Positions 1 to 64,000 of a stretch of DNA of 64,000 nucleotides are shown one piece after another. Position numbers and translations under genes: made by a program. Each line of letters opens with the position of its first letter. Positions within the stretch are counted from its first letter, which is position 1. Location: assembly GCF_000374005.1 (NCBI RefSeq), contig NZ_KB893135.1, positions 280,545-344,544 of the forward strand, given 5' to 3'. The stretch comes from Kiloniella laminariae DSM 19542. Lineage in GTDB: Bacteria > Pseudomonadota > Alphaproteobacteria > Kiloniellales > Kiloniellaceae. The notes under the pieces are model-generated. The model made no database searches. It was given only the letters and a program-made list of their open reading frames with translations, and was not told the DNA's origin.

Positions 1-495
1 CCTGCCGATGAAAAGCTGCCGATCAAACAGGCGCTGGGCACCATCACCGTGGTGGCAAAAATCACTGTCACCTCTACACCTCAACCCGCTCCCGATGCCG
101 CGCCCGGTGATCCGGTCATCCGCTGGCAGATCACCGTCGACAGCTGGGAACACTGGGGTTACGACGAAGGCGATTTTGAATGGAACGTCCTGTCAAAAGA
201 TCCGGATGACAAGAAAACCCAGACTGTTGGCATTTCCTTTGAAGAACTGCTGCCGGACTGGGTTCCGGGGAAAAAGCGCCTGATCAAGGAGATCGAAAAA
301 ACCTTCCCCGAACTGCGCGGCCTGCTGGAGAATTTCCAGATCAAGGACAAGTACATGTACCAGATCGAAAACAAGATCATTACCCTGCCCGATGGCTCAC
401 AGTTTCACCCCAAAACCTATGAAATCTATATCGAAAGCTGGCAGCTCACCCCCGCTGGTGGCAGCTGTGTGATCAAGTCGGACTTCACGACCTAG
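1..495 (+). CDS. Unrecognised protein, 5' end cut by window edge
   Basis: The frame is open from base 1 and ends with TAG at 493-495, leaving 164 residues of a longer protein. I do not recognise the family. The visible part is hydrophilic and rich in acidic and aromatic residues, for example 'SWEHWGYDEGDFEW' and 'YEIYIESWQL', with no membrane segment. A GTG at 49 could start a shorter protein, but the frame reads equally well upstream of it. Its stop codon lies inside the first CTAG of a 73-bp repeat. The next gene is on the same strand 130 bases on, so the two may be co-transcribed. Confidence 0.7.
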   Translation, partial: PADEKLPIKQALGTITVVAKITVTSTPQPAPDAAPGDPVIRWQITVDSWEHWGYDEGDFEWNVLSKDPDDKKTQTVGISFEELLPDWVPGKKRLIKEIEKTFPELRGLLENFQIKDKYMYQIENKIITLPDGSQFHPKTYEIYIESWQLTPAGGSCVIKSDFTT

Positions 496-564
496 TGGAG
501 CGAATTTGACATTTGCACCTGAGCTTGCCGATGAGGAATGCAAATGTTGGAATCGAACCACTAG
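492..564 (+). repeat. 73-bp CTAG-bounded palindromic repeat, copy A
   Basis: The element begins and ends with CTAG. The ends CTAGTGG and CCACTAG are perfectly complementary, and ACATTTGCA near the left pairs with TGCAAATGT on the right. It is about 90% identical over exactly 73 bases to the reverse complement of 55042-55114. The left CTAG contains the TAG stop of the preceding gene. The layout resembles a tiny non-autonomous element (MITE) or REP-like repeat with a CTAG target, but no transposase is present in the window. A role in ending transcription is also possible. Confidence 0.8.
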
Positions 565-625
565 ATCCTACAGGACAAAAGAGAGCAGCAACAAACAGGC
601 CCCACAAAACAGGAGAGCATCTATT

Positions 626-2311
626 ATGAGTGACAGCACATCATGCATCCCCAAAGAGCCCCTGATAAAACTGGATGAAACGGGTTCAGCCTCGATCCTC
701 AACTACAACCTGCCCCAGTCCACCACCTATGATGTGGTCAGTTTTGTCAAGCTCGACATCCCGCCGAAAAAATTCAAGGCGGTCGAGAGAAAACTGACCA
801 AAAACGATTTCTGGGGTGAGCTGGACAAGCTGAAAAAGGATGACAGCTTCGGGGTCAAGACCATCGAGGGGATACTGAGCGGACAGCAGTACTCCCCCCT
901 GCCGGAACTGCAAAGCCTCAGCATCAACCTCGCCGCCACGACGGTATCAGCCAAACGCAAGGCCCCCGCCAGCCGATCCATGGAACCGGGGCTGGTGATG
1001 AAATCCGGCAACATTCCCGTGTCCACCGGGGCCCTGCCCTTTTCGACCAGCTACATCGCCAACCGGATCAACGATGGCTTCAGACCCCAGCTCTATACCC
1101 GCCTGAGCGGGCGTCAGGGATTAAAATTCATCCCGCGGCCCAAACAGGCCAGACCGGCGATCTATATGGTCCTGCGCATGAAGATGGCCTCCTACCTCGG
1201 CGACTATGGCGCGGGCCAGACGCTCAAGACCTTCAGCCTGCTGCCGGGCGAGACCACCACCATCTCGCTCAAGAGCTATACCCACAACGAAGAAACCAGC
1301 AAAACAGCCGAGAGCGTGCTCGACAGCTATAGCGAGTCCGTGACCGAGGAACTGCAAACCACGGTCGAGCACACCACCCAGCAGACCGAGACCTCCTCGG
1401 AAACCGATGTCGACAGCATGTCGGTCGAGGCCGGAACCAATGTTGGCGTCAATCTGGGCATTGTCAGCTTTGGTGGCGATGCCGGGGGCGGCGCTTCATC
1501 CGTCAATACCGCGACAGAGGCAATCGAGAACCAGGTCGGCAGTCTGGAAAGCGCGGTAGATCACCACGTCCAGACCGCAGATACCGCCCGCCAGGTCGAG
1601 GTCAATACCGAGACCAGCTCCAGCACCAGCAGCGGCACAGAAGAAACCATCACCCGCACCCTGGAAAACATCAACCGCAGCCGGGTGCTGAACTTTGTCT
1701 TCCGCCAGTTGCTGCAGGAATATTTCACCATTACCTATCTCGACGGGGTCAGCTTTGTCTATGACAACGGCATGGACAAACGCCGCCGCACCGCCACCCT
1801 CTCGTCCATCGGCAATCTGCTCAAACAGGTCATGGACAGCCCGGCCGAGGCCAAGAAGGAAGAAAACCGGATCTATGAGCACCTCTGCAACATCCCCGAT
1901 TATCAGGGCAACCGCGAGAGCTTTATCGAACTGGTCAAAGGCAGCAACAAGAACTGCATCAATCCCTCGGCCTCGCAAAGCAAATATGAATACGTCAAGA
2001 AGCGCGGCGATCTGAAACAGGTCTACCGCGACAAAAGCGTCGAGGGCATTATCCTTGGCGCCAAGGACCGCATCCTGCGCACGCCCTCGGTAATTGTCGA
2101 TGCCCTGCTCGGTCAGGGTGAAGCGCTGGATTGTTACAACATCCAGCTTCAGGAAGCCGCCAACAAACAAGCCCATCTGGAAAACGACAAGATGGAACAG
2201 GCGCTCGCCATCATCGACAGTCTGACCGACCCGAAAGAAAAGGCCCTGCTCTATCAAAAGGTTTTCGGTGATTGCTGCTGCGTAGAGGAACTCGAAGTCG
2301 AAGAGGAATAA
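626..2311 (+). CDS. Unrecognised 561-aa protein, Ser/Thr/Glu-rich centre
   Basis: I do not recognise the family. I chose ATG 626 because AGGAG lies ten bases upstream; the frame continues upstream to 506 but only by reading through the 73-bp repeat. There is no signal peptide or membrane segment. Around residues 205-223 is the segment 'LLPGETTTISLKSYTHNEE'. It is followed by about 120 residues rich in Ser, Thr, Glu and Gln, probably coiled or extended. The C-terminus carries three cysteines in a row and a run of acidic residues (GDCCCVEELEVEEE). The upstream gene may be its partner. A structured RNA candidate and a terminator follow directly. Confidence 0.75.
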   Translation: MSDSTSCIPKEPLIKLDETGSASILNYNLPQSTTYDVVSFVKLDIPPKKFKAVERKLTKNDFWGELDKLKKDDSFGVKTIEGILSGQQYSPLPELQSLSINLAATTVSAKRKAPASRSMEPGLVMKSGNIPVSTGALPFSTSYIANRINDGFRPQLYTRLSGRQGLKFIPRPKQARPAIYMVLRMKMASYLGDYGAGQTLKTFSLLPGETTTISLKSYTHNEETSKTAESVLDSYSESVTEELQTTVEHTTQQTETSSETDVDSMSVEAGTNVGVNLGIVSFGGDAGGGASSVNTATEAIENQVGSLESAVDHHVQTADTARQVEVNTETSSSTSSGTEETITRTLENINRSRVLNFVFRQLLQEYFTITYLDGVSFVYDNGMDKRRRTATLSSIGNLLKQVMDSPAEAKKEENRIYEHLCNIPDYQGNRESFIELVKGSNKNCINPSASQSKYEYVKKRGDLKQVYRDKSVEGIILGAKDRILRTPSVIVDALLGQGEALDCYNIQLQEAANKQAHLENDKMEQALAIIDSLTDPKEKALLYQKVFGDCCCVEELEVEEE

Positions 2312-2320
2312 GGAGAACTT

Positions 2321-2397
2321 GCATCTGTAGCACAAGGGGTATCCGCAACCGGATGGTCCTCAGATGCTGCAAAACTATACCGCAATAACCTTGTGCT
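2321..2397 (+). ncRNA. Pseudoknot-forming RNA candidate
   Basis: Three perfect pairings can be read. GCATCTG (2321-2327) pairs with CAGATGC (2361-2367). AGCACAAGG (2329-2337) pairs with CCTTGTGCT (2389-2397). ATCCG (2341-2345) pairs with CGGAT (2350-2354) around loop CAAC. The first two helices cross, giving a pseudoknot with a hairpin in its middle loop. An alternative 5-bp extension GGTAT/ATACC (2338-2342 with 2377-2381) competes with the small hairpin. The helix order resembles the HDV-like ribozyme layout (P1-P2-P3-P1'-P2'), though the catalytic region is not a clear match. It starts ten bases after a stop codon and 24 bases before a terminator, so it would end the upstream transcript. 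Confidence 0.5.
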
Positions 2398-2420
2398 TTG
2401 ATTTGACCCAATAGGCAATT

Positions 2421-2453
2421 AACCCGCCTCTTCTTGCTGGCGGGTTATTTTTT
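2421..2453 (+). terminator. Rho-independent terminator
   Basis: AACCCGCC (2421-2428) and GGCGGGTT (2439-2446) form an 8-bp stem followed by ATTTTTT. It ends transcription of the 561-aa gene and its 3' structured region. The remaining gap to 2657 holds nothing further that I can identify. Confidence 0.85.
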
Positions 2454-2657
2454 GGCGCTATTTTTTTGGTGAAAACCTTGGCCTATCCCGCTGCAAATCG
2501 TTACATTATTCCCGCAGCAAGATTCGATGGGCCTTTACACATCCAAAGGTGAAGGATAATTCTGTAACACATCTCATGGACGCAGGTCTTCCGGGTAATC
2601 GCAGGCCCGACAAAAGCAACAACAGGCTGAAAAAGCGACGCAAAGAAGAGTACCCAA

Positions 2658-5393
2658 GTGAATCCCGTTGAAATTGAAGAAGCCATTTCCGCCCTCGCCG
2701 AACAGCCCTTTGACGGCCTGGAATTTCCCTTCGCGTTTCTGGAGGCCTTTGGTAACAAGCCTGCGACGATCAAGCGCCTGCGCAGCGGCACCTCGAACAA
2801 ATCCGATCTAGGCGGCCTGCTCCAGACCAACAATATTCACCTCAAGGTCTGCGCCGAGGGCGAGGTCGCCCAGACCCTCACCGCCCTGAAAGCCAGCCCG
2901 GCAACGACCAAGGCCCGGGCAAAATTCATCCTCGCCACCGACGGCCAGACCCTCGAAGCCGAGGACCTGACCTCTGACGATGCGCCGATTGTCTGCGAGT
3001 ACAAGGACTTCCCCGATCACTTCGGTTTTTTCCTGGCGCTGGCGGGCATCACGACGGTCAAACAGATCCGCGAAAGCTCGTTCGATATCAAGGCGACCGG
3101 ACGGCTCAACCGCCTGTACATCGAACTGTTGAAAGACAACCCGGACTGGGGAACCGCCGAGCGCCGCCACGACATGAACCACTTCATGGCCCGGCTGATC
3201 TTTCTGTTTTTCGCCGAAGACACCGATATTCTCAATGGCAGTGATCTTTTCACCGCCACCATCGAACAGATGAGCGACCGCGACAGTACCAACAGCCATC
3301 AGGTGATCAGCGAGCTGTTCCGCGCCATGAACACGGCGATCCCGGACCGGGCAGCGGCAAAGCTGCCGCGCTGGGCCGATGCCTTTCCCTATGTCAACGG
3401 CGGGCTGTTTTCCGGCTCGACCGAAGTGCCGCGTTTCTCGAAAATCTCGCGCAGCTTCCTGCTGAATATCGGCAAGCTCGACTGGCAGAAAATCAACCCG
3501 GATATCTTTGGCTCGATGATCCAGGCGGTCGCCGATGACGAGGAACGCGGTGCGCTTGGCATGCACTACACCTCGGTGCCGAATATTCTGAAGGTACTCA
3601 ACCCGCTGTTTCTCGACGAGCTGCGCGACAGGCTGGCCGAGGCAGGCACCAGCCCGCAAAAACTGCTCAACCTGCGCAAGCGCATGTCCCGGATCCGGGT
3701 GTTTGACCCCGCCTGCGGATCGGGCAATTTTCTGGTCATTGCCTATAAACAGATGCGCGAGATTGAGGCAGAGATCAACCGACGGCGCGGCGAGCCGGAC
3801 CGGCGAACCGAAATCCCGCTCACCAATTTCCGGGGGATTGAGCTCCGCGACTTTCCGGCCGAGATCGCCCGCTTGGCTCTCATCATCGCCGAGTACCAAT
3901 GCGATGTGCTCCATCGCGGGCAGAAAGAGGCCTTGGCCGAGTTTCTACCGCTCGACGCCATGAACTGGATCACCTGCGGCAACGCTCTGCGGCTGGACTG
4001 GCTGAGCATTTGCCCGCCAACGGGAACCGGCGTGAAGCATCAGGCAGAGGACCTGTTTCACACGCCGAACGATCAAGCGCAGATCGATTTCGAGAATGAA
4101 GGCGGCGAGACCTATATTTGCGGCAATCCGCCATTCAAGGGGACTCGCAAGCAGGGCTCCCAAGAGAAGGATGACCTTCAGCGAGTATTCGCGGGGGTTA
4201 CCAGCAAGTGGAAGAACGTCGACTACGTTGGCGCTTGGCTGATGAAAGCAGCACTCTATAACGATTCCTGCTACGCGCCGTTTTCATTCGTGGCCACGAA
4301 TAGCCTCTGCCAAGGGCAACAAGTCCCGATTACATGGGCACTTCTATTGCAACGCGGGTTCAGGATTCGCTTCGCTCATACGTCGTTCAAGTGGTCGAAC
4401 CTTGCTGCGAACAAAGCTGGCGTTACGGTTGTCGTAACAGGAGTAGATCGCGATCCGAACGGGGCTCGACAGATTTACACCGATGAAAACGTTCAAGCGG
4501 TTGCCAACATCAATCCGTATCTGACCGACCACAACATTTCCGTGGTCCCGGCAGAGAAGAAGCCAAGGTTTACCTCCATTCCGATGGAGTATGGTGTCTA
4601 TTATTCAAAGTCAGCAGGCCTGATATTGGAACCGGACGAGAAGGATGCGCTGATAGGCAGTGGTCTAGCAGTGAAATATGTTCGTCGTTTCATCGGTTCA
4701 ACTGAATATATTAACGGCAAGGAGCGCTACTGCCTTTGGATTGCCGACGACGAACTGGCGCAAGTCAGCGCAATCGACGGTGTTAGACAAAGAATTGAGA
4801 GTGTCAAGAAAGATCGGCTTGAAACCGATGATATTGCAGTCAACAAGTTGGCGCAACGTCCTCACCAATTTCGAGAGCGGAAGGGGGACGATCCGGTAAA
4901 GATTTTTGTTCCAATCGTATCTTCGGAGAATAGGGAGTATTTTCCGGCTGGTGTGGCAGATCGCTCGGTCGTGCCGACAAACAAAGCATTCTACCTTCCG
5001 AACGCCCCGCTTTGGACGCTCGCGATCATCACGTCAAAATTGCATCTTGCATGGATCGGCACGGTTTGCGTACGCCTTGAGATGCGGTTTTCTTACTCCA
5101 ACACCCTCGGTTGGAACACCTTTCCCGTCCCCACGCTGACCGAAAAAAACAGGGCCGATCTGACCCGCTGCGCCGAGGATATCCTGCTGGCGCGCGAGGC
5201 GCATTTCCCCGCCACCATCGCCGATCTCTATGCGCCAGAGCAGATGCCCCCCGACCTGCGTGCCGCGCATGAGCGCAACGACGAGGTGCTGGAGCGCATC
5301 TATATCGGCCGCCGCTTTAAAAACGACACCGAACGGCTGGAAAAGCTGTTTGAGCTTTATACCAAAATGACAACCAAGGTGTCTGCATCATGA
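2658..5393 (+). CDS. Class I SAM-dependent DNA methylase, MmeI/YeeA-like
   Basis: This 911-aa protein should methylate adenine in DNA and give the recognition subunit of the restriction-like operon it begins. The SAM-binding motif DPACGSGN lies at residues 350-357 and the catalytic NPPF at 490-493. An N-terminal helical region precedes them, and a target-recognition region of about 250 residues follows. I see no clear PD-(D/E)XK motif in the N-terminus, so unlike MmeI it may be methylase only, with cutting done by the downstream nucleases. The start is GTG 2658, after AAGAAGAG. Bases of about 4140-5100, the recognition region, look richer in A+T than the flanks, as if this specificity module had been exchanged. 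It overlaps the next gene by 4 bp (ATGA). Confidence 0.88.
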   Translation: MNPVEIEEAISALAEQPFDGLEFPFAFLEAFGNKPATIKRLRSGTSNKSDLGGLLQTNNIHLKVCAEGEVAQTLTALKASPATTKARAKFILATDGQTLEAEDLTSDDAPIVCEYKDFPDHFGFFLALAGITTVKQIRESSFDIKATGRLNRLYIELLKDNPDWGTAERRHDMNHFMARLIFLFFAEDTDILNGSDLFTATIEQMSDRDSTNSHQVISELFRAMNTAIPDRAAAKLPRWADAFPYVNGGLFSGSTEVPRFSKISRSFLLNIGKLDWQKINPDIFGSMIQAVADDEERGALGMHYTSVPNILKVLNPLFLDELRDRLAEAGTSPQKLLNLRKRMSRIRVFDPACGSGNFLVIAYKQMREIEAEINRRRGEPDRRTEIPLTNFRGIELRDFPAEIARLALIIAEYQCDVLHRGQKEALAEFLPLDAMNWITCGNALRLDWLSICPPTGTGVKHQAEDLFHTPNDQAQIDFENEGGETYICGNPPFKGTRKQGSQEKDDLQRVFAGVTSKWKNVDYVGAWLMKAALYNDSCYAPFSFVATNSLCQGQQVPITWALLLQRGFRIRFAHTSFKWSNLAANKAGVTVVVTGVDRDPNGARQIYTDENVQAVANINPYLTDHNISVVPAEKKPRFTSIPMEYGVYYSKSAGLILEPDEKDALIGSGLAVKYVRRFIGSTEYINGKERYCLWIADDELAQVSAIDGVRQRIESVKKDRLETDDIAVNKLAQRPHQFRERKGDDPVKIFVPIVSSENREYFPAGVADRSVVPTNKAFYLPNAPLWTLAIITSKLHLAWIGTVCVRLEMRFSYSNTLGWNTFPVPTLTEKNRADLTRCAEDILLAREAHFPATIADLYAPEQMPPDLRAAHERNDEVLERIYIGRRFKNDTERLEKLFELYTKMTTKVSAS

Positions 5394-6439
5394 CCCGCCT
5401 CTACCAAATTAATGGTGCGACACTCACACCTGCAAAGCGCAAACCTCTCGACCTTGAAACCAAGATTGAGGCTTGGGTCGCGGATGATTTGACCTTGATT
5501 GGCGTGGATGGTTTTGTCATTGGCCGTCAGATTGCCACGGATCATGGAAAATTTATCGATGTTTTGGCCATGGATGAGGGCGGCAATCTTGTCATCATTG
5601 AATTAAAACGAGACCGTAGTCCTCGGGACATTGTGGCACAGGTATTGGATTATGCCTCTTGGGTACGCCGTCTCAGCACGGGCGATGTTCACGCGTTGGC
5701 ATTGTCTCTCGATCTGTCATTGGCCAAAGCATATCGCGAAAAATTCGGAACAAGCCTTCCTCAAACGCTAAATGCCTCGCACCAGATGGTCGTCGTAGCC
5801 AGTGAAGTAGACGAAGGCACGAAGCGGATCATCGAGTATCTGTCTGAAGAACATGATGTTGGTATTAATGCCGCGTTCTTTAACGTGTTCGAGGCCAATG
5901 GTCAGGAATGGCTGACAACCGACGCATTACTGGATCAGGAGGAAGTCAAAGACCGTGCTGTAAAAAAAGCACAAGCGCCTTGGTCCGGTTATTATTATGT
6001 CACAGGTGGAGTGGAAGAAGATCGACCTTGGGAAGATATGCGGCAGCACGGCTTTTTCACCGCTAGTGGCAAACAGTTCTTTACAAAAAGACTTGATCAA
6101 CTCTCGGTTGGTGACAAGGTTTTCTACTATCAGAAAAAGAACGGCTATCTAGGCTATGGGATTGTCACGTCTGAAAAAGTGGCAGCGACCGATTATGTTC
6201 TACAAGATGGTCGGAAATTGATTGATGCAGTGCCTAAGGTTTACTTGACCGAGAATTCGGATGACCCTGACAATTGTGCATATGTAGTCGGAATGGATTG
6301 GCAAAAGACTGTTGCGACCAACGACGCGCGCACTTTCAGTGGCATTTTCTCCAACCAGAACGTGGTCTGCAAAATTCGCCATCAAGAGACGGTCGATTAT
6401 CTGAAAGAACAGTTTGACGTGAAGGAGGACCGCGCATGA
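5390..6439 (+). CDS. DUF91/NucS-like nuclease fused to EVE-like domain
   Basis: This 349-aa protein has two parts. The N-terminal 180 residues match the DUF91/NucS type of PD-(D/E)XK nuclease: D57 in 'FIDVLA', then E71-x-K73 in 'VIIELKR'. From about residue 200 the sequence turns to 'GYYYVTGGVEEDRPWEDM' and 'VFYYQKKNGYLGYGIVTS', the pattern of an EVE/PUA-like fold, a class known to bind modified bases. Such fusions suggest a nuclease that reads base modification, in type IV style. It starts at the ATG overlapping the methylase stop and is less GC-rich than its neighbours, as if inserted into the operon as a module. The nuclease call is firmer than the EVE call. Confidence 0.75.
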   Translation: MTRLYQINGATLTPAKRKPLDLETKIEAWVADDLTLIGVDGFVIGRQIATDHGKFIDVLAMDEGGNLVIIELKRDRSPRDIVAQVLDYASWVRRLSTGDVHALALSLDLSLAKAYREKFGTSLPQTLNASHQMVVVASEVDEGTKRIIEYLSEEHDVGINAAFFNVFEANGQEWLTTDALLDQEEVKDRAVKKAQAPWSGYYYVTGGVEEDRPWEDMRQHGFFTASGKQFFTKRLDQLSVGDKVFYYQKKNGYLGYGIVTSEKVAATDYVLQDGRKLIDAVPKVYLTENSDDPDNCAYVVGMDWQKTVATNDARTFSGIFSNQNVVCKIRHQETVDYLKEQFDVKEDRA

Positions 6440-6597
6440 CGGTCTTTGATCTCGCTCCATGTAACAAGCTGAACTCCCGCCAGCAGGCTTGCCGAGACAA
6501 AATCCGAGCTGGACGTCAGCGAACTGGAAGAGCTGGAAAAAATTGCACAATCAGCAAGCCAATTCAGCAAGCCAATTCAGCAAGAAAGAAAAAATAG
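6436..6597 (+). other. Junction with coding-like remnant, possible 53-aa ORF
   Basis: Between the nuclease and helicase genes an ATG overlaps the nuclease stop (ATGA) and opens a 53-codon frame ending at 6597, one base before the helicase ATG. Its composition is not convincing. In the helicase frame, the stretch just before the ATG reads like helical protein ('ELDVSELEELEKIAQ') but has no start. The two frames together suggest a small gene broken by a frameshift, or an eroded N-terminal extension of the helicase. CAGCAAGCCAATT is repeated in tandem at 6552-6577. Confidence 0.3.
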
Positions 6598-6598
6598 C

Positions 6599-8638
6599 AT
6601 GAAATCAGTTCCCTCTGTCAGCGTGACCTATGCCCGCAATGGCGGCTCGACCAGACCGAACGAGCTGGGCATGCGGGTGATGCAGGAACGCGCCTATGAA
6701 AAGCGCGGTGAGCAGTATCTGCTGATCAAATCGCCGCCCGCATCGGGCAAAAGCCGGGCGCTGATGTTTATCGCGCTCGACAAGCTGGCCAACCAGGGCC
6801 TGAAACAGGCGGTGATCGTCGTGCCGGAACGCTCGATCGGGTCGAGCTTCGCCGATGAACCGCTTTCAAAATTCGGTTTCTGGACCGACTGGACCGTTAC
6901 GCCGAAATGGAACCTCTGCAACGCACCGGGCGAGGATGGCGGCAAGGTCAATGCGGTGGAAAAATTTCTGCAAAGTGACGACAGGATCCTGGTCTGCACC
7001 CACGCGACCTTCCGCTTTGCCGTGGACCGCTTCGGGGTCGAGGCCTTTGACAACCGGGTGATCGCGGTGGACGAGTTCCACCATGTTTCTGCCAACCCCG
7101 ACAACAGACTGGGGCAGCATCTTGGCGACTTCATCGCCCGCGACAAGGTGCACCTGATCGCCATGACCGGGTCCTATTTCCGGGGCGATGCCGAGGCCGT
7201 TTTGACCCCGGAGGCCGAAGCCCGGTTCGATAGTGTGACCTACAGCTATTACGAACAGCTCAACGGCTATGAATATCTCAAGACCCTGGACATCGGCTAT
7301 TTTTTCTATAGCGGTTCCTATGCGGACAGTATTCTGGAGGTCCTGAACCCGGCTGAAAAGACCATCGTGCATATTCCCAGCGTCAATTCGCGCGAAAGCA
7401 CCAAGGACAAACACCGCGAGGTCGAACACATTATCGACGCGCTGGGCGACTGGCAGGGCAGCGACCCGGCAACCGGATTTCAACTGGTTAAAACCCCGCA
7501 GGGCCGGATACTGAAAATCGCCGATCTGGTTGATGACGAAGCCGCCAAGCGCGACCGGGTATCGGCGGCGCTGAAAGACCCGGCGCAGAAAAACAACCGC
7601 GACCATGTGGATATCATCATCGCCCTGGGCATGGCCAAGGAAGGTTTTGACTGGATCTGGTGTGAACACGCGCTGACCGTTGGCTATCGTGCCAGCCTGA
7701 CCGAAATTATCCAGATCATTGGTCGGGCGACCCGCGATGCCAAGGACAAGACCCGCGCCCGCTTTACCAACCTGATCGCCGAACCCGATGCGTCTGAAGA
7801 AGCCGTGACCGAGGCGGTCAACGATACCCTCAAGGCCATCGCCGCCAGCCTGCTGATGGAACAGGTTCTGGCCCCGCGCTTCAATTTCACCCCCAAAACG
7901 CCGCAGAACACTGCGGTAGAGGGCTTCGACTATGGCGAAGGTGGCTATGATCCGCAAAAAGCCAACGTCGGTTTCAACGAGGCCAGCGGCCAGTTCCAGA
8001 TCGAGATCAAAGGTCTGGCCGAACCGAAATCAAAAGAGGCCGAACGCATCTGCAAGGAAGACCTGAACGAGGTGATCACCGCCTTTGTCCAGGACAAACA
8101 GACAATCGAACGCGGCCTGTTTGACGAGGAACTGGTGCCCGAAGAACTGACCCAGTTGCGCATGGGCAAGATCGTCAAGGACAGGTTTCCTGAACTGGAC
8201 GCCGAAGATCAGGAAGCCGTGCGCCAGCATGCCATTGCCGCGCTCAACCTGACCCAGCAGGCCAAACAGATCGCCCTTGGTGATGACATCGGGGAAAGAG
8301 GCAATACCGCCCTGATTGACGGGGTGCGTAAATATGCCATGGACGTGCGCAAGCTCGATGTTGATCTGATCGACAGTGTTAATCCCTTTGGCGAGGCCTA
8401 TGCCATCCTTGCCAAGACCATGAGCGAGGAAAGCCTGAAACATTTTCACGCCCATTTCTCTGGCAAGAAACTCAACCTTACCCCGGAAGAAGCCCGCGAC
8501 CTTGCCCGGCGCGCGGTCAGGTTCAAACATGAACGTGGTCGCCTGCCCGCGCTCACCGCTGCGGACCCTTGGGAAAAGAAAATGGCCGAAGGTGTTGCCT
8601 TCCTCGCCCGCATGAAAGCCGAGGCCGCCAATGGCTAA
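6599..8638 (+). CDS. DExH-box superfamily 2 helicase of restriction operon
   Basis: This 679-aa protein has the core of an SF2 helicase. The Walker A motif PPASGKS is at residues 46-52, the DEFHH (DExH) box at 158-162, and motif VI 'IGRATRD' near residue 374. The C-terminal 270 residues are helical and likely contact partners. In related operons a methylase, a helicase of this kind and a GIY-YIG nuclease travel together, so the probable job is ATP-driven movement along DNA, or remodelling, that brings the nuclease into action. The start is ATG 6599 with a weak purine-rich ribosome site. It overlaps the next gene by 8 bp. Confidence 0.87.
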   Translation: MKSVPSVSVTYARNGGSTRPNELGMRVMQERAYEKRGEQYLLIKSPPASGKSRALMFIALDKLANQGLKQAVIVVPERSIGSSFADEPLSKFGFWTDWTVTPKWNLCNAPGEDGGKVNAVEKFLQSDDRILVCTHATFRFAVDRFGVEAFDNRVIAVDEFHHVSANPDNRLGQHLGDFIARDKVHLIAMTGSYFRGDAEAVLTPEAEARFDSVTYSYYEQLNGYEYLKTLDIGYFFYSGSYADSILEVLNPAEKTIVHIPSVNSRESTKDKHREVEHIIDALGDWQGSDPATGFQLVKTPQGRILKIADLVDDEAAKRDRVSAALKDPAQKNNRDHVDIIIALGMAKEGFDWIWCEHALTVGYRASLTEIIQIIGRATRDAKDKTRARFTNLIAEPDASEEAVTEAVNDTLKAIAASLLMEQVLAPRFNFTPKTPQNTAVEGFDYGEGGYDPQKANVGFNEASGQFQIEIKGLAEPKSKEAERICKEDLNEVITAFVQDKQTIERGLFDEELVPEELTQLRMGKIVKDRFPELDAEDQEAVRQHAIAALNLTQQAKQIALGDDIGERGNTALIDGVRKYAMDVRKLDVDLIDSVNPFGEAYAILAKTMSEESLKHFHAHFSGKKLNLTPEEARDLARRAVRFKHERGRLPALTAADPWEKKMAEGVAFLARMKAEAANG

Positions 8639-9872
8639 AGAGTTCACAGACGAAGACGATGCGCTGCTGGCTGAACTGGGTGTCGAGGTCGAAAGTAAAA
8701 AAGCCCCGGCCCGCAGCCCCCGCGAAGAACGCGTGATCGCAGGTTTTGAGGAAATCCAGCGTTTTGTCGAACAGCAGGGCCGCGCGCCCCAACACGGCGA
8801 AAACCGGGATATCTTTGAACGGCTTTACGCCACAAGGCTGGAACGCCTGCGCGTGCTTCCCGATTGCAAGGCGCTGATTGAACCGCTTGATCATCAGGGA
8901 CTTCTCACTGCTGATCCGGGGTTTGATGTCGCCCGACTTGACCAGATGGATGATGACGCCCTGCTGGCCGAACTGGAGGTCGCGGCTGATACCGGCCTGT
9001 CCGGCAGTAACAAAACGAGCGACAAAACGAGCGATATCACCAACCTGCGCCATGTGCGTTCAAGCGCCGAAAAACGCGCCGCCGAGGAAATTGCCAACCG
9101 GGAAAGCTGCGCGGATTTCGAAACCTTCCGTCCCCTCTTTGCCCGGGTGCAGCAGGAACTGAAAGACGAGATCCGCAGTACCCGGAAATTTGTCAAAGAC
9201 ACAGGTTTTCTCAAAGCCGACATCAAACAGGGCGAGTTTTTCATTCTTGGCGGGCAGACCGCCTATGTCGCCGAACTGGGCGAGACCCTCAAGGCCCCCA
9301 ATGGAGAAACCGACGCCCGTCTGCGGGTGATTTTTTCCAACGGCACCGAAAGCAATCTGCTGCTGCGCTCCCTGCAACGCGCGCTCTACAAGGACGAGGC
9401 TGGCAGGCGGATCACCTCGCCAACCGCCGGGCCGCTTTTTACCAACCAAAGTACCGATGACGACGAGGCCAGCGGCACGATCTATGTCCTGCGCAGCAAG
9501 TCGCAGCATCCGGTTGTCACCGCCAACCGCGAGGTACTGCACAAGATCGGTGTTACCAGCGGCAAGCTCGAACGCCGTTTTACCAATGCCAAACTTGACC
9601 CGACATTCCTGATGGCCGACGTCGAGATTGTCGCCAGCTACGAGCTGTACAATATCAACCGGACCCGGCTTGAGAAGCTGATCCACCGCGTCTTTGAAAC
9701 CGCCCGCCTCGACATCGAGATCAGGGACCGTTTTGACAAACCTGTCACCCCGCGCGAATGGTTTCTGGTGCCGTTGTTTGTCATCGACGAAGCGGTGGAA
9801 AAAATCAGGGACGAGACAATCGGGGACTACCGTTACGATCTGGAAACGGCCAGCCTGAAAAAGCGGGTCTAG
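8631..9872 (+). CDS. GIY-YIG nuclease (T5orf172/MUG113-like)
   Basis: This 413-aa protein carries a GIY-YIG domain of the T5orf172 type in its C-terminal third. 'IYVLRS' at residues 284-289 corresponds to the GIY strand, 'HKIGVTSG' near 304-311 to the YIG strand, followed by the conserved Arg, and 'EKLIHRVF' near 348 to the helix with the metal-binding Glu. The N-terminal 270 residues are acidic and helical and may bind the helicase. It starts inside the end of the helicase gene and is the last gene of the four-gene operon. It is the most likely DNA-cutting subunit, together with the DUF91-type nuclease. Confidence 0.82.
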   Translation: MAKEFTDEDDALLAELGVEVESKKAPARSPREERVIAGFEEIQRFVEQQGRAPQHGENRDIFERLYATRLERLRVLPDCKALIEPLDHQGLLTADPGFDVARLDQMDDDALLAELEVAADTGLSGSNKTSDKTSDITNLRHVRSSAEKRAAEEIANRESCADFETFRPLFARVQQELKDEIRSTRKFVKDTGFLKADIKQGEFFILGGQTAYVAELGETLKAPNGETDARLRVIFSNGTESNLLLRSLQRALYKDEAGRRITSPTAGPLFTNQSTDDDEASGTIYVLRSKSQHPVVTANREVLHKIGVTSGKLERRFTNAKLDPTFLMADVEIVASYELYNINRTRLEKLIHRVFETARLDIEIRDRFDKPVTPREWFLVPLFVIDEAVEKIRDETIGDYRYDLETASLKKRV

Positions 9873-9921
9873 CGCTCTGGTATTTTCAACCGGAAAATCC
9901 GCCCCGGGTCGATCAGTTTTA

Positions 9922-9957
9922 TTGACAGAAAGACCCTTGCTGCATTACTGCTAGGCT
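9922..9957 (+). promoter_or_regulatory. Possible sigma70-type promoter
   Basis: TTGACA at 9922-9927 lies 52 bases before the aminotransferase start. The -10 is weak: TTACTG at 17-bp spacing or TAGGCT further on. It is the only promoter-like sequence between the restriction operon and the aminotransferase gene. Confidence 0.35.
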
Positions 9958-9979
9958 CTCATATAAAGGGAGTTGGGTC

Positions 9980-11191
9980 ATGGACTGGGAAAAGGTATTT
10001 GCCACGCGTTCTTCGCGGATGAAGGCATCGGAAATCCGCGAGCTGCTGAAGCTGCTGGACCAGCCGGATATCATCTCCTTTGCCGGGGGCATTCCCGATC
10101 CGGCGCTTTTCCCTGCCGAAGAGTTCCAGGCGGCCTTTGCCGAGACCCTGGGCGGCAAGCTCTGCACCACCGCGCTGCAATATTCGGTCAGCGAAGGCTA
10201 TGCCCCGCTGCGCCAGTGGATCGCCGAACAGATGGCCGATCTTGGCATTCCCTGTGACATCGACAATATCCTGATCACCTCGGGCTCGCAGCAGGCGCTG
10301 GATTATCTGGGCAAGCTGCTGCTTTCGCCCGGCGATACCGCGCTGGTGAGCTGGCCGACCTATATGGGCGCGCTGGGGGCCTTTAACGCCTATGAGCCAC
10401 GCTATGATCGCCTGATCGCCAACGGCAACCGCTCTGCCGCACAGTACCGCGAGACCGCCGCTGAGAACAACAGCCGGGTCAAGTTCGCCTATATGTCGGT
10501 GGACTTTGCCAACCCGACAGGCGAGACCCTGGACCTTGCCGGGCGCGAGCGCCTGCTCGACCTCGCCGCCGATCTAGATATTCCGGTGATCGAGGACGCC
10601 GCCTATCAGTCCCTGCGTTATGACGGCGATGCCATCCCGCCGATCCTGGCGCTGGATATCAAACGCAACGGCCACATCGACAAGACCCGCACGCTCTATT
10701 GCGGCAGCTTCTCGAAAACCCTGGCCCCCGGCCTGCGCGTCGGCTGGGTCTGTGCTGCCAAGCCTGTGATCTCCAAGCTGGTGCTGATGAAACAGGCCGC
10801 TGATCTGCATTCCTCGACCGTCAACCAGATCGCGATCCACGAGGTCGCGGCAAAGGGCTTTGACAAACAGGTCGCCAAGATCTCTGCCGCCTATTCCGCC
10901 CGCCGCGACTGCATGCTGGCCGCGCTGGAACAGCACATGCCCGAAGGCGTAAGCTGGAACCGCCCCGAAGGCGGCATGTTTGTCTGGCTGACCCTGCCCG
11001 AACATCTCGACGGAGCTGAACTGCTGGCAAAATCGATCGAGACCCAGCGGGTTGCCTTTGTCCCCGGCCGCGCCTTCTTCGCCGACGGTTCCAACGGCAA
11101 CACCCTGCGCCTGAGCTTCTCCCAGGCCGGCGAAGCCACCATCAACGAAGGCATCAAACGCCTGGGACTGTTACTGAAGTCCTGTTGCTGA
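9980..11191 (+). CDS. PLP-dependent aminotransferase, fold type I
   Basis: This 403-aa cytosolic enzyme is in the aminotransferase class I/II family, in the 2-aminoadipate/MocR-like branch. The cofactor lysine is K246 in 'GSFSKTLAPGLRVGW'. Also visible are 'SGSQQALDYLGKLLLSPGD', which cups the phosphate, the 'FANPTG' motif, and a C-terminal Arg in 'LRLSFS' for the substrate carboxylate. The substrate cannot be told from sequence. It stands alone on the + strand, facing the DAO oxidase and DapA-family genes on the other strand; all four enzymes of this neighbourhood act on amino acids or their keto acids. Confidence 0.9.
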   Translation: MDWEKVFATRSSRMKASEIRELLKLLDQPDIISFAGGIPDPALFPAEEFQAAFAETLGGKLCTTALQYSVSEGYAPLRQWIAEQMADLGIPCDIDNILITSGSQQALDYLGKLLLSPGDTALVSWPTYMGALGAFNAYEPRYDRLIANGNRSAAQYRETAAENNSRVKFAYMSVDFANPTGETLDLAGRERLLDLAADLDIPVIEDAAYQSLRYDGDAIPPILALDIKRNGHIDKTRTLYCGSFSKTLAPGLRVGWVCAAKPVISKLVLMKQAADLHSSTVNQIAIHEVAAKGFDKQVAKISAAYSARRDCMLAALEQHMPEGVSWNRPEGGMFVWLTLPEHLDGAELLAKSIETQRVAFVPGRAFFADGSNGNTLRLSFSQAGEATINEGIKRLGLLLKSCC

Positions 11192-11229
11192 AGTCGGTTT
11201 AATTACCGTTACAGGCCCTGAACTTTAAC

Positions 11230-11246
11230 AGCCCGTAAAGCGGGCT
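11230..11246. terminator. Hairpin between convergent genes
   Basis: AGCCCG and CGGGCT pair around a 5-base loop (TAAAG). It overlaps the stop of the oxidoreductase gene. There is no good T-run on either strand, so its strength is doubtful. Confidence 0.4.
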
Positions 11247-12588
11247 ACTCCTTCCCGGCACGCCATTCTTTCCAGCGCAGGTAGGCAGTGGCACCGATAT
11301 TGGAAAAGGGCTGGGGCGGCAGTTTTTTTGGCACGTCCTGGGTGGCAAAGGCGCGGGTGATATCGCTGTTCTGGCCGCTGGCCAGCTCGGCAGCACCGAT
11401 CCCGGTCAGGGTGCCGCGGGTGGTGCCGAGGCCGTTCTGGACACAGGCAGAGAAGACGTTTTCCTCCAGCTCGCGCATGACCGAGACGGCATTTTTGCTC
11501 AGGCACAGGTGCCCAGCCCAGCTGTAGTCCATTTTCATGCCGGACAGTCTGGGAAACCGGGCCGCGAATTTCTTGTGCAGCACCTTCTGAGCAGTTGCCA
11601 GTTCCCCCGGCGAGGTCTGCATATCCGGCGCAAAGATTGCACAGCTGCGGGTGATGATCCGGTTGCCGCCCTGGGCGCTGTCAATCCGGCGCAGGGTTGT
11701 GCCCATGGGGTCAGCCGGGGTGATGCCCCAACGCGATCGCCCGCCCAGTGTCTTGAGCACAGCCGTATCCAGATCCGGCGTCATGGCGGCAAACAGAAAG
11801 ATATGCATCAGCCGCCCCGGCAGAAAACCAAAGCTTTCCAGATGACCATTGACGCTGAGAATGATTTTAGGCGTGGTGACACTGCCCCTGGGGCAGGTCA
11901 GTTTCCAGTCCGGACCAGAGCGGGCAAAGCTGGTGACCGGGCTGTTCTCATAGATATCGAGCCTCTGCCGCAGCCCTTGGGCCAGCGCCTGAATATAGCC
12001 CGCGGGCTGAAGCATCACCGTTCCCGGCGTATAGAGCCCGGACAGATAATGGCGGCTTCCGGTCATGTCGGCCATATCCGCGGCAGACAGCATTTCCAGC
12101 GGCTCGCCCAGCCGTGTCAGATGGCGGGCATAGGCGGCATTGTGGGCCACACCTGCCGGACTGGCTGCGCCATTGACCTTGCCAACAGGATCAAAAAAGG
12201 CAGGGTTGATGCCGTATTCCGCCACGGCCTCGCGGGCGAAATCAATCGCCTTGCGGTTGAGGGCAATGATCTCGCGGTCGGCCTGTTCGCCCTGCCCGGC
12301 ATAGTCGTCCGAAGCCAGATCGTGCGGCAGGTCGATCATAAAACCTGAATTGCGTCCGGCGGCCCCTTCGGCCAGTGCCCCGGCTTCGAGCACCACAATC
12401 CTTGCTCCGGGGTTGAGCTGGGAAAGACGACGCGCGGCCGACAGGCCTGCAAAGCCCGCCCCGACCACGACAAAGTCGGCAGTCAAATCATGTTCCAACG
12501 CAGCTCCGGGCATTTGCGGCGGCAGGATATCGCGCCAGGCGGCAAGGCCGCTATGGCGGGGGAGACGCTTTGCCTTATAGACTGTCAT
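11245..12588 (-). CDS. FAD-dependent oxidoreductase (DAO, PuuB/OrdL-like)
   Basis: This 447-aa flavoprotein should oxidise an amine or amino acid. The dinucleotide-binding motif GAGFAG is at residues 43-48, after 'ADFVVV', and the GRNSGF segment typical of the gamma-glutamylputrescine oxidase/OrdL branch follows near residue 80. I chose ATG 12588 (GGGGCAGG upstream); an upstream start would add 20 low-complexity residues. It follows the DapA-family gene on the same strand, 146 bases downstream, and the pair is probably co-transcribed in one catabolic unit. The exact substrate is unknown. Confidence 0.86.
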   Translation of the reverse strand: MTVYKAKRLPRHSGLAAWRDILPPQMPGAALEHDLTADFVVVGAGFAGLSAARRLSQLNPGARIVVLEAGALAEGAAGRNSGFMIDLPHDLASDDYAGQGEQADREIIALNRKAIDFAREAVAEYGINPAFFDPVGKVNGAASPAGVAHNAAYARHLTRLGEPLEMLSAADMADMTGSRHYLSGLYTPGTVMLQPAGYIQALAQGLRQRLDIYENSPVTSFARSGPDWKLTCPRGSVTTPKIILSVNGHLESFGFLPGRLMHIFLFAAMTPDLDTAVLKTLGGRSRWGITPADPMGTTLRRIDSAQGGNRIITRSCAIFAPDMQTSPGELATAQKVLHKKFAARFPRLSGMKMDYSWAGHLCLSKNAVSVMRELEENVFSACVQNGLGTTRGTLTGIGAAELASGQNSDITRAFATQDVPKKLPPQPFSNIGATAYLRWKEWRAGKE

Positions 12589-12734
12589 GCACCGAACCTG
12601 CCCCGAACTGTTTTGCCTGCTGGATGACGAGTATCTTCTCTGGCGCACTCAGGCGCTGATACGCCGCCGCCCCGATATCGCCTTTTCCCGTCAGGTATTG
12701 CACCGCCTCAGCCCCCGTCCTCAACTCTCGGCCC

Positions 12735-13670
12735 TCAGCCCTCAGCCCGGATTGTTGCAATCTCGGCCCTCAATTGCCGGATCACCTGTTCCAGCGTCTG
12801 TCTTTCCTCTTGATCCAGCCCCAGGAGCGGCGGGCGCATTGGCCCGCTATCAATGCCGTTCAGGGTCACGCCCTGTTTGACGCACTGGATAAACTTGCCG
12901 CCCTGTTCCAGCACCCGCATCAACGGCATCATCGCCGACATGATCCGACGACCCTTGTCATAGTTGCCCTCAAGCACACAGGCCTGATAAAGCGCGATAT
13001 GTTCTTCGGGCAGGAAGTTTGATCCGGCACAAACCCAGCTCTGCGCGCCCCAGGCGAAAAATTCCAGGGCCTGGTCATCCATGCCACAGGCCATCTGGAT
13101 ATGCGGATACTCCCGGGCCAGAAGATGCAGGCGGTTGATATCGCCCGAGCTCTCCTTGATCGCGCAGACATTGCGCGCCCCCCCGACCCGATCCAGAAAG
13201 GTCTCGCCCATGGAAACACCCATGCGAGCGGGATAGTTATAGAGCATGATCGGCAGGTCAGCCGCCCGGTCTATCGCCAGGGCATTGAGGGCGTTTTCCT
13301 CTTCAGTTGGTACGGAATAGGGCGGGGTCGCCACCAGAATGGCCTCGGCCCCCATTTCCCGCGCCCCACGGGCCAGGTCGATGGAATCAGAAGTCATCAT
13401 CGCCCCTGTCCCGACAATCAAGGGCAAGCGCCCCCGGATCTGTTCCTTGGTAAAGCGGGCAATCTCCAGCCGCTCGGCAACACTCTGGGCATAGTTCTCG
13501 CCCGTCGAGCCCCCGCTGATCAGACCGTGGACGCCCTTGTCGATCAGGTTCTCGATCACCGCAGACAGCGCGTCATAATTGATCGATCCCCCTTCATGAA
13601 ACGGGGTCACAAGCGGCGTATAGATCCCCGAGAATGTCATCATCGGCGATGTTGTCTTATGCGGGGCCAT
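12735..13670 (-). CDS. DapA/NanA-family aldolase or lyase
   Basis: This 311-aa TIM-barrel enzyme of the dihydrodipicolinate synthase family has the Schiff-base lysine K172 in 'AIKESSGD', the catalytic tyrosine Y144 in 'LYNYPARMG', and the pyruvate-carboxylate-binding GGSTGE at 53-58. Start ATG 13670 follows AGGAGGG. Catabolic members of the family cleave or dehydrate keto acids (for example in hydroxyproline or sugar-acid breakdown). Being beside an amino-acid oxidase and not among lysine-biosynthesis genes, it is more likely catabolic than the true DapA. Confidence 0.88.
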   Translation of the reverse strand: MAPHKTTSPMMTFSGIYTPLVTPFHEGGSINYDALSAVIENLIDKGVHGLISGGSTGENYAQSVAERLEIARFTKEQIRGRLPLIVGTGAMMTSDSIDLARGAREMGAEAILVATPPYSVPTEEENALNALAIDRAADLPIMLYNYPARMGVSMGETFLDRVGGARNVCAIKESSGDINRLHLLAREYPHIQMACGMDDQALEFFAWGAQSWVCAGSNFLPEEHIALYQACVLEGNYDKGRRIMSAMMPLMRVLEQGGKFIQCVKQGVTLNGIDSGPMRPPLLGLDQEERQTLEQVIRQLRAEIATIRAEG

Positions 13671-13883
13671 GTGCCCTCCTGCTGATCCAGTAAAATCAAG
13701 AGGTAACATTACCCCCTAAATCAGGCAGATTTCTGGAATCCAACAGCTGATTATTGATGCAACATACGATTAAAAATACAATATGTATACAATATTTATG
13801 AGTGATGAAATTTATACATCCCACCTGCCCATAACAACAGCCGATCGGCGAGCCCCCCTCACCCGCAAAATCCCCACATACAA

Positions 13884-13957
13884 TCACCCGCAGAAAATAT
13901 TCACCGCGTCGCGCAGCATTGAGGCGGCGGTGGGGGTCGGTTCGCGTTCCCAGAGTT
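13884..13957 (-). repeat. Displaced 74-bp copy of the 3' end of the hom-like gene
   Basis: This stretch matches 14493-14566, the last 74 bases of the homoserine dehydrogenase-like gene, with one mismatch. It lies just beyond the 136-aa gene, so the two copies flank that gene as direct repeats. The stop codon of the 136-aa gene begins at its edge. The rest of the gap 13671-13955 is AT-rich and holds no gene. Confidence 0.85.
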
Positions 13958-14366
13958 ATGCACTCTCAACATATGGCATTACTCTGTAGTTAATCGACTT
14001 ACACAAGGCATAAGCGGGTGAAGATTGTAAGTCTTCACGTGTAAACGTTGAATCTGGATAGCCCCCAAACTCGACCCCGATGAAACCCGCAAATTGTAAT
14101 ATTTTAATACCATCTGAAATAACTTGGTTAGAAAGTTTGCGGCTCTCTTTCAACCCGTATTCTTCAACACCAACCAACGACACAAAAGCGCATACCCATT
14201 CGACATTCTCTTCATCTGAATAATCGCGGGTATTTATCAAGATGTTTAAAATAATCCCTGATCCCTCAGTATATCTTACTTCATACGACTGAACGACAGA
14301 ATCACAAAAGAACCAAAATCGCTTTAGAAACTGGTCATAGTCATTTACAACAATCAGATTGTCCAT
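13956..14366 (-). CDS. Unrecognised 136-aa protein within a repeat-flanked insert
   Basis: I do not recognise this small soluble protein. It has alternating beta-like and acidic segments ('YEVRYTEGSGIILNILI', 'NVEWVCAFVSLVGVEEY') and no signal peptide. It is AT-rich compared with the metabolic genes on both sides and lies between 74-bp direct repeats, so it is probably a recent insertion. Size and composition are reminiscent of immunity proteins of polymorphic toxins, but no toxin gene is nearby and this is only a guess. Confidence 0.6.
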   Translation of the reverse strand: MDNLIVVNDYDQFLKRFWFFCDSVVQSYEVRYTEGSGIILNILINTRDYSDEENVEWVCAFVSLVGVEEYGLKESRKLSNQVISDGIKILQFAGFIGVEFGGYPDSTFTREDLQSSPAYALCKSINYRVMPYVESA

Positions 14367-14476
14367 TCGGTTTTCCTCTGGTCAAATTCACCTATTGGGT
14401 TCAACACTTGGCAAACAGTTTCTAAATCGGGAATAAATCATTCTAGCCCGCAAGTAGATTATCCCTTTAAAGTCGT

Positions 14477-14491
14477 GGGCAGGAACTGCCC
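14477..14491 (-). terminator. Small hairpin after the hom-like gene
   Basis: GGGCAG and CTGCCC pair around GAA, directly after the stop codon of the homoserine dehydrogenase-like gene. It is absent beside the displaced copy at 13884-13957, so the repeat boundary falls exactly at the hairpin. Confidence 0.35.
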
Positions 14492-14492
14492 C

Positions 14493-14566
14493 TCACCCGC
14501 AGATAATATTCACCGCGTCGCGCAGCATTGAGGCGGCGGTGGGGGTCGGTTCGCGTTCCCAGAGTT
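14493..14566 (-). repeat. 74-bp direct repeat, copy in the hom-like gene
   Basis: These are the last 74 bases of the homoserine dehydrogenase-like coding sequence, repeated at 13884-13957 with one mismatch. The gene keeps an intact end while the second copy is stranded beyond the inserted 136-aa gene, as seen when elements integrate into the 3' end of a gene. Confidence 0.85.
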
Positions 14567-15509
14567 TGTGGTACATGATGCCATAGATATCGCTGTGGAT
14601 CTCGACGCCCATTTCCCAGCCGTCACAATGGGCGAGGAAATCGTCTTTGGGCAGGGCCAGCGGCGCGACCGAGAGCTTGCCACCTTCGGCAGAAGCGACC
14701 AGTTTGTATACCTTGCCTTCATTCGCGGCGGCGGTGATCATGGCCGGGGTTATGTCGGTGATGCCTGCGACGGCGACGTCCTTCAGTCCCACTTTCATCC
14801 GCAGGATGGCATTGGCGATGATCACCAGCTTGTTGGCGGTATCCCAACCGCCGACATCCAGGCTCGGGTCAGTTTCGGCGATACCACGGCGCTGGGCTTC
14901 GGCCAGAGCGTCGTCATAGGAACGTCCTGTTGCCATTTCCCCGAGAATAAAATTGCTGGTGCTGTTAAAGATGCCGCGCAGGCGGCTGATATCCCCGGCG
15001 ATCATGTCGCGCCGTCCCATATTGATAATCGGCAGGCCGCCGCAGACCGTGGCGCTAAAGCCCAGCCCGGCACCAGAACGGGCAGCGAGTTCGTGCAGTT
15101 CATGATAGGCCAGCACCAGCGGCCCCTTGTTCGCCAGCACCACAGTGATGCCCCGGGCCAAAGCCTTGCGTGTGACCTCCAGCCCCGGTCCACCTGTTAC
15201 CAGATCCACCGGTGATGCTTCAAATACCAGATCGCAGTCCAGCGTCTCGATCAGCTCCACCATGGAACGCCCCGGCTGATAGCCCGGCAGGTCAGCGGTG
15301 GATTTCCCCGCCTGCTTGGCCGCAAGGATTTCTCGCGGATCGTACCCTTGCTCATCCTGGCTCGCGGCAACCCCGCGGCTGTCGACCAGCGCCACCAGAC
15401 GGATTTCCACCTCGTGATCCTGCTGCAGACGGTCTTTTTTATCCGCCAGAATGGTCATGAGATGGCGGTTGACGCTGCCCAGCCCCACCAGTGCTGCTCG
15501 AATAATCAT
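14493..15509 (-). CDS. Homoserine dehydrogenase-like NAD(P) oxidoreductase
   Basis: This 338-aa enzyme has the N-terminal Rossmann motif 'ALVGLGSVNRHLM' and the catalytic-domain pattern of homoserine dehydrogenase: 'ANKGPLVLAYHEL', 'GGLPIINMG' and 'FNSTSNFILGEM'. There is no C-terminal ACT domain. I chose ATG 15509, which has AGGGGGAAAAAG upstream; the longer frame adds 48 unlikely residues. Such short stand-alone forms occur in catabolic clusters as well as in threonine synthesis. Its neighbours here (DapA-family lyase, DAO oxidase) favour the former. It is the first gene of the cluster. Confidence 0.85.
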   Translation of the reverse strand: MIIRAALVGLGSVNRHLMTILADKKDRLQQDHEVEIRLVALVDSRGVAASQDEQGYDPREILAAKQAGKSTADLPGYQPGRSMVELIETLDCDLVFEASPVDLVTGGPGLEVTRKALARGITVVLANKGPLVLAYHELHELAARSGAGLGFSATVCGGLPIINMGRRDMIAGDISRLRGIFNSTSNFILGEMATGRSYDDALAEAQRRGIAETDPSLDVGGWDTANKLVIIANAILRMKVGLKDVAVAGITDITPAMITAAANEGKVYKLVASAEGGKLSVAPLALPKDDFLAHCDGWEMGVEIHSDIYGIMYHKLWEREPTPTAASMLRDAVNIICG

Positions 15510-15763
15510 GCTTTTTCCCCCTGTTACAGAATTCGGATAAACCGATTTATCTGTCTTCCTTGTCTGCCTGCCCAGTAAAGCGGCTTCTGATAAAAGCATC
15601 TCGGCACAAGCTTTCTCCCGAACAAAAATGCACCAGGGCTGCCAGGATCTCAACAGAAATTCTGACAGCCCTGATCATACAGGCCTGGCTTGATTATCCC
15701 GTTCAGCAGGGGGAAAGAACCGCAGTAATCGCGTCCAATCCTGCCCGCGCCAACTCTCCCGCT

Positions 15764-16444
15764 CTATCGCTTCAGCGCTTCGAGCAAGCGATCGGCCGTT
15801 GAACCGGAAGAGGCCGGGTTCTGGCCGGTAATCATCAGACCATCACGGATCGAAAAATCGGCCCAGTCAGCAGCACCACGGAAGGTTGCCCCGGCGCGTT
15901 GCAGTTCCTGTTCCACCGAATAGGGCACGAGATCTGTGGCCCCAACCGCGGCTTCCTCGCTGTCGGTAAAGCCTGTCACCTCAAGGCCCTTGACCAGTGC
16001 TGCTCCGTCGGCTGTCTGCGCCTTTACCAGCGCAGCAACCCCATGACAGACCGCGGCGATCGGCTTGTTGTCGCTGTGGAATTGTGTCAGCAGAGCCAGC
16101 GAGGCCGCGTTGTCGGTCAGGTCATAAAGCGGGCCGTGGCCCCCGGGATAGAAAACCGCATCAAAATCAGCTGCCGCGATATCTTCCAGCTTTTTGCTGT
16201 TGGCCAGCTGTGCCTGGGCCTGATCATCTTCGGCAAAGCGACGGGTTTCAGCGGTTTTGAAATCATCGCCGAGGCTGGCAGGGTCCACAGGTGGCTGTCC
16301 ACCAGCGGGGGAAGCAATTGTCACCGAAGCCCCTGCATCGAGAAAGCGGTAATAGGGAGCGGCAAATTCCTCCATCCAGAAACCGGTCTTGCGACCGCTG
16401 GTTCCAAAATCTTCGTGGGAAGTCAAAATCATCAGAATATTCAT
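15764..16444 (-). CDS. DJ-1/PfpI (class I glutamine amidotransferase-like) protein
   Basis: This 226-aa protein belongs to the DJ-1/PfpI superfamily, near the Hsp31/glyoxalase III branch. The nucleophile-elbow cysteine is C133 in 'AAVCHGVAAL', with H134 beside it and the conserved E26. 'YPGGHGPLYDL' forms the oxyanion region. Members detoxify reactive aldehydes such as methylglyoxal or act as stress chaperones. It is divergent from the LysR regulator that starts 144 bases away, which probably controls it. The 254-base gap to the hom-like gene holds nothing I can name. Confidence 0.88.
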   Translation of the reverse strand: MNILMILTSHEDFGTSGRKTGFWMEEFAAPYYRFLDAGASVTIASPAGGQPPVDPASLGDDFKTAETRRFAEDDQAQAQLANSKKLEDIAAADFDAVFYPGGHGPLYDLTDNAASLALLTQFHSDNKPIAAVCHGVAALVKAQTADGAALVKGLEVTGFTDSEEAAVGATDLVPYSVEQELQRAGATFRGAADWADFSIRDGLMITGQNPASSGSTADRLLEALKR

Positions 16445-16551
16445 CGTCGTGTCCTTAACTACAGATACTTTGGGGTTACAGATGCTTTGGTTGGCGTCTG
16501 AAGCAAAGATAATTCGTTAGGCACTTGAAGTGAATAAGCCTCCTGATCTAC

Positions 16552-16568
16552 ATTATGTATCAAATAAT
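16552..16568. promoter_or_regulatory. Palindromic LysR-type operator candidate
   Basis: ATTAT and ATAAT flank a 7-base centre, containing the T-N11-A pattern of LysR boxes. It lies between the divergent DJ-1/PfpI and LysR genes, 20 bases before the regulator's ATG, so binding could control both. Confidence 0.4.
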
Positions 16569-16588
16569 TTGACAATAAGAGGCTTGAA

Positions 16589-17512
16589 ATGGACGAGCTG
16601 CGCGGCATGGTGACCTTTGCCCGGGTGGTGGAAAGCGGCAGCTTTGCCGAGGCAGCCCGCAAATCCGGTGTCGGACGCGCCGCGATCAGCCACCAGGTCA
16701 AGCAACTGGAAGAACGGCTCGGCGTCAGGTTGCTTCACCGCAGCACACGCAGCCTCAGCCTGACCCACGCGGGGCAGGACTATTATCAAAGCTGCAAAAT
16801 CATTGCCGATGAGGCCGAAGCAGCCAGCCGTCGGCTTCAGGCCCTGAGCAGCGAACCGACAGGACGGGTGTCGATCACCTGTTCAACCAACTATGGCCTG
16901 AAACGTATCGTTCCCCTGCTCAGCAGTTTTCGCCAGCTCTATCCCAAAGTCGAGCTAGAGGTCGAGCTGACCGATCAGATCACCAATCTGATCGAAGGCG
17001 GATATGATCTGGCCATCCGGGCCGGGCCACTGCAGATTTCAAACATGATGGCGCGCAAGCTCTGCTCGGTCCAGCGGGTGATCTGCGCCACCCCGGCATA
17101 TCTGGAACAGTTTGGTCGCCCCGCCAACCCAGAGGAACTCGCCAATCACAACTGGGTGGTCTACAGCCGCCAGACGAGCCAGATCAACCTTGTGCGCGAC
17201 GGGCAGCAGGTCACCATCAGGGTCAATGGCCCCGTGCATACCAACAACGCCGGTGCCCGGCTTCAGTTTGTGCTGGGCGGACACGGGCTCGGCCTTCTGC
17301 CGGAACATGAACTGTGGGATCTGCCCGAAGGCACGCTGGAGGTTCTGCTGCCAGACTATCAGCTCGCCCCACTGGATCTTTTTGCGGTCTATCCCCCCGG
17401 CGCGGCCTCAAGCCTGAAAGTCAGAATGCTGATTGATTATCTGGCCCTGGAACTGCCCAAGAGCGGGCAACAACCCGCAGAAGGTTTTCTGTCCGATAAT
17501 CAGAAAACCTGA
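16589..17512 (+). CDS. LysR-family transcription regulator
   Basis: This 307-aa protein has the N-terminal winged helix-turn-helix of LysR regulators ('FARVVESGSFAEAARKSGV', then 'SHQVKQLEERLGVRLLHR') and a C-terminal periplasmic-binding-like effector domain. It is divergent from the DJ-1/PfpI gene, the usual arrangement for a regulator and its target. The order and spacing resemble redox- or aldehyde-responsive pairs, but the inducer is not visible. Confidence 0.92.
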   Translation: MDELRGMVTFARVVESGSFAEAARKSGVGRAAISHQVKQLEERLGVRLLHRSTRSLSLTHAGQDYYQSCKIIADEAEAASRRLQALSSEPTGRVSITCSTNYGLKRIVPLLSSFRQLYPKVELEVELTDQITNLIEGGYDLAIRAGPLQISNMMARKLCSVQRVICATPAYLEQFGRPANPEELANHNWVVYSRQTSQINLVRDGQQVTIRVNGPVHTNNAGARLQFVLGGHGLGLLPEHELWDLPEGTLEVLLPDYQLAPLDLFAVYPPGAASSLKVRMLIDYLALELPKSGQQPAEGFLSDNQKT

Positions 17513-17656
17513 AATCGGCGGACACACCAGAAATGGCGAGGCAATCCAGAAGTGAAGAGACATGAAGGATACTGCCGGACAGTCCGAGATCTGCAGCAAA
17601 TTGACGTAAAGTTGCTGGAACCATGCCAAGCCAGCAAAACAGCAGAAAGTACTTTC

Positions 17657-17678
17657 GGGGGCTTCAACAGAAGCCCCC
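17657..17678. terminator. Strong hairpin between convergent genes
   Basis: GGGGGCTTC and GAAGCCCCC form a 9-bp perfect stem with loop AACA. It separates the LysR gene from the convergent DUF1737 gene. Neither side has a T-run, so it may act as a bidirectional block to transcripts more than as a classical terminator. Confidence 0.5.
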
Positions 17679-17739
17679 TCCACGCAATACATCCGAAGGA
17701 TAAAAGAAAAGCTGTGCCGGAAATTATCCCTGCCAGGAA

Positions 17740-17901
17740 TTACCCTTGTTTGATCATCGCCTGATAGAAATAAGGGAAACCTTCATCATCTTTATCAACC
17801 ACAAGATTACCGCTGACATCCCACCCCTTGTTCAGCATGTCGGTTATCTTTTTATTCAGATCATCCTGACTGTGTTCCAGGATCAGCTTGTATTCTCTCA
17901 T
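17740..17901 (-). CDS. DUF1737-like small protein
   Basis: This 53-aa protein begins 'MREYKLILEHSQDDL' and ends with 'FYQAMIKQG', the ends expected of DUF1737: a small alpha/beta protein of unknown function. ATG 17901 is preceded by AAGGGGAAG. The gap 17902-18275 upstream holds no other gene I can support. Confidence 0.7.
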   Translation of the reverse strand: MREYKLILEHSQDDLNKKITDMLNKGWDVSGNLVVDKDDEGFPYFYQAMIKQG

Positions 17902-18275
17902 TCCGACTTCCCCTTGTCCAATGACCAGAGTTCCAATAGCAAGGAATCTGCGCCACATATTATTTCAGAAGGTATTGCAACAGAACAGAAATCCCGATTT
18001 CAGGGTGACCTCTGCAGCGCACTTACCTCAGCATCACTATGCCGCAGAAATATTAAAAGGATCTAAAAATTCCAGACAAGGTCGTCGCTAGGATCAAAAT
18101 ATCTACTTCCCCGATCCCTCTGGATATTCTCTTCCTGCGGCCTTGCCGGTCAGCCCCTTGCAGAAAAAATGCAGAAAACAAATCCGGAAACTAATGAGGG
18201 CAACTGCTGCCAAAATCCTTCCCAAAGGCCCTTCGCCACCTTATTGTTATTGTCGAACAGACGCGTCAGACAGCT

Positions 18276-18779
18276 GTGCCAATATATTTTACTGTTTTCA
18301 GAAAGCACGTCGTGCCGGAAATTTATATCAACCAGGAAGCCACGGTTAATCATCCAGATATTGCCGAATTCCTCCGGCTCTGCGACAAAGCCCGTGGCCA
18401 GGGGTACATGACTATACCCCTGATCCAGAACAGACCTTTTCTGTCCTACTGGCCAACGCTTATTCTCAACCGCTGGGACGCGGAAAAGCAGGACTTCCTC
18501 TACAGTTACTGGGGGTCAGGTCTTGCCACTGTCTATGGGATGGATCTGAGCTGGAAATACATCAGGCGCGGCGAATTTCCCCAAACAGAAAACATCTTCT
18601 GGCAGGCCCATCACGATGTGATCACACAGCTCAAGCCCGTATATCTCAGCACCACCATCCACTGGCTGAACAAAGACTTTCAGCAGCTCAACGCAGTTAT
18701 TCTCCCGCTTGAACGCGACGGATCGGTCAGCGAGACCCTGGCCTATGTCAGCTTTGATCAAAAAAAAACTGATCAATGA
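18276..18779 (+). CDS. PAS_5-type single-domain protein (+ strand subgroup, 1 of 3)
   Basis: This 167-aa protein consists of one PAS-like domain. 'HPDIAEFLRLCDKA' at the N-terminus, 'FLSYWPTLILNRWDAE', then 'DFLYSYWGSGLATVYG' and 'ILPLERDGSV' match, in order, the two other + strand members at 19165 and 20529. PAS domains bind small ligands or cofactors; no output domain is attached. The start is uncertain: the frame opens with GTG 18276 and no good ribosome site is seen. It begins a seven-gene PAS cluster. The gap 18780-19164 holds no gene. Confidence 0.72.
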   Translation: MPIYFTVFRKHVVPEIYINQEATVNHPDIAEFLRLCDKARGQGYMTIPLIQNRPFLSYWPTLILNRWDAEKQDFLYSYWGSGLATVYGMDLSWKYIRRGEFPQTENIFWQAHHDVITQLKPVYLSTTIHWLNKDFQQLNAVILPLERDGSVSETLAYVSFDQKKTDQ

Positions 18780-19164
18780 CCAGCAGCTCGGTTTGGTTGT
18801 CATAGCGCATGACCCGCCGACAGGTCCCTTGCAGGAAACCTTTCTCTGTCCCCTTCCCCGGGTTACGGATTAGGACGCGGACAGAAAAGATCTCATAACA
18901 GTTTCAGCAATCGATAAAGACAGGATGGAACCTTGCCAGATAGACAGGCGAATAACCTGCAAAGTAAAATATGAATTTTTTGCTAAACACCTCCTTTTCC
19001 TGAATAAAATAATGACATACTCCTGTATGATGCTATACTTCCGGCAACATCGAATGAACCCTTCGTTTTCAGATTCAAATTCAGTCTAGCTGCCGGGGTC
19101 GCATGGTCGGACAGCAGTCGGGGAGAGTGATATAAGCAGCATTATCCGCAACCATCCCCAAAGT

Positions 19165-19593
19165 ATGGCCCATCCGGAAATCAGAAAATTCATGTCTCTT
19201 TGTAATCCACTGAGAAATGATGCGCCCCTGTCTCTGCAACAGATGCAAACCCGCCCCTTTCTGGCTTTCTGGCCTTCGATGATTGTCAATCGATGGGACA
19301 GTGACGCCAATGATTTTCTCACCACCTTCTGGGGCACCAGACTGGTCGAAGCCTGCGGCCTGGAACAGACCGGGCAGCATGTTCGGTCCGCCGGAGGAGA
19401 AACCGGGGAAATTTTGCACCACAGCCATGCCGAGGTGATTAAAACCGGCGAACCCTTATATCTGGGCGGACAACTTGACTGGTTCAACAAATCACACCGC
19501 CGCTGGGATCAGGTTACCCTGCCCCTGACCCGCGAGAATCCTGCCGAAAAAGATCTGTCGGCAACAATTTCGTTTCTGGTTTTTGCCGGATAA
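19165..19593 (+). CDS. PAS_5-type single-domain protein (+ strand subgroup, 2 of 3)
   Basis: This 142-aa paralogue of the 18276 protein begins 'MAHPEIRKFMSLC' and carries 'FLAFWPSMIVNRWDSDAND' and 'DFLTTFWGTRLVEACGLEQT', typical PAS_5 signatures with the 'GTRLVE' core. It ends with 'TLPLTRENPAE'. The ATG has no obvious Shine-Dalgarno sequence. It ends 64 bases before the end of a convergent PAS gene. Function unknown; probably a ligand-sensing module that works by binding other proteins. Confidence 0.75.
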   Translation: MAHPEIRKFMSLCNPLRNDAPLSLQQMQTRPFLAFWPSMIVNRWDSDANDFLTTFWGTRLVEACGLEQTGQHVRSAGGETGEILHHSHAEVIKTGEPLYLGGQLDWFNKSHRRWDQVTLPLTRENPAEKDLSATISFLVFAG

Positions 19594-19656
19594 AAAAGCC
19601 CAAAGGACGATACCCCGAAGAACAATAAACAGGGCATAACGGAATAGAGCAGGGCT

Positions 19657-20247
19657 TCAGTCGCGAAAGCTGGAAAGCCCCGCACCAATATCGATAAATT
19701 CCCGGTTTGAAACGGTCACAAGCTTCAGACCGTCCGGGTTATGAAACTCATCTTTCCCGGGTTTATTTATTTCATTGGTCTGACAGAGCACAACCGGGTT
19801 CGCCCCCATATCGTTTTCCACCGGCACCATCAGTACCTCAAGAAACATATGCCGACCAGAGGTCATGGCATGGTTGGAAATAACCCGCATGGCGCAGGGC
19901 TGCTCAACCACGGCCCAGAAAGACCCACCGGATTTCTCCCGCCGGGCAGGATCGACAAAATCCAGGTAATTTTTCCCGGTCATGTCAGCCCCCATACGCT
20001 CGCGGATTGCTGTCCCAATCAAGCGGAATTTTATAAAATCCCGGGAAACCAACTCATAGATACTCAGGGTGGATAATAGTCTGGGAACTCTCTCCGGCAG
20101 GAAAGAACTGCGTAAAGGCAACAGTCCCTCCCGCGGGAGGGATTGCCAGTGCTCAAAAAATGCGACACTGTGCGGGTGCTCAAATTTAATAATCTTCTCG
20201 CCCCTGTCTGATCCCGATTGATCTTTCATCACTCTGGCTCCCGGCAT
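19657..20247 (-). CDS. PAS_5-type single-domain protein (YWQxLPR subgroup)
   Basis: This 196-aa member of the larger PAS subgroup carries its shared motifs in order: 'HSVAFFEHWQSLPREGLLPL' near the N-terminus, 'YELVSRDFIKFRLIGTAI', 'GKNYLDFVDPARR', 'PCAMRV', 'LEVLMVPV', 'LCQTNEI', and the C-terminal 'FIDIGAGLSSFRD'. ATG 20247 follows CGAGGAG. There is no signal peptide, membrane segment or output domain, so it should be cytosolic. It is convergent with the 19165 paralogue. Confidence 0.82.
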   Translation of the reverse strand: MPGARVMKDQSGSDRGEKIIKFEHPHSVAFFEHWQSLPREGLLPLRSSFLPERVPRLLSTLSIYELVSRDFIKFRLIGTAIRERMGADMTGKNYLDFVDPARREKSGGSFWAVVEQPCAMRVISNHAMTSGRHMFLEVLMVPVENDMGANPVVLCQTNEINKPGKDEFHNPDGLKLVTVSNREFIDIGAGLSSFRD

Positions 20248-20528
20248 AAACGGCTCCTCGGGCTTCCTCTATCACAGAGCCTTTACCTTCTCCAGAGCTT
20301 AACAATAACACCCTTCCTGCATTCTTGTATATTTTCCTCGGGGGAAAAGCATGGGAGACCACATCCCCACCACCATAGGAAATATTTTATAAACACATCT
20401 AAATCACAGATGGAAAATTCTGTCGCTTCAAGCTACACTGATAAAGACAACACGCTCAAAACTTTGACCGTAAATTTTAGCCGGGGAGAAGGTCAATCAA
20501 CTCGATCCAGCGCAACAGGGAAGAAAGT

Positions 20529-20969
20529 ATCCACCACCCGGAACTTGTTGCATTCCAGTCTCTTTGTGATCATATCCGGGAGGGGGGTATTCTGACCAGA
20601 CAACAGATACAGAGTACCAGGGCAATGCTGCCCTATTGGCCGTCCATGATTGTTAACCGCTGGATAACCGAACAACAGGATTTTCAGACCACCTTTTGGG
20701 GCACCCGTCTGGTAGAGTTAAGCGGGCAAGAACCTACCGGGCACTATCTCAGCGACGCAGGTCCCGGAACCAGCGAGATACTGCGGGCCACACACCGCGA
20801 GGTACTGTCAAACCTGACCCCCACCTGGCTTTGTGGTGTTTTCGACTGGTTCGACAAGGAACACCAGCACTGGCACCAGATCACCCAGCCTCTGGCTGAT
20901 CATGATCCGGAAGACAACACCCGGGACATCGTGGTCACCAAGACGCTCACCCTGATGGCTTTTAGTTAA
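20529..20969 (+). CDS. PAS_5-type protein without canonical start (+ subgroup, 3 of 3)
   Basis: The conserved reading frame extends upstream of the first ATG (20625) and encodes 'HPELVAFQSLCDHIREGG', which aligns with the N-termini of the two sibling genes. No ATG, GTG or TTG exists upstream of that segment before the stop at 20478-20480. The codon aligned with the ATG of the 19165 gene is ATC (20529-20531), with AGGGAA six bases ahead of it. The gene may use a near-cognate start, may start at ATG 20625 as a truncated protein, or may be decaying. Downstream it has 'LPYWPSMIVNRW' and 'DFQTTFWGTRLVELSG'. Confidence 0.6.
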   Translation: MHHPELVAFQSLCDHIREGGILTRQQIQSTRAMLPYWPSMIVNRWITEQQDFQTTFWGTRLVELSGQEPTGHYLSDAGPGTSEILRATHREVLSNLTPTWLCGVFDWFDKEHQHWHQITQPLADHDPEDNTRDIVVTKTLTLMAFS

Positions 20970-21059
20970 TAGCAGGCAACGACAGGCGTTTCTCGGCGTA
21001 GTGTTTCGCGAAAAGTCTCTACAGAACAGTCCGGTAACCTGCCTGATATCATCCGGCAC

Positions 21060-21596
21060 TCAATCTTTGAAGTCGGACAGACCTGCACCAATGTCAAAAA
21101 AATCCCGTCCAGCCACCGTAATAACCTTCAGGTTTTCGGCTTCTTCGGGCGAGCGGTTGTCCCGCGCTTTGATCTCGTTGCTCTGCAGCAGGATCACGGG
21201 GTTTTCACCCAGGTCGTTTAAAACCGGCAACACCACCACCTCAAGGAAAATCGTCCGGCCAGTCGAAAGATTATAGTTGGAAAAAACCCGCATACCACAA
21301 GGCTGCTTCATTGGCGCCCAAAGTGATGCACTCGCTTTTGCCCTCCGCTCCGGCGCGACATAATCCAGATAATTTTTTCCCGTATAGTTCTCGACAACCC
21401 GTTCACGTATCGTCGAGCCAACCAGACGGAATTTGATAAAATCCTCGGAAACCAGCTCGTAGATACTCAGGGTCGGCAAAAGACGGGGTATTTTCTCGGG
21501 CAGAAAAGAGCTTCGTAACGGCAAAACACCTTCGCGGGGAAGGCTTGACCAGTAATCAAAAAAACTCTGGCTGTTGGGATGCCTGAATTCTATTAT
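21060..21596 (-). CDS. PAS_5-type protein without canonical start (YWQxLPR subgroup)
   Basis: The frame holds a full-length subgroup member: 'IIEFRHPNSQSFFDYWSSLPR' is split by me here only to show 'EFRHPNSQSFFDYW' and 'SSLPREG', then 'YELVSEDFIKFRLVGSTI', 'GKNYLDYVAPERR', 'PCGMRV' and the C-terminal 'FFDIGAGLSDFKD'. The codon aligned with the start of its neighbour (GTG/ATG then GTT-GAA-TTC) is ATA at 21594-21596; the frame has a TGA at 21615-21617 and no standard start between. GAGGG lies about nine bases before the ATA. It is either a near-cognate start or a gene losing expression; the next possible start, TTG 21524, would remove the conserved N-terminus. Confidence 0.62.
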   Translation of the reverse strand: MIEFRHPNSQSFFDYWSSLPREGVLPLRSSFLPEKIPRLLPTLSIYELVSEDFIKFRLVGSTIRERVVENYTGKNYLDYVAPERRAKASASLWAPMKQPCGMRVFSNYNLSTGRTIFLEVVVLPVLNDLGENPVILLQSNEIKARDNRSPEEAENLKVITVAGRDFFDIGAGLSDFKD

Positions 21597-21813
21597 TTTT
21601 CTACCCTCGCCATCTCATAAAATCTCGGCAATAGATCACAAACATAAACCCTGAATGTTTGTGTTTTCCTCTGACAAAACATTACTTTAGATAAGACAAA
21701 CTTACAACGGCAGGATCGGAAGCCGACAAACAGCCCTGCAGCAGCACAAGCCTATCTGGTCCCGGATAAAATATTGTTAAGATCTTGCGGGAAAACACAT
21801 GAGCTGGTTCCCT

Positions 21814-22434
21814 TTAATCACGGAAAGTCGAGATTCCCGCCCCGATATCGATAAAAACCCGTTCCAGCGGACGAATAAAACGGGGGCGATCCCGATCGCC
21901 GGGCTCAGACATTGCAGTCAAAGCGTCCGGTCCGTTTGCTTTCGGCTCATCTCCCTTGGGCATTATTTCTGGCGCAGCCTCTGCAAGCTCCTGCGCCTGT
22001 TCGCAATCGATCTCGTTTTTTTGAAAAATAATCAGGGGCGCCTTTCCCTCAGCCTGTGAAAAGGGCAGCCCAAGGGATTCCATCTTGACCATCAGGCCAC
22101 TCTTGAGTTCCTGTTCGATGATAACATACATCCCACAGGGTTGGGTTCCCATAGCCCAAAGAGATTCTGACGCCTTGGGACGACGTTCCTTCTCAACCAG
22201 ATCCAGGTAATTATCCCCGACACCGCGATACCCCAGTCGATCCCCAAGAACCGACCCGCGCAAACGGACCTTGATATAGTCCCTGGAAACCAGCTCATAG
22301 ATCATGAAGTTGGTCATCAGAGAAGGCAGCTCTTCCGGGCGAAAGTCACTGCGGCAGGGCAACAGATCCTTCCGGGGCAGCGCTTGCCAATAGTCAAAAA
22401 AGACCCGGGTCTTTTTATGCCTGAACTCCACCAT
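21814..22434 (-). CDS. PAS_5-type single-domain protein (YWQxLPR subgroup)
   Basis: This 206-aa protein begins 'MVEFRHKKTRVFFDYWQALP' and keeps 'YELVSRDYIKVRLRGSVL', 'DNYLDLVEKERR', 'PCGMYV' and the C-terminal 'FIDIGAGISTFRD'. Between the PAS core and the C-terminal motif is a linker about 25 residues longer than in most paralogues, rich in Ala, Glu and Pro. The start ATG is preceded by GGCGGGGGA. It is upstream of the 21060 paralogue on the same strand, 217 bases away. Confidence 0.82.
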   Translation of the reverse strand: MVEFRHKKTRVFFDYWQALPRKDLLPCRSDFRPEELPSLMTNFMIYELVSRDYIKVRLRGSVLGDRLGYRGVGDNYLDLVEKERRPKASESLWAMGTQPCGMYVIIEQELKSGLMVKMESLGLPFSQAEGKAPLIIFQKNEIDCEQAQELAEAAPEIMPKGDEPKANGPDALTAMSEPGDRDRPRFIRPLERVFIDIGAGISTFRD

Positions 22435-22652
22435 TCCCCCGCCTTTTCCCGTACACCCTTGTTCCCGCAGCTTAAAAACGGAAACATCATCACCGGAAAA
22501 TCACCTTATTACAAGTAACAACAATATCTTATAGACTATTTACTGGCTTGATCGCTCGCAGTGGTAACCCAAGGTAAAGCTCCAAAAACGCAATGGTTGC
22601 CGACTGTGCCACAGCGCCTCGGTGGCGGGACAGAAAAAGGGATGCACAAGCT

Positions 22653-23294
22653 TCAGTGATCCACAAAATCACTTATGCCAGCCCCGACATCAAAATACTC
22701 CCGGCGATTGAGATGGATGTACCGGGTCTGGGTTTTTGTGCCTGACTGCCCCGGTCTGTCGAGCAACGTATTTGCTTCGGGAGGATTCCCGTTGGCATGA
22801 CGTTTTTCAATAAACTCGCCATCATGGTCCTGAAAAACTTCATTACTTTGGAAAATAACCAGAGGATTTCCGCCCGGAGTATCATTCAGCAGTGGCAGTC
22901 CAACGGTCTCCAGCAGGGCATTGCGCCCGCTCCAGAGTTCCTGTTTCAGGAATACCCGCATGCCACAGGGATGTTTGGCCAGGGCCCACAGGGCTTCGGC
23001 GGCATTTTTCCGGCGGCTTTCTTCGACAAAATCCAGATAGTTGGTCCCGGTCCGATACGCTCCAAAGCGGTCGGCAATCAAGGTGCCTAACAGGCGAATT
23101 TTGATATAGTCCGGAGAAACCAGTTCGTAGAGCAACATGGTCGAAAGCAGCGAAGGCACTTGTTCCGGCAGGAAACTCTGCCGGAAAGGCACCAGGTCCT
23201 GCCGCGGCAAACTTTGCCAGTACTCAAAGAGGTTCCGGCTTTTTGAGTGTCTGAAATCGATAGGATGGTAATCCTTCAATAATGCCTCACCCAA
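22653..23294 (-). CDS. PAS_5-type single-domain protein (YWQxLPR subgroup)
   Basis: This 213-aa paralogue is the longest of the group. It shows 'SKSRNLFEYWQSLPRQDLVP', 'YELVSPDYIKIRLLGTLI', 'GTNYLDFVEESRRK', 'PCGMRV', 'VIFQSNEV' and the C-terminal 'YFDVGAGISDFVD'. A 30-residue hydrophilic linker precedes that C-terminal motif. The start is TTG 23294 with GAGGAAAC ahead of it. The gap 22435-22652 holds no gene. Confidence 0.8.
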   Translation of the reverse strand: MGEALLKDYHPIDFRHSKSRNLFEYWQSLPRQDLVPFRQSFLPEQVPSLLSTMLLYELVSPDYIKIRLLGTLIADRFGAYRTGTNYLDFVEESRRKNAAEALWALAKHPCGMRVFLKQELWSGRNALLETVGLPLLNDTPGGNPLVIFQSNEVFQDHDGEFIEKRHANGNPPEANTLLDRPGQSGTKTQTRYIHLNRREYFDVGAGISDFVDH

Positions 23295-23305
23295 CTTGTT
23301 TCCTC

Positions 23306-23363
23306 GCCAATCATAACCCGCCGATCATAACTGGCCAATCATGACCGGGCCAAACATGACCGG
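23306..23363. repeat. Four imperfect 14-15 bp tandem repeats
   Basis: Units of the form GCCAATCATGACCGG follow one another four times, with one- or two-base changes. They lie in the 346-base gap (23295-23640) between a PAS gene and the end of a LysR gene; I see nothing else in that gap. Confidence 0.7.
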
Positions 23364-23640
23364 ACAGTCTGACAACAGAGCTCCAGTATATATGGTAAAT
23401 GAAAGGTTAACAAAGTGTTTGTTTTTCTCTCTTTACGGGAATGAATATTTTCGGCCCCATCTTGCCCCCCGTAAACCCAAGAACAACACCCCGAAATAAA
23501 AACAGGTCAAATGCGTCAGCAAGGACCAAAACCAGGCAGAGCCAGGTAAATCACCTGTCCTGTAATCCCGTAAACTCTGGTAATTCCCGCGCCTAGTTTA
23601 CAGAATGGCAAAGCTTGACAAGTCGCCCGGCGCCCCAAAA

Positions 23641-24519
23641 TCAACTGAGCTTCCGGGGATTACCCTGAAGGATTTGAAGCAATTTTCCGATCCGCTGGTC
23701 TCCTTTCAATTCAGGGCGATGGGTCAGGACAATGCTGATTTCGGCGTCCTCTCCAGGCAACGAAAACCGGGATACCCGGGCTTGCAGTTCAAAGCTGTTC
23801 ACAATGGAAAGCGGCAGGACAGAAGCACAGATCCCGGCACGTATACAGGCAACAATACCATCAATCGTTGATATTTCCATCACCTTGGGCGAAACCAGGT
23901 CCTGGGATCTGTACCAATCGATCGCAAAGTTGCGATAGCCGCCCCCTTCCTGGACCAGCACCATGATCGGCAGAGTCAGGGCCTCTTCCAGCGATGTCAC
24001 ATTTTTCGGAGCCAGATACACCAGCGGCTCGGTAAAAAGTTTATGGGTGACCAGATTGTCCTGATCCCGACTGCGCACCCGGCGATCCACCACCACAGCC
24101 GCATCCAGTCGGCAATCCTCGACCTCCCGGTTGAGATAGCCCGAGACACCGGCTTCTACTGTAATCTCGGCCTCGGGATACCGGTTCTGATAGGCCGGGA
24201 TAAAGCGCGGCAGCAAATGTCCGGCCTGACTGTCAATGAAGCCCAGACGGATATGTCCCTGATCCTTCGGGTTGATCGCCTTCATCGCCGCCTGCTCAAG
24301 CGACAGCATTGCATTGGCATAACCCAAAAGCTCCTGCGCTTCATGTGTCGGGATCAAGCGGCGATGGGCGCGTTGAAACAGCGCCGTCCCCAGGTCCTGT
24401 TCCAGCTTGCGGATCCGCGCGGTGACATTGGGCTGGACCGTATGCAACTGCTCGGCAGCCGCAGTAATACTGCCCAGATCCATAACCAACTTAAAGGTAC
24501 GCAGGGATTGCAGATCCAT
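23641..24519 (-). CDS. LysR-family transcription regulator
   Basis: This 292-aa protein begins 'MDLQSLRTFKLVMDLGSITA' and continues with the helix-turn-helix 'AAEQLHTVQPNVTARIRKL' and a C-terminal substrate-binding domain. ATG 24519 is favoured over an upstream start that adds ten residues. It is divergent from a LysE-type exporter, the arrangement of ArgP/LysG-lysE pairs, so it likely controls amino-acid export. Confidence 0.9.
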   Translation of the reverse strand: MDLQSLRTFKLVMDLGSITAAAEQLHTVQPNVTARIRKLEQDLGTALFQRAHRRLIPTHEAQELLGYANAMLSLEQAAMKAINPKDQGHIRLGFIDSQAGHLLPRFIPAYQNRYPEAEITVEAGVSGYLNREVEDCRLDAAVVVDRRVRSRDQDNLVTHKLFTEPLVYLAPKNVTSLEEALTLPIMVLVQEGGGYRNFAIDWYRSQDLVSPKVMEISTIDGIVACIRAGICASVLPLSIVNSFELQARVSRFSLPGEDAEISIVLTHRPELKGDQRIGKLLQILQGNPRKLS

Positions 24520-24814
24520 CTTTGATGCCTTTTCTTGTCTTCCGATCAAAACGACGGATTGAGAACACCGGAAAGGGCCAATCGTAAGACCTTGCGCTGA
24601 TGTCTATCGGCTGAAGCCACAAGGGGTTCAGGTTCCCGTTTGTGGAACCCAAATCTTATATCATCACATCATTATATTTTATGTATTTATTAAAACAAAC
24701 TATTATTATTGATGTCTGTTTTTCTGTTTGATCAAACCATCAAAGATCACATTGCCGGGATTTGTTCCGGAACATCCGGGACCAGTCCCGGCAGACAGAA
24801 AAGCAGAAAACAGC

Positions 24815-25495
24815 ATGTCACAGGAACTGTGGATTACCTTTGTCCTGGCCGCCGCCGCCAACACTCTGGCTCCCGGCCCTGCTATCGTACTGGCAATCAA
24901 GAACGGGTTGTTCCTGGGCATGCGCAAAGCGCTCTATTCCACCCTTGGCAACATTACCGCCATCGGCGGCGTCGGTCTGGCTGTGTCACTGGGGTTGGGG
25001 GCGCTGGTGACAACAAGACCGGAAATCATCTCGTTCCTGCGGCTTGCCGGGGGCAGTTACCTGCTCTGGCTGGCCTTCCAGAACGCGAACAGAGGCATGG
25101 TTTCTTTCGAAAACCTTGGCACGGCTCCCTCTGCTGCTGGCCCAAATACCAGTTCGAATATCAGCCATAATATCAGCCCCACCCCCTTGGCCCTGTTCCG
25201 CCAGTCGCTGGTGGTCGGCCTGACCAACCCGAAAATGCTGACCTTCCTGCTCGCACTCTTCCCCTTCTTCCTCGACCAGTCACGGCCAGTCGCGCCCCAG
25301 TTCCTGTTGATGACCGGAACCTTTATGACCCTTTCCTTTGTTTCCCTCAGCAGCTTCGCCCTGCTCGCCGTACGCCTCTCCGGTCTGCTGTGTCGCCCTA
25401 CCGTGATCCGCAACATGAACCGGACCATCACCTGTGTCTTCCTTGGCTTTGGTCTGTTGCTTATCTCGGCAGGACTGTCGGATTTAATCAGGTAG
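24815..25495 (+). CDS. LysE/RhtB-family amino-acid exporter
   Basis: This 226-aa inner-membrane protein has about six hydrophobic segments and the family N-terminus 'WITFVLAAAANTLAPGPAIV', which includes the conserved PGP. 'GLTNPKMLTFLLALFP' follows in the second half. I chose ATG 24815 since it begins just before the first membrane segment. It is divergent from a LysR gene. The 295-base gap between them is AT-rich near 24660-24715, as expected for promoters. Confidence 0.88.
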   Translation: MSQELWITFVLAAAANTLAPGPAIVLAIKNGLFLGMRKALYSTLGNITAIGGVGLAVSLGLGALVTTRPEIISFLRLAGGSYLLWLAFQNANRGMVSFENLGTAPSAAGPNTSSNISHNISPTPLALFRQSLVVGLTNPKMLTFLLALFPFFLDQSRPVAPQFLLMTGTFMTLSFVSLSSFALLAVRLSGLLCRPTVIRNMNRTITCVFLGFGLLLISAGLSDLIR

Positions 25496-25524
25496 GTTCA
25501 TGCTCTGTTTCGGTAAAAGCTTGA

Positions 25525-26370
25525 TCACGCACTGTGGGACAGCTCTTGCCTCGGCGAGATGCCATAGTGGCGGGAGTAGGCGCGGGACAGGGCGGCGGAG
25601 CTGGAAAAGCCGACACGGCGGGCGATAACTTTCAGCGGGGTGCCCTTGCCCAGCTCCATTCGTGCCAGGGTCAGACGCCAGTTCGAGATATACTGCCCCG
25701 GCGTCACCCCCAGACAGTTGCGAAAGGAGTTGGCAAACTGCGTGCGCGACATGGCGGCAAGGGCCGCCAGTTCTTCCAGACAAAAGGTATGGTCGGGGTT
25801 TTCATGGATCGCAATCACCGCCAGCGACAGGTTGGGATGCGCCAGCCCGGCCAGCAGGCCAACCTCGGTTTCACCTGCCTCGATCAGATGGCGCAACAGG
25901 CGGATCACCACAATCTCGCACAGACGGTCGATCACGGCTGATCCGCCACAGCGGGGAGCACTTGTCTCTTCCAGCAAAATATCGGTAACCGCCTGCAGGG
26001 CCTTGGCCTGATCCAGCCGGACAATCACCAGATCGGGCAAAGCAAGGGCAATCGGGTTGGCTTCCCCGCCGGTATCGACCAACGCCGAGACCTGCGCGAT
26101 GCCCCCTGCCTTCGTCATTTCGGCTGGAAACAGACAGTTTGTTCCTGCCGGAAGTCCGCGCGGGAAGAACACCAGCAGCGGAACACTCTCCTCCAGACCC
26201 TCCAGCCGGGGATCATTCAGGGCAATCTGTCCCCGCCGGGCAATATAGAAATTCGCCGGGGAAGACTGCGCAACGTCGCTCAGGCGGGATCGCGGGAAGA
26301 CCTTCGCTTGAACCCGAAAGCGCTTGATCAGTGCCGACAACCGATCCGGTCGCGCTTCAGTCATTTCCAA
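25525..26370 (-). CDS. AraC-family regulator with cupin N-terminus
   Basis: This 281-aa protein has an N-terminal cupin-like (AraC_binding/cupin_6) domain and two C-terminal helix-turn-helix motifs: 'CLEELAALAAMSRTQFANSF' and 'VIARRVGFSSSAALSRAYSR'. It is divergent from the peroxiredoxin-like gene at 26516 and probably controls it. Confidence 0.9.
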   Translation of the reverse strand: MEMTEARPDRLSALIKRFRVQAKVFPRSRLSDVAQSSPANFYIARRGQIALNDPRLEGLEESVPLLVFFPRGLPAGTNCLFPAEMTKAGGIAQVSALVDTGGEANPIALALPDLVIVRLDQAKALQAVTDILLEETSAPRCGGSAVIDRLCEIVVIRLLRHLIEAGETEVGLLAGLAHPNLSLAVIAIHENPDHTFCLEELAALAAMSRTQFANSFRNCLGVTPGQYISNWRLTLARMELGKGTPLKVIARRVGFSSSAALSRAYSRHYGISPRQELSHSA

Positions 26371-26382
26371 CTCCTGTTATAA

Positions 26383-26395
26383 CAAATCTAATTTG
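26383..26395. promoter_or_regulatory. Small palindrome in the AraC/peroxiredoxin promoter region
   Basis: CAAAT-CTA-ATTTG is an inverted repeat 13 bases upstream of the AraC gene start. The whole divergent intergenic region is AT-rich. It could be an operator or part of the AraC gene's promoter. Confidence 0.3.
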
Positions 26396-26515
26396 GTACG
26401 ATGAGATAACATATATGCACAAATTGTTACTATAAGTTCATTATATTAATATCAACGCGCCGATGTCCAGTCCAAGCAAGCGCCAGGCCGCAAGCGTTTC
26501 TGGAGATCTGCCCAA

Positions 26516-27097
26516 ATGAATATCAAAGCCAAAGTCATAACTGCGAAAGGTAATATAAACGTGTTGATCCCCCGCCAGAAAACCCCCGGTCTCTCTCTGC
26601 CCACCCTGTCACACGGGTCGTTTGATCTGGGCAGTGATGCGGCCCAAAACTTCACCCTTGTTACCTTTTACCGCGGCCTGCACTGCCCGCTCTGTGCCAC
26701 CTATCTGAAAGAGCTTGAGCGCCTGACCCCTGACTTTGCCGAACGCGGCGTCAAGACCATTGCCATCAGCTCAGATGGCCAGGAACGCACCCAGGCCATG
26801 GCCGACAAGATCGAAGCCAAGAACCTGCGCTTTGCCTATGACCTCCCCCTCAGCCTTGCCCGGGAATGGGGTCTCTATATTTCCACCTCGCGCGGCACCA
26901 CCTCTATCGGCATAGAAGAGCCTGCGCTTTTCTCTGAACCCGGTGTCTTTATGGTCCGCCCGGACCAGACGCTTTATTACGCCTCTGTCCAGACCATGCC
27001 CTTTGTCCGCCCCGCCTTCCGCGAGATGGTCGGCGCGCTCGACTTCATTCTGGCCAACGACTATCCCGGTCGCGGTGAATATAGCGGCGCGGTCTAA
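26516..27097 (+). CDS. Peroxiredoxin-like (AhpC/TSA) protein
   Basis: This 193-aa thioredoxin-fold protein has 'FYRGLHCPLCATYLKELERL', with a CPLC pair in place of the peroxiredoxin catalytic Cys context. It also has 'ISSDGQERTQAMADK' and 'EPGVFMVRPDQTLYYASVQ', typical of the peroxiredoxin-like family seen in proteobacteria. It should reduce peroxides or disulfides in the cytosol. It is divergent from an AraC regulator and followed by two terminators. Confidence 0.83.
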   Translation: MNIKAKVITAKGNINVLIPRQKTPGLSLPTLSHGSFDLGSDAAQNFTLVTFYRGLHCPLCATYLKELERLTPDFAERGVKTIAISSDGQERTQAMADKIEAKNLRFAYDLPLSLAREWGLYISTSRGTTSIGIEEPALFSEPGVFMVRPDQTLYYASVQTMPFVRPAFREMVGALDFILANDYPGRGEYSGAV

Positions 27098-27136
27098 AAC
27101 CTGATCCCGCTGACTGTTTCCGATCAAGGAACAAGC

Positions 27137-27169
27137 CCCAGACCAACAGCACAAACAGTCTGGGTTTTT
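27137..27169 (+). terminator. Rho-independent terminator
   Basis: CCCAGAC (27137-27143) and GTCTGGG (27158-27164) form a stem followed by TTTTT. It ends the peroxiredoxin-like transcript. Confidence 0.85.
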
Positions 27170-27222
27170 CAGTTGGGTTTTTGGCTTCCCCTGGCTTGCG
27201 AGCGTCTGGGGGGGCCAGAAAC

Positions 27223-27275
27223 AATACCCCCGGCGATCATTTCACAAGCGATCATGCCGGGGGTATTTGTTTTTC
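27223..27275. terminator. Second, probably bidirectional terminator
   Basis: AATACCCCCGGC and GCCGGGGGTATT form a perfect 12-bp stem followed by TGTTTTT on the + strand. It sits between the peroxiredoxin-like gene and the convergent lipoprotein gene and may serve both. Confidence 0.8.
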
Positions 27276-27331
27276 AAAGACAGTCCACAGGACGTTATTT
27301 GAGGGCGCTATTTTGGGAGCTATTTTGGGAG

Positions 27332-27859
27332 CTATTTTTCCGGTACTTTCCGGGCTGTTTTCAACAGGTTCTCATCATCTGGGAAAGCCGAGCCGCCTTC
27401 GGGAACAAAATAGACATCATCCGTAGGCGAGCGGTGCAACGCCACGATCACGCTGTCTCCAATCGCTCCCTGATCCGGGCGCTCGGCAATCCATTGTTCA
27501 AAAACCAGCTGTTGCGGTGACGGCCCCCTGAAGCTTTCCAGCACATCAGCTTCGATCCGGTAAAGCCAGAGATCCCCGCTCTGTTTTTCCAGCGTAAATC
27601 CGGTAACCTTCACATGCGCGACAAGATCAGCCACAGCCGCTTTTTCGGCCAGATCTTTTTCAAAAAACTTTGCCAGACCATCCTCTTGCCCGCTTTCCTC
27701 CTGTCCGCAAGCAGCAGTCAGCAAAAACAGAAAGCCGCAGAGTGCCTTTAATAAAAATCCCCGTAGAACCAAACCCGGTAAAACCAAACCCGGTAAAATC
27801 AATCGGGGTAAAATCAATCGGGGTAAAATCAATCCGGTTTTCAGTATATCCTGCTTCAT
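27332..27859 (-). CDS. Putative lipoprotein with repeat-expanded signal peptide
   Basis: This 175-aa protein has an N-terminal signal with lipobox 'LLTAACGQ', so Cys is likely lipidated and the rest faces the periplasm. The mature part is acidic and unrecognised. The signal's n-region is extended by five pentapeptides of the type LILPR/LVLPG, encoded by five 15-bp tandem repeats (27761-27835). Because the unit is a multiple of three, copy changes alter signal length without frameshift. There may be a later in-frame start, but the repeat frame is uninterrupted. Confidence 0.7.
   Translation of the reverse strand: MKQDILKTGLILPRLILPRLILPGLVLPGLVLRGFLLKALCGFLFLLTAACGQEESGQEDGLAKFFEKDLAEKAAVADLVAHVKVTGFTLEKQSGDLWLYRIEADVLESFRGPSPQQLVFEQWIAERPDQGAIGDSVIVALHRSPTDDVYFVPEGGSAFPDDENLLKTARKVPEK
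27761..27835. repeat. Five 15-bp tandem repeats in the lipoprotein signal region
   Basis: Units such as GGGTAAAATCAATCG follow one another five times with gradual change. They are in frame in the lipoprotein gene, encoding LILPR-LILPR-LILPG-LVLPG-LVLRG. Confidence 0.85.
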
Positions 27860-28030
27860 CTTTTCAGTTCCTTCTGCTCCGGATCTCTTCCTGTTCCCGC
27901 AGGTTTGTCCCCAAAGGTTTGTCCATGCAAGACAGGCCCTATACTAACACGCAAGACAGGAGAGGATTGTGCCTTATCTGTGATCCGCACCCTGCTGTCC
28001 TGCTAAGGCTATCCTGTAAAACGGACCCGG

Positions 28031-28573
28031 TTAACAGGGCTGAACTTTTTTCAGCCAGTCCCCTTGCTTCAGGCTGGTCCGGCTGACCCGGTATCCCTCT
28101 TCCGGAAAGTCGCTCTGGTATACAAACCCAAGCTTGCGCAGAATATGGAGCGAGGCCGCATTGTCACTGCGGGCGAAAGCCTGAATGGCAGGCAAGCCCA
28201 GCTCTTCAAATCCCCAGGATATCATCAGCCCGGCCGCCTCTGTTGCCAGCCCCCTGCCCCAGCCCGCCGGAAGCAACCCATAGGAAAGCTCGACCTCGCG
28301 GCTTTCTTCCGGGCCCTCTCCGCTTTCTTCCCGCAGGCCACATTCTCCAAGGAAGTCATCGTTCTTCCGGTCAAAAACAGCCCAGAGACCAAAGTTTCTT
28401 CGTTGCCAGTGATCGAGAATAATCTCCAGCTGCCGGTCACTCCCGGCCCGGTTCTGTGTGCCGATCTTGCGGATCGCCATGACCTCGGCATTGCCATACA
28501 GCCGGAAGAGATCGGCCTGATCCCCCGCCCTGAAGGGCCGCAGATACAGCCGCTCGCTATAGAGTTCTTTCAA
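28031..28573 (-). CDS. GNAT-family N-acetyltransferase (RimJ/RimL-like)
   Basis: This 180-aa enzyme begins 'LKELYSERLYLRPFRAGDQA' and has the acetyl-CoA loop region 'LLPAGWGRGLATEAAGLMI' (Q/RxxGxG/A type) and the motif B segment 'AIQAFARSDNAASLHILRKL'. I chose TTG 28573 because GGAGGGAAGAAT lies just ahead; the longer frame adds 34 unlikely residues. The acceptor is unknown. Acidic stretch 'EESGEGPEESREVELS' interrupts the core, perhaps from local duplication. Confidence 0.82.
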   Translation of the reverse strand: MKELYSERLYLRPFRAGDQADLFRLYGNAEVMAIRKIGTQNRAGSDRQLEIILDHWQRRNFGLWAVFDRKNDDFLGECGLREESGEGPEESREVELSYGLLPAGWGRGLATEAAGLMISWGFEELGLPAIQAFARSDNAASLHILRKLGFVYQSDFPEEGYRVSRTSLKQGDWLKKVQPC

Positions 28574-28815
28574 ATTCTTCCCTCCCGCTTGCCCCGGACG
28601 TCCCCGAGAACACCCCCAAGAACGCCCCAGATAAAATCTGCAAGTAACGCTGTAGCAGAAACGCAGAAGATGCAATGGTCTGCTTTAAGCCGCTTATGGT
28701 CTCGTCCGGAAACCATCTTGTTGAAGAGATCCCTTCAACAATTGACATCATCTGCTCTCAAGACAAAAAATACGATAAAGCTTATCCATAAACCTCATGC
28801 TCTATCTTAACCGGC

Positions 28816-29604
28816 ATGACAGAAACGGGCAGGAGAAAAGCAGTGGAGAAAAAGATCGACCTGAACAGCTGGTCCCGGCGCAGCCAGTACAATCTGTTCA
28901 GAGGCTTTTCCAATCCGCATGTCAGCATTACCGCCAAAGTTGACGTTACCCCTGTTATGCAGGCACGTCAGTCGCATGGGGTTTCCCCTTTTAATGCCCT
29001 GCTCTTTTGCCTGATGAAGGCAGTGAATGCAGTGCCGGAACTGCGCAGCCGTTTTCGCAGCGGGGAAATCAACAGGGAAATCAACAGGGAAATCAGTGGG
29101 AAAAATGGTGAGGAAATTATCGAACATGCCGTCATCAACCCTTCGGTCACTGTCCCGATCGAAGATGACGGCTTTGCTTTTTGCGAAGTTGAATACAGTC
29201 CGGACTGGGGCCTGTTCAACCAGCGCTGTCAGCTCGCCGTCTCAAGGGCCAAGACCCAGCCGGAGCTGAAAGACAACACCAGCCACCGGGATGACTGGAT
29301 CTATGGCAGCTGCCTGCCCTGGCTTGACTTCACTGCTCTGCAGCACCCGCTTTCCGGGCCGGATGATTGTATCCCCCGTATCGCCTGGGGGAAAATCACT
29401 TCCCGTGAAAAAACGGTTCATGATAATATGGCCCGGGAGAACACGCCCCTGAACAGTCTCCCTGTTCAGCCTGCACAGCAGTCCTGGCAGATGCCGGTCA
29501 ACATCACCGCCCACCACGCCCTTGTGGACGGCCTTCATATCGCCCGTTTCTTTCAGAAACTCGAACGGGAAATCAGGGTTTTCCCATTCGATTGTTTGCG
29601 CTGA
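28816..29604 (+). CDS. Chloramphenicol acetyltransferase-like protein
   Basis: This 262-aa protein is in the CAT family. The catalytic histidine lies in 'ITAHHALVDGLHIARFFQKL' (HHxxxDG), and the N-terminus 'DLNSWSRRSQYNLFRGFSNP' fits the family start. Two inserts are unusual: 'INREINREIS', encoded by 12-bp repeats at 29063-29098, and a longer loop near residue 190. Members acetylate chloramphenicol or other hydroxyl compounds; resistance is not proven here. Confidence 0.83.
   Translation: MTETGRRKAVEKKIDLNSWSRRSQYNLFRGFSNPHVSITAKVDVTPVMQARQSHGVSPFNALLFCLMKAVNAVPELRSRFRSGEINREINREISGKNGEEIIEHAVINPSVTVPIEDDGFAFCEVEYSPDWGLFNQRCQLAVSRAKTQPELKDNTSHRDDWIYGSCLPWLDFTALQHPLSGPDDCIPRIAWGKITSREKTVHDNMARENTPLNSLPVQPAQQSWQMPVNITAHHALVDGLHIARFFQKLEREIRVFPFDCLR
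29063..29098 (+). repeat. Three 12-bp tandem repeats within the CAT-like gene
   Basis: GGGAAATCAACA occurs twice and GGGAAATCAGTG follows. They encode the repeated tetrapeptide INRE and enlarge a surface loop. Confidence 0.8.
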
Positions 29605-29636
29605 TTTTCAGGGATTTACCTTTTCAGGGCTGGTTC

Positions 29637-30194
29637 TCAGAGATTTTCCTCGCAAAACGCTGACACGCCAGCACCAAGGTCGATATAATCCCGCAGGAAA
29701 AGCCGGACGTAGGTACGCGGATCGAATTCCCGGTCCGAGGGCTGTTCCGGCAGACCACGTTCTTCCCCCAGAATATTGCGCTGGAACAGGATCCAGCTGA
29801 TCCTGCCCTCCCGGTTAAGCAGAGGCAAGCCGACAGATTCCAGCTTGACGGTCAGACCGCTTTGCAACAGGTGTTCAGCCACGACCCGCATGCCACAGGG
29901 AACCCGGGCAATTTCCCACAGGGCCTGCGATACCTTTTCCCGGCGCTGCGGTTCGATAAAGTCGAGAAAATTTTTGCCTTCTCGCTCCTTGCCAAAATCC
30001 TGGGTGATCCCTGTTCCCATCAGGCGGATTTTGATATGATCGGCTGAAATCAGCTCATACATCATCATCGTTGGCAGTAGTGCCGCAGCTTTTTCCGGAT
30101 GATAATCCTGACGGTACGGCACCAGACCTTCCCGGGGGATTGTTCGCCAGAACTGGAAGAACTGGGCGCTTCTGGGGTGTTTAAAGTCAACCAA
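29637..30194 (-). CDS. PAS_5-type single-domain protein (YWQxLPR subgroup)
   Basis: This 185-aa paralogue of the 19.6-23.3 kb group lies apart from the cluster. It has 'FKHPRSAQFFQFWRTIPR', 'YELISADHIKIRLMGTGI', 'GKNFLDFIEPQRREK', 'PCGMRVV', 'LESVGLPLL' and the C-terminal 'YIDLGAGVSAFCE'. The start is TTG 30194. It faces the CAT-like gene across 32 bases. Confidence 0.8.
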   Translation of the reverse strand: MVDFKHPRSAQFFQFWRTIPREGLVPYRQDYHPEKAAALLPTMMMYELISADHIKIRLMGTGITQDFGKEREGKNFLDFIEPQRREKVSQALWEIARVPCGMRVVAEHLLQSGLTVKLESVGLPLLNREGRISWILFQRNILGEERGLPEQPSDREFDPRTYVRLFLRDYIDLGAGVSAFCEENL

Positions 30195-30485
30195 GCCTAC
30201 ATCACTCTCTCAAAGCCGGATCTGCATCTGTCCCTCTTGTTCACCAACACTGCTGGTCTGCAGTTAAGCGACTGAAGGGCAAGAAAAATACTGTCATACC
30301 CTCAACCTCTTTGTAAACAGCTGTTGATTTTTGCCTCTGCTATATTCAACCGACAGACCACAACCCATTTTAAAACCACCCCCATCACGATAAAGTCATT
30401 GAATTCCCACAACCTGACTTTTAAAAATACTCCTCCTGTATTACAATTGAACTTTGAACAGCCACGATTGCACATTCGGGTGATC

Positions 30486-31274
30486 ATGATAGCTAAAGTC
30501 TACTTAGCCTTTATCTTCGGCATGTTATCCTCAGCCTTTCTGTTCTGGGCCGTGCCTTCTCCTGTTTACAGCGCCCCGGCAAACTGCCCGACGATCCACA
30601 TAAACGGAACCACAGACTGGTATCCAGTTATCATGCGGACAGAAAGTTCCAGAGATTTACAGGGGCTGGCCCCGGATATCGCCCGGGAAGTCTCCCGACG
30701 CCTGGATGTCCCCTTGCATGTTGACCGCAAGCTTCCCTGGAACCGGGTACTTTCACAGCTGGAAAAAGGCGAACTCGACATGCTGCTCGGCGCTTACTGG
30801 ACCCCGGAACGCGCTCAGATCTACAGCTATACCGAACCTGTTACGACGGATGAGGTGACGATTTTTGTCAGAAAGGGAGATGAGCAGTCCTATAGAGAGC
30901 TCAATGATCTGGTTGGTTACAAAGGTCTGCGTCCGATGGGAGGTTCCTATGGAAAAGACTTTGATCAATACGCCGCCCGACATCTGAGCATACTCGAAGT
31001 TTCTGGCGAAAACCTGATCGAAATGCTGGCTGCTGGCAGGGCTGACTATGTCGTTCTGGCCCGCTATGACGGCATTGCCGATGTTTTTGAAACCGGGAAT
31101 ACAAAAACAGTCATCCCCTTGCCCTGGAATGTTGCTTCGAACGATGTGTATTTCATGATCAGCAGGGCCTCACCCTGCCATGCCTTGCTTGAAGATATAA
31201 ACCGGATCATCCTTGAACTTCACAACGAAGGCTTTATAGAAAAGCTCGAAGCAAAGTACGCCTATTTCAATTAA
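30486..31274 (+). CDS. Periplasmic substrate-binding protein, SBP_bac_3 type
   Basis: This 262-aa protein has a signal peptide ('AFIFGMLSSAFLFWAVPSPV', cleaved near 'VYSA') and a solute-binding domain: 'GLAPDIAREVSRRLDVPLHV', 'WNRVLSQLEKGELDMLLGAY', 'VLARYDGIADVF'. ATG 30486 starts at the signal; the upstream frame is not protein-like. No ABC permease is adjacent, so it may be a stand-alone sensor or share a permease elsewhere. The gap 30195-30485 holds no gene. Confidence 0.84.
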   Translation: MIAKVYLAFIFGMLSSAFLFWAVPSPVYSAPANCPTIHINGTTDWYPVIMRTESSRDLQGLAPDIAREVSRRLDVPLHVDRKLPWNRVLSQLEKGELDMLLGAYWTPERAQIYSYTEPVTTDEVTIFVRKGDEQSYRELNDLVGYKGLRPMGGSYGKDFDQYAARHLSILEVSGENLIEMLAAGRADYVVLARYDGIADVFETGNTKTVIPLPWNVASNDVYFMISRASPCHALLEDINRIILELHNEGFIEKLEAKYAYFN

Positions 31275-31375
31275 CCCTTGCCCGTTCCCGGCTTGTTTCC
31301 TGTCTGTTCGCCGGCTGCTCCCTGCCTGATTCCCCCCTGTGACAACTTGCTGCTTTTGTTGATCAATCGCCACTC

Positions 31376-31389
31376 CTAAAGTCTTAGGA
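31376..31389. promoter_or_regulatory. Inverted repeat upstream of the VIT gene
   Basis: CCTAA-AGTC-TTAGG lies 22 bases before the VIT-family start. It could be an operator for a metal regulator; the match is short. Confidence 0.25.
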
Positions 31390-31411
31390 CAGACAGGTAC
31401 GAGAGGGCACC

Positions 31412-32134
31412 ATGAAACTGGAACACGACCACTCCCAAACCGCCATCCGCGCCAGACTGGCCGAGGAAACGTCGGTAAACTACCTGCGCGACTGGGTTTA
31501 CGGCAGCATAGACGGGGCCGTCACCACCTTTGCCGTGGTCTCGGGGGTGGTCGGTGCCCAGCTCTCCTTGCGGGTGATCCTGATCCTCGGTGTTGCCAAC
31601 CTTCTGGCCGACGGTTTTTCCATGGCCGCGGGAAACTACAGCGCAACCAAATCGGAACTGGATGATGCCGAAAGATTGCGCGAGATCGAACGCAAACATA
31701 TCCGTCAGGTGCCGGAAGGCGAGCGGGAGGAAATCCGCCAAATTCTCATAGCCAAAGGCCTGCGCGGCCACACACTGGAAGAAGCCACGGATGCAATCAC
31801 CTCGAACGAGGAACTCTGGATCAACACCATGCTGGCCGAAGAATACGGCATTTCTCCGGTATCGCGTAATCCCCTGCGTTCGGCCCTTGTGACCTTCAGC
31901 GCCTTTTTCCTCTGCGGCGCGATCCCGCTGTTGCCCTTTATCCTCGGGCTTGGAGACGCCTTTGTTATCTCGACGCTTCTGACGGCTGCTGCCTTTTTCC
32001 TCACCGGCATGGTCAAAAGCCGCTGGTCCCTCGCCCCCTGGTGGCGCTCTGGAAGTGAAACCCTCCTGATTGGCGGTCTGGCTGCCGCAGTCTCCTATGG
32101 CGTTGGTTATCTGCTGCGCGGGGTGGTGGGATAA
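31412..32134 (+). CDS. VIT1/CCC1-family iron/manganese transporter
   Basis: This 240-aa inner-membrane protein shows the family pattern: first helix 'DWVYGSIDGAVTTFAVVSGV', then 'NLLADGFSMAAGNYSATKSE', a cytosolic acidic segment with metal-binding Glu residues ('DDAERLREIERKHI'), and three C-terminal helices. VIT proteins move Fe2+ or Mn2+ out of the cytosol. GAGAGG precedes ATG 31412. Confidence 0.9.
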   Translation: MKLEHDHSQTAIRARLAEETSVNYLRDWVYGSIDGAVTTFAVVSGVVGAQLSLRVILILGVANLLADGFSMAAGNYSATKSELDDAERLREIERKHIRQVPEGEREEIRQILIAKGLRGHTLEEATDAITSNEELWINTMLAEEYGISPVSRNPLRSALVTFSAFFLCGAIPLLPFILGLGDAFVISTLLTAAAFFLTGMVKSRWSLAPWWRSGSETLLIGGLAAAVSYGVGYLLRGVVG

Positions 32135-32185
32135 GTCACGGTATAGAAGAGTAAAAGGTACAACTTAAACAGAACACCCTCTGGC

Positions 32186-32686
32186 TCAACTGGAACTGTT
32201 TTCCTCAACAAATTCAGGGAAATGGACAATTTTCCAGTAACTGTCGAGCATTGTCACCACATCAATAAAGTTTTTCCCCGCTTCCTGCTTCACAAAATAT
32301 CCTGCCACCTGATGGTTATAACTTGCGACCAGATCTTCATCAGCCTTTGAGGTCGTCAGGACAAAAACTATGGAATCCGTAAGCTCCGGATCCTTTCTGA
32401 TTGCCGACAGAAATTCCAACCCGTTCATGCGCGGCATCTGTAAATCAAGAAGAATGATATAGGGCTTCGTAATCCGCTTCTCACGCAGCATTTCATAAGC
32501 TTCACGCCCGTCGTGAGCACGCAGTACAGAATTGCCAATACGCTGTTTTAAAAAGCTGCGCTCAACCGAAGTGGCATCGACATCATCATCTTCAACCAGC
32601 AAAAGGCTAACTTCTTTCGTAATTTTATTCATCGAAAAGCCTGTCGTTCTGTTAGCAGCTATTGAAAATTTATTTCCCACGTCCAT
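32186..32686 (-). CDS. Single-domain response regulator (Rcp1-like)
   Basis: This 166-aa protein is one receiver domain: 'LLLVEDDDVDATSVERSFL', the phospho-acceptor Asp in 'IILLDLQMPRMNG', Thr in 'VLTTSKADED' and Lys in 'YFVKQEAG'. ATG 32686 follows AGGAGGG. It begins 14 bases after the stop of the histidine kinase and is thus its likely partner. The shape is that of Rcp1-type regulators, which relay phosphate without DNA binding. Confidence 0.9.
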   Translation of the reverse strand: MDVGNKFSIAANRTTGFSMNKITKEVSLLLVEDDDVDATSVERSFLKQRIGNSVLRAHDGREAYEMLREKRITKPYIILLDLQMPRMNGLEFLSAIRKDPELTDSIVFVLTTSKADEDLVASYNHQVAGYFVKQEAGKNFIDVVTMLDSYWKIVHFPEFVEENSSS

Positions 32687-32700
32687 TTTTCGCCCTCCTG

Positions 32701-34479
32701 CTATATGCGTGGCCAGAAAATTACAATGCAGGTCCCGGCTTTGCGCCCGGTTTCAAGCGACAGATATCCGCCGTGATATTCAAGTAACTTCTTCACCAGC
32801 GCCAGGCCCATGCCGCTGCCTTCAACCTGGTCGCGCGGCTTGAGCGTCTGGAACATTTCCAGTGCTTTTGCATGCAGGTCATCCGGGATACCCGGCCCGT
32901 CATCCTCAACATAGAAAAAGCGCCCGTTTTCACCAATTTCGCTGCGAATAACGATTTTCCCATGGTCATCATGATGGTGTTTGATGGCATTGGAAATCAG
33001 GTTGCGCAGCACCACGTCAAAAACCGAGCGCGGGATCAGGATCGGATCTTCCGGCACTTCACAGGTAAACCTGTCTTCGACCCCGAGTAAAAACAAGATA
33101 TCCCTTGTCAGATCCTTGAGAATGATCGGTTCATCGCTGTATTCCCGGCGATCCACCCGCGCGTATTCCAGAAGGTCGGTCAGAAGTTTCATCATTCTGG
33201 TACAGCGGGTATGCAACAGCTCCAGATGTTTTTTTGATTCTTCGGGCAAAACTTCCTGACAATCTTCCTCCAGCCACCCGACAATCTGTTTGATCGAATT
33301 CAGGGGGGCCTTGAGATCATGGGAGGCAACATAGGTAAACTGTTCAAGATCAGCATTGGATTTCTCCAGCCGCACTGACTGTTCCTTGAGGCTGTCCAGA
33401 GCGACCGTCAACTCTTCGGCATAGGAAAGAGCCCGACGATTTCCCTGTGTGAGATAAACGAAAAACCCGAACAGAAGACCGTCAATAACCAGCCCGCCGA
33501 TCAGGATGAAGACGGGTTGGCTGTTGGCAACACTTTCCCGAAAGGACAGGTCTGTTTCGATGTCGAATGTCCAGCTCCGGCCATAGATTTCCACCTCAGC
33601 CCTGTGCTGAAACATCGGATCCGGATCCTGATTGATCTCCTCTTCCCGGGCGTTGACGATGTCATCAAAAAGCGGTTGGTCCTGGTCAGCTATTTTGACC
33701 AGAACCTGCCGTTTCCGGCGATCCAGTATCCCCTCCATCAATCTGTACATGGTAAAGGGAGCATAGGTCACCCCAACGATTTCACGGTGCCGTTCCGAAA
33801 GGCTGCCAGGCTTGGCTCCGTTACGGTAAAAAGGGGTGTAGAACAGAAAACCCGGTGTATCCATCGCGTCCTGGACCAGGGCAATCGGCGCTGTGATCTG
33901 AGCCTTCCCGCTATCCCGTGCCTTGTTTATCGCGCTATAACGGCTGGCTTCAAAAGCCACATCCAGTCCCACTGCTCTTTTGTTTGGACCTTCAGGCTCG
34001 ATATAGGTGATGGGCCAGTATTCCGGTTGGGAATGCTGCGGATGCAGTGCAAAGTTTGGCTGTGCCTCCCGCTGCTGCTCCAGAAAGGCTTCCAGCTCCG
34101 AGGCTTCCAGATTATAGATCACTCCAAGCCCGTTAATACCAGGAAAGACCTTCTCGATCCGTAGACTGCTGGCATAGGAAAACCAGTCATCATAAGTAAC
34201 ATTCCCGTCATTGGCGTCCATAAAAGCCACCCCTCCCCAAAGGGCGTTCTCGTAAAGAGCCATGCGTTCCCTGACAAACTCGATCACCTGGCCGGACTCA
34301 CGGGTAAATTTCTCCTGACTTCGCTGATGAACCTGCTGGTCAGAAATGTACCAGGCACTGATGGTCAATATGATCGAGAGAAAAACCACACACCAGTGCG
34401 CCCAGTGCAGTCGTGTACCACGAAGATACTTGCTCCGCTGTTCCCGGTGGAACAGGCGGGCTTCATTAAGCCCATCCAT
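32701..34479 (-). CDS. CHASE-domain sensor histidine kinase
   Basis: This 592-aa membrane kinase has a transmembrane helix near residues 28-47, a periplasmic CHASE domain ('GLGVIYNLEASELEAFLEQQ' is typical), a second transmembrane helix near 325-345, then HisKA with the phospho-His in 'YVASHDLKAPLNSIKQIV'. The ATPase domain has N ('NLISNAIKHHHDDHGK'), G1 ('VEDDGPGIPDD') and G2 ('GSGMGLALVKKLLEYHGG') boxes. CHASE domains sense small external ligands such as cytokinins or peptides. It is co-transcribed with the receiver protein downstream. Confidence 0.93.
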   Translation of the reverse strand: MDGLNEARLFHREQRSKYLRGTRLHWAHWCVVFLSIILTISAWYISDQQVHQRSQEKFTRESGQVIEFVRERMALYENALWGGVAFMDANDGNVTYDDWFSYASSLRIEKVFPGINGLGVIYNLEASELEAFLEQQREAQPNFALHPQHSQPEYWPITYIEPEGPNKRAVGLDVAFEASRYSAINKARDSGKAQITAPIALVQDAMDTPGFLFYTPFYRNGAKPGSLSERHREIVGVTYAPFTMYRLMEGILDRRKRQVLVKIADQDQPLFDDIVNAREEEINQDPDPMFQHRAEVEIYGRSWTFDIETDLSFRESVANSQPVFILIGGLVIDGLLFGFFVYLTQGNRRALSYAEELTVALDSLKEQSVRLEKSNADLEQFTYVASHDLKAPLNSIKQIVGWLEEDCQEVLPEESKKHLELLHTRCTRMMKLLTDLLEYARVDRREYSDEPIILKDLTRDILFLLGVEDRFTCEVPEDPILIPRSVFDVVLRNLISNAIKHHHDDHGKIVIRSEIGENGRFFYVEDDGPGIPDDLHAKALEMFQTLKPRDQVEGSGMGLALVKKLLEYHGGYLSLETGRKAGTCIVIFWPRI

Positions 34480-34543
34480 CTAAAATTCCCCTGATACTGT
34501 CATCACAACTTCCCCGCCTGCTTTTCAATCCTGTTTTATTTCT

Positions 34544-34593
34544 CCGGGTTTAATCTCGCCTTTATCTCTGGGTTTAATCTCTGGGTTTAATCT
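34544..34593. repeat. Imperfect 13-bp tandem repeats, GGGTTTAATCT
   Basis: CTGGGTTTAATCT occurs twice in tandem at 34568-34593, with a further variant at 34544-34556. They lie between the GGDEF-EAL gene and the kinase gene. Confidence 0.65.
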
Positions 34594-34614
34594 TTGGGGT
34601 TTACACAAAAGCTG

Positions 34615-36315
34615 TCACAAGAACTGTTTTTCGAACTGGGCAGCAGGCAGTGGTTTGGCAAAGTAATAGCCCTGCATCCGGTCAAACCCGAGCTTCTGAC
34701 ACCATCCTTTCTGCGTCTCCCTCTCCACCCCTTCAACCACCGTCTTGATTCCCAGAACCTTGGCCAGAGCATTAATTGCCTCCAGAAATTGGGCACCCTC
34801 GTCATTATCCTCAATTGACTGGACAAAAGAGCGATCAACCTTCAGGACCTCGAATGGATAGGTCTGCAATTGAGACAGGGAAGAATAACCGGTGCCAAAA
34901 TCATCCAGCGACAGCGTGATGCCATAGTCGGAAAGGTCTTTGAGGATCTGGGCCGTTTCGGCCGTGGAATTGATCAGCGTGCTCTCTGTGACCTCCAGCT
35001 CAAGCAATTGGGGTGCGATGTCATACTGCTCGATAACCTTCTCGACCTTCGCGAAAAAACCCTGCTGGTTCAGCTCCAGCGCCGAGATATTGACCGAGAT
35101 AGAGAAACTCTCGCCATATCCTGCTTTATTTTTGTGCCAGCGCTGTAACTGGGCACAGGCCGTCTCCAGTACCCAGTCGCCGATTTTGGGGATCAGGCCA
35201 ATTTCTTCGGCAATCGGGATAAACTCTACCGGGCTGATCAAGCCCTTCTCCGGATGCTGCCACCGGATCAGGGCTTCAGCGCCGACCAGACTTTCTGACA
35301 TACAATCAACCTGGGGCTGATAATAGAGCACAAATTCGTTTTCAACCGTTGCACGGCGCAGTTCACGCTCAAGTTCTATGCGCCGGGAAACTTCTTCGTG
35401 CAGGGCTTGGGAATAATAGCTTGCCCTGCCCCGTCCCTTTTCTTTCGAGCGATACATCGCCACATCGGCACACTTCATCAGCTGCATGGCATCCTGGGCA
35501 CAGTCAGGGTAGACCGCAATGCCAATACTGGCAGAAATGGTGAACTCGATCTCTTCCAGAATAAAGGGGGTCGAAAAGGCGGCAAAAATTCGCTGGGAAA
35601 AAAGCCGCATCATGATCGGATCAGCCAGATTATGCACCAGGATGGCAAATTCGTCCCCGCCAAGACGACAGAGCAGATCTCCGCCGCGAACCTGAGCGCT
35701 CAACCTCTTTGCCACCTCAACCAGCAAACGATCCCCTGCGGCATGCCCCAGAGTATCGTTGACGACTTTAAAACAGTCCAGATCCAGCATCAGCAAAGCC
35801 AGGCGCACACCCTGTCGCTCTGCCCGGGGGATAGCAGTGGTCATTTCTTCTTCGAATACATAGCGGTTTGACAGACCGGTAAGCGCATCCCTTTCTGCCA
35901 TGACCTTCAACTGTTCATGGCTGCGGCGCAGCTGCTGGTCAATCTTGTAGCGTTCCTTCGCATGCATGATCGCCCGGATCAGCCGGGAAGAAGACAGCTC
36001 ACTCTTGGGGATAAAATCCTGGGCACCATTCTCAATGCAGGAGATCGCCAGATCTTCGTCGTCATGGTTGCTGATCATGACAACGGCATTGCATTCATGA
36101 GAATCAGAATTGAACAGCTTCAGCAGTTCCAACCCGGTCATTGTCGGCAGCTGATAATCCAGAAGTACAATATCATAGGTTGCTTTTTTATATTGTCCGA
36201 GCCCGTCTTCTGCCGTCTCTGCCTCGGTGATATTCAACGCATAACCAGAGCGGTTCAAAGTACGGACGGTGTTCGCTCGATCGACCATATCGTCATCAAT
36301 AAGCAGTAAATTCAA
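34615..36315 (-). CDS. Receiver-GGDEF-EAL cyclic-di-GMP signalling protein
   Basis: This 566-aa protein has three domains. The receiver domain (1-125) carries 'IVLLDYQLPTMTG' with the phospho-acceptor Asp. The GGDEF domain (about 140-300) has 'LCRLGGDEFAILV', an intact active motif. The EAL domain (about 315-560) has 'GAEALIRWQHPEKG', 'VNISALELNQ', 'DDFGTGYSSL' and 'EGVE', also intact. It may both make and break c-di-GMP, switched by phosphorylation. It is on the same strand as the kinase and receiver genes downstream, 135 bases before the kinase. Confidence 0.93.
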   Translation of the reverse strand: MNLLLIDDDMVDRANTVRTLNRSGYALNITEAETAEDGLGQYKKATYDIVLLDYQLPTMTGLELLKLFNSDSHECNAVVMISNHDDEDLAISCIENGAQDFIPKSELSSSRLIRAIMHAKERYKIDQQLRRSHEQLKVMAERDALTGLSNRYVFEEEMTTAIPRAERQGVRLALLMLDLDCFKVVNDTLGHAAGDRLLVEVAKRLSAQVRGGDLLCRLGGDEFAILVHNLADPIMMRLFSQRIFAAFSTPFILEEIEFTISASIGIAVYPDCAQDAMQLMKCADVAMYRSKEKGRGRASYYSQALHEEVSRRIELERELRRATVENEFVLYYQPQVDCMSESLVGAEALIRWQHPEKGLISPVEFIPIAEEIGLIPKIGDWVLETACAQLQRWHKNKAGYGESFSISVNISALELNQQGFFAKVEKVIEQYDIAPQLLELEVTESTLINSTAETAQILKDLSDYGITLSLDDFGTGYSSLSQLQTYPFEVLKVDRSFVQSIEDNDEGAQFLEAINALAKVLGIKTVVEGVERETQKGWCQKLGFDRMQGYYFAKPLPAAQFEKQFL

Positions 36316-36452
36316 GGCCCGCTATCCTTTTTTTGCGCAAAAGATGCACAGAACATACGCCATTAATTATCACAACGTAACCACAACCATAGGTTAGTTT
36401 TTATATTATTGAAAGAATGGTTAAAAATTCATTAGCACTTTGTGTCTCTCCA

Positions 36453-36486
36453 GCAGATTAATCTGCTGTTTGGCAGAAAAATCTGC
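36453..36486. promoter_or_regulatory. Tandem operator pair, GCAGA-N4-TCTGC twice
   Basis: GCAGATTAATCTGC (36453-36466) and GCAGAAAAATCTGC (36473-36486) are palindromes of the same form with centres 20 bp apart, two helical turns. The first lies in an 18-bp perfect palindrome (36451-36468). They are about 140 bases upstream of the GGDEF-EAL gene and beyond the ZIP gene's terminator. Confidence 0.6.
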
Positions 36487-36550
36487 CCCTGCATTTTGTT
36501 ATGGCACAAGCATCCAAGTGCCTGATCCCGGGGCAAGTGGACCCAAACAA

Positions 36551-36589
36551 AAACGGCGACCCCACCAGTACAGAAAGGTCGCCGTTTTT
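36551..36589 (-). terminator. Bidirectional rho-independent terminator
   Basis: AAACGGCGACC and GGTCGCCGTTT form an 11-bp stem with T-runs on both sides. It ends the multicopper oxidase-ZIP transcript on the minus strand. The remainder of the gap 36316-36623 holds the operator pair and no gene. Confidence 0.88.
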
Positions 36590-36623
36590 ATGACTTCGCC
36601 AAATCTCTTAAAAAGTTACTTCC

Positions 36624-37823
36624 TCAGGCTGTCACCAGCAGTGCCGTGCCGTACATCACCACCAGTCCGGCGATAAACCCGGCAAAAGTCGAAAGCGAGA
36701 GCCACGAACCACCGGTTTCTTTGGAACGTCGGATCAGATAGGCCGAGACTTCGAGGATTACCTGAGCGATTGCGCCTGCGCCAATGCCGAGGAACAGGGC
36801 GGCCCATTGCGGGGCAAAGGCAAAAGCCCCGATCCACACACCAATGACCGCTGGGAAACCCGCGACAAACGCCAGCGCAGCAAAAACCCACAAGGCTGGG
36901 CGCTTGTTCACCAGTGGAGCAACGATGCCGATGCCTTCGGTGATATTGTGCAGCACAAAACCGACCAGCAGGAAGGTTCCAAGTGCGGTTTCGCCCACAG
37001 CAAAGGCCGCCCCGACCGCCAGACCTTCGCCCAGATTGTGCAGGCCAATGCCCAGCGACAGATAACTCGCCAGCCCTGTCCCCGAAGGGCTTGACCCGCC
37101 GCGCCTTCCGATCATCAACAACGCCAGGAAAGCGGCAATGGCCGCAACCCAGACCAGAGTGGACGTGCTAAAGGCCGCAGCGGCCTGCTCCGCCAGTTCC
37201 AGTGCCTCTGCCAGCGTATCGATCAAAAGAAAAACCAGCAGCCCAACAGTCAAGGCCAGCAGAAACTGCACACTGCCGCTGCCCGCCCGGCGCAGCGCCG
37301 GATAACAGAGCATGCCCAGCGCCACCGGCACCAGCCCGATAAAGATCCCGATCACCGCCAGCCCCAGGAACTGCTGGCCCGAGGCTTTCGGGCTTGGCAA
37401 GGCCACGGCAATTTCATGGTCAAAGGTGGTGCCGCTGCTGGTCAGCAGGGTGATAAAGTGGGCCTCGCCCAGCACCCAGGGATAGGGCAGATCCAGCCGC
37501 ACCTTGTCCAGTCGCGCAACCGGGCCCGCCGGGGTCTGGGTGAACTTCCAGTAAGCGCCGTCAACCTGGACCTGGGCAATGGTCAGCGGCTCGGAGCCAT
37601 CGGCCCGCACCCACAGTGTGATGCCGTCCTCGTCCAGAATCGCCCGCTCAACCGTCAGCTCTTCCAGCGGTGGTGCCATATCGGACAAAAGCGCCAGCGG
37701 ATCGGCCCGAAACAGCAGCGCCAGCAACAGGCCAAGCCCGATCAGCGGCAACAAAAGCCAGAAGAGATTGCGCAGAGGGGACGAGACAAGAGGCTGAGAT
37801 TCCTGGTTTTCATAATCACTCAT
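36624..37823 (-). CDS. ZIP-family metal permease with periplasmic N-terminal domain
   Basis: This 399-aa protein has an N-terminal membrane helix (about 20-38), a periplasmic domain of about 120 residues, then eight hydrophobic segments of the ZIP family. The metal-binding motifs are 'GIGLHNLGEGLAVGAAFAVG' and 'LLVGFVLHNITEGIGIV' (HNxxEG in both). ATG 37823 overlaps the oxidase stop by 4 bp. ZIP proteins import divalent metals, and the partner multicopper oxidase suggests iron or copper uptake. Confidence 0.9.
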   Translation of the reverse strand: MSDYENQESQPLVSSPLRNLFWLLLPLIGLGLLLALLFRADPLALLSDMAPPLEELTVERAILDEDGITLWVRADGSEPLTIAQVQVDGAYWKFTQTPAGPVARLDKVRLDLPYPWVLGEAHFITLLTSSGTTFDHEIAVALPSPKASGQQFLGLAVIGIFIGLVPVALGMLCYPALRRAGSGSVQFLLALTVGLLVFLLIDTLAEALELAEQAAAAFSTSTLVWVAAIAAFLALLMIGRRGGSSPSGTGLASYLSLGIGLHNLGEGLAVGAAFAVGETALGTFLLVGFVLHNITEGIGIVAPLVNKRPALWVFAALAFVAGFPAVIGVWIGAFAFAPQWAALFLGIGAGAIAQVILEVSAYLIRRSKETGGSWLSLSTFAGFIAGLVVMYGTALLVTA

Positions 37824-39085
37824 GCGCCTTCTCCCTCGACCTGAAAGTGGCTCATCCAGCCCAGTTCGGCAAACTCGGCCTGATGGGCGTGGAACATGTA
37901 GTGACCATCTTCGTGTTCGGCAAAGGAGATCTCGACAATACCGCGCTGCGCCTGGCACTGCATCACTGTATCAATAATCCTGTGCGTCGGGCTCAGCGTG
38001 GTGCCGTGGTCATAATAATCAAAGAAATTGCCATGCAGGTGGAACGAGTTAATCGGATCAAACTCGGTCACATTGACCAGATAGACCCGGATCGGACGGG
38101 TCTTGTCGACGCGGATTGGATCGTTGCTATAGGCATGGGCGATGGAATTGACCGCGTAGATCTCGTTTTCTTCATCGAAATTGGTATCAAAGCCGTTCAT
38201 GACCATGATGAATTCCTGCCAGTGATCATTTTCCGGCGTCCCGAGCAGCCGCGAGCGGGCCACTGCATAGTTCTCCGGATTGTCCCGCTGCTTCTCCGGG
38301 TCCGGATCAACAATAAAGGCACCATAGAGCCCCTTTTGCATGTGGCGTTTCAGCGGAAAGGAATGGCAGTGATAGAGATGACAGCCAAAAGGCTTGGCTT
38401 CAAATTCATAGGTAAACTCTTCCCCCGGCATGGGTTCACCCGCCCCCGGCACCCCGTCCATCCGCGCGGAATGAATGCCGTGAAAATGCATGGTGTGCGG
38501 CATGCTGGTGTTATTGATAAAACGAATGCGCACCAGATCGCCTTCGGTCACGCGCAGGGTTGGCCCCGGCACGCGCCCGTTATAGGTCCAGGCCGGAAAG
38601 AAAATCCCCGGCGCGATCTCGATTTCCTTTTCCTCGGCCGTGACCTCAAACTCGCGCAGGGTCCGGCCATCCGGCAACCTGGACACAACACCGCGATCCC
38701 AGTCGGTCAGCATCTCCACCGGGTGAAAGCCGTTGCGGGCATGATCAACCTCGCCCACGGTGGTCATGGCCCCGTGTTTCAGGCGCATCTTGCTGTGATC
38801 AAGCCCAGCCGGGTTGGCCGCCGGACTGGTCCCAGGCGTATCCGCCGCATACCCGGCCTGATGATTGTCATGGTTTTGCGCCTGCGCCCGGCTTCCCGAT
38901 CCCGCCAGCGCCAGCAACGAGGCCCCGCCCGCCAGCAGGCTGCCGCCGAGCAATCGCCGCCGCGTCGGATTAAGTTGCCCCGGATTGACCTTGGTCGGTT
39001 TAAGCCGGGTCAGGTGAAGCTGGGGCAGTTTAACCGGGGGCATTTTTGCCCTCAGTTTCGCCGTCAGGGATTTAAAAAACGTCAT
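37820..39085 (-). CDS. Tat-exported multicopper oxidase
   Basis: This 421-aa protein has a twin-arginine-type signal ('TRRRLLGGSLLAGGA', after an unusually long basic n-region) and the copper ligands 'HTMHFHG', 'HCHSFPLKRHM', 'SFHLHGNF' and 'HYMFHAHQAEFAELGWM'. It should oxidise Fe2+, Cu+ or phenols in the periplasm. Translational coupling to the ZIP permease suggests a metal-uptake pair. ATG 39085 is chosen over TTG 39103. The 291-base gap upstream holds no gene. Confidence 0.92.
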   Translation of the reverse strand: MTFFKSLTAKLRAKMPPVKLPQLHLTRLKPTKVNPGQLNPTRRRLLGGSLLAGGASLLALAGSGSRAQAQNHDNHQAGYAADTPGTSPAANPAGLDHSKMRLKHGAMTTVGEVDHARNGFHPVEMLTDWDRGVVSRLPDGRTLREFEVTAEEKEIEIAPGIFFPAWTYNGRVPGPTLRVTEGDLVRIRFINNTSMPHTMHFHGIHSARMDGVPGAGEPMPGEEFTYEFEAKPFGCHLYHCHSFPLKRHMQKGLYGAFIVDPDPEKQRDNPENYAVARSRLLGTPENDHWQEFIMVMNGFDTNFDEENEIYAVNSIAHAYSNDPIRVDKTRPIRVYLVNVTEFDPINSFHLHGNFFDYYDHGTTLSPTHRIIDTVMQCQAQRGIVEISFAEHEDGHYMFHAHQAEFAELGWMSHFQVEGEGA

Positions 39086-39376
39086 CGAACACCACACCCG
39101 CAATAATGCATAACCTGAGAAATGTAGCCATAGCTACAGATATAAGTAATTGGTACGCCTCTTCGCCGGATCTGTCAATAATCCCGAGCAGGACATTCAG
39201 GTATTTCGGGGCGGGAAATCCGTCCGGTGTTTCCCTCGCAGCATTCAGGTTGGCTCTATTCAGAAGCCACCTTTATTTTGCCCTTGCTCTCTTTCTTTTG
39301 CGGGTGATAGCGTCACAGCATACACGCAAAGGCCGAAAAATAATCAGGTTGTACTTTTCAAGCGGGGGCAGAAGGC

Positions 39377-40942
39377 ATGACAAAATCAGAACAGACCGGA
39401 CCAAGCGGCATCACCCGACATTGGGGCAAACTGATCGCTGCGGGCCTTGTCTCTAGCGCCTTGCTGGTCTGGAACTTTGTTCCGGGTAACCAGGGGCTTG
39501 CGCTGGTTTGCAATGTCGCTGACAGTCTTGGAGCCCCCTATGCCCTTTCTGACTGTCCCCCGACCCGCCTTGATACCGAAGGAGCCCGGCGGGCTAGGGA
39601 CTATACCCGCCAGGCGCTGGAAAACAGGGACCGCGGCCAACTGGATCAGGCTTTTGAAGAACTGCAGAAGGCATTGGTCTTTGCTGAACTTTTAAGCCGG
39701 AAAAATCCCGATAACGACACATGGCAACAGGATCTTGCCCGGGTCTATTCCCTAATCGGGGATCTGGAGCACAGGCGAGGGAATTTCGCCGAGGCTCTGG
39801 CCTCTCTCGCCACCGAACAGGACATAGTCCAGCAGGCTCTCACCAAGACCCCTGACTCTCATAAATGGCAGGTCGGCCAGCGCGATAACCTGCACAGCAA
39901 GGGAGAGGTCTATCAGGCGACAAGCCAGTTCGACAAAGCCCTGGAACAGTACCGTCCCGCAATAGAGATCGCCGAGATGATCCTCGCACAGGCACCGGAC
40001 AAGCTCGGCAATCATTTCGCCCTCAGCGCCCTGCATAACAAGACCGGGGAAGTCCTGGAAAGCAAAGGCGATCTATCTGCTGCTTTGCTCAGCTATCAGG
40101 CCGCGCTAAAAGCTGCCAGCGATCTAGTTGCAAAATTCCCGGAAGATCCCCGCCTGCTTTTTTCCCAATACAAACTTCACGCAACAATCGGCCACCTCTA
40201 CGAACAGCAGGAAAACAAGGAAGCCGCAATCGCCGAATATCAGAAGTCCTTGGACACGACCCGGATCATGATCGCGCGTTCGCCCCAGCTCGAATCCCTG
40301 ATGATGACGAACCAGCCTCTCCTCCATACCATGACCGGGGATCTTCAGCGGGATCTGGACGATCCGGAAGCAGCTGTTCTCAACTTTCAGGCTGCCATTG
40401 ATTACTATACCAGCGATCTGGGCAGCAGCCGGGTTGGCGACTACGCAAGCCGTGAAAACAGCCTGCACCAGCTTTTTGCCCTGCACCACCGGATCGGCAA
40501 CATCAGGGCAGATCAGACCGATCACCAGACGGCCCTGAGCCACTTTGAGGCAGCCATGGCTGCTCTGTTGGAACTCCACGAAATGGCGCCGGAAAATCGC
40601 CTCTGGTCCGCGGCAATCTATACCGTGCATCTGAACCTTGGCGAAGAACAGCAGGCCCTGGGCGACACAACCGCCGCTCTGGCCCACTTCCAATCCGTCG
40701 TCAACGTCGCCGATCCCCTTGTTCAAAACGAACCGGAAGAACCCGCCCACCGGGCCTACATCGCCTTTGCCACCTATTACAGCAGCATGATCCTGCTGAA
40801 ACAGGATCAGAAAACCGCCGCTCGAGCCCAGTTGGAACAAAGCCAGACGCTCATGCTGGCCCTGATGAACAGCGACTGGGCCGATGATCTGAGTGGTAAC
40901 CTCATGGAAGTTGAATCCATCCTGAAAAAACTGGGGGGCTAG
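39377..40942 (+). CDS. Membrane-anchored TPR-repeat protein
   Basis: This 521-aa protein has one N-terminal membrane helix (about 18-37) and a series of tetratricopeptide-like helical repeats from about residue 70 ('DQAFEELQKALVFAELL', 'FAEALASLATEQDIVQQAL', 'DKALEQYRPAIEIAEMIL'). It should be a periplasmic scaffold. No enzyme domain is visible. The Stf0 gene follows nine bases on. Confidence 0.85.
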   Translation: MTKSEQTGPSGITRHWGKLIAAGLVSSALLVWNFVPGNQGLALVCNVADSLGAPYALSDCPPTRLDTEGARRARDYTRQALENRDRGQLDQAFEELQKALVFAELLSRKNPDNDTWQQDLARVYSLIGDLEHRRGNFAEALASLATEQDIVQQALTKTPDSHKWQVGQRDNLHSKGEVYQATSQFDKALEQYRPAIEIAEMILAQAPDKLGNHFALSALHNKTGEVLESKGDLSAALLSYQAALKAASDLVAKFPEDPRLLFSQYKLHATIGHLYEQQENKEAAIAEYQKSLDTTRIMIARSPQLESLMMTNQPLLHTMTGDLQRDLDDPEAAVLNFQAAIDYYTSDLGSSRVGDYASRENSLHQLFALHHRIGNIRADQTDHQTALSHFEAAMAALLELHEMAPENRLWSAAIYTVHLNLGEEQQALGDTTAALAHFQSVVNVADPLVQNEPEEPAHRAYIAFATYYSSMILLKQDQKTAARAQLEQSQTLMLALMNSDWADDLSGNLMEVESILKKLGG

Positions 40943-40950
40943 AAAGAGTT

Positions 40951-41709
40951 CTGACCCAATATCAATCCTATATTATCTGCACAAGCCCCAGGAGTGGCAG
41001 CACTCTTTTGTGCCGACTTTTGGCCGCGACAGGAAAATCCGGTGTGCCGGACTCCCATTTCCACGAACCATCGGTTTCGGCATGGATGGAAGATTTCGGA
41101 TTGCAGGATGACCAGTATCCCAGCGAGAAAGAACAACTGACCGCTGTTTTTGCTGCCGCGCATGCTTATGGAACTGGCAGCAGCGACATATTCGGATTGC
41201 GCCTCCAACGACACAGCTTCGACTTCTTGATGCAAAAACTCGATTGTTTGCATCCAGGTCTTTCGACGGATGCAGAGCGCCTTCACACCGCTTTCGGACA
41301 CACTCTATTCATCCATCTGACACGCCCAAACAAACTTGAACAGGCTATTTCCCGCCTCAGGGCAGAGCAGTCCGGCCTCTGGCACAGAGCAGCAGACGGG
41401 ACAGAACTGGAACGCCTTTCTGCACCTCAGGAGCTTAGCTATGATGCAGTATCAATCGCCCGTCATATCACCGACATGACGCTGGCTGACGAGAATTGGA
41501 AATCCTGGTTTGACCGTGAGGGTATTACCCCCATGCGAATTACCTACGATGAACTTTCCCGCGATCCATCGGCAATTCTTTCGGGAATACTCGAAGAACT
41601 CGGTCAGGACAGCTCAATTGCCAAAGATATTACCCCGCCAACAGCCCGACTGTCCGATGAAATCAACCGCTCTTGGGCCGAACGGTTCCGGGGCGAGAAC
41701 AAAGGATAA
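40951..41709 (+). CDS. Stf0-type sulfotransferase with CTG start
   Basis: The PAPS-binding 5' loop 'YIICTSPRSGSTLLCRLL' is read only if translation begins upstream of the nominal TTG 41008. The frame has no ATG, GTG or TTG in the right place; CTG at 40951, giving L-T-Q-Y-Q before the loop, matches the usual start position in the family. The rest, 'SHFHEPSVSAWMEDFG', 'RLQRHSFDFL', 'FIHLTRPNKLEQAIS' and the C-terminal 'ITYDELSRDPSAI', fits Stf0, known for trehalose 2-sulfation. The protein is 252 aa. The acceptor here is unknown. Confidence 0.83.
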   Translation: MTQYQSYIICTSPRSGSTLLCRLLAATGKSGVPDSHFHEPSVSAWMEDFGLQDDQYPSEKEQLTAVFAAAHAYGTGSSDIFGLRLQRHSFDFLMQKLDCLHPGLSTDAERLHTAFGHTLFIHLTRPNKLEQAISRLRAEQSGLWHRAADGTELERLSAPQELSYDAVSIARHITDMTLADENWKSWFDREGITPMRITYDELSRDPSAILSGILEELGQDSSIAKDITPPTARLSDEINRSWAERFRGENKG

Positions 41710-41764
41710 CACTGTCGCAAGCCAGAGACCGCAACAGCGGGGGCGACGCCGAATGGGGCTGTGG

Positions 41765-41796
41765 CCCATCCTTCCGCTTTTGCCTGCCTGCATTTT
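41765..41796. repeat. 32-bp direct repeat, left boundary of AT-rich insert
   Basis: It is identical over 32 bases (CCCATCCTTCCGCTTTTGCC and onward) to 44545-44576. To its left is ordinary GC-rich sequence; to its right the AT-rich insert begins. Confidence 0.9.
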
Positions 41797-41798
41797 GT

Positions 41799-44111
41799 TT
41801 AATAATTTAACGCTGGGTAAAAAGCAGGATTAAGAATATACTCCAAAGTGTTTCTATTTTTATCTGACAATACTTTTATTAATCGCATGTCATACCCGAC
41901 ATCAAAAATGAATTTTGCAGGATTTGCATCAAACTTTATCCCAATAAATCCATAGTATAGTAAAAACTGTATAATCTTCTCGACTCTATCATTTGGAACA
42001 TCAGCACTACTAATTATGTTTCTCAGGCTCTCTTCCGTAAACGTATTTCCTTCACCAATAAAATAATAAATCAAAGATGTTTCAGCACCAACGATGTCGG
42101 TAAGCTCTTGATCTGCCTCCGTAATCAAATCCAAAGAAAATGCTCTCAGCCCCTTTTCCAAATCATCTTCACTAATCCGTTCATGGCCCAAATTCACAGC
42201 AAAACTGCGACAATGGCCAATTATTTTCAAGAGATTACGTGGTCTCATCAAAGATCGCTCAATTAAATATTGTGAACTTTCCTCTCCTTTATAATGAGAA
42301 ATACAAATTTGGGGCCAAACAAGCTCAAACTCGGTACCCTCAGATAACTGACCTTGAACAAGTCGTCGACGTAGCATTTCTCTCAAGAGATCTGGCTCAG
42401 TCCAATCAAGAACGGCACGGCTCTCTTTACCATAGTCGGCAGAAACCTCGACTAAAAGCTGATATACATCATTTCTAACAAATACGACACAATGGAAATC
42501 GTGGTCATTAGATTGCATTTGCCGTTGAATTTTTCGAGCAGCATCAATCAAGCATCTTAATATTAAAACATCACTAGAAGAGATACCATGCATTGACCAC
42601 CCTTTATCCAAGTTATCAAAAAGAACCCAGACAGATTTTTTAAATTTAAGATAATTAGACAGCACTTCTCGCACATCACGAATATTATGTTTATGGATTA
42701 GCTCTGTCACTTCAGTCGAAGTTAATCTTTGATCAGAATTTTTACTAAATTTTTTCTGGAACTCTGCAGCTAAATCTTGAGACAATGATAAAAGGCGCTC
42801 AGAAAAATCACCTTCTCCGGCATCACCACTCTCATATACTTCCTGCATACGACGATATGGCTCATATAGGTTTTGATCACGAACGTGACGCTCCTTATCC
42901 TTTTCTAATAGCTTATAGCATATTTCAAGATAAAGAATGTACTCAAAGAACGCCGTGATAAGATGCGTTTTGGCTCCTTCAGCAAGGAAATCAAGTACAT
43001 CCTCTTTCAACCGGATAAGCTGATATCCCTCGGGTTTTAAATCAACGACAATATTCTGGATCTGTGCTCTTTTTTCGTCGCGCAGTTGTGAAAAAAGAGC
43101 TGTTTTACCCGCCCCTTTCCGACCAACAACAAGATTAACTTCTCCCCGGGAAGCGCGTCCGAATTGATCAGTCCGTAAAAAATAATTTGCTAGCGTCTGA
43201 AATTCATTCTCAGCAATAGGGTCACCAATAGACAAATTAGATAAAAAATTACCTTTTGGAAGTTTGATTGGCGTTTGAAGTTGAAGTCTTTCAGTCACTT
43301 CCAATGCCAATTCTGTTATATGATCCGCAATCTCATCTCGACTACGAAACGTCTTAACGAAATCTCTAACATCAAGAGGCGCTGGCCCTTCATCTGACTG
43401 TAAAACCAGTGTAACCTTCTCTAAAGATATCCCAAGACCAGCTACGAAAGCTGCACGAATATTATGAATATCATAGTCGGCAAAACTTTCCGATAACAAA
43501 GGAATAACAACCCCTAAAGAATTAGCTACTTCATCAATAGCTTTTGTTGCTGCTAATCGGACTTCTTCTACAGGAATGAAGCTCTTAAATTTTAACCTTG
43601 CCTTCTTTATACTAGCCGTTATGGACAACATAGCTTGGCCAGAGGTAGGCGTTTGCAACAAGTATACAGCAGTATTTTGCTTTGAATTCTTATTAATCAT
43701 TATAGGATTTGAATTATCCAACCTAAGAAGTATATCAGCTAATTCTTCTTGGTCAGAATACTCAACGAAACCCAAGGTATCAAAAATCCCAATTTTATTA
43801 GCCTTTTCAATGCAGCCTTTAAAATTAGCATTTCGAACTAAATATACTCTTTTTCCCAACCCTATAGCGTAACCAATCTCAAAAGTGACATTGAAGTTCA
43901 TCGTCGTAATATCAGCGATTAAGATCTCAGAATTATTAATTGTTTTAAATATTGGGTCGATTAAAGCTCTGCCTGAGATATCGTTTTCAACCCACGTATG
44001 AATGGATAAATCCTTACGTTGCTGGGCCACCAAACTTTGTGCACCGCGAATTGCGCTACCTACCTCATTATGCGTTGAAGCATAGGCAAAAAATGCGTTT
44101 ATTAATGGCAT
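41799..44111 (-). CDS. TIR/NDT-like domains fused to a P-loop ATPase (Sll1717-like)
   Basis: This 770-aa protein has three parts. Residues 1-130 resemble the TIR/nucleoside 2-deoxyribosyltransferase fold: 'NAFFAYASTHNEVG', then 'ADITTMNFNVTFEIGYAIGL' with Glu78 at the NDT catalytic position. Residues 145-280 look like a second, more divergent domain ('RAAFVAGLGISLEKVTLVLQ'). The rest is a P-loop ATPase with Walker A GRKGAGKT (330-337) and Walker B near 498 ('VWVLFDNLDKGW'), as in the Sll1717 family. Such fusions are typical of antiphage or cell-suicide proteins. It is AT-rich and repeat-flanked. ATG 44111 has no clear ribosome site. Confidence 0.78.
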   Translation of the reverse strand: MPLINAFFAYASTHNEVGSAIRGAQSLVAQQRKDLSIHTWVENDISGRALIDPIFKTINNSEILIADITTMNFNVTFEIGYAIGLGKRVYLVRNANFKGCIEKANKIGIFDTLGFVEYSDQEELADILLRLDNSNPIMINKNSKQNTAVYLLQTPTSGQAMLSITASIKKARLKFKSFIPVEEVRLAATKAIDEVANSLGVVIPLLSESFADYDIHNIRAAFVAGLGISLEKVTLVLQSDEGPAPLDVRDFVKTFRSRDEIADHITELALEVTERLQLQTPIKLPKGNFLSNLSIGDPIAENEFQTLANYFLRTDQFGRASRGEVNLVVGRKGAGKTALFSQLRDEKRAQIQNIVVDLKPEGYQLIRLKEDVLDFLAEGAKTHLITAFFEYILYLEICYKLLEKDKERHVRDQNLYEPYRRMQEVYESGDAGEGDFSERLLSLSQDLAAEFQKKFSKNSDQRLTSTEVTELIHKHNIRDVREVLSNYLKFKKSVWVLFDNLDKGWSMHGISSSDVLILRCLIDAARKIQRQMQSNDHDFHCVVFVRNDVYQLLVEVSADYGKESRAVLDWTEPDLLREMLRRRLVQGQLSEGTEFELVWPQICISHYKGEESSQYLIERSLMRPRNLLKIIGHCRSFAVNLGHERISEDDLEKGLRAFSLDLITEADQELTDIVGAETSLIYYFIGEGNTFTEESLRNIISSADVPNDRVEKIIQFLLYYGFIGIKFDANPAKFIFDVGYDMRLIKVLSDKNRNTLEYILNPAFYPALNY

Positions 44112-44283
44112 TTGAATATCCAAATCACATAAAACTGATCAATCAATCAACTATCTATGATGGATATTAGCTCTTAACATTATCGCTATACAAGAAGAAG
44201 AAGTCGCGAATGAATGTTTTGAGGAAAATTACCATTTCATAATATTTCAGCACATACACACCTGCAACCAACAGCAGATAGAA

Positions 44284-44329
44284 AGAGCCTCTTCATATTT
44301 AAGATATTCACACTAAACAAAGAGGCTCT
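44284..44329 (-). terminator. Hairpin inside the AT-rich island
   Basis: AGAGCCTCTT and AAGAGGCTCT form a 10-bp stem around a 26-base loop. It overlaps the end of the possible small gene and precedes the ATPase gene. It could be a terminator or attenuator of that gene. Confidence 0.45.
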
Positions 44330-44498
44330 CTTCTCCTGCAAGCATTACCTCGCAAGTATCATTTTCGCCTCCAAGATTCGAAATCCTAATTTTTAATCCC
44401 CTACAGATATAATTCATTTCAATAATCCATAGCGAATTTAAAGATAATAGCCTGATTAATCTTACGGTAAAAAGTATCACGCACGAGCACAATAACAT
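44313..44498 (-). CDS. Possible small protein in the AT-rich island
   Basis: A 61-codon frame lies upstream of the ATPase gene on the same strand. The first half is hydrophobic and the second ('LKIRISNLGGENDTCEVMLA') looks soluble; a shorter form may start at an internal ATG. I do not recognise it. Its end overlaps a hairpin. If real, it could be a partner of the ATPase, but codon evidence is weak. Confidence 0.3.
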   Translation of the reverse strand: MLLCSCVILFTVRLIRLLSLNSLWIIEMNYICRGLKIRISNLGGENDTCEVMLAGEESLFV

Positions 44499-44544
44499 TC
44501 CTTAACTTTCACACTAAGACTCTTGCCAAACCCAGGTCACGTCC

Positions 44545-44576
44545 CCCATCCTTCCGCTTTTGCCTGCCTGCATTTT
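44545..44576. repeat. 32-bp direct repeat, right boundary of AT-rich insert
   Basis: Identical to 41765-41796. To its right, normal sequence resumes. Confidence 0.9.
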
Positions 44577-44707
44577 TCGTGCATAAACGTGAACGGGAAC
44601 AGACCAGACAGGAAATCATCCTGCTGGCCCGTTGTCAGATAGCGTTTCTATCGGAAAACCCCGCTGTTGCCCTCTGTAACAATGGCGGCAAAGCAACGCG
44701 TCCGGGA

Positions 44708-45214
44708 TTATTCTGTTGTTTCGTCGAATTCCGTTACCGCGTCACCCCAGGCGTCGCTGAGGGATTGATAGGCGTCAGAGAAGCCTTTTTTGACCTCGTC
44801 CCAGGCATCGGCAGAGCTGTTTTTCCATTCGCCGTACCACTGGGCCAGTTCTGTACGCTGTTTGCGCAGGGCGCGGAGGCTTTCACGGGTCTGTTCCCGT
44901 GCTGCCTGATCCATCTCGTCCCAGTTTTCATCGATCCGGTTTTCCAGCCTGTCAATCTGCTGGTCCAGACTTTCAAGACCAGCTTTGGCCTCGGCCAGAG
45001 CCTCGTCGCGCTGTTCGGCGCTATAGCCCTTGATTGATTCCATCAACTCTGCCGCGTCCTGCTGGACCTCTTCCAACGTACCCTCACCTGCGACGGCCTG
45101 TTCAGCTGTCTGTTCAGGTGTTTGGGGTTGGGTTTGAGTCTGTGCCTGCGCGGGTAGAGCACCACCAAACAGCACGAGAAATCCGGCAACAGGTACCAGA
45201 GTATTAAACTTCAT
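44708..45214 (-). CDS. Secreted coiled-coil stress-type protein
   Basis: This 168-aa protein has a signal peptide ('LVPVAGFLVLFGGALPAQAQ', cut after AQA) and an all-helical, highly charged mature part. Its C-terminal segment 'ADAWDEVKKGFSDAYQSL' matches the C-terminus of the next gene ('DDAWKDMKTGMDAAWDTF'), as in the sll1863-type stress proteins. AGGAG precedes the ATG. Probably periplasmic. Confidence 0.78.
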   Translation of the reverse strand: MKFNTLVPVAGFLVLFGGALPAQAQTQTQPQTPEQTAEQAVAGEGTLEEVQQDAAELMESIKGYSAEQRDEALAEAKAGLESLDQQIDRLENRIDENWDEMDQAAREQTRESLRALRKQRTELAQWYGEWKNSSADAWDEVKKGFSDAYQSLSDAWGDAVTEFDETTE

Positions 45215-45408
45215 TCTTGTCTCCTGAAACTGTTAACAAATCTTGGCAAGGTGCAGGGCGCGGCGGGACAAGCAGCCCCTTGCCAGAGCCTGTTTGCCCT
45301 GTATCGGAACGGGTTACATCCCCTGACCGGTCACCAGTTGGGGGCAGATCCGGATCACAGTCCAGAGGGCCCAAAATCCAAAAGAGCTTTCGGGATCGCC
45401 CGCAACCC

Positions 45409-45696
45409 TTATTTAAAGCGGGACGCCGCAGATTTCATGGCGTTTTCAAAGGTATCCCAAGCGGCATCCATACCCGTTTTCATATCCTTCCAGGCATCGT
45501 CGCTGGCGTTTGTGAACGCGCGGAATTTCCCGGCGGTTTCTTCCTGCATGTCTCTGAGTTCGGCAATTTTCTTTTCATATTGCAACTGCGCATCACCCTG
45601 TGCGGCCTCCGCCTTGGCCTTGAACTTGTCAATCTCGGCATTCCATTCCGCCAGCTGGGCCTGGAATTTTTTCTCATAGGCTTCTTTCATACTCAT
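45409..45696 (-). CDS. Small coiled-coil protein, sll1863-like
   Basis: This 95-aa cytosolic protein is one long amphipathic helix pair: 'MSMKEAYEKKFQAQLAEW', then 'AELRDMQEETAGKFRAF' and the shared C-terminal 'AWKDMKTGMDAAWDTFENAM'. ATG 45696 follows AGGAGAAATC. It precedes the secreted homologue on the same strand, giving a cytosolic/periplasmic pair. The gap 45697-46121 upstream holds no gene; an AAAATCC/GGATTTT hairpin with a T-run is near 45960-45980. Confidence 0.8.
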   Translation of the reverse strand: MSMKEAYEKKFQAQLAEWNAEIDKFKAKAEAAQGDAQLQYEKKIAELRDMQEETAGKFRAFTNASDDAWKDMKTGMDAAWDTFENAMKSAASRFK

Positions 45697-46121
45697 GTAG
45701 ATTTCTCCTCTATGGTTATGACGACATGCCTTCTTAAGCTGCTTACACCCACTGATAGTGAGAGCAAGTGCCGGGTAACTGCCTGTCCGTCTCCCCAATG
45801 CCTCAACACAGGGGAAGACCGGGAAAGATCCCTGGACAAATCAGAAGGTCGGCTCAATCATCAGATGAACTCGATATAAACCTGACCAACAAGGATTTTG
45901 CCCCGCACTGCGAAAAGCAGCTTACACCCCACGTAAGAGTTCCCCTATATATTTCAAGGAAAATCCTGAGGATTTTTTTGAAAACACTCGGACATCGGCG
46001 CGGAAAATGGTTTTATAATTTACGCTACCCCAGATGAATAATCATTGGGTCGAAGATCTGAGCAACAATCCCATGAAAGACAGGGACATTCTGAATTAAA
46101 GCTGAAGGGAAACAATTTTTT

Positions 46122-46577
46122 ATGGAGAAGCTATGTTACAAAAAATCGGAGATCTGGATTTTTACAGACAAGAAGAATTGGACTCGCGACTTTGAGAAAT
46201 CGAATATAACCCCCAACAGAGTGTTGTTCAGCGCTTGGGAAGCAGATCTGACTGAGGTTAATGCCTTATCTCCCATGATAAGCACCTTAATGGAACAGGG
46301 CTGCGAACATTTTTTGTGCAGCGGGAAACACTCGGAATCATTTCATGATTATATTGATGATATCATTATTGAAATTTACTACGGAGAGGAACCAAAAGAC
46401 TATCAGATCCTGACCACCTGGCATGACAATGAACCAGAAGACGAAACAGCCGATTTTCTGTTTTCTTTTACAGTCATCTCTCAGGCGGTTTTCGCGCTTT
46501 TCCTTGATGGCGAGAGAGAGGAGGATATGAAGCTCAGATCGGCTGTTATAAACCGGATAGAAAGCTGGAATAATTGA
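46122..46577 (+). CDS. Unrecognised acidic 151-aa protein
   Basis: I do not recognise this soluble, acidic protein with confidence; the pattern 'DYIDDIIIEIYYGEEPKDYQ' followed by 'VISQAVFALFLDGE' suggests a small alpha/beta domain of a family often annotated DUF7684. The gene is AT-rich relative to its neighbours. It resembles small immunity-type genes in size and charge. Confidence 0.65.
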   Translation: MEKLCYKKSEIWIFTDKKNWTRDFEKSNITPNRVLFSAWEADLTEVNALSPMISTLMEQGCEHFLCSGKHSESFHDYIDDIIIEIYYGEEPKDYQILTTWHDNEPEDETADFLFSFTVISQAVFALFLDGEREEDMKLRSAVINRIESWNN

Positions 46578-46879
46578 ATGACGTTACAGCCTTGAATCAC
46601 GTCGAACAAATCAAATAAACAAAACACTCCTCCATGCTGTCTCGAAGAGTATGAATTTGGAACCAAGCTGTTATTTATACAAGGAAACTGAAGAAGGAGT
46701 AACGCTCTATTTCGGTTAATATTCAATGACCTCTGGGCTTTCACTCTTAAGTGGGGAAGCCAGAATTACCGTGACGGAATTTGAGGCTTATGGCTACAAA
46801 GCCTATGAGATGAATTAACGAAAATTGTGTGTGCTGAAAGTTGCATTTCTTCGACAATTTCCTCCAGCCATATACTGCC
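46578..46879. other. AT-rich gap with possible gene remnants
   Basis: The 302 bases hold two short frames that read like protein pieces: 'YLYKETEEGVTLYFG' near 46650-46720 and a 30-codon frame at 46726-46818 ending 'TVTEFEAYGYKAYEMN'. Neither is complete, and together they suggest a broken small gene. Confidence 0.3.
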
Positions 46880-47158
46880 TCAATCCAGGAACTTGAGCTT
46901 GCCCAATAACCACCTCAGCAAAGGGAACAGATCGAATATAACACCAACGGACTGGTAGAGAAATTTCGACAGGGTTTTAAGGCCCCGGCAGCTCAAGATC
47001 AGATCAACGAGGGCAAGCAGAATTAAAAAAGCACTGGCCGTGATAGTAAAAACAGGGCTTTCGACAAGATAGATCAACAGAGCACTCACCGCCACCCAGA
47101 CCAGCGTGTAGTAGATATCCCTCGGCTTTGCCTTGCTGTAGAACCTCCGCAAATCCAT
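46880..47158 (-). CDS. Small membrane protein
   Basis: This 92-aa protein has two or three hydrophobic segments ('DIYYTLVWVAVSALLIYLV', 'ITASAFLILLALVDLIL') and a basic C-terminus. I do not recognise it. AGGAGG lies only two bases before ATG 47158, so TTG 47179 is a possible alternative start. It follows the TRIC gene on the same strand. Confidence 0.6.
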   Translation of the reverse strand: MDLRRFYSKAKPRDIYYTLVWVAVSALLIYLVESPVFTITASAFLILLALVDLILSCRGLKTLSKFLYQSVGVIFDLFPLLRWLLGKLKFLD

Positions 47159-47185
47159 ATCCTCCTGCAAATCGCCCAAAGGGAC

Positions 47186-47896
47186 TTATCCCCCCGTCTT
47201 TTCCTGGCGGCGTTTTTCGATCAGGGCCTCGACTTCTTCCATTGTGCGGCCCGGCGCATTTTTGTAGTTGGGCATTTTCCAGTCCCAGTAGAGCGCACCG
47301 CCACGGATAAAGAGTGCGACGGCAAAACCCGCGACCGAGGCGATTTCCTGGCTCAGGTACTGATAGGGACCAAGCTGATCGCCGAAAACATTCCCGATAT
47401 AATCGCCCAAAACCCAGACGGTTGAGCCAAAGAGCGCGGCGGTGACATAGATTTCCCGGCGCATCAGCACCGACTGTTCGCCCGAGAGGATATCGCGCAG
47501 CACCCCGCCAAAGGTCGAGGAGAGAATGCCGGTAACAATCGCCGCCGTCGGTGAACCCGTAGCCGCCAGCCCGATCTGTGCCCCCTTGACGCAAAAAATC
47601 GCCATGCCGATGGCATCGAGCCACAGCAACAGGCGATAGCGCGATTCAAAACGGTGCGCGGTAAAGAACACCACCGCTGCCACCACCACACAGATATAAA
47701 GATAGATTTCCTCGTGGATCCAGAACACCGGGGTCAGGCCAAGAATGGTATCGCGCAGGGTGCCGCCGCCGATCCCGGTTGCCGCAGCAAGGAAAACAAA
47801 GGCGATAAAATCCAGCTGCTTGCGCGACGCTGCCAAAGCGCCGGTTGCGGCAAAGACCGCCACCCCCGCATAATCCACCCAGCTCAGGATTTCCAT
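47186..47896 (-). CDS. TRIC-type cation channel (UPF0126)
   Basis: This 236-aa membrane protein has the duplicated UPF0126/TRIC repeats: 'GVAVFAATGALAASRKQLDF' with 'TGIGGGTLRDTILG', then 'GMAIFCVKGAQIGLA' with 'STFGGVLRDILSGEQ'. The two 'GGxxRD' motifs line the pore. GGGAGAAGG precedes ATG 47896. It should be a potassium-selective channel of the inner membrane. Confidence 0.92.
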   Translation of the reverse strand: MEILSWVDYAGVAVFAATGALAASRKQLDFIAFVFLAAATGIGGGTLRDTILGLTPVFWIHEEIYLYICVVVAAVVFFTAHRFESRYRLLLWLDAIGMAIFCVKGAQIGLAATGSPTAAIVTGILSSTFGGVLRDILSGEQSVLMRREIYVTAALFGSTVWVLGDYIGNVFGDQLGPYQYLSQEIASVAGFAVALFIRGGALYWDWKMPNYKNAPGRTMEEVEALIEKRRQEKTGG

Positions 47897-48030
47897 CGCA
47901 CCTTCTCCCCTCACCCGTTTCCGGTTCTTTTATCAGCAGCCTTCCGCCCCACCAAAACAGGCCGGTTTGCCGATCCATCAGAAATAGTGCCCTGATCTAT
48001 AGCGCAGATTTGTCACCAGCGCCTTAAGAT

Positions 48031-48090
48031 AAAAAGCAAAACCTGCACTCCTGAACAGCCGTTGCCGCCGAAAATGCAGGTTTTTTGCTT
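48031..48090 (-). terminator. Terminator of the CMD-family gene
   Basis: AAGCAAAACCTGCA and TGCAGGTTTTTTGCTT pair with a two-base bulge, with a T-run on the minus strand. It lies after the CMD-family gene (stop at 48188) and before the TRIC gene. Confidence 0.7.
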
Positions 48091-48187
48091 CGCTTATTCT
48101 AAAAGCAATGCTTTACCAAATCGCGGAGAGGATGCTATCGAAGCAGGTATTCTCCCTCCCCCGCAAGGTCCAGATCAACAGCCGCTA

Positions 48188-48727
48188 TCAGGCAAACTTC
48201 TTGAAGGGTTCATCCAGGGGTGTGCCAGCCAGATGGTTGGTGTAGTTGCTCATGACTTTCTGTGCCATGCCAAGGATGATTTCCAGCAGCTGTTGCGGGC
48301 CATAACCTTCGGCATAGAACGCCTGAACTTCTGCTTCAGAAAGATGTCCGCGGTTCCGCAGGATTTTCAAGGTGGTATCGTGCAAAGCCTGCAGCTTGCT
48401 GTTTGGCATCGGCTTGCGGTTTCTCAGCGCGTCAATCAGCCCTGCGTCCACTTTCATGCTGTGGGCAATCATGCTGTGTGCCGGAACACAGTAGGTACAG
48501 TTGTGTTCGACATTAATCGTCTGCCAAACCACAGTCAGTTCATCGGCATCAAAAGAAGAGTTCTGGAACAGGCCGTGCAACAGCTGATAGGCTTCAAGGG
48601 CCGAAGGAGAGGCCGCCAGAACCCCGTGCAGGTTCGGGACCATTCCGAATGATTTTATGGACTGCTCCAGCAGAGGACGGCTGCCTTCTGGTGCGGTTTT
48701 TTCATCGTGAATTTCAAAATTTTTCAT
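48188..48727 (-). CDS. Carboxymuconolactone decarboxylase/AhpD-like protein
   Basis: This 179-aa helical protein has the AhpD-like CxxC motif 'VEHNCTYCVPAHSMIAHSM' with the downstream His. Members reduce peroxides or thiol adducts. It is divergent from a TetR regulator, and the gap between them carries two matching operator-like sites, so it is probably induced when the TetR ligand appears. Confidence 0.88.
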   Translation of the reverse strand: MKNFEIHDEKTAPEGSRPLLEQSIKSFGMVPNLHGVLAASPSALEAYQLLHGLFQNSSFDADELTVVWQTINVEHNCTYCVPAHSMIAHSMKVDAGLIDALRNRKPMPNSKLQALHDTTLKILRNRGHLSEAEVQAFYAEGYGPQQLLEIILGMAQKVMSNYTNHLAGTPLDEPFKKFA

Positions 48728-48818
48728 GGCTTCTATTCCTGTCTGTTTTCAGTAAAGGGCACCCCGAAAGTCAATAAACGCGAGATGCCTCTTGAGATAT
48801 CATCAGTAAATCGCTTAT

Positions 48819-48838
48819 ATTTGATCGACTGCTCAAAT
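48819..48838 (-). promoter_or_regulatory. TetR operator candidate O1
   Basis: ATTTGATCGACTGCTCAAAT is an imperfect palindrome. Its reverse complement matches O2 (48882-48901) in 17 of 20 positions. It lies nearer the CMD-family gene. Confidence 0.6.
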
Positions 48839-48881
48839 ATAAAAAAGAGATAGGCAGGCTGTTTTTAAAAATCAATCTCTT

Positions 48882-48901
48882 TTTTGAGCGATCGATCAAA
48901 T
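48882..48901 (+). promoter_or_regulatory. TetR operator candidate O2
   Basis: TTTTGAGCGATCGATCAAAT lies just upstream of the TetR ATG (48913) and is the inverted partner of O1. Its placement suits repression of the regulator's own gene. Confidence 0.6.
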
Positions 48902-48912
48902 TTGGAAAAACA

Positions 48913-49500
48913 ATGGCAAACACAAAGAAATTTGACCGCGAAAAGGTGCTGGAATCCTCGATGAATCTTTTCTGGGAAAAAGGCTATCAGGCGACCTCAA
49001 CCCGGGATCTTCAGCAGGTCACGGCGCTAAAACCCGGCAGCCTTTACAGCAGCTTCACCAACAAGGAGACGCTGCTCTCCGAAGCGCTGCAGCGTTACAC
49101 GCAAATGCTCGAAGACTGCCTTGTCTCCTGCAAAACAGCACAGGACAATCCACTGGATGCGTTAAAGGACTTTGTGACCCGGACCTTGCTGGATGCCGAC
49201 AATCCGCCAAGTTATCTCTGCTTCATCGGCAAAACCAGGATCGAGCTTAACAATAGCGAGCTGGCGCACATCAGCGATATCCCCTTCGAAAAAACCGGAA
49301 AGTGGTTTTACGATATTTTTTCACAGGCCCAGACCATGGGATTTCTCTCTGATAAAGAAGCTCCAGAACAACACGTCAAACGGTTTCAAACCAGATTTTT
49401 CGGCTGGAGAGGCTATCTTGAGATCAACCGGGACAAGCCTTTCATTGCCCAGGAAATTGAGGAGTATTTTTCAGCCTTTCAGGCCCAAAAACCAGATTAA
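48913..49500 (+). CDS. TetR-family transcription regulator
   Basis: This 195-aa protein has the N-terminal helix-turn-helix 'TSTRDLQQVTALKPGSLYSS' and an all-helical ligand-binding domain. It resembles regulators of electrophile or aldehyde stress. It is divergent from the CMD-family gene and probably represses both genes through the two intergenic sites. Confidence 0.92.
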   Translation: MANTKKFDREKVLESSMNLFWEKGYQATSTRDLQQVTALKPGSLYSSFTNKETLLSEALQRYTQMLEDCLVSCKTAQDNPLDALKDFVTRTLLDADNPPSYLCFIGKTRIELNNSELAHISDIPFEKTGKWFYDIFSQAQTMGFLSDKEAPEQHVKRFQTRFFGWRGYLEINRDKPFIAQEIEEYFSAFQAQKPD

Positions 49501-49589
49501 TACCCCCTGAATCGCGCAATGGAAAAAGCGCGCCCAAAGCCTTCTCCTTTAAAGTTCACCCGCATAGAACTAATGTTGACAAGCCGTTT

Positions 49590-50414
49590 CTATGCGCTCC
49601 ACACCACCGGGAACCAGTCCTCGCGCAGGGTCTGGCCGTCGGTCATGTTGTGGCCGGGGAACGGCGGCGAGGTCGGGCCGGGGCGGGTGACATAGCGCGC
49701 ATCATCGCCGACCAGACGTAGCGACAGGGCTCGGCGGCGGCTGCCGGAAAGGTTGCCACGTGCGCCGTGCAGGGTGCGAAAATCAAAAGCCACCGCATCG
49801 CCCGGGGCCATCGGCCATTCCAGCACCCGGTATTTGTCCGGCTCTGCATCGGGGTCGGGCACGGGCAGGAAGTCTTCCTGATCGGGATAAAAATTGTCCT
49901 CGTTAAGCCAGCGGGTCGGCAGGACCATCTTGTCCCAGCGGTGCGACCCGGCGACCAGCCGCAGCGAGGCCTCGCGCACCGGATCAACCGGAATCCAGAA
50001 ACTCAGGGTCTGGCGTCCCTCGACAAAATAATAGGGCGCGTCCTGATGCCAGGGGGTTGCCTTGGCCGTACCCGGTTCCTTGACCAGCACATGATCGTGG
50101 AACAGCTGCACCCGCTTTGATCCCATCAGACGAGCCGCGGCCTCGGCCATCGGGGATTTTTCAATAATCCGGGCGAGTGCGGGCAGACGGGTCCAGTTGC
50201 AGTAGTCGTCAAAAAACCGCCCCTGCTCGCCTGCTTTCAGATTATCGGCCGCATAGGGACCGGGTTCGCGCATATTCTGGTCAATCGCCGCGATGATATC
50301 ATCGACCCAGCCCTTAAACAGCCCGGGAATGCAGACGGCCCCGTCGCGCTGATAGGCGGCGACGTCTTCGTCCGTGATCATCTCATTAACGGACCCCTGG
50401 TTTTCCCTGTTCAT
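49590..50414 (-). CDS. Phytanoyl-CoA dioxygenase (PhyH)-family protein
   Basis: This 274-aa Fe(II)/2-oxoglutarate oxygenase has the iron ligands H123 and D125 in 'TPWHQDAPYYF', a distal His in 'DFRTLHGARGN', and the oxoglutarate Arg in 'RRALSLRLVGDDARY'. ATG 50414 follows AGGAG by about 12 bases. The substrate is unknown. It lies on the same strand as the DUF1399-like gene upstream, but 225 bases separate them. Confidence 0.88.
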   Translation of the reverse strand: MNRENQGSVNEMITDEDVAAYQRDGAVCIPGLFKGWVDDIIAAIDQNMREPGPYAADNLKAGEQGRFFDDYCNWTRLPALARIIEKSPMAEAAARLMGSKRVQLFHDHVLVKEPGTAKATPWHQDAPYYFVEGRQTLSFWIPVDPVREASLRLVAGSHRWDKMVLPTRWLNEDNFYPDQEDFLPVPDPDAEPDKYRVLEWPMAPGDAVAFDFRTLHGARGNLSGSRRRALSLRLVGDDARYVTRPGPTSPPFPGHNMTDGQTLREDWFPVVWSA

Positions 50415-50639
50415 CAAAGCGCACTCCTGATCTCGCCCCTTAATATCTCCCTGCTTTCAGGTCGAGATAAATCAGGCTATTTTTCTGTGATCTCAGGCTG
50501 TTACGAGAAAAGCCCGCGGTCAACAGAATAATCACTTCTCCCCTATACCAAGAAGCGATCAGTATCAGGCTTTATTATCATTTCCTGCTATTGCTATATC
50601 ACAGAGGCAAAACCGGAAAGGAAAAGGGAAAACCCGCTT

Positions 50640-51119
50640 TCAGGTTCCCTGGGTGATATCGACGCCAAATTCTTCCAGAAACAGCTTCTGGGTATTGCCA
50701 AAGGCGATTTCCAGCTGCCGTCGGTCCTCTGTACTTCGCGAACCAAAGTAGGGGAAATGATGCAGGTAATGCCCGAAGATAACCTGACAGTCCCGGACGT
50801 ATTTCCGGGTATCCAGAATATGATTATGCCAGACCGCATCAATCGCCAGAGTTGGCGAGATATTGGCTTCGTATTTCCGGATCAGGTAGAGATACTGCCG
50901 ATACTGGTTGATCGCAAATTTTGCATCGTCCTCTTCCCAGAGCAGCCCCAGCTCCCCGGCGGATTCCTCATTTGTCATCTTGAAGAAGATCATCGACATA
51001 TCCATTGTAAAGATATAGTCCCGCACCTCCTCAAGCTGTTCGAGGTGCTTGATACTCTCAATCTGCAAAAGCAACCATAGATTGCCAGTCAAATCTTTCT
51101 CGACCCGCGCCAATTCCAT
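50640..51119 (-). CDS. GRDP/DUF1399-like protein
   Basis: This 159-aa protein carries 'IDAVWHNHILDTRKYVRDCQ', the signature of the glycine-rich-domain (GRDP/DUF1399) family, whose function is not established in bacteria. ATG 51119 is preceded by AGGGAG at 8 bases and is preferred over an upstream TTG. It lies downstream of the Cys-peptide gene on the same strand, with 409 bases between. Confidence 0.72.
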   Translation of the reverse strand: MELARVEKDLTGNLWLLLQIESIKHLEQLEEVRDYIFTMDMSMIFFKMTNEESAGELGLLWEEDDAKFAINQYRQYLYLIRKYEANISPTLAIDAVWHNHILDTRKYVRDCQVIFGHYLHHFPYFGSRSTEDRRQLEIAFGNTQKLFLEEFGVDITQGT

Positions 51120-51253
51120 TTCTGTTACTCCCTTTATCTCCGACAAATGACATCACAAAAGGCTGTCCTGCCCTGTCGTACAGCTGATTTCTTTTACCCG
51201 GGCCAAAAACATCAAACCAGAAACATCAAGCCTGAAGACAGGGGCGGAAAGAT

Positions 51254-51406
51254 ATGAACACAAAGATCCGGGAAATCCTGGACAGCCTGCAGAAACACAA
51301 CGGATCACCAGCGCTATATTATTATTCTGATGCGGCTTTCCAGATAAATTTCCAGCCTCCACCCCACAGAATCGCACAAACAAAACAAAGAAATATTACC
51401 TTTTAA
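51254..51406 (+). CDS. Possible 50-aa ORF, maybe a truncated PLP decarboxylase start
   Basis: ATG 51254 opens 50 codons reading 'MNTKIREILDSLQKHNGSPA' and then 'LYYYSDAAFQINF'. The pattern 'xPxYYYxxxAF' recalls the first strand of alanine racemase-fold decarboxylases, after which the frame stops. It is more likely a gene fragment than a working protein. Confidence 0.3.
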   Translation: MNTKIREILDSLQKHNGSPALYYYSDAAFQINFQPPPHRIAQTKQRNITF

Positions 51407-51468
51407 ATCAATCTGATAATAAATATAATCCGCTTTATTCCTTTCAGATCTCCCTTGTAATTGCCTTT

Positions 51469-51497
51469 CCTGCCCAGAACGGAAAGCTCCGGGCAGG
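51469..51497. terminator. Hairpin after the Cys-peptide gene
   Basis: CCTGCCC and GGGCAGG form a 7-bp stem with a 15-base loop, 32 bases beyond the peptide stop. It lacks a T-run on the minus strand, so it may protect the 3' end of the transcript more than end it. Confidence 0.4.
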
Positions 51498-51528
51498 AAG
51501 CGACCAGGGAGTAACTGAATACCGGGCG

Positions 51529-51669
51529 TCAGTTAACGTTCGGCATGCAGAGTTTTCCACAAAAGGCCTTCTTGGTACTTAGCTTGATTTTGAACTGAGT
51601 TGGCTTCCCTGTAGAAGCAATTGATTTTGTGAGTGATTTTTTTGCCTGTTTTGAAGTTAGCTTATTCAT
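51529..51669 (-). CDS. 46-aa Cys-containing peptide, RiPP-precursor-like
   Basis: ATG 51669 is preceded by AGAGGA seven bases away. The peptide has a Lys/Ser-rich N-terminal part ('MNKLTSKQAKKSLTKS'), then 'TGKPTQFKIKLSTKK', and a short C-terminus with two cysteines ('AFCGKLCMPNVN'). No membrane segment. Leader-plus-Cys-core is the pattern of ribosomally made, modified peptides, but no known maturase is adjacent. A DUF1399-like gene and a PhyH oxygenase lie downstream on the same strand; an MFS exporter lies divergent. Upstream are a possible TTGAAA/TATTTG promoter and an inverted repeat. Confidence 0.6.
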   Translation of the reverse strand: MNKLTSKQAKKSLTKSIASTGKPTQFKIKLSTKKAFCGKLCMPNVN

Positions 51670-51694
51670 CAAAATATCCTCTCAATTTGCTATG

Positions 51695-51713
51695 GCGTGA
51701 TGTTGTTTCACGC
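51695..51713. promoter_or_regulatory. Inverted repeat in the leader of the Cys-peptide gene
   Basis: GCGTGA-TGTTGTT-TCACGC is a perfect 6-bp inverted repeat 26 bases upstream of the peptide ATG. It may be an operator or a 5' hairpin. Confidence 0.45.
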
Positions 51714-51830
51714 ACAACCACAAATACATCTGACGAAATAAAATTTCAACAAAAAATAATTATATTTCAATCATAGATAAGCAATACTTACTTATAAACA
51801 GTTAAATATTTCGATCATCAAGCCCGGGAC

Positions 51831-51907
51831 TACCGGGGGATTACCGGGGGATTACCGGGGGAATATCGGGGGAATATCGGAGGAATATCCGGGAAATATT
51901 CGGATAT
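51831..51907. repeat. Seven 11-bp tandem repeats with G5 tracts
   Basis: The unit TACCGGGGGAT is repeated seven times at exact 11-bp steps, decaying rightward to TATTCGGATAT. The first four units each hold a G5 tract, spaced by six bases, so the + strand could form a G-quadruplex. It lies between the divergent Cys-peptide and MFS genes (gap 51670-52123), in which I see no other gene. Confidence 0.88.
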
Positions 51908-52123
51908 CATCTGGCAAAAAATTGTCCCATCAAGATGAACAAGCAGACAGGAATTCTATTTACACTTGTTTAATAAGTCAAAAATGCAATCATAAACAGA
52001 TGACACAATCCGCTGTACCAGGTTCGGGAAAGAGCCAGAAAATAACCAGACAACAGCCAGGGTAATGCCTGTGTCTTACCAGAGTATCACCAGAGTCATT
52101 ATGCAGGTAGAAGGAGAGTATCT

Positions 52124-53332
52124 GTGATCTTTTTTGCCGCTGCGGCCGGGGCCTTTTCACGTGGCGCCTTTGTTGTTGCCGTGGCCTGGACTGCGCTGGT
52201 CTTGACAAACGATAAGGCAATGGTTGGCCGGGTGCTGGTTATCTGGAGCCTGATTGCCCTGTTTATCGGCCCTTTTGTCGGAACAATGATCGAGCGCTGG
52301 AATCGCAAGCGGTCCGTGCTTGCAGGACAGTTCCTGGTTTGTCTGGCCATCACCTTCCCTGCCATACTTCCCCTCTCTGGCTTGGAGCTGACGATTGAAC
52401 ACCTGTTTATCGCCGCCACCGTCTGGTCTCTCGGAGGGCTGTTTGTTGGCGGGCCGTTTGATGCCCTGGTACAGGCGGCCATAGCCGGAGACCAGCGCCG
52501 TAAGGTTGGTGCACAGCTCGGCAGCTTTCGACAGGTCTTTATGGTTACAGGTGTCGGCGCTGCTGGCCTGATCATGCATCACCATGGCCCAGGCCTTGTC
52601 TTCCTGCTCTCTGCGACTGCTGCCATGCTTATGGGGTTGACTGTCTTGTTCGGGATCTCTTCTCCGCCGGAACACAGCCCCGAAACGGATCTGACGGATC
52701 TGACGGATCTGCCTGTGGCAGAGCAAAGTTATCTTTCCGATCTGCGCGAGGGACTGGGATATCTGGCAGGCACCCCTGCACTGGTGATTGCCTCGGCCAC
52801 AAGCGCCCTCGCCTTTGCATCCGGGCAGGTAACAAACACGCTGTTGCCCGCTTACGTCTTTGAAGAAATGCAGTCGGGCAGTGACTTATACGGCTTTGCC
52901 GACGCCGCCTGGGCAATCGGTGCCGTCGGTGCCAGCATGACAATTGCCCTGCTGCTCACGCGCTATCGTTTGCAAAAAACAGATTCCTGGTGCCTGATCC
53001 TGATCGGCGGCACCATGCTGCTGATGTGGTTCAAGATAAATCCCCTGACCCTGATTGTCCTTCAACTGGCCATGGGGGCCACGGCAAGCACGGCAAAAGC
53101 CATTTCAGACGGCGAACTGCTCCAGCACTGCGACGAAAAAAAGATCGGCCGCATCCGCAGTCTTGTACAGGCAATCGCCGGATTAATCGGCATTTTTGTT
53201 CACCTGTCGCCATCGTTCCTGAGCACTTTTTCTACCGCTGAAATCTATCTTTTATGGGGCAGCATCTTTACCGTCACCGGGTTGTTTTTTGCCCTTATGC
53301 CCGCGACCAGACGATCTCAACTGGCAAAGTAA
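52124..53332 (+). CDS. MFS transporter
   Basis: This 402-aa protein has 11-12 hydrophobic segments of the major facilitator superfamily, with the loop motif 'GTMIERWNRKRSVLAG' in place of motif A. It starts with GTG 52124 after AAGGAGAG. The central loop contains 'TDLTDLTDL' from a 9-bp in-frame repeat. It resembles drug or small-molecule exporters (MFS_3). It is divergent from the Cys-peptide gene and could export that peptide or something unrelated. Confidence 0.85.
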   Translation: MIFFAAAAGAFSRGAFVVAVAWTALVLTNDKAMVGRVLVIWSLIALFIGPFVGTMIERWNRKRSVLAGQFLVCLAITFPAILPLSGLELTIEHLFIAATVWSLGGLFVGGPFDALVQAAIAGDQRRKVGAQLGSFRQVFMVTGVGAAGLIMHHHGPGLVFLLSATAAMLMGLTVLFGISSPPEHSPETDLTDLTDLPVAEQSYLSDLREGLGYLAGTPALVIASATSALAFASGQVTNTLLPAYVFEEMQSGSDLYGFADAAWAIGAVGASMTIALLLTRYRLQKTDSWCLILIGGTMLLMWFKINPLTLIVLQLAMGATASTAKAISDGELLQHCDEKKIGRIRSLVQAIAGLIGIFVHLSPSFLSTFSTAEIYLLWGSIFTVTGLFFALMPATRRSQLAK

Positions 53333-53350
53333 GCCCCAAAAGCAGGAGAC

Positions 53351-54142
53351 CTATTGGGTCTGGAGACCTTGATCTGGCAGGGGGAAATCAGTCACGCCGC
53401 TGCGAAGGACGTTGAGATCAACAGTGCCGCTTATGCCCGCCCTTTTACCCCTGTCCTGATACTGCCAGATCACCCACTGGTCTTCGCGAAAATTCGGCTC
53501 CAGCGGCATGCTCGCAATCCAGAAACGATCGTCGAGGAACTTGCCCTTGAGATAACGCTCATCAAAGTGGCGCATGGTATAGATCACGGGACGTTGGCCA
53601 TAGTGCTGGTGCAGCGCCTCGATAAAATCTGTCAGCTCTGCCACCACGTCCGTGACCACATGATCATTTTTCGCGCTGGCTTCCTGCGGCTTGTCACAGG
53701 GTTCCATCACCTCGGCGTCAACAACCGGGGGCAGCATGTCGGCTTCCTGCGGGACTGTGGCGATAAAATTCGCCGCCTGATCCTTGCCGGAATGACAGAG
53801 ATTGAAAAAGTGATAGGCTCCCCGGGGTAAATTGGCCTTGCGGGTTCCCTGCCAGTTCGCTGCGAACTGGGGATCGACATAATCCCCGCCCTCTGTACTT
53901 TTGATATAGACAAAACTGGTGCCTTCCCCGGCCACCTGATGCCAGTCCACCTCTCCCTGATGGTGCGAGACATCAATACCATGCACCGGGTGAAACTGCC
54001 GGGCCAGTTCAAGATGCGGGGCAAAGAACCAGCCCGTCAGACCAAGTCCCGTCACGGCAACCAGAAACAGGGACAGCCCTCTGACAAGTCTTCGGCCAAG
54101 TTTGTATAAAGGGGGCTTGTGTAAAAGGGGGGAACGTTTCAT
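53351..54142 (-). CDS. Membrane-anchored GH25 lysozyme
   Basis: This 263-aa protein has an N-terminal membrane helix (about residues 20-42) and a GH25 muramidase domain: 'HGIDVSHHQGEVDW', 'FVYIKSTEGGDYVD', the acid pair in 'PPVVDAEV', and 'WVIWQYQDRG' near the end. It should cleave peptidoglycan in the periplasm. ATG 54142 follows GGAG and is chosen over GTG 54166. Confidence 0.9.
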   Translation of the reverse strand: MKRSPLLHKPPLYKLGRRLVRGLSLFLVAVTGLGLTGWFFAPHLELARQFHPVHGIDVSHHQGEVDWHQVAGEGTSFVYIKSTEGGDYVDPQFAANWQGTRKANLPRGAYHFFNLCHSGKDQAANFIATVPQEADMLPPVVDAEVMEPCDKPQEASAKNDHVVTDVVAELTDFIEALHQHYGQRPVIYTMRHFDERYLKGKFLDDRFWIASMPLEPNFREDQWVIWQYQDRGKRAGISGTVDLNVLRSGVTDFPLPDQGLQTQ

Positions 54143-54265
54143 CCGGGTGTTTCTCCGCTGTGACACCCGTCATTGTACTCCCCTGGGGCGCCAGCGGGAA
54201 TAAAATATTCCTCGTCGGCGGAAGATTCGGAAAATCCAGCCCCGCCCCGCCCTGCAAATCAAAGT

Positions 54266-54811
54266 TCAGTCGATAAAACGGGGAGTTCCGGTTCCCAGGT
54301 CAATCAGATGACGTTCTTGGACAAAGATCAGCTTGAGCTTTTCGTTTTCCGGGCGATCCCGCCATTCCTCGCGTTCGATCTCGTTGCTTTGATAGATAAT
54401 AATCGGATTGGGGCCATAATCGTTGATCAGAGGGAAGCCAATCGATTCGACCGTAATGCTCCGGCCAGAAGACAGGGCGTGATCAAGAATGGCAATGATA
54501 CCACAGGGCTGTTCAGCCATCAGCCAGAAAGCCGAAGCCGCCTTCTCGCGGCGGTCGGGTTCGACATAGTCCAGATAGTTGCCCCCGGTCATATCCTGAC
54601 CAAAACGCTGATTGATCGCTGTTCCCTGCAGGCGGATCATGATCTGGTCTTTGTCCAGCAACTCATAGATGATGATATTGGGCAGTATTGAGGGAATATC
54701 TTCGGGCAGAAAAATGCTTTTCCGCGGCAGAAGTTCTCCTTCTGCCCTTGGTAAATTACGCCAGTAATCATAAAAAAGCTGGTTTCGCGGGTTTCTGATC
54801 TCGAACAACAC
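54266..54811 (-). CDS. PAS_5-type single-domain protein (YWQxLPR subgroup)
   Basis: This 181-aa protein is closest to the neighbouring 55111 gene. It has 'NQLFYDYWRNLPR', 'YELLDKDQIMIRLQGTAI', 'GGNYLDYVEPDRREKAA', 'PCGIIA', 'TVESIGFPLINDYGPNPII' and the C-terminal 'LIDLGTGTPRFID'. The start is GTG 54811 after GGGAAGGGGG. The pair shares an 'AEGELLPRKS'-type insert before the LPR-distal strand not seen in the 19-23 kb group. Confidence 0.82.
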   Translation of the reverse strand: MLFEIRNPRNQLFYDYWRNLPRAEGELLPRKSIFLPEDIPSILPNIIIYELLDKDQIMIRLQGTAINQRFGQDMTGGNYLDYVEPDRREKAASAFWLMAEQPCGIIAILDHALSSGRSITVESIGFPLINDYGPNPIIIYQSNEIEREEWRDRPENEKLKLIFVQERHLIDLGTGTPRFID

Positions 54812-55041
54812 CGCCCCCTTCCCGTAAGATTTTCACCCGTACTGACTATACTACTGCGGAGAAGCCCCTCAAGAAAAGCTTGATTATAAACAATTAATCA
54901 ACTCCCTTCCCCCCGCATTTTTATCCAGGCAATAAAGCACCCTGCACCACAATATTTTTCATTAACACAGCAAAGACAAAACAGGTCGGAAAGTACAGCG
55001 AAAAAAATACCCAAGAAAGGTTCCCCGGAAAAATACACCCC

Positions 55042-55114
55042 CTAGTCGTTCGTTTCCAACATTTGCATCCCGCATCGGCAAGTTCAGGGGCAAATGTCAA
55101 ATTCGCTCCCCTAG
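55042..55114 (-). repeat. 73-bp CTAG-bounded palindromic repeat, copy B
   Basis: It is about 90% identical to copy A (492-564) in reverse orientation and the same length, with CTAG at both ends and the ACATTTGC/GCAAATGT inner pairing kept. The CTAG at 55111-55114 contains the TAG stop of the PAS gene, in the same relation as copy A to its gene. The rest of the gap 54812-55110 holds no gene. Confidence 0.8.
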
Positions 55115-55653
55115 TCAACAAACACTGGCGCACCGTTCCCGATGTCAATGATCTGCCGGCTCAGGACATAGATCCACTTGAGCTTGCCGTCATCGTCGTG
55201 GTCCTCGCGTTTGCTCTTTTTTATCTCGTTACTCTGATAGATGATAATCGGGTTTTTGCCTGTGTCATTAATCAGCGGAAAACCGATTGCCTCGACAGTC
55301 ACATAACGCCCGGATGACAGCGCCTGATCGAGTTCGGCCACAATACCAAAAGGATGTTCCGCCATTTGCCAGAAGGCCGAAGCCGCCACATCGCGACGGT
55401 GCGGTTCAACATAATCAAGATAATTTCCACCGGTCATGCTTTGGCCGTACTGTTCGTCAATCGCGGTTCCCTGGAGCCTGATTTTTATCTCCTGCCGGGA
55501 AATGACCTCGAAGACCAACATGTTCGGTAAAAGCTGGGGAACCTCTTCTGGCAGAAAGCTGCTCTTGCGCGGCACCAGACAGCCCTCATCCCGCGGTAAA
55601 CTTTGCCAGTAATCAAAAAACCGTCGGTTTTTTGGATCCTTGATCTCAACCAA
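55111..55653 (-). CDS. PAS_5-type single-domain protein (YWQxLPR subgroup)
   Basis: This 180-aa tandem paralogue of the 54266 gene has 'NRRFFDYWQSLPRDEGCLVP', 'FEVISRQEIKIRLQGTAI', 'GGNYLDYVEPHRRD', 'TVEAIGFPLINDTGKNPII' and the C-terminal 'IIDIGNGAPVFVD'. TTG 55653 follows GGAGG. Its stop lies in the 73-bp repeat, yet the protein end is complete compared with paralogues. Confidence 0.82.
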   Translation of the reverse strand: MVEIKDPKNRRFFDYWQSLPRDEGCLVPRKSSFLPEEVPQLLPNMLVFEVISRQEIKIRLQGTAIDEQYGQSMTGGNYLDYVEPHRRDVAASAFWQMAEHPFGIVAELDQALSSGRYVTVEAIGFPLINDTGKNPIIIYQSNEIKKSKREDHDDDGKLKWIYVLSRQIIDIGNGAPVFVD

Positions 55654-56299
55654 TCATGCCTCCACATCGGGCTTTGCACCCTGTCATTCCCCTGACTATA
55701 TCCGCTAAAACAATTTAGAAAAGGTTGATAACAGGCAAAGTAGAAAAAAGAAGCAGATAAAAAAAACACACAACCCCTCGTTTTTTATCTCTTGACCAGA
55801 ACAACGTCAAATGCTGAAATCATCCTGCCTTTCGATATTGGGCAAAGAGCGAACAGTCCGGCTTCAAATATTGGAACCGGGTATTTGTTTTTTCTTGCTA
55901 TTTTGCCACGGCAAGAACGACTACTGTTCGAAACGACACAAGATTTAGCCAAAGAACTCTGTTCCCGCGGCTCTGATACCCAACCCCTAACTCATCTGCC
56001 CCTGTCCAGCCTTATCCGGCTGCGGGATCCGCGTCTGAAGGACGAAGAGCTTTTCTTTTGGCTCTGGTTTGGCTCTGGCTCTTTGCCTTCTGATTTTATT
56101 GTCTTTGGCTTTTTTGTTCCCGGTTCCCATATAACCTCAGGCCGGGATCTGAAACGGGCCTAACAAGACACCAATACAACCGACAGATCCGTCCCCTTGC
56201 AGAATTGCCCGCTTCAATCCTGCAAGAGACAGCAAGAAATTTACAGATTACAAAATTGCCAGATACAAAACTTATCAGACAAGATGAAAGACGGTTTCC
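55654..56299. other. Gene-poor gap
   Basis: These 646 bases between the last PAS gene and the GST gene hold no convincing gene. A 123-codon frame at 55792-56163 is low-complexity and lacks a ribosome site. GGCTCTGGTTTGGCTCTGGCTC near 56060 is a small direct duplication. Confidence 0.5.
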
Positions 56300-56926
56300 A
56301 TGCTGACACTTTTTCATACTCCCGGTGCCTGCTCCCAGGCGTCCCTTATAGCCCTCGAAGAAGCTGGCGCTGACTACCGGATTCATCTTGTATCTTTTGC
56401 GACCGGGGACCAGAACAAAGCCGAGTTTCTGGCAATCAACCCGCGAGGGCGGGTGCCCGCCCTCGCCACCGAAGACGGAATCCTGAGCGAAACCCCGGCC
56501 ATCCTGTTTTATATCGCCCAGCGTTTTCCAGCAGCAAAGCTGGCGCCGCTTGATAATATCTTTGCCCTGGCCCAGGCCCAGGCCTTTAACAGTTTCATCA
56601 GCTCAACTCTGCATGTTGCCCATGCCCATGGCCGCCGGGGCAGCCGTTGGGCCGATGACCCGGCAGCGCTGGAAGACATGAAACGCAAGGTGCCGGAAAC
56701 CGTTGCAGCCGCCTTTGCCCAGATTGAGGAGAATCTTTTCAAGGGTCCCTGGGTTCTCGGTGAAAACTACAGCATCTGTGACGGTTATCTGCACACCGTC
56801 GCGGGCTGGATGGAATCAGACGGCATCGACCCCGCCTCTTTCCCCAAACTGTTTGACCACAGACAGCGGATGGAGGAACGCCCCGCCCTGCAGCGCCTGC
56901 GCGCCAGGGAAAGCACGGGGTCCTGA
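56300..56926 (+). CDS. Glutathione S-transferase, beta-class-like
   Basis: This 208-aa enzyme has a thioredoxin-like N-terminal domain with the catalytic 'TPGACSQASLIALEEAGADY' (Cys in PGAC) and 'INPRGRVPAL' (cis-Pro), then an all-helical C-terminal domain with 'GENYSICDGYLHTVAGWM'. It should conjugate glutathione to electrophiles. Confidence 0.92.
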   Translation: MLTLFHTPGACSQASLIALEEAGADYRIHLVSFATGDQNKAEFLAINPRGRVPALATEDGILSETPAILFYIAQRFPAAKLAPLDNIFALAQAQAFNSFISSTLHVAHAHGRRGSRWADDPAALEDMKRKVPETVAAAFAQIEENLFKGPWVLGENYSICDGYLHTVAGWMESDGIDPASFPKLFDHRQRMEERPALQRLRARESTGS

Positions 56927-57047
56927 AAAGCTGCCATAATGATACAAGCGACAGAAAGCCCCGATAACCCGACAGGGGATACCAGGATAAATTCTGCCCC
57001 GATAAAATCCCGATAGAATAAAGCCCCGTACAATAAAGATCAGAACA

Positions 57048-58364
57048 ATGAAAAGTGATAATTCCCTGGGTGAAATCCCCGGAAGTCCTGCCCCGCTCCA
57101 CAACGCGGACCAGGCCCCCTTTCAGCAGCAGCCAGACCACAAGCCCCGGAAGATCCTCACCCCGCTGAGATTGCCCGAGTTTGTTATCCTCTTTGCCCTG
57201 ATCACCTCGCTCACGGCACTGAGCATTGATGCCATGTTGCCCGCCCTGCCCCAGATCGGGCAGGATCTCGGCGTCATTGATCCGCGCAACAATCAGTTGA
57301 TTATTACCCTCTTTATCTTCGGCATGGTTTTTGGCGACCTGCTCGGCGGCCCGGTTTCCGATGCCATTGGTCGAAAACCGGCCATCCTGTTGGGTATCCT
57401 GATTTATCTTGCCGGAACCCTGGTTGCCATGACCGCTCAAAGTTTCGAGCTGCTGCTCTTGGGCCGGGTGATCCAAGGGATCGGCACGGGGGGGCCCAAG
57501 ATTGCTTCACGCGCCCTGGTTCGCGACCAGTATGAAGGGGCCGCCATGGCCCGGGTGCTGTCACTGATCATGATGATCTTTATTCTTGTGCCCATGGTCG
57601 CGCCGGCCTTTGGCCAGCTGGTACTGGCTTTTGGCCAGTGGCGCGAGATCTTTCTGTCGTTCTTGTTGTTGGCCACCATCGCAGGCGGCTGGCTGTGGCT
57701 GCGTCAGCCCGAAACCCTGTTGAAGGAAAACCGTCTGCCCTTTTCCCCGGGAAAACTGGCGCGTTCCACCGGGCGTATTGTCCGCAGCCGCAGCATCATG
57801 GCCTATTCCCTCGCGGCCGGTTTGATGTTCGGGGCGCTGCTGGTCTATGTCAGCACCTCTCAGGCGATTTTCCATGACATCTATCACACCGGCGATGCCT
57901 TCGCTTTCTACTTTGCCATTCTCGCCTCCAGCATTGCCATTTCGTCCCTGCTGAACAGCGCCATGGTGATGCGTTATGGCATGTACCGCCTGGTGGTGAT
58001 CGCCCTGACCGCCATGACCGCTTTCGCCGGACTGCTCTGTGCTGTGGCCCTGCCCTACGACGGCATTCCGCCCTTTGGCGCCTTTATGGTGATCGGCTTC
58101 CTGCTGTTTTTCTGCGTCGGCATTCTTTTTGGCAACATCAACGCCATGGCCATGCAGTCACTGGGCAAGATGGCCGGGCTGGGTGCGTCGGTGATCGCGT
58201 CGATTTCCAGTCTGGTGGCGGTTATCGTCTCCATCACCATGGGGCGGCTCTATGACGGCACAGTGATGCATATCGTCTTCGCCATGGGGGGCTGTGGCCT
58301 GCTCTCGCTCCTGCTGGTGATGATCGCCAAACGCAGCAAGAGCGATACGCTGCAGCCAGCCTGA
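57048..58364 (+). CDS. Bcr/CflA-family drug exporter (MFS)
   Basis: This 438-aa protein has 12 membrane segments, an N-terminal 40-residue hydrophilic tail, the family start 'ALSIDAMLPALPQIGQDLGV', motif A 'GGPVSDAIGRKPAILLG', and 'GRVIQGIGTGGPKIASRALV'. Members export bicyclomycin, chloramphenicol or sulfonamide-like drugs. It may form a unit with the monooxygenase gene 92 bases downstream. Confidence 0.9.
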   Translation: MKSDNSLGEIPGSPAPLHNADQAPFQQQPDHKPRKILTPLRLPEFVILFALITSLTALSIDAMLPALPQIGQDLGVIDPRNNQLIITLFIFGMVFGDLLGGPVSDAIGRKPAILLGILIYLAGTLVAMTAQSFELLLLGRVIQGIGTGGPKIASRALVRDQYEGAAMARVLSLIMMIFILVPMVAPAFGQLVLAFGQWREIFLSFLLLATIAGGWLWLRQPETLLKENRLPFSPGKLARSTGRIVRSRSIMAYSLAAGLMFGALLVYVSTSQAIFHDIYHTGDAFAFYFAILASSIAISSLLNSAMVMRYGMYRLVVIALTAMTAFAGLLCAVALPYDGIPPFGAFMVIGFLLFFCVGILFGNINAMAMQSLGKMAGLGASVIASISSLVAVIVSITMGRLYDGTVMHIVFAMGGCGLLSLLLVMIAKRSKSDTLQPA

Positions 58365-58456
58365 TCTCCCTGCTCCCGCAGTTGACCAAAACAAACTGGC
58401 ACCCAAAACAAACTGACAACAGACAAACCGATCGTATTTTTACAGGAACATAAAAC

Positions 58457-58750
58457 ATGCCCAAGCTCACCATTATCGCCAATATCCAGGTCAAACCCGG
58501 CAAGCTTGATCTGGTTCTGTCCGAAATGGAAAAACTCATCCCGATTACCCGGGCAGAAAAAGGCTGTCTGCAATATGACCTGCACCAGGACAACGACAAT
58601 CCCTGTCACTTTGTCTTTGTCGAGAACTGGGAAAGCCGCGCTTTTTGGCAGGACCACATGCAGGCTCCGCACCTCGAGGCCTTTATCGCCGCAACCGAGG
58701 GCGCGATCGAAAACCTCAACATCAACGAAATGACCCAGATCGGGGAATAA
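58457..58750 (+). CDS. Antibiotic biosynthesis monooxygenase-like (YgiN-type)
   Basis: This 97-aa ABM-domain protein reads 'MPKLTIIANIQVKPGKLDLV', 'EKGCLQYDLHQDN' and 'FVFVENWESRAFWQDHMQAP', matching YgiN-type quinol monooxygenases: dimeric ferredoxin-like proteins acting on quinols. It follows the Bcr/CflA exporter. Confidence 0.88.
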   Translation: MPKLTIIANIQVKPGKLDLVLSEMEKLIPITRAEKGCLQYDLHQDNDNPCHFVFVENWESRAFWQDHMQAPHLEAFIAATEGAIENLNINEMTQIGE

Positions 58751-58808
58751 CCGGGTTTCCTCCCGGAAAAATTAACCCCGAAAATGCGTCACGAATTAAT
58801 GAAGAAAC

Positions 58809-59741
58809 CTAGACGTTGCGTATTGATCGCCGTTGACGCCAAAGCGAATAGATCCCGGTCGCGACAATGATCAGGCCCCCCAGCAGGGTCCAGCGATCGG
58901 GGATTTCGCCAAACACCAGATAGCCCAGAACAATGGCCCAAACCAGCAAGGTATAACGAAAGGGTGTAACAAAAGCGACCTCGCCACAGCGCATCGCCAT
59001 GATCACGGACACATGCACCAGCATGATAAAGCCTGCGGCCCCGACCAGCAGAACCAGACTGCCTGGTGTAACGGGTTTCCAGTCCATGGTCGGCAACAAC
59101 AGCGCACTGACCAGTGTCACCACGACTGCCGTGACAAAAGCAACAAAAACCGAGGGCAGCCCAGAAGAAAGCCTGCGTGTTGCCAGATCGCGTGCGGCCA
59201 CCGACAGCATGGACCCCAGCGCCCAGAGCGAATAAACATCGAATGCCTCGCCCCCTGGCCGAACGATGACCAGAACACCACAAAACCCCAGAGCAATTGC
59301 CCCGTAACGCCGCCAGCCAACCGTTTCGCCAAACAACAGTGCCGCCCCGAGCGTAATCACCAGAGGCACGGACAGCATAATCGCCGTGACATTGGCAATT
59401 GGCAGATTAAACAGAGCCATAAAATAACAGAGTGCAGCTCCGACCTCTCCAGCCACCCGCAAGCTCAGGACCAAACCATCGCCCCGTTTAAATTCCGGCA
59501 AAAGTTCACGGCGATACCAAGCAAACCCGCCAAGGACAACAATGGTAAAAAGGCCCCGAAGGAAAATGGATTGAAACAGGGTAAGGTCTGTGGACACCAG
59601 CTTCATCAAGGTGGCATTGCCGATAAAAGCCATCTGGCCAAAGGCCATCAGCCCTGCCCCGCGCAGATTGCCTGAAGAAAGATCACTTCCAGCTCGTTTT
59701 ATGGTCCCTTCCGGGGATAACGGCTGATTTTCCACGCTCAT
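58809..59741 (-). CDS. EamA/DMT-family transporter
   Basis: This 310-aa protein has ten membrane helices in two EamA repeats: 'NATLMKLVSTDLTLFQSIFL', 'YFMALFNLPIANVTAIMLSV', 'VSVIMAMRCGEVAFVTPFRY'. It likely exports metabolites. It is a tandem paralogue of the 59843 gene, which ends 102 bases upstream on the same strand. Confidence 0.9.
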   Translation of the reverse strand: MSVENQPLSPEGTIKRAGSDLSSGNLRGAGLMAFGQMAFIGNATLMKLVSTDLTLFQSIFLRGLFTIVVLGGFAWYRRELLPEFKRGDGLVLSLRVAGEVGAALCYFMALFNLPIANVTAIMLSVPLVITLGAALLFGETVGWRRYGAIALGFCGVLVIVRPGGEAFDVYSLWALGSMLSVAARDLATRRLSSGLPSVFVAFVTAVVVTLVSALLLPTMDWKPVTPGSLVLLVGAAGFIMLVHVSVIMAMRCGEVAFVTPFRYTLLVWAIVLGYLVFGEIPDRWTLLGGLIIVATGIYSLWRQRRSIRNV

Positions 59742-59842
59742 TCGCCTTTCTTGCCAGCGTCCCCGATAAGTTAAAGACCGCTGTTTATCTCTGTTTGTGA
59801 CCTGTGGTGTTTGTGACCTGTGGCGAAGCTTGTGGAAAGCGA

Positions 59843-60802
59843 TTACCTGTGACGCAAAACTTCCGGTGCGACCACATCGCGTTTGAGTTCCAGCGCGTCG
59901 CGCTGTTGCAGGCGGCGCTCGCGATAGAAGGTATAGATGCCTGTGGCCACCACAATAAAACTGCCGATCAGGGTCCAGTTGTCCGGCACATCGCCAAAGA
60001 CAAACAGCCCCAGCAGGATCGCCCAGATCAGGATGGTATAGCGGAAGGGCGAGACAAAAGAGATTTCCCCGGTGCGCATGGCCGAGATGACTGTCAGATA
60101 CCCCAGCACCAGAAACACCCCCGCCCCTGTCAGATAGAAGAGCGACGGCAGTTCAACCGGACGCCAGCCCGAAAGCGGCAAGAGAACCCCGGAGGTGATG
60201 GTCAGACCGATAGAGGTCAGCAGCGCCACCAGCGAGGAGGGAATGCCGCTGGCAATGCGTTTGGTCGCCAGATCGCGGGCGACAATAAAGACCACCGAGG
60301 CCAGCGCCCAGAAGGAATAGGCGTTAAAGCCCTCGGCCCCCGGTCGCACGATAATCAGCACACCGCAAAAGCCGATCAGGATCGCCGAATAACGCCGCCA
60401 GCCCACGGCCTCACCCAGAAACAGCGCCGCGCCCAGGGTTACTGCCAGCGGCAAAGCCTGCAAAATCGCCGTGGAATTGGCAATCGGCATGTTGAACAGG
60501 GCGGTAAGATAACAGAGTGTCGCCCCGACCTCGCCCACCAGTCGCAGGCCAAGAATACGGTGGTCGCCTTTGGTCACTGCCGACAGCTTCACCCCCTGAT
60601 ACCAGACCAGAAGGCCCAGCAGCAACGTGGTAAAAAGCCCGCGCAGAAAGATCGTCTGGAACAGGGACAGGTCCGCCGAGACAAGCTTCATGATCGCGTC
60701 ATTACAGACAAAAGCCGCCTGTGAAATCACCATCATCACCGCCCCGCGAAAATTGTTCGCCGTGCTGTTTCCCGCTGTACCGCTTCCCGATCCTGTCGAC
60801 AT
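59843..60802 (-). CDS. EamA/DMT-family transporter, tandem paralogue
   Basis: This 319-aa protein shares order and motifs with the 58809 gene ('NDAIMKLVSADLSLFQTIFL', 'YLTALFNMPIANSTAILQAL', 'FVSPFRYTILIWAILLGL'), so the pair arose by duplication. The C-terminal tail is longer and basic. A 16-bp duplication (GTTTGTGACCTGTGG) lies between the two genes at 59793-59824. Confidence 0.9.
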   Translation of the reverse strand: MSTGSGSGTAGNSTANNFRGAVMMVISQAAFVCNDAIMKLVSADLSLFQTIFLRGLFTTLLLGLLVWYQGVKLSAVTKGDHRILGLRLVGEVGATLCYLTALFNMPIANSTAILQALPLAVTLGAALFLGEAVGWRRYSAILIGFCGVLIIVRPGAEGFNAYSFWALASVVFIVARDLATKRIASGIPSSLVALLTSIGLTITSGVLLPLSGWRPVELPSLFYLTGAGVFLVLGYLTVISAMRTGEISFVSPFRYTILIWAILLGLFVFGDVPDNWTLIGSFIVVATGIYTFYRERRLQQRDALELKRDVVAPEVLRHR

Positions 60803-61080
60803 CCACCCGCTCCTCTAGTGATCTTTTCATAGAGCAAGGTTTCAGATTTATTTGCAAGGTGAGATTGTGAATAGCGTTATACCAAATATCCGCTTTTCGC
60901 TGCCTCCCCCTGTACAGATAACCCGACAGATTTGCCGATCAGACGACACTGAAGTGCAAATGATATTTCAAATAATCCTGTGAAAATATCCTCTTCCCCT
61001 TGAAGCCCCGGATTCATCTGCTAGATTTTTTTTAATCACACCTGATCTTTCATCCCGTCCTGTTTTACCGGAGACCTTTC

Positions 61081-62280
61081 TTGCACCCTGTCCGTTGCTT
61101 TTATCTTGCTTTCTTTTGTCTCGGCCTGATGAAACCTGCCTCTGCTGCAGACCTGATCACCTTCTGGGATCAGCCGCAACGCGGTGGCAACAGCTTTAAC
61201 GAAGCCGTGCCGGATCAGGCCTATTTTGATGCGCTAGCGAACACCGGGGCCAGCTGGGTACGTCTGACCTTCAGCAAGTGGCACGGGGCCGGACAGGATT
61301 TCCTGCTCGGCTCGGCGGACAGTTATCAGGCCATTCCGGCGGCAGATCTGGCATTGTTACGCGGGGCGCTGGACCGGGCAGACAAGGCGGGCCTGAAAGT
61401 TGTGCTTGCCCCGCTCAGCCTGCCGGGCGCCCGCTGGCAGCAGCAGAACAAGGGAGTGTTCGACCAGCGTCTCTGGAGCGATCCGGCCTATGCGGATCAG
61501 GCTGTGGCTTTCTGGTCGGATCTTGCTGCCGCGCTTCGCGATCATCCGGCCATTGCCGCCTATAATCTGCTCAACGAACCAGCGCCCGAACGCGGCACCG
61601 GACTGGCTGAAAACGGCACCGCGTCCGACCGGAAAGACTGGTATCAAAAACAGCAGGGAACCGCCCGGGATCTGCCCGCCCTCTATGAAAAACTGATCGC
61701 CGCCATCCGCAAAGTTGATCCGCTCACCCCCGTCATGCTTGATGCCGGGTTCTATGCCAATGCGCTGAGTTTTGACTACTGGCCAAGTCCCCTGCCTGCG
61801 GCCCTGTCCGATGCGCGGGTGCTCTATGCCTTTCACATGTACGAACCTTACGAAGCAACCAGCAGCCCGAACATGAAACGGGCCGAGCCCTACCGCTATC
61901 CCGGGGTTGAGCTCGACTATGGCACAGGCCGTCTGGTCTGGGACAAGGAAGCCCTGCGCAGCCACATCTCCGCCCCCTTTGACTGGGCCAGAACACATGA
62001 TATTCCCGTCAGCAGAATGGTTGCCGCCGAATTTGGCTGCATGCGCTTCTGGCAGGACTGTGGTCGCTACCTTGAGGATGTCACGGATATCCTTGAGGAG
62101 AAATCGGCCCACTGGGCCTTCTATGCCTTCCGCGAGGATGTCTGGGACGGCATGGATTATGAACTCAGCCCCTCGGAAAAATCGGGACGGTTTTACTGGC
62201 TGATGGAAGAAGGTCGCGGCGACACGCTGAAACGCAACGGCCCGCTGTTTAAAATTCTTGGTAAAAGACTGAAACCCTGA
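61081..62280 (+). CDS. Secreted glycoside hydrolase family 5 protein
   Basis: This 399-aa protein has a signal peptide (ending 'KPASAADL') and a GH5 TIM barrel. The acid/base Glu is in 'AYNLLNEPAPERG' and the nucleophile Glu in 'MVAAEFGCMRF'; 'LYAFHMYEPYEATS' carries the conserved His/Tyr. It should hydrolyse a beta-glucan or mannan outside the cytosol. The start is TTG 61081 after GGAGAC. The gap 60803-61080 holds no gene. Confidence 0.88.
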   Translation: MHPVRCFYLAFFCLGLMKPASAADLITFWDQPQRGGNSFNEAVPDQAYFDALANTGASWVRLTFSKWHGAGQDFLLGSADSYQAIPAADLALLRGALDRADKAGLKVVLAPLSLPGARWQQQNKGVFDQRLWSDPAYADQAVAFWSDLAAALRDHPAIAAYNLLNEPAPERGTGLAENGTASDRKDWYQKQQGTARDLPALYEKLIAAIRKVDPLTPVMLDAGFYANALSFDYWPSPLPAALSDARVLYAFHMYEPYEATSSPNMKRAEPYRYPGVELDYGTGRLVWDKEALRSHISAPFDWARTHDIPVSRMVAAEFGCMRFWQDCGRYLEDVTDILEEKSAHWAFYAFREDVWDGMDYELSPSEKSGRFYWLMEEGRGDTLKRNGPLFKILGKRLKP

Positions 62281-62427
62281 AAAAAGCTGAACCCGGCATA
62301 ACGAACTCTTCCGACCATCCGAGCGAAAGAAAGAAGGTCTGGCAATGGGAAAAACAGAAAACTGGCTCTATGGCCTGTTTCCGGCGTAAGCTAGGCTAAC
62401 CTACTTCAGAAACCGGGAGAAACCGTC

Positions 62428-62727
62428 ATGACACGCTGGGCCGTTCTCTTTACCGACAGTCCCGAAATGATGGATGTACGTGCCGACAAGGCGCGGCGGG
62501 ATGCCCATGTTGCCTATGTCCGCGCCCATCCGGAACTGTTGATCGGCGGCGGCCTGAAGACCAATCCGGAGGGGGATTTCTGCGGGGCGCTTTGGATTGT
62601 CGAGTTGGCATCGCGCGAAGATGTCGTCCAGCTGATCCTGCGCGATCCCTTCTACAGTGCAGATCACCGCCGGTATGTCATCTACAGCTGGGGCAAGATC
62701 CTCGAGGACAAACAAGTAACGCTTTAA
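62428..62727 (+). CDS. YciI-like protein
   Basis: This 99-aa protein has the YCII fold pattern: 'WAVLFTDSPEMMDVRADKAR', 'HVAYVRAHPELLIGGGLKTN' and 'REDVVQLILRDPFYSADHRR'. Members are small dimers, some with lyase or peroxide-related roles. It is followed by a hairpin. Confidence 0.85.
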   Translation: MTRWAVLFTDSPEMMDVRADKARRDAHVAYVRAHPELLIGGGLKTNPEGDFCGALWIVELASREDVVQLILRDPFYSADHRRYVIYSWGKILEDKQVTL

Positions 62728-62730
62728 CCA

Positions 62731-62757
62731 TGAGGCCTATAGGATTACCGGGCCTCA
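62731..62757. terminator. Hairpin between convergent genes
   Basis: TGAGGCC and GGCCTCA form a 7-bp stem with a 13-base loop. It separates the YciI-like gene from the convergent 62786 gene; the T-run is weak. Confidence 0.5.
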
Positions 62758-62785
62758 ATTCTGAAGATCCCTGACCGGGTTCAGC

Positions 62786-63211
62786 TCAGCCGACTTTGCC
62801 CGACAGTTTTTTGATCATTTGCTGTGCCAGGGCCGCCCAGTCTTCAATCAGGCTTTGCGCCAGTACCGCGTTACCACTGCCTGTTTCTTTTATTTCCCGG
62901 TGTCTTGCCAGCGCCTCGACAATGGCCCGAACCTGTTTCCCCTCCAGAACAACGCGGAAATGATCATTGTTCAGATCACTTTTCTGCAGCGATCCGCCCC
63001 GGGTCTCAGCGGCGCGTGATGCCTGGTTTTGCAAGGCAGGCCCATGCACAATATTGCGCACCAGCAGGGCCAATTGCGGTTCAGCCTTCCGCAAAAGTTC
63101 ATAGGTCAGAACAAGACTTCCCCGGCTGAAAACATCCGCTTGCCGCGACACAGCAGCAAGACCATAGAAAACACCATCCGAGGAAACACCGCCCGCCCTG
63201 TCATCATCCAT
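62786..63211 (-). CDS. Unrecognised 141-aa protein
   Basis: I do not recognise this protein. From ATG 63211 (CGGAG upstream) it reads as a mostly helical soluble protein: 'TYELLRKAEPQLALLVRNIV', 'VVLEGKQVRAIVEALARHRE', 'AVLAQSLIEDWAALAQQM'. It has no signal peptide. It precedes nothing obvious on its strand and faces the YciI-like gene. Confidence 0.62.
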   Translation of the reverse strand: MDDDRAGGVSSDGVFYGLAAVSRQADVFSRGSLVLTYELLRKAEPQLALLVRNIVHGPALQNQASRAAETRGGSLQKSDLNNDHFRVVLEGKQVRAIVEALARHREIKETGSGNAVLAQSLIEDWAALAQQMIKKLSGKVG

Positions 63212-63318
63212 GATCGCTCCGTTACCTTTGCTGCTGCCAGGAGGCCCAATCCTCGTCATCCACCATACAGCACCTCCCGCTTCCCGTCTTGTTACATTCT
63301 CTTGACAGACGGGTCATG

Positions 63319-63342
63319 CCCGTGGTCATACCCGTGGCCATA
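63319..63342. repeat. 12-bp tandem duplication, CCCGTGGTCATA
   Basis: CCCGTGGTCATA is followed by CCCGTGGCCATA and then by the start of a hairpin. It lies between the copB end and the 62786 gene. Confidence 0.65.
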
Positions 63343-63371
63343 CCCGGTGCCAAAAACCCTGAAGCACCGGG
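63343..63371 (-). terminator. Hairpin downstream of copB
   Basis: CCCGGTGC and GCACCGGG form an 8-bp stem about 25 bases beyond the copB stop. It has no clean T-run after it, so it is a weak terminator. Confidence 0.5.
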
Positions 63372-63393
63372 AACGACCAGAAAGAGACCAGTT

Positions 63394-64000
63394 TTAGAAC
63401 ATCACCCGCAGTCCGGTCACGAAAAAGACCTCATCAGTCTTGCCGCCGTCTTCTTTGACAAGATCACGGGTATCGCCAAAACTGCGCTCGTAATGCACCC
63501 CCACATAGGGGGCTATGGTCCGGTCCACCAGATCGTAACTCAGGCGTACCCCGGTTTCGAGTGAGGACAGGCCCCGACCGATACCGACTTCTTCATCTTC
63601 AGAAAAGGCGATATTGACCTCGGCGGTCGGACGCAGGATCAGACGGTTGGTCAGCAACAGCTCGTAATCCGCTTCCACCCGGGTTGAAAGGTCGCCCTTT
63701 TCGCTCAGGAACAGGTCTGCATCAACCTCGAACCACTGCGGGGCCAGCCCGGTCAGCCCGAGGACGGCATAACCCCGGTCCTCCCCCGCAGGAGCGTCAT
63801 AGCGCAGGCCTGCCTTGGCATCCCAGAAATCGCTGACCGGGACCTGTAACAACGCCTGATGCTCCAGCGTTTCAAAAGCGCTGTCATCCAGCGCATATTC
63901 GCCCGAACTTTCCAGCCGGAACTTGAGTTCATCCGTGCCGACAAAGGCATAACCATCCCAAGCTGCCACTTCGTTGTCATCACTGAAACGATATTCGAAC
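63394..64000 (-). CDS. copB: Copper resistance protein B (CopB), 5' end outside window
   Basis: The frame is open to the right edge of the window and ends at 63394; about 202 residues are visible. It is a chain of outer-membrane beta-strands in the CopB/PcoB pattern: 'DAKAGLRYDAPAGEDRGYAV', 'GLAPQWFEVDADLFLSEKGD', 'LETGVRLSYDL', and the C-terminal 'APYVGVHYERSFGDTRDL' with 'FFVTGLRVMF' ending in Phe. CopB takes part in copper resistance at the outer membrane, normally beside copA, which would lie to the right. Confidence 0.88.
   Translation of the reverse strand, partial: FEYRFSDDNEVAAWDGYAFVGTDELKFRLESSGEYALDDSAFETLEHQALLQVPVSDFWDAKAGLRYDAPAGEDRGYAVLGLTGLAPQWFEVDADLFLSEKGDLSTRVEADYELLLTNRLILRPTAEVNIAFSEDEEVGIGRGLSSLETGVRLSYDLVDRTIAPYVGVHYERSFGDTRDLVKEDGGKTDEVFFVTGLRVMF

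Follow-up and report, generated by a model that had tools for sequence, protein, structure and literature searches.

The locus raises the question of how a single large gene came to lie between two perfect direct repeats, in AT-rich DNA and with no integrase to account for it. We examined it within a 64,000-nt stretch (the window) of a 4.44-Mb genome (G000), and compared it with a sister genome (G001) and with the remaining genomes of the genus.

The insert, its repeats and the empty site

The sequence CCCATCCTTCCGCTTTTGCCTGCCTGCATTTT was present as two perfect 32-bp direct copies, one to the left at 41765-41796 and one to the right at 44545-44576. The repeats had been predicted at these places, and the analysis confirmed that they are 100% identical and the only two genome-wide, no third copy being found in the 4.44 Mb when up to 3 mismatches were allowed. 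By chance, about 1e-9 perfect pairs of this kind, with the copies no more than 8 kb apart, would be expected in ~1.8 Mb. Between the repeats lies a segment of 2748 bp (41797-44544) that is absent from the sister genome and has a GC content of 37.3%, against 53.4% for the window, in agreement with the prediction of one large gene in AT-rich DNA.

The segment consists of one long gene and a 433-bp non-coding leader, both on the minus strand. The gene (41799-44111) encodes 770 aa from an ATG at 44111, or 774 aa from the alternative start TTG at 44123, and it ends with a stop codon 2 bp away from the left repeat. The leader (44112-44544) showed no similarity to a plasmid collection, and in a comparison with its own genome only its terminal repeat recurred. 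It contains a strong hairpin (44275-44340, minus strand; -28 kcal/mol, z = -4.5), which may be a terminator brought from the upstream gene of the donor, or an attenuator. A weak U tract follows the hairpin.

The island also proved to be self-contained and without an integrase, as predicted: its single gene has no recombinase domain (Pfam). Pfam found no transposase domain in the insert either, and the repeat search found no inverted repeat pairing its two ends. No tRNA was found, and Rfam gave chance-level matches only when the target site was searched for known RNAs.

The host gene to the left encodes an Stf0 sulfotransferase (41008-41709, plus strand) that is convergent to the cargo gene, and an 84% identical orthologue lies beside the empty site of the sister genome. 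The host gene to the right (44708-45214, minus strand) encodes a predicted secreted coiled-coil-like protein of 168 aa, and the duplicated 32 bp are located downstream of its stop codon. When the flanks were joined with one repeat copy between them, the sister genome aligned to the joined sequence without a break at ~85% identity. The 32 bp that are doubled in G000 occur once in G001, in a copy that differs from each of the identical G000 copies at 3 positions. The comparison of the whole window gave the same picture, with the alignment to G001 stopping at 41796 and restarting at 44546, the two parts overlapping by 31 bp in G001. The empty 32-bp site that was looked for in a related genome was found in this way, and its base-by-base alignment proves the earlier claim that the host sequence would join cleanly. 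The two flanking genes occur together in G000 and G001 only; the site could be inspected in these two genomes and is empty in one of them.

The same empty site would be left if the gene and its repeats were ancestral and G001 had lost both by slipped deletion between the 32-bp repeats. We regard this as very improbable, since no homologue of the cargo gene was found in the other genomes of the genus (0/8), the composition of the segment is foreign, and the repeat copies have stayed identical despite ~15% divergence between the species; loss would also leave the origin of the repeats unexplained. Taken together, the empty site, the foreign composition, the identical repeats and the absence of the gene from the rest of the genus make insertion here much likelier than loss from G001, and they back the predicted recent acquisition. 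A 2.75-kb foreign segment (leader and gene) entered the intergenic region between the sulfotransferase and secreted-protein genes in this lineage.

Domain architecture and predicted role of the cargo protein

The cargo protein is composed of an N-terminal NDT/DNPH1-like domain, a second TIR/NDT-like domain and an Sll1717-family P-loop ATPase. Residues 299-772 matched the Sll1717 P-loop ATPase model of NCBIfam (NF047389) with 305.5 bits against a cutoff of 75 and over its entire length (model 1-454 of 454), and they contain a Walker A motif (GRKGAGKT) and a Walker B-like motif (VLFDNLD). The protein differs from the family model in its additional N-terminal tandem of NDT/TIR-like domains. We found no literature naming Sll1717 or DS41.

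A profile search of solved structures matched the N-terminal 90 residues to DNPH1/Rcl at a marginal E = 0.004, with the Glu of the motif falling on the Rcl Glu, and the score for the NDT family in Pfam was 23.4 bits, below the gathering score of 28.8. The N-terminal motif reads ...ADIT..N.NVTFEIGYA.GLGK, and Glu77 (alignment numbering) was invariant in 10 homologues. The Glu motif is shared with the 2'-deoxynucleoside 5'-phosphate N-hydrolase DNPH1/Rcl and with the NDT family, but in the cargo protein a second domain and an ATPase follow in the same polypeptide. The pattern HN(I/V)RxxFxxG(L/I)xxG recurs in the second domain (~residues 140-290), with Ala, Thr, Val or Met replacing the Glu; we therefore read this domain as a degenerate copy, on motif inspection and not on structure. 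The structure prediction, made from a 4-sequence alignment, had a mean pLDDT of 36 and was too poor to use.

A TIR/NDT-type fold with a key Glu is likewise a feature of the TIR-like NADase immunity proteins, among them Swarozyc and Thoeris ThsB; in the cargo protein this fold is predicted, and the profile match to ThsB1 was weak. Swarozyc immunity involves a DUF4062 TIR-like NADase, and eukaryotic proteins place DUF4062 next to a NACHT ATPase (PMC13174449). In contrast, the cargo protein is not DUF4062 by Pfam and its ATPase belongs to a different family. The ATPase part was also weakly like DS41_1_antiphage (NF053860) and the PADLOC candidate PDC-M28C, with 38 and 26.5 bits, respectively, which is so far below the equivalog cutoff of 370 that the cargo protein is not a member of either. 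None of the libraries assigned a validated defence system to it.

Among the plasmid relatives of the gene, some had caspase/protease, HEPN/Toprim, AbiEi or toxin-antitoxin genes as neighbours and others lay in metabolic surroundings. No homologues were found in viral contigs, and phages gave two weak matches to the ATPase. The N-terminal domain was broken in two homologues, by an in-frame stop at a conserved Trp in R. johnstonii TP60 and by a frameshift, possibly a sequencing error, in a Rhizobiales MAG. Two broken N-terminal domains would be compatible with a costly effector.

By analogy with immune effectors of the TIR/NDT type that are gated by ATPases, such as the DUF4062 proteins (PMC13174449), the most likely role of the cargo protein is that of an abortive-infection defence protein, and we consider this role probable. 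We infer that such a protein may be ATPase-gated and hydrolyse a nucleotide or NAD. The Sll1717-type P-loop ATPase would sense infection and oligomerise, and the N-terminal DNPH1/NDT-like domain would then hydrolyse the nucleotide or NAD, with a binding or structural role for the second TIR/NDT-like domain that has no Glu. The original prediction of a defence-type ATPase gene therefore holds for the defence-like architecture (an Sll1717 ATPase with NDT/TIR-like domains), while an antiphage function is what this architecture would suggest.

Other inserts flanked by duplications

AT-rich inserts bordered by directly duplicated host sequence were also present at other sites, where the duplications had other lengths. 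A self-comparison of the window found a second insert 28 kb away, with a 74-bp direct repeat (62 bp perfect). The right copy (14493-14566) forms the 3' end, still intact, of a host gene (14493-15653) and has one copy in G001, and the left copy (13884-13957) duplicates this gene end. The segment between the two copies has 40% GC and its cargo is a single AT-rich ORF of 136 aa (13956-14366, minus strand) with no Pfam match, the stop codon of which straddles the left repeat boundary. The sister genome has the same gene end in single copy but ~4 kb of different DNA beside it, so this is not a clean empty site. In both inserts of the window the 3' end of the cargo abuts one repeat, with the stop codon 2 bp off or straddling the boundary.

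A scan for repeat pairs with AT-rich interiors gave ten pairs in 560 kb of contig C2 of G000 and 960 kb of contig C11 of G001, with AT-richness set by a GC threshold of our own choosing that 5.5% of random segments pass. The better cases were those left once paralogue arrays and a likely dispersed repeat had been removed. On C2, a 45-bp duplication (C2:131945) flanks a LysE exporter and an AsnC regulator, and a 243-bp direct repeat with 99.6% identity (C2:351541-353312) flanks a 1.3-kb insert with 35% GC and a 228-aa orphan. The sister genome has a different AT-rich insert of 2.6 kb in the same place as the latter, and C2:351541 is a better candidate insertion hotspot than the 32-bp site. On C11, the 3' end of a GNAT-like gene is duplicated over 117 bp (C11:604383-605296) on either side of an insert with a 209-aa orphan, and further duplications of 78 bp (C11:927254, with G000 near-contiguous) and 222 bp (C11:942170) were found. 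Across all these inserts the duplication lengths were 32, 45, 74, 78, 117, 222 and 243 bp.

Such lengths bear on the possibility of an assembly chimera, in which contaminant DNA would have been joined via a 32-bp overlap at a short k-mer size. The genome is a draft of 38 contigs, and 32 bp is near common k-mer lengths. However, the 45-243-bp duplications of the sister inserts fit no k-mer, the join lies inside a 561-kb contig, the estimated completeness and contamination are 100% and 0.11%, respectively, and the gene has its relatives in other alphaproteobacteria. A chimera is the least credible of the explanations considered here.

The insert at C11:604383 also showed where a second repeat copy comes from. 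For this insert G000 is empty at base resolution. The two repeat copies share 97% identity, clearly more than they share with the empty site of G000; both copies therefore carry the G001 allele, and the recipient's own sequence was the source of the second one. This argues against Campbell-type homologous integration of a circle that already carried the 32-bp (or a longer) host sequence beside the gene. Such a circle would yield exactly the order repeat-insert-repeat, RecA-type recombination is universal, and circle integration with host homology has been proposed for transposed Arabidopsis genes (PMC2869330), which makes it the main alternative with a precedent. It is nevertheless an unlikely one, as 32 bp offers little length for RecA-dependent exchange, and the allele on the circle would have to be that of this lineage.

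We excluded the candidates at C2:202922, C2:230805 (and its G001 counterpart) and G001:862237, as well as the tandem clusters around C2:217-220 kb and 253-256 kb, because they are arrays of paralogues or may be dispersed repeats. In both species, variable genes for polytopic membrane proteins (G000 C2:230805-232680 and G001 C11:711879-713257) share their 3' end (C-terminus ...APPAPQSNHDL), while upstream of it they differ in length and sequence. This locus looks like a gene-swapping array.

No duplication-flanked inserts were found in 240 kb of contig C35, 340 kb of contig C24 or 400 kb of genome G008, so the process, or its traces, is regional. Direct-repeat pairs of at least 24 bp within 8 kb numbered 17 in 560 kb of C2 and 21 in 960 kb of C11, and none were found in ~980 kb of C24 and C35 of G000 and C12 of G008. 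The chromosomal region of C2 and C11 is unusually rich in local duplications.

Attachment site or target duplication

The original prediction saw in the 32-bp repeats a hotspot that could be occupied by other cargo. A dedicated 32-bp integration site or hotspot was unsupported, as the neighbouring inserts differ from it in repeat length and sequence. The same difference weighs against site-specific integration, in which the repeats would be attL and attR and an integrase would have acted in trans or been lost. The precise borders, the perfect repeats and the intergenic site near gene ends are as in many integrative elements, and integrative islands with a tyrosine integrase and attL/attR share with this locus a precise insert between direct repeats and an empty site in relatives. 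Those islands have an integrase and att repeats, whereas here there is no integrase, no tRNA, no repeat common to the neighbouring inserts and no evident hotspot. The genome has only two tyrosine recombinases, both Xer-sized (328 and 343 aa) and encoded on C24, and a single large serine recombinase, encoded on C14; none of the three shares a contig with the insert. Large serine recombinases leave a core of ~2 bp, in contrast to the 32-bp repeats found here. We set the attachment-site reading aside because the 32-mer occurs at no other place in its own genome; in addition, the pattern of a 26-bp core of the repeat was absent from viral contigs, and a query of 121 bp spanning the left junction found nothing relevant in plasmids. 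On this evidence, integration at a specific site is improbable.

The original prediction had also named relatives with the gene but without the repeats as evidence against it, and such relatives exist. None of eight homologous loci with flanks (from Mesorhizobium, Devosia, Rhizobium, Ensifer, Ochrobactrum, Paraburkholderia and a Rhizobiales MAG; 45-65% identity or less) had a flanking repeat of >15 bp. The repeats therefore belong to the insertion event and not to the gene, and repeat-flanked mobility of the gene family was rejected, while the insertion itself stands. The other inserts, with their unrelated duplications of 45-243 bp, suggest in turn that the target was duplicated in the course of insertion, rather than there being a fixed att site. 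Lengths of 32-243 bp and unrelated sequences exclude both a single site-specific recombinase and a transposase with a fixed short duplication.

In our judgement, the event was probably a recent single-gene insertion with long target duplication, with an abortive-infection-type defence protein as its cargo. The duplication would be a product of the insertion step itself. In one route, foreign DNA would have been captured in a staggered break or a long single-stranded gap, with fill-in around it; in the other, a replication fork would have changed template to the foreign DNA and returned to the chromosome 32 bp behind the point it had left. Fill-in and template switch are favoured alike, and the data do not separate them. 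Neither would require Ku-dependent end joining, a dedicated integrase or a transposase, none of which is visible. Ku-based end joining was rejected, with Ku missing from all nine genomes of the genus (0/9).

Insertion with long target duplication was reportedly treated by Nobusato et al. in 2000 (Gene 259:99). It has been described in H. pylori around restriction-modification genes (PMC3031569, PMC1643837, PMC4978471). The H. pylori inserts share with this one the presence of the gene or genes in one of two related genomes against a single copy of the target in the other, the long direct repeats of variable length with no IS or integrase, and a cargo that is often a selfish or defence-type gene. 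They differ in carrying restriction-modification genes, where we found a single ATPase-type gene in an alphaproteobacterial host, and the two are likened by layout and not by duplication lengths. The cargo seen here was the Sll1717-type ATPase, the LysE exporter with its AsnC regulator, or orphans, and not restriction-modification genes. The association with restriction-modification genes is a common correlate of long-target-duplication insertion and not its definition.

A wider reading would be that the genus has an active route of single-gene capture that is free of integrase and Ku, makes target duplications of 32-243 bp, is concentrated in one region, can leave the 3' end of the cargo against one repeat and has brought in a defence gene. 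We put this forward tentatively, as a possibility that we would not yet expect to hold.

The insertion is a further case of a known but rarely described kind, and its recurrence in the same pair of genomes adds to its interest. It bears on how lone defence genes that lack an integrase or transposase pass from one genome to another. The identical duplication, the verified empty site and the sibling events provide clean junctions, a target for donor searches and a genetically simple test host. They also extend a pattern reported mainly for Helicobacter restriction-modification genes to another class of candidate immune gene and to another branch of the phylum.

Follow-up and report, generated by a model that had tools for sequence, protein, structure and literature searches.

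A 46-residue cysteine-containing peptide encoded by Kiloniella laminariae DSM 19542 is the product of a genuine gene whose protein sequence is under purifying selection, and this gene is paired with a gene for a GRDP-like protein at all six loci where we find it. Judged from their sequences, the peptide and its partner resemble a hitherto undescribed route to modified peptides. We lean, if only modestly, toward the view that the pair comprises a RiPP-like precursor, which would supply a cysteine core in trans, and a GRDP-like maturase that would act on the core cysteines. Both genes lie in the window, by which we mean the whole 64,000-nucleotide stretch of DNA analyzed here (Table 1). The peptide ORF runs on the minus strand from an ATG at 51669 to a stop codon at 51529-51531 and encodes MNKLTSKQAKKSLTKSIASTGKPTQFKIKLSTKKAFCGKLCMPNVN; its coordinates and the GAGAGG sequence ahead of it bear out the original prediction of a 46-residue reading frame with a good ribosome site.

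Table 1. Features of the peptide locus and its surroundings in the window.
Feature	Positions	Strand	Remark
PhyH-type oxygenase gene	49590..50417	minus	neighbor; judged outside the system
GRDP-like (PF07173, DUF1399-like) protein gene, 159 aa, ATG at 51119	50640..51119	minus	proposed maturase or dedicated partner
Predicted RNA hairpin in the peptide-GRDP spacer	51463..51501	minus	RNA folding prediction
46-aa peptide gene	51529..51669	minus	proposed precursor (leader and Cys core); homology, silent-change bias
Core motif KAFCGKLC	51547..51570	minus	identical in 6/6 loci; silent codons differ
Leader motif QFKIKL	51580..51597	minus	Q-F-K-[IM]-[KT]-L in 6/6 loci
Shine-Dalgarno-like GAGAGG	51678..51683	minus	8 nt 5′ of the peptide ATG
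Inverted repeat GCGTGA/TCACGC	51695..51713		6-bp arms; weakly conserved
Promoter-like site TTTATA-17-TATGAT	51770..51798	minus	putative; in a stretch conserved in Kiloniella
MFS transporter gene	52124..53332	plus, divergent	neighbor; possible exporter

Homologs with the KAFCGKLC motif occur at six loci in four genera (two in Kiloniella, two in Marinomonas, and one each in genomes G355 and G266). The peptide of K. laminariae G21630-S1 matches that of the window in 45 of 46 residues, T5S being the sole replacement. Both Marinomonas strains, which are Gammaproteobacteria, encode MNKVNASLAKKAFFQTAQKGDKKTQFKMKLESDKKAFCGKLCLHTPK 5′ of a GRDP-like gene, and the peptides of G355 (MNKVTSTLAKKSLSQPSADAKKTTQFKIKLSHGKAFCGKLCMPLRN) and G266 (MNKVTSDIARKTLGTANKTGEKPVQFKMTLKSGKAFCGKLCMPMRS), from two alphaproteobacterial genera of one family, occupy the same place. 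The six precursors are 46-47 residues long, with a variable front that contains the QFK motif and an invariant KAFCGKLC, a run that belongs to the 18 invariant columns of the alignment. Silent and replacement changes number 5 and 1 in the Kiloniella pair and 10 and 0 in the Marinomonas pair; under neutrality, at least 15 silent changes out of 16 would arise with P ≈ 4e-10. Conservation in relatives had been named beforehand as a test of the peptide, and its recovery in four genera with a 15:1 silent bias, together with the leader-like part and the two-cysteine C-terminus common to the six loci, supports the claim of an overlooked cysteine peptide gene. The peptide has no match in Pfam, NCBIfam, PHROGs, or PADLOC (with the Marinomonas peptide as query, one NCBIfam match at E 0.053 falls far short of its cut-off), nor does any plasmid of the collection searched match it at E ≤ 10; searched against its own genome, it returns a single match. 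A structural model of the peptide is of low confidence (pLDDT 70, pTM 0.32) and was left unused.

The DNA upstream of the peptide gene is clearly alike within Kiloniella only and is unrelated in the other lineages. Across lineages, the conserved object is therefore the peptide, and it is on the peptide that selection acts. A control region had also been predicted, and one part of it stands: about 125 bp 5′ of the peptide ATG are conserved between both Kiloniella genomes far above the remaining intergenic DNA. The other parts fare worse. The GCGTGA/TCACGC repeat is one of eight inverted repeats within 191 bp, and one of its pairs has turned into G-T in K. laminariae G21630-S1. Promoter-like sites occur at chance level in the 1651 bp scanned (4 found, 3.4 expected), and the site at 51798-51770 falls outside the range of the original prediction, 51529-51713. 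On the other side of the gene, a hairpin is predicted in the spacer between peptide and GRDP-like gene at all six loci, with sequences unrelated between genera; its folding energy clearly beats that of shuffled sequences in three of the six (the window, Marinomonas SBI8L, and G266). For both Kiloniella, the folded segment was the 93 nt directly following the peptide. We set aside a reading of the region as a regulatory RNA, given that positions 50600-52200 have no Rfam match and that the upstream DNA is unconserved outside Kiloniella. That the ORF itself is an accidental or regulatory leader frame is by now nearly refuted: its shortness, the lack of a family match, the conserved upstream DNA of Kiloniella, and the predicted downstream hairpin would all suit such a frame, but the amino acids are conserved across four genera with nearly saturated silent sites, and the DNA upstream is unrelated between genera. 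The interval between the peptide and MFS genes also holds short GC-rich repeats on the minus strand (51826-51890, units like CCCCCGGTAAT and CCCCCGATATT) that are largely absent from K. laminariae G21630-S1.

The pairing of the peptide with the GRDP-like gene is consistent in both arrangement and distribution. The distance from the peptide stop codon to the GRDP-like start, taken as a chosen ATG, is 102-424 bp, and the two genes share a strand at all six loci; no other gene is recognized at all of them. When one genome per species was scanned with the GRDP proteins of both Kiloniella, two Marinomonas strains proved to have a GRDP-like protein of 72% identity. Among 385 alphaproteobacterial genomes, 25 have GRDP matches and three have the peptide, with the genes adjacent in each, and these three are exactly the genomes whose GRDP match has E below 1e-50 (with a ranking profile that included Kiloniella and Marinomonas proteins). 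The hypergeometric chance of drawing the same three genomes from 385 is 1e-7, or 2e-4 when set against all 25 GRDP genomes. The link to DUF1399 drawn in the original prediction is supported by the pairing at six loci and by co-occurrence across 385 genomes. The peptide is found in one of 48 Marinomonas genomes and in one of eight other Kiloniella genomes, with one further match at E 0.5, and in the order of Marinomonas a single genome of 390 gives a convincing score. Two additional matches in that order (loci L148 and L149) are at chance level for 390 genomes (E ~0.005-0.007) and have no GRDP domain within ~3 kb. In L148, the frame at 1495-1713 reads TAQFNLKWRSGHAFCGSC (QFN-LKW-SGHAFCGSC), whose likeness to the peptide is not distinguishable from coincidence. 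Phylogenetically, the GRDP proteins of the six peptide loci form one supported group (97/94), within which the alphaproteobacterial G266 protein groups with those of Marinomonas (97/81), a placement that suggests horizontal transfer.

Patchy spread of this kind (one of 48 Marinomonas, one of eight other Kiloniella), GRDP homologs on plasmids, and a small basic peptide with a linked gene might also point to a toxin-antitoxin or bacteriocin-immunity pair, in which a toxic lysine-rich peptide would be neutralized by the GRDP-like protein. We regard this as improbable: tandem cysteine repeats fused to GRDP, described below, would have no place in such a system, the peptide has no NCBIfam match, and no PADLOC model matches the peptide, the GRDP-like protein, or the MFS protein at E ≤ 1.

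The GRDP-like protein of the window matches PF07173 with 23.4 bits against a cut-off of 22.7, over profile positions 97-143 in the C-terminal part. Its conserved residues are D94, W97-H98-x-H100, Y107, D110-C111, and H120-H121. In 12 diverse relatives, D94, W97, H98, H100, Y107, and D110 are common to all and C111 to 11; a second set of 12 shows no variation at C111, H120, or H121 and very little at D110. An AlphaFold2 model is all-helical (pLDDT 81.9, pTM 0.82). On the basis of its sequence, the GRDP-like protein is probably a maturase that uses a metal. Several observations weigh against this assignment, however. The Halomonas protein has a threonine at the position of C111 and nevertheless has a peptide partner, the model finds no Foldseek match among solved structures at E ≤ 0.001, and we know of no GRDP-like protein that has been established as an enzyme. 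The best VIA comparison reaches a Z of 2.1 with an rmsd of 4.7 over 94 residues, and this lack of a usable structural match does not speak for a new fold; a PDB sequence search with the domain returns no relative (best matches at E 0.5 or worse), and none is present in PHROGs, PADLOC, or NCBIfam. To our knowledge, no biochemical role has been established for the PF07173/DUF1399 domain, which ranges from phages to plants. A small protein, modeled as all-alpha and lacking a recognized catalytic fold, could instead serve solely as a leader-binding carrier or partner, in an RRE-like role, with unlinked enzymes modifying the peptide, and the variation of the other genes from locus to locus would agree with this. 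We consider such a carrier role rather unlikely, since GRDP is alone in being recognized at six of six loci and since the conservation of D94, W97, H98, H100, Y107, and C111 looks like that of an active or metal site.

Cysteine segments also occur on GRDP proteins themselves. We surveyed a mixed sample of proteins from plasmids, phages, and genomes, pooled from several searches, which comprised 86 distinct GRDP entries, 43 of them strong (E below 1e-20); two of the strong matches ran off the end of the available sequence and were dropped. The C-terminal tail contains cysteine in 27 of the 41 closed strong matches and lacks it in 14. Cysteine makes up 6.6% of tail residues versus 1.3% of domain residues; in 95 control genes drawn from 18 GRDP neighborhoods, it accounts for 1.6% of the 40 C-terminal residues. 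Tandem one-cysteine repeats are present in five of the 27 cysteine tails. They include nine AYCAGPH-type units with a 23-residue period (one unit reading AYCASPH), AYCAR repeats in two Cupriavidus proteins, AWCSL repeats in Variovorax, and an AMCGGML type. Eight AFCAGPH units belong to a protein that was cut in the survey and is whole in another locus, and two weaker matches have five ALCVPS units and CGGML repeats, respectively. The nine AYCAGPH-type units, which are near-identical, and the eight AFCAGPH units are encoded by two neighboring GRDP genes of L118 (5272-7638). Most of the tails that are neither repeats nor Gly/Cys-rich are short cysteine ends such as TPAMCIS, TSAICSR, KPQKCR, and GACK. 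In tails that are not glycine-rich, alanine stands two residues before the cysteine in 60 of 200 cases (background 0.114), as it does in KAFC, the repeats being non-independent. A hydrophobic residue directly precedes the cysteine in 59 of 200 against a background of 0.235, a slight excess that counts against the maturase reading.

Another five of the 27 cysteine tails, these of phage type, and many weaker matches are Gly/Cys-rich, which likewise speaks against a maturase and may mean metal binding. Phage or viral contigs of 80 to 595 kb (L070-L074, L106, and L041) encode GRDP proteins with Cys/His/Gly-rich tails. A metal-binding role of the cysteine segment is the main rival to our interpretation: the cysteines would be metal ligands, the peptide would stay unaltered, and peptide and GRDP together would form a metallochaperone, a metal store, or a redox subunit. 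Tails such as HSCGGHGCGGGGCGG, the histidines near the cysteine in AYCAGPH, GGHCQGGGW, and RCWHDC, and the conserved His, Asp, and Cys of the domain all suit this role. The segments AWCSLEA, ALCVPSKE, and AYCARMA suit it poorly, each with one cysteine and no other obvious ligand, and neighboring SET, methyltransferase, and TauD genes suggest tailoring instead. Overall, we give metal binding perhaps one chance in a handful.

Where the tail lacks cysteine, a separate small cysteine ORF often lies beside the gene. Under a rule with fixed limits that required a ribosome site, such an ORF adjoins 10 of the 14 GRDP genes without a cysteine tail, compared with 14 of the 87 controls (p 6e-5); when gene starts are defined alike for GRDP and control genes, the count is nine of 14 (p 4e-4). 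The excess persists without the six KAFCGKLC loci (6/8, p 9e-4) and with the Pseudomonas pair collapsed as well (5/7, p 0.003). The rule misses both Kiloniella loci, whose spacer exceeds 350 bp, along with Stanieria and L055. Two of the peptides, ...GGGHCQGGGSW in Halomonas and ...GGGGHCQGGGGW in Pseudomonas savastanoi, are annotated genes in public records and lie 5′ of GRDP. Eight Pseudomonas plasmid records match GRDP, and precisely these eight also match a GGGGHCQGGGGW-type peptide (97-100% identity over 15 to 32 residues, E 0.05-0.4 with the glycine-rich end filtered), although these plasmids are near-identical and hence not independent. Cysteine ORFs also lie just 5′ of GRDP in Maritalea, in Piscirickettsia, and on an Aureibacter plasmid (Bacteroidota), the last being outside the counted set. 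That plasmid (L146) encodes, at 2103-2204, a 33-residue ORF ending in GHCSNCGHCSASF directly before a distant GRDP gene. It is one of six further plasmid loci, of which four have cysteine in the tail and one, from Deinococcus, has a glycine-rich tail with a single cysteine.

Cysteine segments are therefore distributed around GRDP both in cis and in trans. In the tree, 12 of the 13 proteins with a separate peptide fall in one weakly supported group of 14 (90/73), with Stanieria outside it and one member that has a cysteine tail, so the cores may have switched between the cis and the trans arrangement. Separate cysteine peptides in some loci and fused cysteine repeats in others are most simply explained by a domain whose action is directed at a cysteine segment or exerted together with it.

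Genes that accompany GRDP relatives include kinds that occur in peptide-tailoring clusters, namely TauD, methyltransferase, SET, and transporter genes. A TauD dioxygenase and a methyltransferase occur with GRDP in Azospirillum and in G479, and a methyltransferase lies near it in Stanieria. A SET protein is encoded beside GRDP in G253 and a SET domain is fused to it in G014, in both cases with CGGML-type repeats. As for transport, an ABC transporter gene adjoins GRDP in G290 (with an HTTM gene at 2 kb), GRDP lies just 5′ of an ABC ATPase gene in Piscirickettsia, and the adjacent gene in Halomonas has a MatE match below the cut-off. The adjacent genes in Pseudomonas and Maritalea have no Pfam match and resemble membrane transporters by eye.

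The neighbors in the window itself are less constant. The MFS protein is a possible exporter of the peptide. Among seven other Kiloniella genomes, its gene is present in K. laminariae G21630-S1 only, where its presence is not separable from shared ancestry because the surrounding genes are shared too. G266 has an MFS gene of its own directly after GRDP, with no significant BLASTP similarity to that of the window. By eye, we recognized no protease or exporter adjoining the Marinomonas and G355 pairs, which argues against a maturase. We rejected the PhyH-type oxygenase as a part of the system: it is unlinked to the peptide in relatives, and in K. laminariae G21630-S1 a flavin amine oxidase gene intervenes between GRDP and PhyH. 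PhyH homologs occur in Kiloniella G003 and G008, both without a convincing peptide match; those of G355 lie ~2.2 Mb (68% identity) and 0.7 Mb (38%) from the peptide; and a search found none in G266 or Marinomonas MED121. The originally proposed membership of PhyH is not upheld by this distribution. Beyond the MFS gene, the window encodes a GH25-type lysozyme-like protein (53351-54166, minus strand), whose N-terminus looks by eye like a membrane segment and whose gene adjoins MFS in K. laminariae G21630-S1 too, and two adjacent PAS_5-domain paralogs of ~180 residues (54266-54811 and 55111-55653, minus strand), both kept in that strain. Positions 42001-44000 have a G+C content of 38%, compared with 47-62% in the other 2-kb steps, and are possibly a foreign segment.

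We propose the following mechanism for a precursor-maturase pair. The peptide would serve as a ribosomally made, RiPP-like precursor. A leader comprising its first ~33 residues (MNK..., A-(K/R)-K, K-x-(T/V)-QFK-(I/M)-(K/T)-L) would be recognized by the GRDP-like protein, and KAFCGKLC with the variable end would be the core. The GRDP-like protein would be a small all-alpha maturase that probably uses a metal bound through D-x2-W-H-x-H ... Y-x2-D-C ... HH and that would work on the core cysteine or cysteines. In relatives, the same domain would bear the cores itself, in cis, in the form of a single one-cysteine segment or a series of them at its C-terminus. The intergenic hairpin may keep the peptide transcript above that of the enzyme, and export of the product, like its end use, is part of what we infer. 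The leader-like conservation, the invariant core, the order of peptide, hairpin, and partner, and the tailoring and export neighbors make a precursor-maturase relationship the most likely mechanism. Many RiPPs conserve the leader most strongly; in this peptide family the core is better conserved than the leader, which counts against a RiPP maturase.

Several known systems offer points of comparison. The window protein has its Pfam domain in common with plant GRDP/DUF1399 (PF07173) and bacterial TIGR04222-type proteins. Many bacterial members have Cys/Gly-rich C-terminal tails, and one weak relative carries a TIGR04222 membrane protein annotation. Unlike plant GRDP, the window protein is short, tail-less, and paired with a separate cysteine peptide. 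In BURP-domain burpitides and in borosins, a modifying domain and repeated cores share one polypeptide, and split versions exist; the GRDP domain differs in being unrelated and bacterial, with cysteine-centered cores and a proposed modification. The MNIO systems (methanobactins, bufferins, and thiooxazole metallophores) combine a short cysteine precursor with partner genes and have cysteine as their target. MNIO is a TIM barrel, whereas GRDP is modeled as all-alpha, and no MNIO/DUF692 match is present among the 13 window proteins scanned at this locus (45.4-56.9 kb). Plant GRDP proteins are described as growth and stress proteins (PMC4299439). Within the portion of the open-access literature covered, nothing connects GRDP/DUF1399 to peptide biosynthesis, and the DUF1399 titles are mostly on plants, with none on bacterial GRDP.

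The wider GRDP survey is compatible with the original suggestion that the peptide may be modified and belong to a new class. More tentatively, and with a confidence that falls a little short of even, we suggest that GRDP-like (DUF1399) domains are a widespread, so far unrecognized family of peptide-modifying enzymes of bacteria and phages that act on cysteine-centered cores. These cores would come as separate precursors of the KAFCGKLC and GGHCQGGGW types or, in tandem, as repeats on the enzyme itself. Such enzymes would possibly be ancestral to plant GRDP with its glycine-rich tails, and the two-gene pair would be their minimal form. An overlooked 46-residue ORF becomes a testable two-gene system, and the PF07173/DUF1399 domain gains a concrete hypothesis for its role from phages to plants. 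The naturally occurring cis and trans forms, in which as many as nine near-identical cores are present, provide a built-in substrate panel. If the GRDP-like protein is indeed a maturase, the pair would represent a new class of peptide modification with very small parts that are easily reconstituted in E. coli, and its relatives would be self-modifying repeat arrays.
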